Shown here piece by piece: positions 1 to 34,222 of a stretch of 34,222 nucleotides of DNA (position 1 is its first letter; each line of letters starts with the position of its first letter). Location of the stretch: NCBI GenBank assembly GCA_002011495.1, contig MTNR01000031.1, positions 1 to 34,222 of the forward strand, written 5' to 3'. The stretch comes from Dehalococcoides sp. JdFR-56. Its GTDB lineage: Bacteria > Chloroflexota > Dehalococcoidia > Dehalococcoidales > RBG-16-60-22. Position numbers and translations under genes: made by a program. A model generated the notes under the pieces. The model saw only the letters and a list, made by a program, of their open reading frames with translations. It did not search any database and was not told where the DNA came from.

Positions 1-82
1 ACTACCTGTTTGATAGGCCGCAGGTGTAAGCGCAGCAATGCGTTGAGCTGAGCGGTACTAATGGCCGAGGGCTTGACCTGCT
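1..82 (+). rRNA. 23S ribosomal RNA, 3' end (truncated by window start)
   Basis: Sequence ...gcaatgcgttgagctgagcggtactaatggccgagggcttgacctg matches the conserved 3' terminus of bacterial 23S rRNA (gcggtactaatng..cgaggcttgacc). The exact 3' end is approximate. Confidence 0.93.
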
Positions 83-116
83 TCAGAGTTGGTATTAGTC
101 TAGTTTGGATTAAGAG

Positions 117-152
117 AATCTACGGTGGCTTTAGGCTGCCGTAGATTTTTTT
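117..152 (+). terminator. Intrinsic terminator downstream of 23S rRNA
   Basis: AATCTACGG ... CCGTAGATT 9-bp stem followed by a T-rich run (ttttttttattt). Confidence 0.85.
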
Positions 153-254
153 TATTTTGAACCTCTGCTGCTGCGCATTCTTTCCCACCCACCCGCCCTT
201 GGGGCGTCGGCGCTTTATCCCATAGGTTTCTTCCCACCTCCGAGTGGGGCGTTT

Positions 255-282
255 AAGAGGGGTGTTAGCCCCTCTTTTTTAA
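255..282 (+). terminator. Second intrinsic terminator
   Basis: AGAGGGG TGTTAG CCCCTCT followed by TTTTTT. Confidence 0.8.
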
Positions 283-290
283 TTTCTTCC

Positions 291-328
291 TCCTCTCCTT
301 CAAAGGGGGGAACTCAAGGGGGTGAGGT
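291..328. repeat. Dispersed intergenic repeat, copy A (degenerate)
   Basis: tcctctccttcaaaggggggaactcaagggggtgaggt; shares CCTCTCCTT...AAGGGGGTGAGGT with 7631-7674. Confidence 0.45.
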
Positions 329-435
329 AGAAAGTTAACTTACAACAAAAGGCTTGCATTGTCGCTTATTTAGTGATAAAGTTAAATACGGCGTGAAACG
401 CAGCATTATTGAGCGTAAAACTAGGGATAATATTG

Positions 436-471
436 GCTATCTTTGGACCGCTCTCCAAAGATAGCTTTTTT
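436..471 (+). terminator. Terminator-like hairpin in the leader of the flavoprotein operon (possible attenuator)
   Basis: GCTATCTTTGGA (436-447) / TCCAAAGATAGC (454-465) perfect 12-bp stem, 6-nt loop, then TTTTTT; lies 30 nt upstream of the ATG at 502. Confidence 0.8.
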
Positions 472-501
472 GTTGTCCACAAAGGCATGGAGGGTGTATA
501 G

Positions 502-1335
502 ATGTACAAGATACTGCTGAGGGAGAACCTTGTGCCCAATATCCATCTCTTCAAGATTGAGGCGCCGGCGGTGGCCAAAAAAGCTCAGCCCGGGCAGTTC
601 GTCGTCGTCAGGATTGATGAGCGAGGTGAGCGCATTCCGCTGACGGTGGCTGACTGGGATGAGGCCAGCGTTAGCGTCGTTTTCATGGAGGTGGGGACCA
701 CCACCCGGCGTCTGGCCACGCTGCGCGCCGGCGATGCTATTGCCGATTTCGTCGGGCCGCTGGGCCTACCCACCCACATTGAGAAATTCGGCACCGTCTG
801 CTGTGTGGCCGGCGGCGTTGGCGTGGCCCCGGTGGTGCCCATCGCCCGAGCCTTGAGGAGCCAGGGCAACAAGGTCATCTCCATCCTGGGCGCACGCAGC
901 AAAAGCCTGCTCTTCTGGGAGGAGGAGCTGCGCAGCGTCAGCGACCGGCTGATCGTGACCACGGATGATGGTTCCTACGGCCGCAAGGGGGTGGTGACGG
1001 AGCCCTTGAAGGAGCTTCTGGAGGGTGATGAGAAGATTGACCGGGTGATCGCCATCGGGCCGGCTATCATGATGAAGTTCTGCGCCAAGACCACCGAGCC
1101 CTTCGGCGTGAAGACCATCGTGAGTTTGAACCCGATAATGGTTGATGGCACCGGCATGTGCGGCTGCTGCCGGGTATCCGTTGGCGGCGTCACCAGGTTC
1201 ACCTGCGTTGACGGCCCTGACTTTGATGGCCATCAGGTGGACTGGGACTTGCTCCTTGCCCGCCAGCGAACCTATCTTGACGAGGAAAAGCGCTCTCTCG
1301 AGCTGTGGCAGCATCAGTGTGGTGAGCGTACTTAG
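502..1335 (+). CDS. Ferredoxin-NADP+ reductase/sulfide dehydrogenase-type FAD/NAD-binding subunit (NfnA/SudB-like, DHOD electron-transfer-subunit fold)
   Basis: 277 aa; GGVGVAPVVPIARAL nucleotide-binding motif; C-terminal GTGMCGCCRVSVGG...FTCVDGPDFDGH 2Fe-2S cysteine motif; followed by its usual partner. Confidence 0.9.
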   Translation: MYKILLRENLVPNIHLFKIEAPAVAKKAQPGQFVVVRIDERGERIPLTVADWDEASVSVVFMEVGTTTRRLATLRAGDAIADFVGPLGLPTHIEKFGTVCCVAGGVGVAPVVPIARALRSQGNKVISILGARSKSLLFWEEELRSVSDRLIVTTDDGSYGRKGVVTEPLKELLEGDEKIDRVIAIGPAIMMKFCAKTTEPFGVKTIVSLNPIMVDGTGMCGCCRVSVGGVTRFTCVDGPDFDGHQVDWDLLLARQRTYLDEEKRSLELWQHQCGERT

Positions 1336-1351
1336 GAGGTAATGAGTAGCG

Positions 1352-2746
1352 ATGGCGCAACTGAATCTGAACCGAGTGGAGATGCCCAAGCAGACGCCCG
1401 AACAAAGGGCGAAGAACTATAACGAGGTGGCCTTAGGCTATAGCTGGGAGCAGGCTCTGGAGGAGGCCGAGCGCTGCATCCAGTGCCCCAAACACCCCTG
1501 CAAGGCGGGCTGCCCGGTGCAGGTGGATATCCCTGAATTTATCCTGGCCCTGCGGGAGGGGAGGATGGAGGAGGCGGTCAAGATACTGAAGAATAAGAAC
1601 TCACTGCCTGGCATCTGCGGGCGGGTCTGCCCCCAGGAGACGCAGTGCGAGGTGGTCTGCACGCTGGCCAAGAAAGGTGGCCAGATCGCCATCGGCAGAC
1701 TTGAGCGCTACGTGGCTGACTGGGAGCGGGAGCATATGGGGGCGCTGCCAGCAACCCCAGCGCCGCCCAGCGGGAAGAAAGTGGCGGTGGTGGGCTCGGG
1801 GCCAGCCGGGCTCACCGCGGCGGCGGACCTGGCCAAGATGGGGCATGGCGTTACCATCTTTGAGGCGCTGCACGTGGCCGGTGGGGTGCTGATGTACGGC
1901 ATCCCTGAATTCAGGTTACCTAAGGAGATCGTGCAGAATGAGGTCAATTACGTCGCCTCGCTGGGAGTGGAAATCCAGTTGGACGCGGTGGTGGGCAAGC
2001 TGATGACCATTGATGAGCTGCTTAGTAACGGCTATGACGCCGTCTTCCTGGGCACCGGCGCCGGGCTTCCCATGTTCCTGGGCTGCCCTGGGGAGAACCT
2101 CTGCGGCATTTATTCCGCCAATGAGTTTTTGACCCGGGTCAACCTGATGAAGGCGTACAAGTTCCCTGAGTATGATACCCCGGTCAGGATTGGCCGAAGG
2201 GTGGCGGTCATTGGCGGGGGCAATGTGGCCATGGACTCCGCTCGGTGCGCCCTCAGGCTTGGCGCCGAGAAAGTCTATATTATTTACCGGCGCTCTGAGG
2301 CGGAGATGCCCGCCCGGCGTGAGGAGGTGGAGAATGCCAAGGAGGAAGGCATTGAGTTCCGCCTGCTCACCAACCCCAAGCAATTTCTGGGTGACGATAA
2401 GGGCAATGTGGTGGCTATGGAGTGTTATGAGATGGAGCTGGGCGAGCCTGATGAGAGCGGCCGCCGCCGCCCCATCGTCAAGGAGGGCAGCGAGTTCACC
2501 ATTGAGGTTGATGTGGTCATCGTGGCGCTGGGCACCACCCCCAACCCGCTCATTGCGCAGACCACCCCTGGTCTGGAGACCACCAAGCGGGGCACGGTGG
2601 TGGCTGATGAAGTTACCGGCAAGACCAAGAAAGATAAGGTCTGGGCGGGTGGTGACATTGTTACCGGCGCCGCCACGGTGATTTCTGCCATGGGGGCAGG
2701 TAAACGCGCCGCCGCGGATATAGATAAATACCTTAAGGGCGAGTAG
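1352..2746 (+). CDS. gltA: NADPH-dependent glutamate synthase small-subunit-like flavoprotein (GltA/NfnB-like)
   Basis: 464 aa; N-terminal cysteine cluster (CIQCPKHPCKAGCP, CGRVCPQETQCE), GSGPAGLTAAADLA FAD motif, GGGNVAMDSAR NADPH motif. Confidence 0.92.
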   Translation: MAQLNLNRVEMPKQTPEQRAKNYNEVALGYSWEQALEEAERCIQCPKHPCKAGCPVQVDIPEFILALREGRMEEAVKILKNKNSLPGICGRVCPQETQCEVVCTLAKKGGQIAIGRLERYVADWEREHMGALPATPAPPSGKKVAVVGSGPAGLTAAADLAKMGHGVTIFEALHVAGGVLMYGIPEFRLPKEIVQNEVNYVASLGVEIQLDAVVGKLMTIDELLSNGYDAVFLGTGAGLPMFLGCPGENLCGIYSANEFLTRVNLMKAYKFPEYDTPVRIGRRVAVIGGGNVAMDSARCALRLGAEKVYIIYRRSEAEMPARREEVENAKEEGIEFRLLTNPKQFLGDDKGNVVAMECYEMELGEPDESGRRRPIVKEGSEFTIEVDVVIVALGTTPNPLIAQTTPGLETTKRGTVVADEVTGKTKKDKVWAGGDIVTGAATVISAMGAGKRAAADIDKYLKGE

Positions 2747-2770
2747 GCTTTAAATTGCTAGGGATATTAA

Positions 2771-2797
2771 GGGGGGCTCTAAAGCCCCCCTTTATTT
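2771..2797. terminator. Bidirectional-type terminator between convergent gltA and SDR gene
   Basis: GGGGGGCT CTAA AGCCCCCC followed by tttattttta. Confidence 0.8.
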
Positions 2798-3592
2798 TTA
2801 CCCCATCCTCTGCCCACCGAAGACGTTGATCCAGCTGCCAGTGATGTAAGCGGATAGGTCTGAGGCGAGGAAGAGCACGGCATTGGCGATGTCCTGGGGG
2901 GTGCCCAGCACCTCCGTCTCCACGCCTCCGCGACGGAAGGGGATCATCCTGCCCATGGCCTCCAGCTGGGCGGGGCTAAAAGTGGCCCCTTCTGTCTTTA
3001 CCGGGCCCGGGTTGACCACATTGACGTTGATCCCGTACTTAGCCACCCACCTGGCGATGAGCATGCTCATGCCCATGACGCCCGCTTTGGCCGCGGAATA
3101 GGAAGGGGTAGCGAAATAGCCACCATTGAGGCCGGCGAGGGAGCCGATGCTGATGATTTTCCCTGAACGCTGCTGGATCATGGGCTTGAGGACGGCGCGT
3201 ATGCAGTAGAACACCCCGGTGAGGTCAACCGCAATCTCCTCCGCCCACCGCTCGTCGGTTAAGTTGAGGATATGGTCTACCTCGGATGGGTCAGCGGCAC
3301 TAAGCGTCTGGGGCAATATTGCGGCGTTATTCACCAGAATATCTATTTTCCCCCAGGTGCTGAGCACCTGCTCGGCCGCTTGGTTGACCTGGGCGCTATT
3401 GGAGACGTCTGTCTTTATCGCCAGGGCCTGTCTTCCCAGCGCCCTTATCTCCCGGGCGGTCTCTTCTATGGTGGCCGGAGTTCTCCCCCAGATGGAGACA
3501 TCAGCGCCCTCTCTGGCCAGGGTCAGGGCGATGGCCTTGCCCAGACCTCTCCCGCCTCCGGTGACGATGGCCACTTTATCCTTGAGCAGCAT
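2798..3592 (-). CDS. SDR family oxidoreductase (3-oxoacyl-ACP reductase-like)
   Basis: 264 aa; TGGGRGLG cofactor motif, NNAA, S...YSAAKAG catalytic triad, C-terminal YITGSWINVFGGQ. Confidence 0.92.
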   Translation of the reverse strand: MLLKDKVAIVTGGGRGLGKAIALTLAREGADVSIWGRTPATIEETAREIRALGRQALAIKTDVSNSAQVNQAAEQVLSTWGKIDILVNNAAILPQTLSAADPSEVDHILNLTDERWAEEIAVDLTGVFYCIRAVLKPMIQQRSGKIISIGSLAGLNGGYFATPSYSAAKAGVMGMSMLIARWVAKYGINVNVVNPGPVKTEGATFSPAQLEAMGRMIPFRRGGVETEVLGTPQDIANAVLFLASDLSAYITGSWINVFGGQRMG

Positions 3593-3750
3593 CTTCTCCT
3601 CCTTTGACTTGCCTACGAATCAGTAACGATACTTTAGGCCGCCGAGCTTATTTTTGTCAAACTAGCCCAAATTCCCTTGAGCATGGTGCTAACTAAAGGG
3701 ACTTCTTTTCGTTTTATATAATGAAGACGATTTTTAAGCGGGAGGCCGAA

Positions 3751-3957
3751 ATGAGGGGAGATAAATCTTTGAGCCTATTGCTGATGGTGCTCTTCGCTGT
3801 GGCCGGTAGCGCCGTTCTGGCGCTAGTTTGGCTGCGGCCAATGCCGGCGCTGGAAAGGGGGCTGGCTACCTTCATCGGCGCCTTCGGGCTCCTGGTGGCG
3901 CTAAAGCAGGTGCCGCAGCTTAGGTCGGTTAAGGTTGAGGTGCGGGATAAGAGCTGA
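3751..3957 (+). CDS. Small putative two-TM membrane protein
   Basis: Within ORF 3721-3957; ATG at 3751 is preceded by gggagg, so it is a better start than 3721. Two hydrophobic segments (LSLLLMVLFAVAGSAVLALVWL; GLATFIGAFGLLVAL). Confidence 0.6.
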   Translation: MRGDKSLSLLLMVLFAVAGSAVLALVWLRPMPALERGLATFIGAFGLLVALKQVPQLRSVKVEVRDKS

Positions 3958-4046
3958 GGGCGCTTAAAGTCAGCGGCAAATTATAAGGAAGTGGCGATGG
4001 CTGCTTCCTTTTCTTTTGGCCTCAAATTCCGTAGAATAGACTCAAG

Positions 4047-6626
4047 ATGAGAGAGCGTGCCACCCCCATCCGGCAGCAGTACCTCAGGATCAAGCGGAAG
4101 TACCCCGATGCCATTGTCCTCTTCCGCCTGGGGGATTTCTACGAGACCTTTGATGAGGATGCCAAGATAACCTCACGGGAGCTGGAGATCGTGCTCACCT
4201 CCAGGGAGATGGGGAAGGGGAACAAGGTGCCGCTGGCGGGCATCCCGTACCACGCTCTGGATAACTACCTGGCTAAGTTAATCAATCGCGGCTACAAAGT
4301 GGCCATCTGCGAGCAGGTAACCAAACCCGGCCAGACCAAGGGGCTGGTTGAGCGTGAGGTGGTTCGCCTGGTAACGCCGGGCACGGTGGTTGAGCCCAGC
4401 CTCCTTGATAGCAAGCGGAATAATTACCTGGTCAGTCTGGTGCTGGGTGAAGGGAGGGCGGGGCTAGCCTACGTTGACATCACCACCAGCGAATTTGCCA
4501 CCACTGAACTACCGCTGGAGAGGCTAGTCACTGAGCTGGAGCGGCTCAAACCATCAGAGATTATCGCCGCTCATGGCGCTGAACTATCCGCCCTGGCATT
4601 AGAGGCCCCGGTAACCCGCCTTGATGATTACTGGTTTGAGCTGGAGATAGCGCAGCAAACTCTGCTTCAGCACTTTGGTGTGGCTGCCCTTGATGGCTAT
4701 GGCTGTGCCCATCTTCCCCTGGCGATAAGCGCCGCCGGCGCGGTCATCCATTACCTTCAGGAAACGCAAAAAGGAGGCCTGGGGCAGATAACCCATCTTT
4801 CCACCTACGCCACCGATTCATTCATGGCGCTGGATGTGCAGACCCAGAGAAACTTAGAGCTCTTCCAGACCAGCCGCACTGGGGCGGTGGCAGGCTCGCT
4901 TCTCTCCGTTATTGACCTGACCAGAACAGCCATCGGGGGGAGGCTGCTCAAAAGGTGGCTAGGGCAGCCTTTACTTGACATAACGGAGCTCACCAGGCGG
5001 CAGGATATTATTGACTGGTTCTGCCGTAATACTCTAGCGCGCAGTCAAGTGATTTCCCTGCTGGGGGAGGTGGCTGACCTGGAGCGGCTGATCAACCGGA
5101 TAAGGAGCGGTATCGCCATCCCCCGGGAGCTGGTTACCCTGCGGCGCAGCCTTGAGGTCATCCCCAGGCTCAAGGAGATACTGGAAAGCGGCACGGGTGA
5201 CCAGATAGCCTGGCTAAGGGATGAGCTCAAACCCCAGCCGGAGGTGGTTTATTTGATTTCCCAGGCGCTGGTGGATGAGCCCTCCTCCACCATGGGTGAG
5301 GGGGAGGTCATCAGGCAGGGCTTTTCTCAGGAGCTGGACAACCTCCGTCTGGCCACGAGGAATGCCAAACAGTATCTGGCTAATCTGGAGCGTAAAGAGC
5401 GGGAGAGGACCGGGATTAAATCGCTGAAGATAGGCTTTAACCAGGTCTTTGGCTATTATATTGAGGTGTCCAAGGCAAATCTTGGCCAGGTGCCTCAGGA
5501 TTACATCCGCAAGCAGACGCTGGTCGGTGGGGAGCGTTTCTTCACCCCGGAGCTAAAAGAGTATGAATCGCTGATTCTGAACGCCCGGGAGCGAACCACA
5601 GAACTAGAGACGGCGCTCTTTCAGCAGGTCTGCCGTCAGGTGGCCGCCGCCAGCGAAGCCGTCTTGGCGGTGGCGAGGACCATAGCTCAGCTTGATGTTT
5701 TCTCCAGTTTAGCCGAGGTGGCGGTGCGCTATCATTACGTCCGCCCCGAGCTTAACACGGGCAGTGAGATTGTAATCAAGCAGGGACGCCATCCCGTGGT
5801 GGAGCGAACGCTGCTTGATAGCGGCTTTGTGCCCAACGATACCTATCTTTCCAACGATGATGCTCAGCTCATTGTGCTCACTGGCCCCAATATGTCCGGG
5901 AAGTCCACCTACCTGCGGCAGGTGGCCCTGATTGTGCTGCTGGCGCAGATCGGCAGCTTCGTCCCTGCCGAGGCGGCCACCATTGGCATCGTTGACCGCA
6001 TCTTTACCCGCATCGGCGCCGGGGAGGACATCGCCGCCGGGCGATCCACCTTCATGGTGGAGATGATTGAGACGGCCAATATCCTGAATAATGCCACCCC
6101 CCGCTCGCTCATCATCCTTGACGAGATCGGGCGGGGCACCAGCACCTATGATGGGCTTTCCATCGCCCGCGCCGTCGCCGAGTACATCCACAACTATCCT
6201 CGGCTCGGGGCCAAGACCCTCTTTGCCACCCATTACCATGAGATGGTGGAACTGGCCAGTTACCTGCCCCGGGTGAAGAATTTCAACGTGGCGGTGAGGG
6301 AGGAGGGTGGGGAGGTCACCTTCCTCTATAAGATTGTGCCCGGCGGCGTGGACAAGAGCTATGGCATCCATGTGGCGCAGCTGGCGGGCCTGCCCAAGTC
6401 AGTGGTGCACCGTGCCCAGGAGGTGTTAAAGGAGCTTGAGGGAGATAGCCGGATGGCCAAGCCCTTGCCCCGCAGACGCCCGCGGGAGGCGGCGCAGCAG
6501 CTATCCTTCTTTGCCCCCAAACCCCCGCTACTAGAGGAGCTGGAGAAGCTGGACATAGACTCAATGACGCCGCTGGAGGCGCTGAACAAGCTCTATGAGT
6601 TGCAGAAGAGGGCGAGGGAAGGATAG
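4047..6626 (+). CDS. mutS: DNA mismatch repair protein MutS
   Basis: 859 aa; N-terminal QYLRIKRKYPDAIVLFRLGDFYETF, Walker A TGPNMSGKSTYLRQVA, LIILDEIGRGTSTYDGLSIA, FATHYHEM. Confidence 0.98.
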   Translation: MRERATPIRQQYLRIKRKYPDAIVLFRLGDFYETFDEDAKITSRELEIVLTSREMGKGNKVPLAGIPYHALDNYLAKLINRGYKVAICEQVTKPGQTKGLVEREVVRLVTPGTVVEPSLLDSKRNNYLVSLVLGEGRAGLAYVDITTSEFATTELPLERLVTELERLKPSEIIAAHGAELSALALEAPVTRLDDYWFELEIAQQTLLQHFGVAALDGYGCAHLPLAISAAGAVIHYLQETQKGGLGQITHLSTYATDSFMALDVQTQRNLELFQTSRTGAVAGSLLSVIDLTRTAIGGRLLKRWLGQPLLDITELTRRQDIIDWFCRNTLARSQVISLLGEVADLERLINRIRSGIAIPRELVTLRRSLEVIPRLKEILESGTGDQIAWLRDELKPQPEVVYLISQALVDEPSSTMGEGEVIRQGFSQELDNLRLATRNAKQYLANLERKERERTGIKSLKIGFNQVFGYYIEVSKANLGQVPQDYIRKQTLVGGERFFTPELKEYESLILNARERTTELETALFQQVCRQVAAASEAVLAVARTIAQLDVFSSLAEVAVRYHYVRPELNTGSEIVIKQGRHPVVERTLLDSGFVPNDTYLSNDDAQLIVLTGPNMSGKSTYLRQVALIVLLAQIGSFVPAEAATIGIVDRIFTRIGAGEDIAAGRSTFMVEMIETANILNNATPRSLIILDEIGRGTSTYDGLSIARAVAEYIHNYPRLGAKTLFATHYHEMVELASYLPRVKNFNVAVREEGGEVTFLYKIVPGGVDKSYGIHVAQLAGLPKSVVHRAQEVLKELEGDSRMAKPLPRRRPREAAQQLSFFAPKPPLLEELEKLDIDSMTPLEALNKLYELQKRAREG

Positions 6627-6688
6627 AAATCCGGCCCTGATTTGTAGGCTTGGGGCATTAGTGCTAAAATATGATAGGCTAAGCTTGA

Positions 6689-6729
6689 TGACATCCCCCT
6701 GGGGATAATGTCAGGCGGGATGTTTTTTT
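6689..6729 (+). terminator. Terminator/alternative hairpin downstream of mutS
   Basis: ACATCCC (6691-6697) pairs with GGGATGT (6717-6723), followed by a T run. A competing stem TGACAT-CCCC / GGGG-ATA-ATGTCA uses the same 5' arm. Confidence 0.55.
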
Positions 6730-6801
6730 ATGCCATTTTTAGGGGATTTTTATCTCTTTTGAGATAGGAGGATGGTTTAATCTCTCCAGAACACTGAGAA
6801 T

Positions 6802-7611
6802 TTGTTATTTAAGGAAGGCAGGATGACCAAGAGGATACGGAGCCAACGGATAAAGGTGGGGGAACTTGATATCCACTACCTCACGGGCGGGCAGGGTGAC
6901 CCGCTGATAGTCATCCATGGGGGCAGTACCGGTGCCAGGGCATGGGTGAGAAATATGGAAGAGCTTTCGCAGCGTTACACGGTGTATGTTCCGGATTTGC
7001 CCGGCTTCGGGCACAGCCCGCCGCTGGACGGTGATTATTATATCCCGGAGCTGGTTGACTTTGTGGACAAATTCTCCCACGCCCTGGGGCTCAAGAATTT
7101 CTATCTCATGGGTCATTCCCTCGGTGGTGGCGTGGCGCTGAGCTACGCCCTCAGATTCCCGGACAAGGTAACCAAGCTGGTGCTGGTGAGCAGCCTGTGC
7201 CTGGGGAGAGAGATCGCCCTGTGGGTCAGGTTTCTCTCTCATTGTGTGCCCTGCCGGGCTCTGGGGAAGGCGATGATGGCGGTGCTGAAGGGGGTTAGGT
7301 GGGTGGCGGCTAGGTTATTTGCCACCGTTGAGCTTGTTATACCGCTCTCCAAGTTCAGCTTCTCATTGGGCAGAAAGATAACCACGCTCAGCGAGCAGAC
7401 CACGGTATTATTGAGTGAGCTTTCGGAGATCATGGTGCCCACGCTGGTGGTCTGGGGAGCCAAAGACCCCATCCTGCCGGTAAAGCAAGCTTACGCCGCG
7501 GCGCAGTTAATCCCTAATTGTCAGGTAAAGGTCTTTGAGGATGGTGGGCACAGCGTCTACCGGGATAAGGTTCTGGAGTTTTCCCAGACGCTGACCAAGT
7601 TCCTGGGCTAA
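6802..7611 (+). CDS. Alpha/beta hydrolase
   Basis: 269 aa; HGGSTGARAW oxyanion region, LMGHSLGGG nucleophile elbow, WGAKDPILP Asp, GGHSVYRD His. ATG at 6823 is an alternative start. Confidence 0.88.
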   Translation: MLFKEGRMTKRIRSQRIKVGELDIHYLTGGQGDPLIVIHGGSTGARAWVRNMEELSQRYTVYVPDLPGFGHSPPLDGDYYIPELVDFVDKFSHALGLKNFYLMGHSLGGGVALSYALRFPDKVTKLVLVSSLCLGREIALWVRFLSHCVPCRALGKAMMAVLKGVRWVAARLFATVELVIPLSKFSFSLGRKITTLSEQTTVLLSELSEIMVPTLVVWGAKDPILPVKQAYAAAQLIPNCQVKVFEDGGHSVYRDKVLEFSQTLTKFLG

Positions 7612-7625
7612 TCCCCCCAAACAAA

Positions 7626-7674
7626 GGCCCCCCTCTCCTTTGATAAAAGGAGAGGGGGGCCAAGGGGGTGAGGT
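7626..7674. repeat. Perfect 16-bp inverted repeat plus conserved tail (REP-like/bidirectional terminator), copy B of dispersed repeat
   Basis: GGCCCCCCTCTCCTTT (7626-7641) GATA AAAGGAGAGGGGGGCC (7646-7661) followed by aagggggtgaggt, between convergent genes. Confidence 0.75.
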
Positions 7675-7687
7675 TACCATAGTTTAC

Positions 7688-8185
7688 CTACTTCATTTTG
7701 GCGAAGAAGCCCTGTGGGGTGACCACCGGCATGCCCACGTCCTCATCCATCTGCCGGATTATCTCGGCGTCAGTTACTTCAGCGATTACCGCGTCCAGCG
7801 TGGCCAGCACTGGGTTCCCGCCGGCCACAATGTGCCCGCCGTAGACTTTGCCCTCTTTATCGGAGAAGGTACCGTGCAGGTGAAGCAGCGTCTGGCCATC
7901 CTCTGACTGGAAGATGACCCCATGCATGCTGACCACCTCTATTGGGCCAGGGAGTACCTGGGGGTCAGTATAGCCGGCGCCGAGCTTGGTCTCCGGCTTG
8001 GGGGCAAGCACCTGGTAGGTGAGCTGGCGGATGCTGCCGATGCCAAAGACCACCGCCCCGTACTTAATGCCATTTTCCTCGCAGACCGTTTTCAGGCCAT
8101 TGGTGATGTCAGTGTGGGTTCGTAGTCTCACCGGAATAAATCTGCCGAATTTGCCCACGGCATAATGGGCTCCGAGCTCTCCCAT
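7688..8185 (-). CDS. PPC domain (DUF296) putative DNA-binding protein
   Basis: 165 aa; RFIPVRLRTHTDITNGLK..., GIGSI..., LHLHGTFSDKEGKVYGGHIVAGG; typical PPC/DUF296 with conserved His residues. Confidence 0.85.
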   Translation of the reverse strand: MGELGAHYAVGKFGRFIPVRLRTHTDITNGLKTVCEENGIKYGAVVFGIGSIRQLTYQVLAPKPETKLGAGYTDPQVLPGPIEVVSMHGVIFQSEDGQTLLHLHGTFSDKEGKVYGGHIVAGGNPVLATLDAVIAEVTDAEIIRQMDEDVGMPVVTPQGFFAKMK

Positions 8186-8215
8186 GCTCTTTTTCCTCCT
8201 TTTCCTTTATGCTTT

Positions 8216-8779
8216 CTAGAAACGAGGTTTGCACAGAATCTCTTTGACTCTCAGGTCAAAGAAGTTTTGCGAGTTGACCGGGGTGAGCACCACCGCGGTA
8301 TCCGCGCCCCTGCCGGTGCCCCCGATGGCGATAATCTCCTCATCGGTGCCCACCAGCCCCCCATCAGCCGCCATCATGGCGACCTCGCAGGCCACCTTTA
8401 GCCCATCGCCGAGGACGCGCAGGGTGTTGGCCACTATGTCGCCGATAACGTAAGTGTGGAATTTGTTGCGCACCGCCCGGCTGATGCCGGCAAAAATGTG
8501 GGTGGCAGTGAAGATGACGGCGCCTTGACTTAACACGATTTGGCGGTTCTCCTCGGTGAATTCCTGGCTATTTGGTTCGCGGAAGCCGGTGCTGTGGGTG
8601 ACAATGACCACTCTTAAACCCTGAAGCGCCTTCACTGCTCTTACCGCAGTGTCACCCTGCGTTGATGCCACCACCACTGTCCTGATGCCCAGCTCCTCGG
8701 CTCGCTGCCGAGCAATGCGGAGCACCTCGTCAGTATTCTCGCTGCCCGGCCGCTCAAAATAGACTGTCCTTGACTGCAT
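8216..8779 (-). CDS. Stand-alone pyruvate kinase alpha/beta (C-terminal) domain protein
   Basis: 187 aa; TVYFERPGSENTDEVLRIARQRAEELGIRTVVVASTQGDTAVRA...VVTHSTGFREPNSQEF; no catalytic PK barrel. Confidence 0.8.
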   Translation of the reverse strand: MQSRTVYFERPGSENTDEVLRIARQRAEELGIRTVVVASTQGDTAVRAVKALQGLRVVIVTHSTGFREPNSQEFTEENRQIVLSQGAVIFTATHIFAGISRAVRNKFHTYVIGDIVANTLRVLGDGLKVACEVAMMAADGGLVGTDEEIIAIGGTGRGADTAVVLTPVNSQNFFDLRVKEILCKPRF

Positions 8780-8804
8780 CCTCGTACTTCGGGCTGTGGC
8801 TAGC

Positions 8805-9554
8805 TTAAGCGATGTGATTGCGCAGGGTGCCGATGCCGGCCACCTTTATCTCGATGACGTCGCCCGATTTCATCGGGCCGATGCCAGCTGGCGTCCCGGT
8901 GGCGATGACATCACCCGGCAGCAGCGTTATCACCTGGGAGATATAGCTCACCAGCTCTGGAACTGAGAAGATGAGGTCGCTGGTATTGGCCTGCTGCTTG
9001 CGCTCCCCGTTGAGATAAGCTTCCACCAACACATTGCCAGCATCAAGCTCGGTCTCAATGCAGGGGCCAATGGGGGCAAAGGTGTCCGAGCCCTTGGCGC
9101 GTGACCATTGGGAATCCTGAGCCTGCCAGTCACGGGCGGTAACATCATTGAAGCAGGTATAGCCCAGAACGTAGTTGAGGGCCTCGGCTTTGGCTACTTT
9201 TGAGGCCCGTTTCCCAATGACCACGCCCAGCTCGGCTTCGTAGTCAAGGCGCTGGCACCCCGGGTTGACGATTTTGTCCTCAGGGCCTATCACCGAGGTT
9301 GATGGCTTGAAGAACATCATCGGCTCTTTGGGAACAGGCTGGCCCACCTCTTTGGCGTGGCTGTGGTAATTGAGCCCGATAGCCACGATCTTGGATGGGA
9401 CACATGGCGCCAGCAGCTTGACATCGCCCAGTTTATGATAGCGCTCAAGCTTCTCCAGCTTTTGGAAGGGGTCACCAGCCAGGCTCTGCACCCGCTCCCC
9501 GTCCAGAATTCCGTATTCAGTTTTTCCGTCCACAATATAGCGTACAATCTTCAT
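8805..9554 (-). CDS. Fumarylacetoacetate hydrolase family protein
   Basis: 249 aa; IGLNYHSHAKEVG, MFFKPSTSVIGP, DYEAELGVVIGK, GYTCFNDVTARDWQ, GDVIATGTPAGIGPMKSGD. Confidence 0.95.
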   Translation of the reverse strand: MKIVRYIVDGKTEYGILDGERVQSLAGDPFQKLEKLERYHKLGDVKLLAPCVPSKIVAIGLNYHSHAKEVGQPVPKEPMMFFKPSTSVIGPEDKIVNPGCQRLDYEAELGVVIGKRASKVAKAEALNYVLGYTCFNDVTARDWQAQDSQWSRAKGSDTFAPIGPCIETELDAGNVLVEAYLNGERKQQANTSDLIFSVPELVSYISQVITLLPGDVIATGTPAGIGPMKSGDVIEIKVAGIGTLRNHIA

Positions 9555-9639
9555 AGCGGAGTTAAGTGTATCACTCTTGGCCTGAAAATGTCAAATAGCC
9601 TAGGATTGTCTTGGCTGTGCTCGGTGTGCTATAGTTTGG

Positions 9640-10845
9640 GTGATGGAAGCTGGGGTAGAGTTCATTCCCTCGGGCACGGTTACCTCGCCCAAGGGATTTA
9701 GGGCCGGCGCCACCTATGCCGGCATCAAAAAGAAAGGCCCGGATTTGGGCATCCTCGCCTCTGAAGTGCCCTGCGCCGTGGCGGGTTTATTGACGACCAA
9801 CCGGGTTAAGGCAGCCCCCGTGCTTCTGTGCCAGCAGCGCCTGGCGGCGGGCCGGGCCAGGGTGGTGGTGGCAAACAGCGGCTGCGCCAACGCCTTCACC
9901 GGTGAGCAGGGCTTATCTGACGCTGTGGAGATGGCGCAGCTGGCGGCGGAAGTGGTTGGGGTCTCGCCAGAGGAGGTGCTGGTGGCCAGCACTGGGGTGA
10001 TTGGGCAACCGCTGCCCATGGAGCGCCTGAGGGATGGCATGCGACAGATAAAGCTCTCTCCGGACGGGGGGCATGAGCTGGCCAGAGCCATCATGACCAC
10101 GGATACCGTGCCCAAGGAGGCGGCGGTAAGCAGCCATGAGGGCGGGTTCATCATCGGTGGGGTGGCCAAGGGGGCCGGGATGATTCACCCTGAGCTAGCC
10201 ACCTTTCTCTGCTTTCTGGCCACCGATGCCAAGGTGGATATAGATTTTCTCAAGTTCTCCCTGCGCCAGGCAGCTGATATCTCCTTCAATATGGTATCAG
10301 TCGATGGCGATACCAGCACCAACGATACGCTGCTTTTGCTGGCCAACGGGCAGGCCGGGGGTGAGACCATCTCATCCGGCACGCGACAAGCTGAGGTCTT
10401 TCAAGAGGCCTTAAGCCAGCTCTGCATCCATTTGGCCAAGGCGATAGCCCGTGATGGTGAGGGGGCCACCAAGCTGATTGAGGTCACCGTGGAGGGGGCC
10501 CCCACGCTGGCTGAGGCCAAAAGGGTTGCCCGGACAGTGACGAGCTCGCCTCTGGTGAAATCAGCGATACACGGTAATGACCCCAATTGGGGGAGGATTG
10601 TGGCCGCGGCCGGGCGGAGCGGGGTGGAAGTGGTGGAAAAGAAGATTGACCTCTACCTGGATGGTATCTGTCTGGTAAAGGCGGGACGCCCGCAGCCTTT
10701 TGTTCGGGAGGAGGCGATGAGGTTATTGGATAAGGGTGAGGTATCCATCGTGCTCAATCTGAATCTGGGGAGTGCCAGCGCCACCGCCTGGGGCTGTGAT
10801 CTATCTGAGGAATACGTAACCATTAACAGCTGCTACACAACTTGA
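9640..10845 (+). CDS. argJ: Bifunctional glutamate N-acetyltransferase/amino-acid acetyltransferase ArgJ
   Basis: 401 aa; VANSGCANAFTG, VLVASTGVIGQPLPME, MTTDTVPKEA, GDTSTNDT, HGNDPNWGRIVAAAGRSG, C-terminal EEYVTINSCYTT. Confidence 0.97.
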   Translation: MMEAGVEFIPSGTVTSPKGFRAGATYAGIKKKGPDLGILASEVPCAVAGLLTTNRVKAAPVLLCQQRLAAGRARVVVANSGCANAFTGEQGLSDAVEMAQLAAEVVGVSPEEVLVASTGVIGQPLPMERLRDGMRQIKLSPDGGHELARAIMTTDTVPKEAAVSSHEGGFIIGGVAKGAGMIHPELATFLCFLATDAKVDIDFLKFSLRQAADISFNMVSVDGDTSTNDTLLLLANGQAGGETISSGTRQAEVFQEALSQLCIHLAKAIARDGEGATKLIEVTVEGAPTLAEAKRVARTVTSSPLVKSAIHGNDPNWGRIVAAAGRSGVEVVEKKIDLYLDGICLVKAGRPQPFVREEAMRLLDKGEVSIVLNLNLGSASATAWGCDLSEEYVTINSCYTT

Positions 10846-10867
10846 TCGCCTGCGTTGAGGGACTCAA

Positions 10868-11650
10868 TTGGACAGAATTATCGTGGTTAAAATAGGTGGG
10901 GCTACCCTGGGTAGCCATGATACCACCCTTGAGGATGTGGTGCATCTCCAGCAGCAAGGAAGAGCGCTGGTCATCGTTCATGGTGGCGGCAAGCTGATCA
11001 CGCAGTGGCTTTCTCGGCACGGGATAAGCACCCAGTTTGTCCATGGCGAACGGGTGACCGATAGGCCCACGCTGGAGGTGGCGGCCGCGGTGCTCGCCGG
11101 GCTGGTCAATAAGGAGATCGTGGCCGCGCTGAGTAACCTGGGGGGAAGGGCCATAGGCTTGAGCGGGGCGGATGGAGCGCTATTGCAGTGCCGGGTGGAG
11201 AAGGCTGAGCTAGGCTATGTGGGAGCCGTGGAGAAGGTGAACACCGCGCTACTGGAGACCCTGCTGGGGGCAGGCTATGTGCCGGTGGTCTCCACGGTGG
11301 GCCTTTACGCTTTTGATCGGCCCCCTGATGCCCCGCAGCTCCTCAATATCAATGCTGACCTGGCGGCGGGCGAGATCGCAGCGGCCATTGGCGCGGAGAA
11401 ACTTGTCTTTTTGACCGATGTCGCCGGCGTCTGTGACCAGTCGGGCAAGTTGCTGCCCCGCTTGTCGTCGGGTGAGGCTGAGGCGCTGGTAGCTTCAGGG
11501 GTTGCCTCCGGGGGGATGATTCCCAAGATTAAAGGCTGCCTGCGGGCGCTGGAAGCAGCGGCCGCCACCTCCATCATAGACGGTAGACAGCCCCACGCCC
11601 TGCTTGCGGAGATTGAGGGGCGTGGCGGTGGCACCAGTATATATAAATGA
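10868..11650 (+). CDS. argB: Acetylglutamate kinase
   Basis: 260 aa, TTG start; VKIGGATL, VIVHGGGKLITQWL, NINADLAAGEIAAAIGAEKLVFLTDVAGV, GGMIPKIKGCLRAL. Confidence 0.95.
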   Translation: MDRIIVVKIGGATLGSHDTTLEDVVHLQQQGRALVIVHGGGKLITQWLSRHGISTQFVHGERVTDRPTLEVAAAVLAGLVNKEIVAALSNLGGRAIGLSGADGALLQCRVEKAELGYVGAVEKVNTALLETLLGAGYVPVVSTVGLYAFDRPPDAPQLLNINADLAAGEIAAAIGAEKLVFLTDVAGVCDQSGKLLPRLSSGEAEALVASGVASGGMIPKIKGCLRALEAAAATSIIDGRQPHALLAEIEGRGGGTSIYK

Positions 11651-11663
11651 AAAGGTGAATAAG

Positions 11664-12848
11664 ATGAGCAACTGGCAGGAACTGGAGCGCAGGTATTTCA
11701 TGCACACTGTGGAGCGCACCCCGGTGACGCTGGTGAGGGGCGAGGGGGCATGGGTGTGGGATGATGAGGGGCGCAGGTATCTTGACTTTGTTGCCGGCTG
11801 GGCGGTCAACAGCCTGGGGCACTGTCACCCGGCGGTGGCTGAGGCGCTGGCGGAGCAGGCACGCACCCTGATTCAGGTGTCAAACCAGTTCTACACCATC
11901 CCCCAGATTCAGGTGGCCGAGCTCTTAATAAATCACAGTTGCCTGGATAAGGTCTTTTTTAGCAACAGCGGTGCCGAAGCCAACGAGGGTGCGGTGAAGC
12001 TGGCCCGGCGCTACGGGCAGCGCCACCTGAACGGGGCCTATGAGGTCATCACCGCCACCGGCTCCTTCCACGGGCGCACCCTGGCCATGGTGGCGGCCAC
12101 CGGTCAAGCCAAGCATCAGCAACCGTATCACCCTCTGCCGGCTGGATTTGTCAACGTGGCCTATAATGACGTGGCCGCGATAAAGGCGGCGACCACGGAT
12201 AAGACCTGTGCCGTGATGCTGGAGCCGGTGCAGGGGGAGGGAGGAGTCAACCTGCCGGATAATGACTACTTAAAGCAGGTAAGAGAGTGGTGTGACCAGA
12301 AAGGGATATTGCTCATCTTGGATGAGATCCAAACCGGTGGGGGCAGGCTGGGCACGCTCTTCGGCTACGAGCAGTACGGCGTTGAGCCTGACGTGATGAC
12401 GTTGGCCAAGGGCCTGGGCAGTGGCGTGCCCATCGGGGCGATTCTGGCTAAAGAGAGGGCTAATGTCTTTTCCCCTGGGGAGCACGGCTCCACCTTTGGT
12501 GGCAATCCTCTGGCCTGCGCCGCCGCTTACGCCACGCTCAAGTTTGTCCTGGATAATGACGTGGTGGGCAACGTGAGGCGGGTGGGGCAGTATTTCAAGG
12601 ATAGGCTGGAAGAACTAAAGACCAAATACCGGTTTATCACCGAGGTGCGGGGGCGTGGGCTGCTGCTGGCTATGGAGTTTGACCGGGATATCGGCGCTGA
12701 GGTGCTTAAGGCTTGTCTAGAGCGGGGCTTCTTGGTCAACCGGGTGAAGCCCAATGCCCTGCGCTTCATGCCCCCCCTGATCATCGGCCGGGGCGAGGTT
12801 GATGAGGCGGTGGACATTTTGGACAAAGCGCTGGCTAGTATTGTATAA
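11664..12848 (+). CDS. argD: Acetylornithine aminotransferase
   Basis: Within ORF 11604-12848; ATG at 11664 (MSNWQELERRYFMHT) is preferred. LDFVAGWAVNSLGHCHPAV, FFSNSGAEANEGAVKLAR, LEPVQGEGGV, LDEIQTGGGRLG, PLP-Lys MTLAKGLGSGVPIGA. Confidence 0.96.
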   Translation: MSNWQELERRYFMHTVERTPVTLVRGEGAWVWDDEGRRYLDFVAGWAVNSLGHCHPAVAEALAEQARTLIQVSNQFYTIPQIQVAELLINHSCLDKVFFSNSGAEANEGAVKLARRYGQRHLNGAYEVITATGSFHGRTLAMVAATGQAKHQQPYHPLPAGFVNVAYNDVAAIKAATTDKTCAVMLEPVQGEGGVNLPDNDYLKQVREWCDQKGILLILDEIQTGGGRLGTLFGYEQYGVEPDVMTLAKGLGSGVPIGAILAKERANVFSPGEHGSTFGGNPLACAAAYATLKFVLDNDVVGNVRRVGQYFKDRLEELKTKYRFITEVRGRGLLLAMEFDRDIGAEVLKACLERGFLVNRVKPNALRFMPPLIIGRGEVDEAVDILDKALASIV

Positions 12849-12941
12849 TTGGCTTGAACACCTGCCTCGCCACCTTCGCTTGTCCCTCCTTCCTCAGAGG
12901 GGGAGAAACACACCCAAGTTCAGGCTGAAGGCCGTTTTAGC

Positions 12942-13874
12942 ATGGTGATGCCGAAGATGATGATTAACCTGCGCAAGCTGGGCATACTGCTCGTCCTCAC
13001 CGTGGTGCTCCTCCTGGGGACGACGCTGTTCGCCCTCTCCTATGCCGATGTTGGCCTGACCGATATCGTTGGTGAGGGGGAAGTCTCCCGGGTGGTGCCT
13101 GACCTCTCCACGGTGCCTGAGTCAGTGGTTGAGGATGCCACCGCGCTGGCGCGGGAGCTATTTGGTGACTACCAGGATAAGTACAATGATTTTGTCAGTC
13201 AGTTGCTCGCCACCTATGTTGAGGCTAGGGATAAGGACTTTGTGGTCATCTTCAACTCCGGCGGCTGGGGGTGGAACCTGCCGGAGAGCTCGCCGGGGTG
13301 GCGGAGCATCCTGAGCGGCATCAAATCTGAACTGGAGAGCCTGGGTTACCGCCCGCTCCTGCTGAACTACCGGCGGACAACTCAGAGCCTGCGCAGCGTT
13401 GTTGATGAGCTTGCTGAGGTGGTAAGGGCCTACCCCTCAAAGGCGAGGAATCTGGCCCGCCAGGTGGAATTTCTCACTAGTCACATTCCCGACCTCAAGG
13501 TCATCGTGGCGGGAGAGAGTAACGGCACCATCTTTTCAGACAGCGTCATGCGTATGCTGCGGGATAACCCGAGGGTTTATAGCATTCAGACGGGCACCCC
13601 TTTCTGGCACAAGAATAGGGCGCTGGAGCGGACACTGGTGGTGAACAATAACGGCATCGTCCCTGACAGCTTCAGCCGGGGGGACATTCCCAAGATGCTC
13701 TGGGCGAGCCTGAAGGCGCTGTTTGGCCTATCCTCCGATGAGGAGGACCCGGGGCGGATACTGCGCTACATGAGGGCTCCGGGGCATGACTACCGCTGGC
13801 ATTACCCTGGGGTTTACTCTCAGATCACCGACTTTCTGGAGAAGAACTTTGGTTCTGGCCGGGAGAGATACTGA
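12942..13874 (+). CDS. Secreted or membrane-anchored protein with lipase-like GESNG motif, unknown function
   Basis: 310 aa; N-terminal hydrophobic segment [45 protein letters not shown] (GxSxG); late His in [12 protein letters not shown]. Confidence 0.7.
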
Positions 13875-13891
13875 GCCAAGGAGGCGCACTT

Positions 13892-14464
13892 GTGTCAGGC
13901 AAGGTGATACTAGCTTACAGCGGTGGGCTGGATACTTCGGTTGCCATCGGGTGGCTGAAGGAGAGGTATGGCATGGAGGTGGTGACGCTCACCGTGGATG
14001 TTGGCAACGAGCCTGATTTTAGCGCCATCCGCCAGAAGGCGCTTGATGCCGGGGCGGTCAAGGTGGTGGTCCGGGAGGCCAAGGAGGAGTTCGTCAGGCG
14101 CTTTGTCTTCCCGGCGCTGCAGGCTGACGCCATCTATGAGGGGCAGTACCCGCTAATTTCTGCCCTTTCCCGCCCCCTCATCGCCGAGCTCTTGGTGGAG
14201 ACGGCGCGGGCCGAGGGGGCCAGCGCTGTGGCGCATGGATGCACTGGGAAGGGCAATGACCAAGTGAGGCTCAAGCTGTATAAGGGGAGCTCCATGGTGG
14301 TGGGGCGGAAATCACCCTTCTCCCTGTATAGCTATGGCCTGGCCACCTATGATAAGGGTGGCGTCTTTGACCATAGCGCCTCGGCTGGCTTCATTCACAT
14401 CTGGGGACTGCCCGCAAAAATTCAGGCCCAGGTGCAGGGCACCGGTGGCCTGGAAGAAGGCTAG
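13892..14464 (+). pseudogene. argG: Argininosuccinate synthase with large in-frame internal deletion (or assembly collapse)
   Basis: 190 aa versus about 400 in canonical ArgG. N-part [24 protein letters not shown]...[13 protein letters not shown] is fused directly to the C-part [59 protein letters not shown] start. Confidence 0.9.
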
Positions 14465-14465
14465 C

Positions 14466-15842
14466 ATGAGCCACATCAGGGGTCGCTTCCAGAAGGCGAT
14501 GGACAGACTGGTGGCGCGCTATACCAGTTCCCTCCCCTCTGACTGGCGTCTCTACCGCTATGATATCGCGGGCAGCATCGCCCACGCCAGGATGCTGGCA
14601 AAACAAGGCATCATCTCCGAGAAAGACGCCGAGGTTATCGTTCAGGGGCTTGAGTCCATTCAGGAGGAAATCGAGCAGGGCAGATTTGATTTCCGGACGG
14701 AGCTGGAGGACATCCATATGGCGATCGAGGCCCGCCTTATGGAGAAGGTGGGGGAGGTGGGTGGCAAGCTCCACACCGCCCGTTCCCGCAACGACCAGGT
14801 GGCGCTGGATTTACGCCTCTTTGCCAAGGAAGCCATCAACCAAACCTTGCTCAAGCTGCGGGAGCTCCAGCGTGCCCTGGTCAGCCTGGCTGAAGCCAAC
14901 AAGGACGTGGTTATCCCGGGGTACACGCACCTGCAGCCGGCGCAGCCGGTCTTGCTGGCGCATCATCTTTTGGCCTATTTCCAGATGCTCCAGCGGGATA
15001 TTGAGCGCTTCAAGGATTGCCTCAAGCGCACCGATGTCCTGCCTCTGGGCAGCGGGGCTCTGGCTGGTGTCGGCTACGGCGTTGACCGTGAGTTCCTGGC
15101 GCGTGAGCTTGGTTTTGGCCGGGCGAGCCAGAACAGCCTTGATGCCGTCTCCGACCGGGACTTTGTCCTAGAGTATGAGGCGGCGGCCAGCCTCTGCATG
15201 ATGCACCTCTCCCGTCTCGCCGAGGAGATAATCCTCTGGTCTTCCGCGGAGTTTGACTTTGTTGAGCTTGATGAGGCTTATGCCACCGCCAGCAGCATTA
15301 TGCCCCAGAAGAGGAACCCGGACGTGGCTGAGCTGGCCCGGGGTAGGACCGGGCGCGTCTATGGTCGGCTTATGGCCCTACTTGCTACCATGAAAGCCCT
15401 GCCTCTAGCCTATAACCGTGATTTGCAGGAGGATAAAGAGGGCTTCTTTGACACCGTGGATACGCTGCTGGCAACCCTGGAGGTGTTCGCGGGCATGGTG
15501 GCCACCCTGAAGGTCAAAAGGGAGAACGCCAGGCGGGCGGCGGAGCGGGGCTATCTTCTGGCCACGGACCTAGCTGATTATCTAGTGCGGAAAGGGGAGG
15601 CCTTCCGCACCGCGCATGACATCGTGGCCAGATTAGTGAGCTACGCGGCAGGGAAGGGCAAGCCTCTACATGAGCTCAGCATCACCGAGTATCGCGAGTT
15701 CTCCCCCTTGTTTAGTGAGGACGTTCGCTCCATCACCCTGGAGTCCTCTCTGGCGGCGAGGGATGTGGTTGGGGGCACCGCCCCCAAGCAGGTGGCGCGG
15801 GCGCTGGTCCGGGCGAAGAGGATAAGCCACGCCCGCCCTTGA
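14466..15842 (+). CDS. argH: Argininosuccinate lyase
   Basis: Within ORF 14334-15842; true start ATG at 14466 (MSHIRGRFQKAMDRLV). HTARSRNDQVALDLRL, GYTHLQPAQPVLLAHH, SSIMPQKRNPDVAEL. Confidence 0.97.
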   Translation: MSHIRGRFQKAMDRLVARYTSSLPSDWRLYRYDIAGSIAHARMLAKQGIISEKDAEVIVQGLESIQEEIEQGRFDFRTELEDIHMAIEARLMEKVGEVGGKLHTARSRNDQVALDLRLFAKEAINQTLLKLRELQRALVSLAEANKDVVIPGYTHLQPAQPVLLAHHLLAYFQMLQRDIERFKDCLKRTDVLPLGSGALAGVGYGVDREFLARELGFGRASQNSLDAVSDRDFVLEYEAAASLCMMHLSRLAEEIILWSSAEFDFVELDEAYATASSIMPQKRNPDVAELARGRTGRVYGRLMALLATMKALPLAYNRDLQEDKEGFFDTVDTLLATLEVFAGMVATLKVKRENARRAAERGYLLATDLADYLVRKGEAFRTAHDIVARLVSYAAGKGKPLHELSITEYREFSPLFSEDVRSITLESSLAARDVVGGTAPKQVARALVRAKRISHARP

Positions 15843-15852
15843 AAGGTGCTTT

Positions 15853-16698
15853 TTAAGTGCCGAAGATCACCTGGCGCAGCTTCTCGCTGATGATGAGGGG
15901 GTCTTTACGCTGCCAGACATTTCTCCCCACCGCTACCCCCACCGCCCCGGCGGCCAGAACGTCCTTTACCCGGGAGAGGAATTCCTCATCGGTGCTGGTC
16001 TTCGGGCCGCCAGACATGACCACCTGGGTGGGGGAGGCATACTGCACCACTCGCCGGAAGCTCTCTAGGGAGCCGGTGTATTTCACTTTTACCATATCAG
16101 CGCCCAGCTCCAGCCCTATTCTGGCGGCATAGGCCACGATGGACGGGGTTTCATCAATGGCTAAATCTGTTTTCTCCTGCTCCTTTAAGGCCATCTTCAG
16201 GGTTTTTGAGGCTGTCTCCCTATCAGATAGGGATTTGCCCCGGGGGTACATCCACCCGATCACCGGCAGCCCCTTATTGTGGGCCTCTCTGATTATGGCG
16301 GCAAACTCTCGGTTCATCTGGGACTCGTATTTTGAGCCGGAGTACACGGTGTAGCCCACGGCGGTGGCCCCCAGCGCCAGCGCATCGTCCACGGAATAAA
16401 GCTGCGGGGAGTAGGGGTCATCCCCGGTGTAGAGCTCCGATTTCCCGTTCAGTTTCAGGATAAGCGGCACCTTTGCCTCCCGAATCTGGCGGTCATACTT
16501 TTCCGCCAGCCCAGCATGGAGCACTATCCCGGTAAACCCTCCTCTTCTGGCGATGTCCAGGATATATTCCAGGCTGCTGCTCTCCTCGTTTTCCTGGAAA
16601 TCCCTTGGTCCATGTTCAAAGCCCTGGTCATAGGCTAGTATCATAGCCCGGCCCTGGGGCACGATCCTCTCCTTCATTTCCTCTACTTTGGCATTCAT
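15853..16698 (-). CDS. Class I fructose-bisphosphate aldolase (DeoC/LacD-type, archaeal-like)
   Basis: 281 aa; ILAYDQGFEHGPRDF, GIVLHAGL, LILKLNGKSEL, VKVKYTG (Schiff-base Lys region), VMSGGPKT, GAVGVAVGRNVWQ. Confidence 0.9.
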   Translation of the reverse strand: MNAKVEEMKERIVPQGRAMILAYDQGFEHGPRDFQENEESSSLEYILDIARRGGFTGIVLHAGLAEKYDRQIREAKVPLILKLNGKSELYTGDDPYSPQLYSVDDALALGATAVGYTVYSGSKYESQMNREFAAIIREAHNKGLPVIGWMYPRGKSLSDRETASKTLKMALKEQEKTDLAIDETPSIVAYAARIGLELGADMVKVKYTGSLESFRRVVQYASPTQVVMSGGPKTSTDEEFLSRVKDVLAAGAVGVAVGRNVWQRKDPLIISEKLRQVIFGT

Positions 16699-16708
16699 CT
16701 CTTATCTC

Positions 16709-17758
16709 CTAACCGAAGAATATTGACGCAATCTGATAGACATGCAGGTTCACCGTCTTTATGCCCCCGGCCACCTTTTCCAAGGGGACGCTGGTGATCC
16801 GGTTCCCCTTGAGGGCGGTCATCTCCCCGAATCTCTTTTCCTGGATGAGGTCAATGGCTTTGACGCCGAAGGCGGTGGCTAAACTGCGGTCATAGGCTAC
16901 CGGGGTGCCACCCCGCTGGACATAGCCCAGGGAGGAGACCCTGGTCTCAAGGCCGGTTCCCCGCTCAATAATCTCCCCCAGGATGTTGCCTATCCCTCCC
17001 AGGGGATAGGTCTCCTCCTGCTTGGCTAGGCTTGAGCCGCGCTTTCTTCTCATTTTCCCTTCCAGCTCGGTGCCCTCGGCGACGACGATAACGCTGAAGG
17101 TGGTGCCCCTGCGGTTCCTCTCCTTCAGCATCTGGCACAGCTCTTCCACCCTCTCCTCGGTCAGGGGAATCTCCGGGATCAAAATGGCATCCGCCCCATT
17201 GGCCATGCCGGCGTAGGTGGCGATCCAGCCTGCCCGGCGCCCCATCACCTCAAGGAGCATCACCCGGTGATGGCTCTCCGCCGTGGAGCGGAGCCGGTCC
17301 AGCGCCTCGGTGGCGATCTGTACCGCGGTCTGAAAGCCTATAGTGTAATCGGTTTCCCTAACGTCATTGTCAATGGTCTTGGGTATCCCCACCACTGGCA
17401 GGCCCATCTGGTACAGGCGGCTGGTGCAGCTCAAAGTGCCCTCTCCTCCCAGGACCACCAGCGCCTCCAGCCCCAGTTTCTCAAACCCATCAAGAACCTG
17501 CTGGGGGCCGTTCTCCACATGGAAGGGGCTCACCCTTGAGGTTCCCAGGATTGTCCCGCCCCGGTCAATGATCCCGGAGGTATTATTGCCATCCAGTATC
17601 TTGATCTCATTATCCAGGAAGCCCTTCCACCCGTTTCTGATGCCGATGACGTGGTAGCCCCGTTGCATGGCTGTCTTGGCGCAGGCCCTGATGGCAGCGT
17701 TGAGGCCAGGGCAATCGCCTCCCCCGGTCAGGATGCCGATCTTTTTTCTCCGTTCCAT
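16709..17758 (-). CDS. 6-phosphofructokinase (group III-like)
   Basis: 349 aa; GILTGGGDCPGLNAAIR, VVLGGEGTL, PKTIDNDV, EVMGRRAGWIA, LGYVQRGGTPVAYDR. Confidence 0.93.
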   Translation of the reverse strand: MERRKKIGILTGGGDCPGLNAAIRACAKTAMQRGYHVIGIRNGWKGFLDNEIKILDGNNTSGIIDRGGTILGTSRVSPFHVENGPQQVLDGFEKLGLEALVVLGGEGTLSCTSRLYQMGLPVVGIPKTIDNDVRETDYTIGFQTAVQIATEALDRLRSTAESHHRVMLLEVMGRRAGWIATYAGMANGADAILIPEIPLTEERVEELCQMLKERNRRGTTFSVIVVAEGTELEGKMRRKRGSSLAKQEETYPLGGIGNILGEIIERGTGLETRVSSLGYVQRGGTPVAYDRSLATAFGVKAIDLIQEKRFGEMTALKGNRITSVPLEKVAGGIKTVNLHVYQIASIFFG

Positions 17759-17916
17759 CGGCCTTTTCTCCTTTTTCCAGCAGCGCTATTATGGCTTTCT
17801 ATCGGCTATGAAGGTAAGCGGTGTTCTCTCTAGGGTGGAGTGAAGCTCCCAAGCGAGCCGTTCCGGCTGCTTCTTAGAGGGAATGGATGGGGTAGTTGAA
17901 GCTCGGGCAGGGGAGG

Positions 17917-18105
17917 CTAGAGCGTTTTGGCCACTTTGTGCTGGGTGCGCAGACATCTGGTGCACAGATTGAGCCTTTTGGGCTGACCATCTATGTTTAC
18001 CGTCGTCGGGTGAATATTGGGTATCCATCGCCGGTTGGTGCGGCGTTTGGAGTGGCTGACGTTATGACCGAACTGAGGTGATTTGCCGCATAAATCGCAC
18101 TTCAA
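17917..18105 (-). CDS. rpmB: 50S ribosomal protein L28
   Basis: 62 aa; MKCDLCGKSPQFGHNVSHSKRRTNRRWIPNIHPTTV...LNLCTRCLRTQHKV; zinc-binding-type L28. Confidence 0.97.
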   Translation of the reverse strand: MKCDLCGKSPQFGHNVSHSKRRTNRRWIPNIHPTTVNIDGQPKRLNLCTRCLRTQHKVAKTL

Positions 18106-18119
18106 GATATCTTCCCCCT

Positions 18120-18180
18120 TTGACTGTTAGGCCAGCTTATTGTAAGATTAAATACATTCATTTAATAGTAGCACAGTCAA
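18120..18180. promoter_or_regulatory. Face-to-face divergent promoter region between rpmB and yloV
   Basis: TTGACTGT (18120-18127) and its inverted copy ACAGTCAA (18173-18180). Plus-strand TTGACT-N17-TAAGAT (18143-18148). Nested inverted repeat ATTAAAT-ACATTC-ATTTAAT (18147-18166). Confidence 0.55.
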
Positions 18181-18207
18181 GTTGGGCTTGGCAAGGACGG
18201 TGCCCAG

Positions 18208-19839
18208 ATGAAGAAGGTGGGCTCTCTCGGCGGCCAGGACTTGAGGGAGATGTTCAACGCGGCCACCAGCTGGCTGGAGAAAAGCTCAGCCGATATCGAT
18301 GCCCTCAATGTCTTTCCGGTACCTGATGGTGACACTGGGACCAATATGCTGCTCACCATGCGTTCCACCCTGGAGGAGGCCTATCGGGCCCCTGACCACA
18401 GCGCCTCGGCGGTGGCTCAGGCCATGGCCAAAGGGGCGCTGATGGGGGCGCGGGGCAATAGTGGCGTGATTTTAGCGCAGATTCTGCGCGGCCTGGCACA
18501 GGGTCTGGAGAAGAAGGAAACCTTCACCGCGGTTGACCTGGCCAATGCTCTGGAGCAATCATCCGCCATGGCCTATAAGGGAATCAGCACCCCCGTGGAG
18601 GGGACCATGCTCACCGTGATTAAGGATGTCGCCGCCGCGGTGAAGGCGCAGGTGTCCAGCGATGCCGGTGACCTGATTTCGGTCATGGAGGCGGCGGTGA
18701 AGGCCGCCGGGGAATCGGTGGCCAGAACCCCTCAGCTTCTTCAGGTGCTGCGGGAGGCCGGGGTGGTCGATGCTGGGGGGCAGGGTCTCTACGTCATTCT
18801 GGATGGTGCCCTGCGCTATCTCCGTGGGGAGATGGAGCAGATGCGGTTCCGTAAGCCCCAGATAATCGTCACCGACATGCACGCCACCAAATTGCCGCAG
18901 ATGATCGCCGCTGATGAAGTGCCCTACGGCTACTGCACCGAGTTCCTGCTCAAAGGTGAGAAGCTCAACACCGATAAGATCAGGAGCAAGCTGGAGAAGA
19001 AGGGGGAGTCACTCATCGTGGTCGGTGATGACTGCGCGGTCAGGATCCACATTCACACCCTTGACCCCGGCGAGGTCATCTCTTATGCCACTAGTTTAGG
19101 CACGCTGCATCAGGTATCCATTCGGAATATGGATGAGCAGCACCAGGATTTTCTGGAGATGCAGCGGGACCGAGTCCCGGCCATGGACACGGCCATCGTG
19201 GCGGTGGCTTCCGGGGACGGGCTCACTGATGTTTTCACTAGTCTCGGGGCGACCGCCATCGTTCCCGGCGGGCAGACGATGAACCCGAGCACCAAGGAGC
19301 TGCTTCAGGCGGTGGAGTCAGTGCCCTCAGACAAGGTTATTCTCCTGCCCAATAACAAGAACATCGTGGCCGCGGCTAATCAGGTGCAATCTCTGACCAA
19401 GAAGACCATTGAGGTGGTACCCACCACCACCATCCCCCAGGGGGTGGCCGCCATCCTGGCTTTTGATTATGAGGCTGACCTACCCACCAACGTTCAGCTC
19501 ATGCGCAAGGCGATGAGCGCGGTGAAGTCGGTTGAGATCTGCCGGGCGGTGCGCGCCACCAAGATTGGTGGGCTGGAGATCAAGAAGAAGCAGCCCATCG
19601 GCTTTCTGGATGGCGAGCTGGTGGCGGCGGGGGAGAGCTGCATTGATGTCCTAAATCAGGTGCTGGCCAAGCTGGACTTGGGCAAGGTTGAAGTGGTCAC
19701 CATCTACTACGGGGCTGATACCAAACCCGCGGAGGCAGAGGAGGTGGCAGACAGCATTCGGGAGCGGTACCCACAGCTGGAGATAGAGGTGGTTCGGGGC
19801 GGCCAGCCCCACTATAGTTACATCGTTTCCATTGAGTGA
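18208..19839 (+). CDS. DAK2 domain fatty-acid kinase-like protein (YloV/FakA family)
   Basis: 543 aa; LNVFPVPDGDTGTNMLLTM, GARGNSGVILAQILRG, VVDAGGQGL; next to rpmB and degV as in many Gram-positives and Chloroflexota. Confidence 0.93.
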   Translation: MKKVGSLGGQDLREMFNAATSWLEKSSADIDALNVFPVPDGDTGTNMLLTMRSTLEEAYRAPDHSASAVAQAMAKGALMGARGNSGVILAQILRGLAQGLEKKETFTAVDLANALEQSSAMAYKGISTPVEGTMLTVIKDVAAAVKAQVSSDAGDLISVMEAAVKAAGESVARTPQLLQVLREAGVVDAGGQGLYVILDGALRYLRGEMEQMRFRKPQIIVTDMHATKLPQMIAADEVPYGYCTEFLLKGEKLNTDKIRSKLEKKGESLIVVGDDCAVRIHIHTLDPGEVISYATSLGTLHQVSIRNMDEQHQDFLEMQRDRVPAMDTAIVAVASGDGLTDVFTSLGATAIVPGGQTMNPSTKELLQAVESVPSDKVILLPNNKNIVAAANQVQSLTKKTIEVVPTTTIPQGVAAILAFDYEADLPTNVQLMRKAMSAVKSVEICRAVRATKIGGLEIKKKQPIGFLDGELVAAGESCIDVLNQVLAKLDLGKVEVVTIYYGADTKPAEAEEVADSIRERYPQLEIEVVRGGQPHYSYIVSIE

Positions 19840-19855
19840 AAGGGAGGGCCTGGCC

Positions 19856-20701
19856 ATGGCGGTTAAAATCGTTACTGACAGCCTGTCTGACATCACCGAT
19901 GACCTGGCACAGGAGCTGGGCATCACCGTGGTGCCCCTCTATGTGCGCTTTGGTGGGGAGGTTTTCCGGGACCGGGTGGAGATAACCACCGAGCAGTTTT
20001 ACCACCGCTTGGTTCATGGCACTGACTTCCCCACGACCACGCAGCCCCCATCGGGTGATTTCCTCGAGGTCTACAAGAAACTGGCCGGGGAAACTGATGA
20101 AATCCTGGTGATCACCGTCTCCAGCAAGCTCAGCGGTACCTATGAGTCGGCGTTGCAGGCCAGGGGTATGATGGAGGGGAAATGCCGGATTGAGGTGATT
20201 GACTCGCAAACGGTGGCCATGGGGCTGGGGCTGATCGTCATCAGCACCGCCAAGGTGGCCAAGGGCGGAGCGAACCTGGACGAGCTGGCCGATTTCGCGC
20301 GCCAAGCGAAGGAGCGCTCGCACGCCATCATGTCCTTTGACACCCTCAAATACCTGGCCAAGGGAGGGCGTATCGGCAAGGCCCAGGCGCTATTGGGTGC
20401 CATGCTATCGGTGAAGCCGATACTCACGGTGAAGGACGGGGAGGTAGTTCCGCTGACCCGGGTGCGCTCCAGAGCCGCCGGGATAGATTATCTCTACAAC
20501 TTCGTCGCCGGCTTTTCCAATATTGAGGAGCTGGCGGTGGAGCATGCCACCACTCCCCAGGAGGCGGATGAGCTGGTGGAGCGCCTTGGTTCCCTTTTCC
20601 CCAAGGAGCGGATTTACCGCTCCACGGTGAGCCCAGTGCTGGGGACGCACACCGGACCTCATGTCCTCTCAGTATCCGTCCTGGAGGCGCCGACATCCTG
20701 A
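19856..20701 (+). CDS. DegV family protein (fatty-acid binding, FakB-like)
   Basis: Within ORF 19832-20701; ATG at 19856 preferred (MAVKIVTDSLSDITDDLAQELGITVVPLYVRFG). FPTTTQPPSGDFLEVYKKL, SSKLSGTYESAL, AKGGRIGKAQALLGAMLSVKPIL, GTHTGPHVLSV. Confidence 0.94.
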   Translation: MAVKIVTDSLSDITDDLAQELGITVVPLYVRFGGEVFRDRVEITTEQFYHRLVHGTDFPTTTQPPSGDFLEVYKKLAGETDEILVITVSSKLSGTYESALQARGMMEGKCRIEVIDSQTVAMGLGLIVISTAKVAKGGANLDELADFARQAKERSHAIMSFDTLKYLAKGGRIGKAQALLGAMLSVKPILTVKDGEVVPLTRVRSRAAGIDYLYNFVAGFSNIEELAVEHATTPQEADELVERLGSLFPKERIYRSTVSPVLGTHTGPHVLSVSVLEAPTS

Positions 20702-20856
20702 TGCCGCTTGGGGCTGTGACCACTATCAGCGCTAGCCTGCCATCTGAGGTGGCCCAAGAGCTCGGCATCACCGTAATTCAATTCCACCAACGCTTGCTTC
20801 GGGAAAGCGGCCTGATGATGCTGGCTTACCACTGGTGGAGCGGTGGGGATAGATAG
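20701..20856 (+). CDS. 51-aa mini-ORF resembling a DegV N-terminus (relic or leader)
   Basis: ATGA overlap with the degV stop (20699-20701). Translation MPLGAVTTISASLPSEVAQELGITVIQFHQRLLRESGLMMLAYHWWSGGDR; shares the AQELGITV core with DegV. Its end overlaps the GTG start of recG (20843). Not in the supplied ORF track. Confidence 0.5.
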   Translation: MPLGAVTTISASLPSEVAQELGITVIQFHQRLLRESGLMMLAYHWWSGGDR

Positions 20857-23335
20857 CATCCCGGAGCGGAGGGATGGCTTGTTGGTTGGTTTTGAACCTC
20901 TGCGCAAAATCCTTGAGCTGGAGCAGAAGAAGGGTTATACCGATTCCGCGGTAATCGGTGGTCTGGATAAGTTCCTGCGCAACTGGGCTGGCCAAGCGCT
21001 GGAAGCGGTGGCTAGTCCCCGGCTGCTTAAGCGTTTTCGCCAGCTGCTTGGCACTGATTACGCCTCCCTCAGCCAGCCGCAGCGCAAGGAATGGGCAGAC
21101 CGTGTGCTCAGTCTCCTAGCGGAGATGGAGAGCGGAAGTGGCGCCGAAGCTGAACCGCCGGAGAAGGTGCGCAAGTCCCTAACCAGAGTTAAGACTCCAG
21201 CGGTGGTCAGGTCACTTTCCCCGCCAGGGGCCAGCCTTGATTCCCCCGTCACCGTGGTCAAGGGTATCAGCTCGGCTCTAGCGGCCAAGTTCGCTCGGCT
21301 TGGGGTGAGGACAGTTCGGGACCTGCTCTACTTCTTCCCCCACCGCCACCTTGACTATAGCCAAGTGAAGTCCATCTCGCAGCTTGAGGAGGGGGAGGAG
21401 CAGACCATAATCGCCAATGTGTGGCAGGCTCAGGTAACTAGGCTAGGCTACCGAGAGGGCACCGAGGCGATTGTGGGGGATGAGACCGGCAACGTCAGGG
21501 TAGTCTGGTTCAATCAGCCTTATCTCGCCAAAAAGCTGCCGACCAATGCCCGGATAGTGCTCAGCGGGCGGGTGAGCTTATTTAAAGGGCGCCATGTCTT
21601 TGAGTCTCCGGAATGGGAGTTCGTTGAGGATGGGGATTTGGTTCACACCGGGCGGTTGGTGCCAGTGTATTCCCTGACCCAGGGCCTGCGCCCCCGCCAG
21701 GTGAGGAGGCTGATGAAGGAGGTGGTTGACCAGTGGGCCTGGCAGGTGGAAGACTTTTTGCCGCCAGAGTTACGAAAGCGGTGTAACCTTCTGGAGCTGC
21801 CCCAGGCCATCAGCCAAGCTCATTATCCCGAGGATGAAGCTGCCAAGGACAAGGCAAGGGTGCGTTTGGCCTTTGATGAGCTTTTCTTGCTTCAGTTAGG
21901 GGTGATGAGCCGCAAGCATGACTGGCAGGAGAGCCAGCCAGCGAGCGCCTTCACCATTGATCATGCGCTTCTAGAGAGGTTTATCACTTCTCTACCTTTC
22001 CAGCTGACCGCGGCGCAGCAGCGGGTGCTTGGGGAGATAATGGCTGATTTGGAGAAGCCCCAGCCGATGTGCCGATTGTTGCAGGGGGAGGTGGGCAGCG
22101 GCAAAACGGTAGTGGCCACCGCCGCCCTGCTCATGGCCGTGGCCAACGGCTGTCAGGGGGCGTTTATGGCGCCTACCGAGATTCTGGCCGAGCAGCATTT
22201 CAATACGGTCTGTGAGCTTCTGTCCCGGGCCGGTTATCAAGAGGAGGAAGAGCCTTATCTGCGCCGCTACGCCGGGATTTTGTCCCGCCCGCTCACCGTG
22301 GCGCTGCTCATCGGGGAGATAAACCAGGCCCGCAAGCAGGAGCTTCAGCAGCGCATTCTGGAGGGGGACATAGATATCGTCATCGGCACGCACGCCCTGA
22401 TTCAAAAGGGGGTGGAGTTCCGCCACATGGGGCTGGCGGTGGTGGACGAGCAGCACCGCTTTGGGGTCGCCCAGCGCTCGGCGCTGCGGCAGAAGGGATT
22501 TAAGCCGCACATGCTGGTGATGACGGCCACACCCATCCCCCGCACCCTGGCCCTCACTCTTTATGGTGACCTGGACCTATCAGTCATTGATGAGCTGCCT
22601 CCGGGGAGGCAGGTGGTGAAGACCAAGTGGCTCAAACCCTGGCAGCGGGAGAGCGCCTACGCCTTCCTGCGTAAGCAGGTGGCCAGCGGCCGCCAGGCTT
22701 TCATCATCTGCCCTCTGATTGAGGAATCGGAGGCGGTCAATGCCCAGGCGGCGGTGGTGGAATATGAGCGCCTCTCTCAAGAGGTCTTCCCCGATTTGAG
22801 ATTGGGCTTACTCCACGGGCGGCTCTCAGGAGAGGAAAAGGACAAGGTGATGCAGCGCTTTCGCTCTGGGGAGCTGGACATTCTGGTCTCCACGCCGGTG
22901 GTTGAGGTGGGCATTGATGTGCCCAACGCCACGGTGATGCTCATTGAGAGTGCCGACCGCTTTGGTCTTTCCCAGCTGCACCAGTTCCGTGGCCGGGTGG
23001 GGCGGGGCCAGGAGCAGAGCTACTGCATGCTGCTCGCCGAGAACCCATCTCAGGTGGGTAGAGAGAGGCTTGACATCATAGAGAATGTTCAGGACGGTTT
23101 CATTCTGGCGGAGGAGGACCTGAAGCTACGGGGTCCTGGGGAGTTCTTCGGCACCCGGCAGAGTGGGCTACCTGACCTGCGCATGGCCAAGCTCTCCGAT
23201 ATCCCCTTGCTTGAGCTTGCCCGCAGTGAGGCCATCAAGCTCTTTCAGACCGACCCGGGGTTAAGCTCTCCGCAACACCGTCTCCTGGCCAGGGAGCTGG
23301 CCCGGGTCTGGCCCGAGGCCGGGGAATGGAGTTAA
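20843..23335 (+). CDS. recG: ATP-dependent DNA helicase RecG
   Basis: 830 aa; VKGISSALAAKFARLGVRTVRDLLYFFPHRHLDYS wedge domain, LLQGEVGSGKTVVA, VDEQHRFGVAQR, MTATPIPRTLALTLYGD, QFRGRVGRG. Confidence 0.96.
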   Translation: MGIDSIPERRDGLLVGFEPLRKILELEQKKGYTDSAVIGGLDKFLRNWAGQALEAVASPRLLKRFRQLLGTDYASLSQPQRKEWADRVLSLLAEMESGSGAEAEPPEKVRKSLTRVKTPAVVRSLSPPGASLDSPVTVVKGISSALAAKFARLGVRTVRDLLYFFPHRHLDYSQVKSISQLEEGEEQTIIANVWQAQVTRLGYREGTEAIVGDETGNVRVVWFNQPYLAKKLPTNARIVLSGRVSLFKGRHVFESPEWEFVEDGDLVHTGRLVPVYSLTQGLRPRQVRRLMKEVVDQWAWQVEDFLPPELRKRCNLLELPQAISQAHYPEDEAAKDKARVRLAFDELFLLQLGVMSRKHDWQESQPASAFTIDHALLERFITSLPFQLTAAQQRVLGEIMADLEKPQPMCRLLQGEVGSGKTVVATAALLMAVANGCQGAFMAPTEILAEQHFNTVCELLSRAGYQEEEEPYLRRYAGILSRPLTVALLIGEINQARKQELQQRILEGDIDIVIGTHALIQKGVEFRHMGLAVVDEQHRFGVAQRSALRQKGFKPHMLVMTATPIPRTLALTLYGDLDLSVIDELPPGRQVVKTKWLKPWQRESAYAFLRKQVASGRQAFIICPLIEESEAVNAQAAVVEYERLSQEVFPDLRLGLLHGRLSGEEKDKVMQRFRSGELDILVSTPVVEVGIDVPNATVMLIESADRFGLSQLHQFRGRVGRGQEQSYCMLLAENPSQVGRERLDIIENVQDGFILAEEDLKLRGPGEFFGTRQSGLPDLRMAKLSDIPLLELARSEAIKLFQTDPGLSSPQHRLLARELARVWPEAGEWS

Positions 23336-24450
23336 TCGGCCCGGTATCTCTTCACCACTGCTTGGTCAAGTTCCACGCCCAGCCCGGGCTTGTCCCATAG
23401 GTCAATGTAGCCATCTTTATTGATTTTTACTGGCTCCGTGAGCAGGTCCTCTCTCAAGGGGTTGTAGTTTCGGTCAAATTCCTGAAACAGGCTGTTGGGT
23501 ATTGAGGCGCTGAAGTGCAGATTGGCCACCAGGGCAATTGCCGAAGAGAAGGAATGGGGGACACAGATGATGTTCCAGGCGCTGGCCATGGCCGCGATCT
23601 TCTTGGCCTCGGTGATGCCCCCGCACCAGGTAACGTCAGGTTGGGCGATGTCAACCGCTCTACTCAGGAAGAGGTCTCGGAAGCCGTAGCGGGTAAATTC
23701 GTTCTCCCCGGCGGCCACCGGGGTATCAATGGCAGCGGCCACCGCGGCACTGCCTTCAATATCCTCCGCCGGCACCGGCTCTTCAAACCAGAAAATGTTG
23801 TACTCCTCCATCCTGCGGGCGATTTTTATCGCCTGGTAGGCGGTATAGGCATTATTCCCGTCCACGAGCAGGTCAACGTTATCTCCGATCGCCTCCCTCA
23901 CCGCCCTGACTCTGGCGACATCTTCAGATTGGCCGAGCCGCCCGATTTTCATCTTCACCGCGGTAAATCCTTCCTTGACATAGGAGGCCATCTCCTCGGC
24001 CAGTTCTTTTATCCCTTTGCCCTCAGCGTAGAATCCGGCGCTGGCGTAGGCTCGAATCCGCTCATGGCAGCCTCCCAGGAGCTGGTAAAGCGGCATGCCG
24101 GCGGCTTTGGCTTTGATATCCCAGAGAGCAATGTCAATACCACTCATGCTGGCGATGATGGCGCCTTTGCGCCCGTGCTTTATTGAGCGCTGATACATCT
24201 TCTCCCAGAGCCTCTCGATATTGAGCGGGTCCTCGCCGATGAGGTATTCCTGCAGTTCCTTCTCAATGATTATTTTAGTTATCATTGGTGGCCCACCAAA
24301 GTAGGCCGCCTCACCGAGTCCGGAGAGCCCTTCATCGGTGTCCACTCTCACCAGAACCGCGCTACGATGGGGGAGGGTGTAAGTAGCGTCCATAATCGGC
24401 TTCTCCAGGGGGCAGGTGAGAACCATGGCTTCGACTCTAGTGATTTTCAC
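23332..24450 (-). CDS. Enolase-superfamily mandelate racemase/muconate lactonizing enzyme (MR subgroup)
   Basis: 372 aa; AVKMKIG (KxK), LLVDGNNAY, FWFEEPV, AGENE, IAQPDVTWCGG...VPHSFSS (Asp-His dyad). Confidence 0.92.
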   Translation of the reverse strand: MKITRVEAMVLTCPLEKPIMDATYTLPHRSAVLVRVDTDEGLSGLGEAAYFGGPPMITKIIIEKELQEYLIGEDPLNIERLWEKMYQRSIKHGRKGAIIASMSGIDIALWDIKAKAAGMPLYQLLGGCHERIRAYASAGFYAEGKGIKELAEEMASYVKEGFTAVKMKIGRLGQSEDVARVRAVREAIGDNVDLLVDGNNAYTAYQAIKIARRMEEYNIFWFEEPVPAEDIEGSAAVAAAIDTPVAAGENEFTRYGFRDLFLSRAVDIAQPDVTWCGGITEAKKIAAMASAWNIICVPHSFSSAIALVANLHFSASIPNSLFQEFDRNYNPLREDLLTEPVKINKDGYIDLWDKPGLGVELDQAVVKRYRAD

Positions 24451-24581
24451 TGGCTTTGCCTCCTCTTGGCTGATAAAGCTATAAGCCCTTTCGGGCTGCC
24501 CCTATTATAATACATTACGAACCACGGGAGAACCTCGGGCTCTTTACAGCCCTTGATTTTTGGGCTAAAATAATATCCTGA

Positions 24582-24656
24582 GCGGGTGTAACTCAGCGGT
24601 AGAGTGCTTGCTTCCCAAGCAAGACGTCGTGGGTTCGAATCCCATCACCCGCTCCA
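24582..24656 (+). tRNA. tRNA-Gly (anticodon CCC), CCA encoded
   Basis: Cloverleaf: acceptor GCGGGTG/CACCCGC, D-arm, anticodon stem CTTGC/GCAAG with loop TTCCCAA, T-arm GTGGG TTCGAAT CCCAT, then TCCA. Confidence 0.96.
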
Positions 24657-24711
24657 TTAGTTTCGGAGTCTACCTCAATGCATCCATCGGCTAATTGAAC
24701 TTAATAAATTA

Positions 24712-24745
24712 TAAAGGGTCGGAGAAAATCCGACCCTTTATTTTT
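24712..24745. terminator. Strong terminator hairpin between tRNA-Gly and the convergent Gcl-like gene
   Basis: TAAAGGGTCGGA (24712-24723) GAAAA TCCGACCCTTTA (24729-24740), then TTTTT. Confidence 0.85.
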
Positions 24746-24772
24746 ATGGGGCCACAATCCGGGCGATGGTTC

Positions 24773-26485
24773 TTAAGCTTTTGTTGTAGCCGTCTCCAGC
24801 ATGGGCAGCGGTTCGTACTCTACCACTTTATCCAGGGCCACCCCCATGGAAGCATCGGTTTCTCTTTCCACGATAATCTCAACAATCGAGGGCCAGTTTG
24901 CTTCCAAGGCTCTGCGCAGGGCTGGCTTTATCTCCTCTGGTTCCTCCACCCGCTGACCATAGGCGCCGTAAGCCTCGGCAAACTTGACAAAGTCCACCAT
25001 GGTTCCGTCATACCAGGTGGTGACCTCAAAATTCATGTCATAGATGTATTTCTCCTGCTGGCGAATGAGGCTGAGATAACCATTGTTGATGATGATAACT
25101 ATGATGGGCACCCGGTACATTACCGCCATGGCCATTTCTTCACCGCAGAAGCCCAGACCGTAGTCGCCAACAATGTCAACCACCGTTTTCTCCGGTCGGG
25201 CAATCTTGGCACCGATGGCGGCGGGCAGGTCCCAGCCGAGGGGGCCAGCCCCGCCGGGCAGAAGATAGTGGCGGGGCTTGAATATCCTCTGAAATTGTGA
25301 TGACCAGATTTGATTTAGACCAATGCAGGTGGTGAACACCGTGTCTTCATCAAAGAACTCATTTATCTCTTTGAATACCCGCTGCGGCTTGATGGGAATC
25401 TGGTCAAAATCCAGCCGGCGCTGATACTGGAGGCGCTTCTCAGGTATGGCGGCGACGCGCTCATCAGGCTGCCGCGGCGGGGTCATCTCTCTGGCCATCG
25501 CCAGGAGCGCCCGCAGGGCGAGTTTGGCATCAGCGACAATGCCCAGGTCAGTGGGGATGATGCGGCCGATTTGCGTGGGCTCAATATCAATATGAATGAA
25601 CTTTCTGCCCTTGGTGTAGACGTCCAGGGCGCCGGTATGCCGGTCGGAAAACCGGCAGCCAACGCCCAAAACCAAATCTGATTCCAGGAAGAATTTATTG
25701 CCGTAGGGAGTATTGCAGGAGGTGCCCACCTGGCCAGCATATAGCGGGTGGTCCACGGCAATGCCACCCTTGCCCATCAGCGTGGTCACCACGGGCAAGG
25801 CTAAATACTCTGCCAGCTCAATGAACTCATCACAGGCGTCGGCAATTATCACCCCTCCTCCCAGGAGCATGAGCGGCCTTTCCGCTTCTAGTAGCATTTC
25901 CAGGGCCCTTTTGATTTTGCGGTTATCCGGCGCTGGTTTGGCCACCTCCAGGGGCGCGTCAGTATCAGGGTCGTACTCGATCTCACGCTTCTGGACATCA
26001 AGGGGGAGGTCGATGAGCACCGGGCCTGGGCGCCCCTCCCTGGCGATGCGGAAAGCCTCCCTGGTGATGGCGGGAAGCTGGCTTGCCTCCTTGACACAAT
26101 AGCTTTTCTTGGTTATTGGCTTGACAATCTCGGCGATATCTACCGCCTGGAAAGCTTCCTTACCTAACTGAGCGGTCACATTCTGCCCGGTGATGGCAAT
26201 TATGGGGATGGAGTCCACCTGGGCGGCATAAAGTCCGGTTACCATGTTTGTCCCGGCCGGGCCTGAAGTTCCCACACAGACACTCACTTTGCCGCTGGCT
26301 CTGGCATAGCCATCCGCAGCATGGGAGGCGCCTTCCTCGTGACGGGCAAGGTGATGCTTTATCTTTGACTTTCTCAAAGCGCTGTAGAAGGGTAGTATCG
26401 CCGCTCCTGGGATGCCAAAGATAACCTCCACCCCCTCATCCTCCAGTATCTTGACCATTGCTTCTGCGGCTTGCATTCTGCTCAT
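24773..26485 (-). CDS. Thiamine-diphosphate enzyme, glyoxylate carboligase-like (acetolactate synthase superfamily)
   Basis: 570 aa; FGIPGAAILPFYSALRK, RHTGALDVYTKGRKFIHIDIEPTQIGR, KPQRVFKEINEFF, GGAGPLGWDLPAAIGA, GDYGLGFCGEEMAMAV...NNGYLSLIRQ, DASMGVALDKVVEYEPL; close to the Gcl pattern throughout. Confidence 0.88.
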   Translation of the reverse strand: MSRMQAAEAMVKILEDEGVEVIFGIPGAAILPFYSALRKSKIKHHLARHEEGASHAADGYARASGKVSVCVGTSGPAGTNMVTGLYAAQVDSIPIIAITGQNVTAQLGKEAFQAVDIAEIVKPITKKSYCVKEASQLPAITREAFRIAREGRPGPVLIDLPLDVQKREIEYDPDTDAPLEVAKPAPDNRKIKRALEMLLEAERPLMLLGGGVIIADACDEFIELAEYLALPVVTTLMGKGGIAVDHPLYAGQVGTSCNTPYGNKFFLESDLVLGVGCRFSDRHTGALDVYTKGRKFIHIDIEPTQIGRIIPTDLGIVADAKLALRALLAMAREMTPPRQPDERVAAIPEKRLQYQRRLDFDQIPIKPQRVFKEINEFFDEDTVFTTCIGLNQIWSSQFQRIFKPRHYLLPGGAGPLGWDLPAAIGAKIARPEKTVVDIVGDYGLGFCGEEMAMAVMYRVPIIVIIINNGYLSLIRQQEKYIYDMNFEVTTWYDGTMVDFVKFAEAYGAYGQRVEEPEEIKPALRRALEANWPSIVEIIVERETDASMGVALDKVVEYEPLPMLETATTKA

Positions 26486-26508
26486 CTCTTGTTCTCCCGT
26501 CTTGCTGG

Positions 26509-27846
26509 TTAGATTCCGAATTTACCCGGGGCAAATATGAGATTGGGCAAAGTGGTTGCCAGCGGAGGGTAGAAGACCACGATAACCAGCCCGGTGAACT
26601 GCAGTACCAGGAAGGGCAGGGCAGACTTGATGATCTCCCACATCGTTATCTCCGGTGGAGCTACCCCTTTGAGATAAAACAGGGCGTAACCGAAAGGTGG
26701 ACTCAAGAAGGACATCTGCATATTAACATTATAAACCACCCCGAACCAGAGTAGGTCAAATCCCAGCTCTTTGACCACGGGAAGGAAGATGGGCACCGCC
26801 AGGTACATGATGCCAACCCAGTCCAGAAACATCCCCAGCACGATGAGGACAATCATTATCAGCCAGAGAGTGCCCCATTTACCCAGCTCCAGGTCGAGCA
26901 CTAGCCCAGTGACAAACCTGTCCCCGCCTATCGCTATGTAGAAGGTAACAAAGGACAGGGCGCCGAAGATGGTCCATAGGACCATGGCGGTGACCCTCAC
27001 CGTCTGGTAGCAGGAGTCCTTGAGATTTGCCCAGGTGAGCTTGCCCCTGAGCGCCGCCGCCACCACGGCGCCCATGGCACCGATGCCAGCCGCCTCGGTG
27101 ATGCTGGCTATGCCGAGGAAGATTGACCCCAGAACCACCAGCACCAGAGCGAGGGGAAAGGCGATTCTCCCCAGGTGAAACAGCTTTATCTTCCAGGTAA
27201 TCTGGGCCCTCTCCTCCTTGGAAAGACCTGGCCCCATTCTGGGGTTGAGGTAGCACCTTATCAGGATATAGGTGCAGTACAGCCCGGAGAGGACAAGTCC
27301 AGGCAGGATACCCCCGGCAAACAGCTTCCCCGCCGATTGTCCAGCGACTAGGGCGTAGAGGATGAACAATATGCTGGGCGGGATGAGGATTCCCAGGGTT
27401 CCCCCTGCCATGACCGAGCCCATGGCCAAGTTCTTATCGTATTTGTGCTCCAGCATCGCCGGGAGCGCAATGAGCCCCATGGTCACCACCGCTGCCCCGA
27501 TGATGCCCACGATGGCCGCGAGGAGCGTGCTGGCGATCACGGTGGCCACTGCCAGCCCCCCGCGCAGTGGCCCGGTCCACTCCCTGATGGTTTCATACAT
27601 GTCCTCAATGATACCAGACTTCTGGAGCATGCTCGCCAGGAAGATAAACAGGGGGATGGCGAAGAGAAGATACTGATACATCTGCTGCCAGACCCGCAGG
27701 GCAATGGTATTTAAAGCCGCCGGGTCCCACAGCAGGCTGATAAATAATACTGCCAGACTGCCGGTGGCGAAAGCGACCGGCAACCCGGCAAGTAAGAGCA
27801 CCATAAGGGAGCCGAACATAAGTAAGGTGACAAGCTCAATGCTCAT
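26509..27846 (-). CDS. TRAP transporter large permease (DctM family)
   Basis: 445 aa polytopic; LLAGLPVAFATGSLAVLF, GGTLGILIPPSILFILYALVAGQSAGKLFAGGILPGL, FLDWVGIMYLAVPIFLPVVKELGFD. Confidence 0.95.
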   Translation of the reverse strand: MSIELVTLLMFGSLMVLLLAGLPVAFATGSLAVLFISLLWDPAALNTIALRVWQQMYQYLLFAIPLFIFLASMLQKSGIIEDMYETIREWTGPLRGGLAVATVIASTLLAAIVGIIGAAVVTMGLIALPAMLEHKYDKNLAMGSVMAGGTLGILIPPSILFILYALVAGQSAGKLFAGGILPGLVLSGLYCTYILIRCYLNPRMGPGLSKEERAQITWKIKLFHLGRIAFPLALVLVVLGSIFLGIASITEAAGIGAMGAVVAAALRGKLTWANLKDSCYQTVRVTAMVLWTIFGALSFVTFYIAIGGDRFVTGLVLDLELGKWGTLWLIMIVLIVLGMFLDWVGIMYLAVPIFLPVVKELGFDLLWFGVVYNVNMQMSFLSPPFGYALFYLKGVAPPEITMWEIIKSALPFLVLQFTGLVIVVFYPPLATTLPNLIFAPGKFGI

Positions 27847-28376
27847 GACAGCTCCTCCCCGGTGATGGCAAGCTTGAGGTCACGGACGAATTTAGCCAAC
27901 CCCTGAAGCAGTAGCAAAAACGAGCCTATGGCTATCGTCCACTTTGCCGGGTAGAGAGGCAGGCGCAGGTGAGACTGGTCCACCTCCAGGTTCCAGCCGA
28001 CCCCTTCCACCCAGGTGGCCAGCATGCCGAACTTCCATCCGGTGTAAACCAAGGCGCCGGCAAAGAGGAGGAAAAAGGGGAAGGTGAGCAGGTCTAGAAT
28101 AGCCCGTCCCCGCCGCGGGAAGAGCACATAGATAACATCCACGCTGACATGCCCTTTGGCCCATAGGGTATAGGCGCCTGCCATCACGTAGTAGGCCCCG
28201 AAATAGGCGGCGGTCACATCCTGAACGCCCATTATCGGGGCGTTAAATACGTACCTCCTCACCACCTCAACCGTCATGATGCCGAATAAGGCCACTATCA
28301 GAAAACTGTAAAACTTTCCGGTACATACGCTGATGGAGTCAATCACGGACAATAAAGGCTTTAGCTTATTCCACAA
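27843..28376 (-). CDS. TRAP transporter small permease (DctQ family)
   Basis: 177 aa, four hydrophobic segments; EVVRRYVFNAPIMGVQDVTAAYFGAYYVMAGAYTLWAKGHVSVDVIY; overlaps dctM by 4 nt; GTG start with aaggagg upstream. Confidence 0.92.
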   Translation of the reverse strand: MWNKLKPLLSVIDSISVCTGKFYSFLIVALFGIMTVEVVRRYVFNAPIMGVQDVTAAYFGAYYVMAGAYTLWAKGHVSVDVIYVLFPRRGRAILDLLTFPFFLLFAGALVYTGWKFGMLATWVEGVGWNLEVDQSHLRLPLYPAKWTIAIGSFLLLLQGLAKFVRDLKLAITGEELS

Positions 28377-28394
28377 AGTAGCCTCCTTGCGGCT

Positions 28395-28499
28395 TCAAAA
28401 AGTCTTGCGCAGGAAAAGATAATGTATCCCTATCATCAATAGATAACCAAAGAAGAGTATCCCGCCTATTATCCAGCCAGTTATCTCCGCCCTGGTCAT
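28395..28499 (-). CDS. 34-aa single-TM small protein in the TRAP operon
   Basis: Not in the supplied ORF track. MTRAEITGWIIGGILFFGYLLMIGIHYLFLRKTF*, preceded by gggagaggaa immediately before the ATG; sits between the SBP gene and dctQ, same strand. Confidence 0.6.
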   Translation of the reverse strand: MTRAEITGWIIGGILFFGYLLMIGIHYLFLRKTF

Positions 28500-28618
28500 T
28501 TCCTCTCCCTTTCCAGGTGATTGAACTCTCCGTCAAATTCTATCTACCACACTTTGCCTGGGGAAGGCAGAGGATTGGCCTGCTTCCTCTGCCTTCCCCG
28601 TTCCATCCTTGCGATGCT

Positions 28619-29902
28619 CTATTCCACCGGGGTTCTGGTCCAGAAGTCCTCCACAATCTTACCCGACAGTGGTTCCGCGAGTAAGCCGGGGAAGTACTTC
28701 TCGACCTCATCCTTGATGCCGGGGAAGTCAAGCAGGCCTATCGCGTTCATGAGCATGATTTGGGACCTTACCGCCCTCTGAGAAATATCGTCCTTCGCCC
28801 ACTTGTTCCAGAGCTCCACCGAGATCTTTCTGAATTTAGCGCGCTCCTCAGCGGGTAGCTCCATGTAGACGTTGCCGTATTCCTCGACCATCCACTTGAG
28901 GGCAACTAGGTCAGAGCCCATGATATTGGTGTGCAGGCTCCAGGAGAGGTCCCTTGAGCCGACCTCAAGCAGCCTCTGGAGGTCTTCGGGCAGCTTGTTC
29001 CAGCTATTCTGATTCATGACGAAGGCCTGCAAGTCCACCGGCTGATGCATCTGTCCCGGGCCGATGATATACTTGCCCACCTCGTGCAGGCCAAGCTCTC
29101 GGTTCATGGCATGCCCAACGTACTCGCCCAGGTCAATGACGCCCGTGGCCATCGCCGTGTAGATCTCGCTGCCGGGCAGAATGATCACCGAGGCCCCGGC
29201 TTTTTCGTAGATTTCAGCAATCATACCACCGGGGTATCGGCATTTCAACCCCTTCCAGTCTTCCATCTTGGAGAGGGGCTTTGTGGAGTGGGCATAGTTG
29301 GGGCCGGTCTGTATCGGCGCCACATAGTACATGCCAAACCGGGCGTAATCCTCCCGAGCTAGGTCAATGCCGCCCATGTTGTAGAACCAGACCTCCCACA
29401 TCCAGGCCTCGTCAAGACCATAGGGGTAGGAGCTGAGGTAGACGGCTAGGGCGTGCTTGCCTGGCCAGTACTGGGGCCAGCTGATGAAACCGTCAAGGGT
29501 ACCGGTCTGGACGGCGTCAAACATGTCAAAGGTACCGACTATGCCCTCCGCAGGGTAAGTTTCAATGTCAAGACGCCCCCCGCTCATCTCCTTTATCGTT
29601 CCTGCCCACCTTTCAAAGATTCGGTAGCCAGCAAGACCGGCGGCGTAGGCTTCCTGGACCCTGATGGTGTAAACCTCAGCTGGTTGGGCTGGGGCTGGTG
29701 CTGGAGCCGGGGCTGGGGTTGGAGCTGGAGCTGGTGCTGGAGCCGGAGCCGGCGCTGGAGCCGGGGCTGGGGTTGGAGCTGGAGCTGGGGCTGGAGCTGG
29801 AGCTGGTGCTGGAGCCGGAGCCGGCGCCGGTGCCGCACAGCTGACAATCAAGCTCCCGGCTACTAACAATGCCAGCGGAATCAACCATATTTTCCTTTTC
29901 AC
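28619..29902 (-). CDS. TRAP transporter solute-binding lipoprotein (DctP family) with long Ala-Pro linker
   Basis: 427 aa; signal plus lipobox LLVAGSLIVSC followed by (AP)n; GTFDMFDAVQTGTLDGFISWPQYWPGKH, KPLSKMEDWKGLKCRYPGG, LPGSEIYTAMATGVIDLGEYVG. Confidence 0.93.
   Translation of the reverse strand: MKRKIWLIPLALLVAGSLIVSCAAPAPAPAPAPAPAPAPAPAPTPAPAPAPAPAPAPAPAPTPAPAPAPAPAQPAEVYTIRVQEAYAAGLAGYRIFERWAGTIKEMSGGRLDIETYPAEGIVGTFDMFDAVQTGTLDGFISWPQYWPGKHALAVYLSSYPYGLDEAWMWEVWFYNMGGIDLAREDYARFGMYYVAPIQTGPNYAHSTKPLSKMEDWKGLKCRYPGGMIAEIYEKAGASVIILPGSEIYTAMATGVIDLGEYVGHAMNRELGLHEVGKYIIGPGQMHQPVDLQAFVMNQNSWNKLPEDLQRLLEVGSRDLSWSLHTNIMGSDLVALKWMVEEYGNVYMELPAEERAKFRKISVELWNKWAKDDISQRAVRSQIMLMNAIGLLDFPGIKDEVEKYFPGLLAEPLSGKIVEDFWTRTPVE
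29690..29832 (-). repeat. In-frame Ala-Pro-encoding tandem repeat with 54-nt higher-order unit
   Basis: ctggagccggggctggggttggagctggag... begins at 29701 and again at 29755; base unit about 6 nt (gctgga/gccgga). Confidence 0.9.
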
Positions 29903-29944
29903 CGATTTACCTCCTTCAGAATTTAGAACCCAGCTCTTGAAAAT

Positions 29945-29960
29945 GTTTTCCGTTGAAAAC
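29945..29960. promoter_or_regulatory. Candidate IclR-type operator upstream of the TRAP SBP gene
   Basis: GTTTTC CGTT GAAAAC perfect 6-4-6 inverted repeat, 43-58 nt upstream of the SBP start. Confidence 0.4.
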
Positions 29961-30180
29961 CATCACCTCCTCTATCCATATTTTTGGGCGTTGCTTCCCA
30001 GCTTGGAGAGGCCCGCTAAAGGTTACTCACCGTGGTTATTCTATAGCGTAGCTAGCATGGTGAAATGTTTTGGCGGCGGGATGCCACTTGCCCAATTTCG
30101 CGTCAGGTTGCTCATGGGAGGGACGCCAGCACCGTTCTGCACCAGACTCTTCCCTGGCAGAGCCCGCCACGCCGTACTCT

Positions 30181-30933
30181 TCAGTTACCTCCGTATCCCA
30201 TTTTCCGGGAGATTTCCAGGCCAAAATCCTTAACCAGCGATTTTAATTTCCTCACCTTCCCGCTGGTTAGGCGAGCTGAGGGCCCGGAAACGCTGAGGGC
30301 CGCCACCACATTCCCGTTCCGGTCCTTCACCGGCGTGGCCACACACTTCACCCCCAGCTCCTTCTCTTCATCATCCACGGCTATTCCCTCTCGCCTAACC
30401 GCAGCTAGCTCGCTCCTCAATTTAGCAATGTCCGTTATGGTGTTCTTGGTATAAGAGGTAAGATTATGACCATTTAGGTACTGCTCCACCTCCTCCTCTC
30501 CACGGTAGGCGAGCAGAACCTTCCCCACCCCCGTGCAGTACAGGGGCACTCTATTTCCGACCTCGGTGAACATGCGCAGGTCGTAGTGGGATTCAATGTG
30601 CTCAATATAAACCGCCTCGTTTGAATCCAGAACGGCGAGATTGACCGATTCACCAGCGATTTCATTTAGCCTCTCCAGAACAGGAAGCGCCATGTCCCTC
30701 ACCTTGATCGTCCTCTTGACCGCGCTGCCGAATTCCACGAGTTTCAGGCCAATGGAATATTTCCCCCTCGGTTGCCTCCGGCTGAGATAACCCCTCTTGA
30801 CAAAGGTTGAAGCAATGCGGTAGGTGGTGCTAACATTCAGCCCGCTTAAACGTGCCAGCTCCGATACCCCGATCTCACCTTCCTGCTTCAAGAAAACCTC
30901 CAAGAGGTCAAGAGCTTTTTCTAATCTTTGCAT
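30181..30933 (-). CDS. IclR family transcriptional regulator
   Basis: 250 aa; N-terminal wHTH MQRLEKALDLLEVFLKQEGEIGVSELARLSGLNVSTTYRIASTFVKRGYL; effector domain GESVNLAVLDSNEAVYIEHIES...YCTGVGKVLLAY, C-terminal ALSVSGPSARLT. Confidence 0.96.
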   Translation of the reverse strand: MQRLEKALDLLEVFLKQEGEIGVSELARLSGLNVSTTYRIASTFVKRGYLSRRQPRGKYSIGLKLVEFGSAVKRTIKVRDMALPVLERLNEIAGESVNLAVLDSNEAVYIEHIESHYDLRMFTEVGNRVPLYCTGVGKVLLAYRGEEEVEQYLNGHNLTSYTKNTITDIAKLRSELAAVRREGIAVDDEEKELGVKCVATPVKDRNGNVVAALSVSGPSARLTSGKVRKLKSLVKDFGLEISRKMGYGGN

Positions 30934-31143
30934 CGCCTCAGTTTTTTCTCTCAGTGAAAAACTTTTTTAATAAATAAAATTTTAAGTAACCTATAAATAT
31001 CCGAAGTGGTGGAATTTTTCAATGCGGAATTATCAGTGTTTTTCCTCTTGCAGTTGAGTAGAAATGGGATAGAAATACCCTATTTTGCTTGGGGATATGG
31101 ATAGTAGGCGTGCACCTTAACTGAGCTACCTCATCCAGAGGGC

Positions 31144-31174
31144 TTGACATTCCAGTTGCTGGAAGGTATATGCT
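31144..31174 (+). promoter_or_regulatory. MerR-family promoter/operator with 19-bp spacer
   Basis: TTGACA (31144-31149), 19-nt spacer containing TTCCAG TTG CTGGAA perfect dyad (31150-31164), TATGCT (31169-31174); 24 nt before the merR ATG. Confidence 0.85.
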
Positions 31175-31198
31175 AGCTTGTAGATAGGGAGGTGGGCC

Positions 31199-31648
31199 AT
31201 GAAAGCGGGACTGACCATCGGCGAGCTGGCAAGAATGCTCCAGCTCAACTCGAAGACAATCAGGTACTATGAGGAGGTGGGGTTGCTCCCGGCGCCCCGC
31301 AGAAGCGAGTCTGGTTACAGGCTTTATTCCAGCTATGAGGTGGAGCGCCTGCGGCTGGTTAGGCGGGCAAGGCTTCTCGGGCTATCTCTGGCGGAGGTCA
31401 AGGAGATCGTGGGATATGCCATTGATGGGCGCTGTGGCGAGATGGAGGAGCGTCTGCTCTGGCTAGTGGAAGCCAAGCTTGGTGAGGTTGACCAGAGGAT
31501 AGATGATTTGGTTAGCTTTAGGGACAGCCTGCGCCAGTATCACCGCGAGCTATCAAGCAGGGTGAAAGCTAAAGCCCCTGGGGAGCAGGTGAGCGCGGCC
31601 TCCGCTTCCTGTCAGTGTATTGGCGGAGAGGTGGATGGTTTGAGGTAA
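31199..31648 (+). CDS. MerR family transcriptional regulator, probable metal/thiol sensor
   Basis: 149 aa; LTIGELARMLQLNSKTIRYYEEVGLLPAPRRSESGYRLYSSYEVERLRLVRRARLLGLSLAEVKEIV; Cys in DGRCGEM and C-terminal SCQC. Confidence 0.95.
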   Translation: MKAGLTIGELARMLQLNSKTIRYYEEVGLLPAPRRSESGYRLYSSYEVERLRLVRRARLLGLSLAEVKEIVGYAIDGRCGEMEERLLWLVEAKLGEVDQRIDDLVSFRDSLRQYHRELSSRVKAKAPGEQVSAASASCQCIGGEVDGLR

Positions 31649-31702
31649 GCCTTTCCCTGGGCCCGGGGAAAGGCCAGCATATCGGAAAGGAGGAAAATTA
31701 CC

Positions 31703-31786
31703 ATGGCGGACAAGGGCAAGCAAGAGCCCAAGACCACAACCCCCCGCACCCAGTGTGGCTGCGGCTGCCTTCCGGTGAAGAAGTAG
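31703..31786 (+). CDS. 27-aa Cys-rich mini-protein (CGCGC motif)
   Basis: Not in the supplied ORF track. aaaggaggaaaattaccATG; MADKGKQEPKTTTPRTQCGCGCLPVKK*; strong Shine-Dalgarno, directly downstream of merR. Confidence 0.72.
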   Translation: MADKGKQEPKTTTPRTQCGCGCLPVKK

Positions 31787-31799
31787 GAAGGAAAAAGCG

Positions 31800-31836
31800 G
31801 GAGGAGGAGTTTGAAGGCGCCTTCAATTCCTCCTCC
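31800..31836. repeat. Long imperfect inverted repeat between the mini-protein gene and the permease gene
   Basis: GGAGGAGG-AGT-TTGAAGGC / GCCTTCAA-TT-CCTCCTCC; no T run. Confidence 0.7.
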
Positions 31837-31867
31837 GCCCAAATTACTCCTCCCCTCGGATAGAGGC

Positions 31868-31891
31868 CAGGCTTATTGTATAATAAGCCTG
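31868..31891. promoter_or_regulatory. Perfect 10-bp inverted repeat (operator or leader hairpin) upstream of the MOT1-like gene
   Basis: CAGGCTTATT GTAT AATAAGCCTG; embeds TATAAT (31879-31884); 23 nt before ATG 31915. Confidence 0.6.
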
Positions 31892-31914
31892 ACCACCCTC
31901 ATGCTGAGCCTGGC

Positions 31915-33030
31915 ATGCGTATTAAGGACTTTGAGTTTAACCTCCGTGAACTGGCTGGTTCCACGGGTGACTTCGGTACCCTCTTCCCCTTGGCTATCGG
32001 CTATTTTGCCGTGAACGGCCTAAACCCGGCTGGCCTATTGGTGTTGATGGGGCTGGCCAACATAGTTACCGGGATTATCTACCACCTGCCCATGCCCATC
32101 GAACCCAAGAAGGTGCTGGCGGTGGTGGCCATCACGCAGAAGTGGCCACCTTCACTGATTTACGCCACCGGTTTCGGCACCGGGGTCATCTGGCTGATAC
32201 TCTCCTTCACCGGGTTGATTCAGCAGATCGCTGCCGTGACGCCGAGGAGCGTGGTGCGGGGTGTTCAGGTTGCCCTGGGCGTGCTGCTAGCCATCGAGGG
32301 ATTCAAGATGGTGGCCACCGGCTGGCTACTGGGCGTTATCTCGGTCATCATCGTGATTGTGCTGCGGCAGAATAGATACGCACCGGCGGCCATCGTCCTC
32401 ATGGTGCTGGGGGTGGCCGTGGTTGGTTTCCGTGGTGAGCTAGTGCGGGCGGTTGACCTGGGTTTTACCTTGCCACCATTAACCCTTTTTAGCCCCGGTG
32501 AAATATGGAAGGGCCTGGTGCTTGCCGGCTTTGCCCAAGTAGCGCTCACTGCCACCAATGCCGTCATCGCCACCAGCGCCCTGATTTCGCAGTATTTCCC
32601 CGATAAACCCGTTCCGGAGAGGAAGCTTGCCCTGAATATGGGGATAATGAATGTCATCGCCCCCTTCTTTGGCGGGATGCCCATGTGCCATGGGGCGGGG
32701 GGACTGGCCGGTCAGTACTACTTCGGTGCCAGAACCGGCGGGACAAACATCATCGAGGGGCTAATGGAAATCAGCTTGGGGCTTTTCCTGGCCACCTCCA
32801 TCGCCACCCTTTTCTCCCTGTTTCCCCAGAGTATCATCGGAGCGATGCTGCTTCTGGTAGGCATTGAGCTGACCAAATTTGCCCGAGATATTAGGAAGGA
32901 TGAACTGCTCATCATGGCCCTGACGGCGGGGCTCTCGCTGGCGACTAATATGGCCATTGGCTTTGGGGTGGCCGTGGTCGCCTACCATGCCCTGCGAAGG
33001 TGGAAACCAGCTGCCAAATATGTGGGGTAG
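31915..33030 (+). CDS. MOT1-like putative sulfate/molybdate transporter
   Basis: Within ORF 31876-33030 (ORF-track start is TTG; ATG 31915 preferred). FNLRELAGSTGDFGTLFPLAIGY, PMPIEPKKVLAVVAI, GGMPMCHGAGGLAGQYYFGARTGG; polytopic. Confidence 0.88.
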   Translation: MRIKDFEFNLRELAGSTGDFGTLFPLAIGYFAVNGLNPAGLLVLMGLANIVTGIIYHLPMPIEPKKVLAVVAITQKWPPSLIYATGFGTGVIWLILSFTGLIQQIAAVTPRSVVRGVQVALGVLLAIEGFKMVATGWLLGVISVIIVIVLRQNRYAPAAIVLMVLGVAVVGFRGELVRAVDLGFTLPPLTLFSPGEIWKGLVLAGFAQVALTATNAVIATSALISQYFPDKPVPERKLALNMGIMNVIAPFFGGMPMCHGAGGLAGQYYFGARTGGTNIIEGLMEISLGLFLATSIATLFSLFPQSIIGAMLLLVGIELTKFARDIRKDELLIMALTAGLSLATNMAIGFGVAVVAYHALRRWKPAAKYVG

Positions 33031-33262
33031 GTCATGGGCGGTAGGCTCTTGGCCTCAAATGATAAGGTATTGACATCAGGCTGGATGGAACTATAAGACT
33101 TGCGTGGATATATAAGCAGCCCATTGAGTTAGGGGGGTGCTGATGGTAATACTTCGGGATACGGCTATTATCTTGGGCGCGCTGGGCTCACCATCTTGAT
33201 GCTATACCTAGACCTGCGGGCCATTTCTCCAAAGGCCGGACGGCCAATAACCTAGGCCCTTT

Positions 33263-34222
33263 TTACAGGGCCTGCCGGTAGATGGCCTTGATATCCTCTT
33301 CGGTCAAGTTCCTCGGGTTCCAGACGAAGAGCCGGGTCATGGTCATGGCGCCGGCGGTGAATTTGGGGATATCTTCCTTGGTGACCCCGTAGGTGCTCAG
33401 CTTGCTCGGGATGCCGAGGAGTTCCAGCATTCTAAATAGACTGCTCACCAGCCTTTCCGCGGCCTCATAGTTGGAGAGCCCCGCCACATTCTCCCCCATC
33501 GCTTGGGCGATGCGGGCGTAGCGGCTCAAGCTGCCTATCTTGTTGTAGTCTACCACGTAGGGGAGCATCACGGCGTTGGACCGGCCGTGGGTTAGGTGAT
33601 ACGTCATCCCCAGCGGGTTGGACACGGCGTGGACGATGCCTAGACCAGCGCTGGTGAAAGCCATCCCTGCCAAGGTGGCGGCCAGGGCCATGTTAAACCT
33701 GGCTTCCAGATTATCACCCTTGGCATAGGCTGCCGGTAGGTTTTCCGCGATGAGCCGGATGGCCTCAATGGCCAGGATATCGGAGAAGGGGGTGGCGCTC
33801 ACCGAGACGTAGGCCTCTATGGCGTGCACCAGCGCGTCCATGCCGGTATCCGCGGTCACCACCGGTGGCATGGAGACCATCAGCTTGGGGTCCACGATGG
33901 CCACCTCGGCCAGATTGAAATCACTGTATACCGCCTTCTTGAGTTTATCCGCCTCATCGGTGACCACGGCCACCCGGGTGGTCTCGCTTCCCGTCCCGGC
34001 GGTGGTGGTGATCAGAATCTTGGGCAGCCCGCGGCGGGGCACCTTATCCATGCCGGCATAGTCAAGCACCTTTCCTCCGTTCACCGCCACGATGGCGGCC
34101 CCCTTGGCCGTATCCAGGGAACTGCCGCCGCCGATGCCGATGACGAGGTCATACCCCTTTTCCTGGATTATCTGGGCGCACTCATCCACTATCCGCGCCG
34201 GTGGCTCTGCCTCCACCCCGTC
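33263..34222 (-). CDS. Iron-containing alcohol dehydrogenase (5' end beyond window)
   Basis: VIGIGGGSSLDTAKGAAI, ITTTAGTGSETTRVAVV, DALVHAIEAYVS, GIVHAVSNPLGMTYHLTHGRSNAVMLPYV (metal-binding His). The frame is open to the window edge (..DGVEAEPP). Confidence 0.95.
   Translation of the reverse strand, partial: DGVEAEPPARIVDECAQIIQEKGYDLVIGIGGGSSLDTAKGAAIVAVNGGKVLDYAGMDKVPRRGLPKILITTTAGTGSETTRVAVVTDEADKLKKAVYSDFNLAEVAIVDPKLMVSMPPVVTADTGMDALVHAIEAYVSVSATPFSDILAIEAIRLIAENLPAAYAKGDNLEARFNMALAATLAGMAFTSAGLGIVHAVSNPLGMTYHLTHGRSNAVMLPYVVDYNKIGSLSRYARIAQAMGENVAGLSNYEAAERLVSSLFRMLELLGIPSKLSTYGVTKEDIPKFTAGAMTMTRLFVWNPRNLTEEDIKAIYRQAL

Follow-up and report, generated by a model that had tools for sequence, protein, structure and literature searches.

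Metal-sensing regulators of the MerR family (ZntR, CueR, MerR and CadR/PbrR) combine a winged helix-turn-helix, a cysteine at the C79 position of the dimerisation helix and a dyad promoter with a 19-20-bp spacer. All of these traits are shared by the MerR-family regulator encoded on the 34,222-nt contig MTNR01000031.1 of Dehalococcoides sp. JdFR-56 (GCA_002011495.1), an uncultured Chloroflexota bacterium; this contig is the whole stretch of DNA analysed here and is referred to as the window. Unlike the described sensors, however, the window MerR carries a C-terminal CxC[LIM] tail in place of the metal-loop cysteine pair, and its partner is a mini-protein rather than an exporter. Bacterial metallothioneins (SmtA/BmtA/PmtA and MymT) are small and thiol-rich, with SmtB or CsoR as the regulator. 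The mini-protein resembles them in size, in thiol content and, judging from sequence, in its probable induction by metal, but has only three cysteines in 27 aa and a MerR as the regulator.

Operons that join a MerR to a small thiol protein are already known. In Pseudomonas aeruginosa, CadR activates Zrd, a previously unannotated small cysteine-rich protein (PMC12301328), and the window pair is similar in that a MerR-family regulator appears to drive an unannotated small cysteine-rich protein. However, Zrd consists of two CXXC-N10-CXXC zinc ribbons and has its site between two other genes (PMC12301328), whereas the 27-aa window mini-protein has a CxCxC motif and lies inside the merR operon. Our literature search found no paper describing the merR/mini-protein pair, and the CxCxC mini-protein is new to the families and papers found. 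Proteins so short are often omitted by gene-calling pipelines, and neither Pfam nor NCBIfam holds a model for the CGCGC mini-protein. The gene that follows encodes a permease. SulP-family MOT1-like transporters have been reported in sulfate reducers (PMC5840216), and the window permease is a clear member of the MOT1/PF16983 molybdate permeases, which adjoins the pair but is not a conserved part of it.

The MerR regulator and its promoter

The window MerR matches the winged helix-turn-helix and dimerisation-helix families PF13411 and PF09278 (Table 1), and it matches CadR and CueR in the PDB. It fell short of the NCBIfam equivalogs of ZntR, CueR, MerR and CadR, with no score above 89 bits where the cut-offs are at least 143. 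Exactly three cysteines are present, namely C79 in the GRCGE motif and C138/C140 in the CQC of the C-terminal tail. A cysteine starting the dimerisation helix at about position 79 was found in the window MerR and in its relatives from genomes G103, G086 and G150, whereas the Cys-loop-Cys that follows this helix in CueR (C112/C120) is absent from the window protein, leaving only C138/C140. With C79 and a CxC tail, the protein would have three thiolates at its disposal, as sensors of Hg, Cd/Pb or As do. Both the cysteine placement and the 19-bp-spaced dyad promoter announced in the original prediction are present.

Table 1. Features of the merR locus, in window coordinates
Feature	Position	Strand	Basis
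MerR-type promoter/operator	31144..31174	+	-35, dyad, -10, 19-bp spacer; read directly
-35 box TTGACA	31144-31149	+	sequence
Dyad TTCCAG-TTG-CTGGAA	31150-31164	+	sequence
-10 box TATGCT	31169-31174	+	sequence
MerR-family regulator, 149 aa	31199..31648	+	Pfam MerR_1 (PF13411) 1.9e-19, MerR-DNA-bind (PF09278) 1.5e-12
Ribosome-binding site AAAGGAGG of the mini-protein	31686..31693	+	sequence
Mini-protein, 27 aa, MADKGKQEPKTTTPRTQCGCGCLPVKK	31703..31786	+	homologues, purifying selection
Stem-loop 3' of the mini-protein, probable transcript end, no U-tract	31797..31838	+	folding
Second hairpin just ahead of the permease, a perfect palindrome with the sequence CAGGCTTATT-gtat-AATAAGCCTG	31868..31891	+	sequence, fold
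MOT1-like (PF16983) permease	31915..33030	+	PF16983 168.5 bits vs cut-off 30

The dyad promoter with a 19-20-bp spacer that characterises metal-sensing MerRs is not confined to the window, as a matching layout was found upstream of merR in G103, G086, G082, G332, G064, G320, G147 and G171. In G000, the genome to which the window belongs, a single copy of the dyad is placed in a MerR-type promoter. A wider MerR regulon in G000 was rejected, the remaining dyads not being in promoters.

With the MerR and the peptide as queries, we searched 394 genomes of the class, in which the best MerR matches were those of G086 (63% identity), G103 (60%) and G150 (55%). Among about 30 genomes of the same family, no close MerR was found besides one from G010 (41%), and the search in plasmids gave no MerR match. 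The MerRs of the window, G103, G086 and G150 form one supported clade (95/94) on the MerR tree although their hosts belong to other orders, a distribution suggestive of patchy loss or horizontal transfer. The G150 merR frame (L096 / L137) contains an in-frame TAG directly ahead of the CGC tail, for which a pseudogene, a sequencing error and a truncated sensor are possible readings.

The mini-protein gene is under purifying selection

The mini-protein ORF begins 54 nt past the merR stop codon behind a strong ribosome-binding site, and the mini-proteins at the other loci are likewise preceded by ribosome-binding sites. Across the whole ORF, pN was lower than pS in every pair among the window, G086, G103 and G104, and in the last ten codons (CGCGCLPVKK) pN was 0.00-0.18 against a pS of 0.27-0.70. 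This argues that the ORF is a protein and not noise. The well-translated-looking 27-aa peptide of the original prediction is thereby borne out, and the high Ka/Ks that was to speak against it was not seen.

We also scanned both strands of all fetched loci for ORFs of 18-50 aa with a ribosome-binding site and a C[GAST]C[GAST]C motif. The scan returned only loci that were MerR-linked or had been selected by the peptide, which, together with the lone promoter dyad in G000, points to more than chance. Searches of Pfam and NCBIfam, including the known metallothionein domains, gave no match to the mini-protein at an E-value of 1, and no convincing match was obtained in plasmids and phages or in the about 30 same-family genomes. 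Weak peptide matches in same-family and phylum genomes were rejected: no MerR adjoined them in the fetched stretches, and such a mini-ORF was rarely present.

The merR/mini-protein pair recurs in other genomes

A merR gene paired with a CxCxC mini-protein gene was found in the window and nine other genomes. Five genomes from other orders of the class encode a peptide with the CGCGC[LVA]xVK motif, the best matches among the 394 genomes being those of G086 (70% identity to the window peptide), G103 (65%), G150 (62%), G104 (52%) and G082 (52%). A merR adjoins the peptide gene wherever the contig extends far enough: in G086, G103, G150 and G082 the peptide begins shortly downstream of merR, and in G104 it lies at a contig end, with the upstream side out of view. 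Immediately after merR, related CxCxC mini-proteins are also encoded in G332 (CGCGCDCGCGC), G320 (CDCGCGCDCC), G147 (CDCGCDCC, in an ORF that overlaps the end of merR), G064 (a 62-aa, two-cluster version) and G171 (CDCDCIPPCPPDCC). The sample is small, at about ten loci from one class, mostly on metagenome-assembled contigs.

Furthermore, the mini-protein accompanies a particular form of the regulator. Among 28 MerRs compared, it was present with 9 of the 10 that have a CxC[LIM] tail and with 1 of the 18 that lack it (Fisher p 1.4e-5, kinship not removed and independent contrasts being few), the G150 MerR being entered as tail-bearing although its tail is readable only past the TAG. Judging from these sequences, merR and the mini-protein gene are a conserved two-gene unit. 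The proposal that a MerR and a thiol-rich mini-protein constitute a probably undescribed metal-handling pair therefore gains support from synteny, selection and the tail/mini-protein match, and of the three genes once expected to be conserved together, the first two are kept as a unit and the permease is not.

Another cysteine-rich partner was seen in L114 (G188), where the gene downstream of the MerR encodes 68 aa that include two CCEPxCGPxTC repeats.

Limits of the transcription unit

The 75-nt flank after the window peptide gave a folding z of -1.96, and 134 nt that also include the second hairpin gave -3.79. In the window, G086, G103 and G082, the stem-loops in the 75-nt flanks after the peptide were better than those of shuffles (z -1.9 to -2.9), and in G086 the core GAAGGCGCCTTC is retained immediately after the peptide; the corresponding flanks in G150 and G104 were not significant in this test. 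Moreover, the gene after the peptide is convergent in four homologues (G086, G150, G082 and G104). These stem-loops and convergent genes, together with the lone promoter dyad in G000, indicate that the transcription unit most likely comprises merR and the mini-protein gene. The palindrome of the second hairpin, a possible operator or hairpin, lies outside this pair and was not seen upstream of related permeases. An Rfam search of positions 30900-33300 yielded nothing credible.

The permease and alternative explanations

The permease score (Table 1) agrees with the MOT1-type assignment made earlier. Its start is likely the ATG at 31915 (MRIKDFEF...), in agreement with the starts of its relatives; the other candidate, a TTG at 31876, sits within a hairpin. 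The original prediction joined all three genes into a module for sensing, buffering and transport. In such a module, the MerR would respond to an oxyanion or metalloid such as molybdate, tungstate, arsenate or thiomolybdate, the mini-protein would buffer it and the permease, reached by read-through of the stem-loop, would transport it. The permease lies on the strand of the peptide, with 128 nt between the peptide stop and the ATG, and in G086 a MOT1 permease (36% identical), next to a ModE-like regulator, converges on the peptide gene from directly beyond it. Furthermore, a PF16983 gene is present in 5 of 6 CGCGC genomes against about 25 of 230 others of the class (p 1.3e-4, with kinship uncorrected and G103 assumed to be sampled), a co-occurrence that may reflect shared ancestry or habitat. 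However, the nearest relatives of the permease (75-79% identity) adjoin neither a MerR nor the peptide; read by eye, their surroundings are unrelated, with neighbours such as a DNA polymerase IV-like gene, a Zn-type ABC transporter with Fur, an aldehyde ferredoxin oxidoreductase-like gene and ETF. The peptide profile found no convincing match in 48 permease-bearing genomes of several phyla, the G086 permease and pair are on different strands, and the MOT1 genes of G082, G104 and G150 are on contigs other than that of the pair, where those of G082 and G104 adjoin an ABC transporter and a MobB-like gene, respectively, both of molybdate type. Two hairpins also separate peptide and permease in the window, and the three-gene module appears unlikely. 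The permease is probably a neighbour outside the operon, a separate molybdate/tungstate gene; the convergent gene of G086 and the genome-level co-occurrence are residual hints of a looser MOT1 link to the pair.

The order found in the window, a cysteine-rich short ORF, a strong stem-loop and a SulP-like anion permease, is also what would be expected of a Cys-codon attenuator leader, in which translation, depending on the supply of cysteine, would govern the stem-loop and with it a sulfate- or molybdate-type permease; mycobacteria are known to have polycysteine attenuators. We regard this as very improbable, because only in the window is the ORF followed by a co-directional SulP-like gene, the next gene being on the opposite strand in the four homologues named above and not a sulfur gene in G103. 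Moreover, selection acts on the amino acids, with TGT and TGC both in use as cysteine codons, the basic N-terminus is conserved, and the ORF follows merR instead of heading the operon. The association of the mini-protein with the CxC[LIM] tail, with three thiols available from each partner, would also suit a protein that, instead of buffering, serves MerR above all, either by donating metal to it or as its co-repressor, but longer versions such as that of L102, with 8 cysteines, resemble chelators, and this role seems improbable. A short protein whose cysteine-rich C-terminus follows a charged, leader-like stretch might further be the precursor of a ribosomally synthesised and modified peptide (RiPP); as neither a modifying enzyme nor an exporter recurs beside the pair, there is hardly any reason to expect this.

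Two small proteins, encoded at L021 4674-4901 (-) beside a MOT1 permease and at L135 1071-1373 (-) beside MerA/ArsR of G086, have in common a cysteine-rich CPAVE motif and resemble each other in their C-terminal halves; Pfam returned no family above cut-off for either.

A candidate soft-metal operon

We consider it rather probable, on the strength of the sequence comparisons, that merR and a metallothionein-like mini-protein gene form an autoregulated soft-metal operon. A MerR dimer would sit on the dyad of its own promoter, where the thiolates of C79 and C138/C140 would take a thiophilic ion (Hg2+, Cd2+/Pb2+, As(III) or Cu+). The ion-bound regulator would then twist the promoter and switch on merR and the mini-protein gene, and the Lys-rich, probably disordered product would chelate the ion through its three close cysteines, in the manner of a metal shuttle or a minimal metallothionein. 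The mini-protein would thereby remove the ion and, by stripping it from MerR, reset the switch; transcription would mostly stop at the first stem-loop.

Molybdate is a less likely ligand than Hg, Cd/Pb, As or Cu. Neighbours of soft-metal type were found in G086, where MerA (scoring 556 bits, above its cut-off) occurs together with a MerT-like gene and ArsR, and in G104, which has an ArsP_1 permease. Against the soft-metal operon, three cysteines are few for a metallothionein, the metal-loop cysteine pair usual in MerR sensors is missing, the TAG of G150 removes the tail there, and on the MerR tree the clustering of the mini-protein loci is incomplete (4 changes). No efflux pump was consistently linked to the pair in the loci compared. 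A further and rather tentative proposal is that MerRs of the sub-branch with a CxC tail, together with their tiny CxCxC proteins, constitute a minimal metal-homeostasis operon of a new type that would buffer the metal and reset the sensor with neither exporter nor reductase, the resetting proceeding by ligand exchange between the CxCxC protein and the CxC tail. A MerR-linked mini-protein of this kind, in about ten Chloroflexota genomes, would rank among the smallest metal-binding proteins known, and a single peptide with a single promoter would be enough to test the pairing of sensor and buffer.

Related MerRs in G838 and G199 precede an AhpD-domain gene. In G838 (Bacillota; L176 4511-6469), the order is MerR, AhpD-domain protein and arsenite methyltransferase (arsM), and the MerR tail is cysteine-rich; L141 (G199) has the same MerR-AhpD order. 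These loci are a possible As-responsive sister branch. Bacillota were rejected as a further source of the pair, their one MerR relative being accompanied by the AhpD-domain gene and arsM and not by the mini-protein.

Other features of the window

At positions 13892-14464, just before argH, an ORF reads as an argininosuccinate synthase of only 190 aa, with the N-terminal part apparently joined directly to C-terminal residues. It appears as if the middle of argG had been deleted, in reality or in the assembly. At positions 28619-29902 (-), a TRAP-type substrate-binding protein carries a very long linker of Ala-Pro repeats behind its lipoprotein-like signal.
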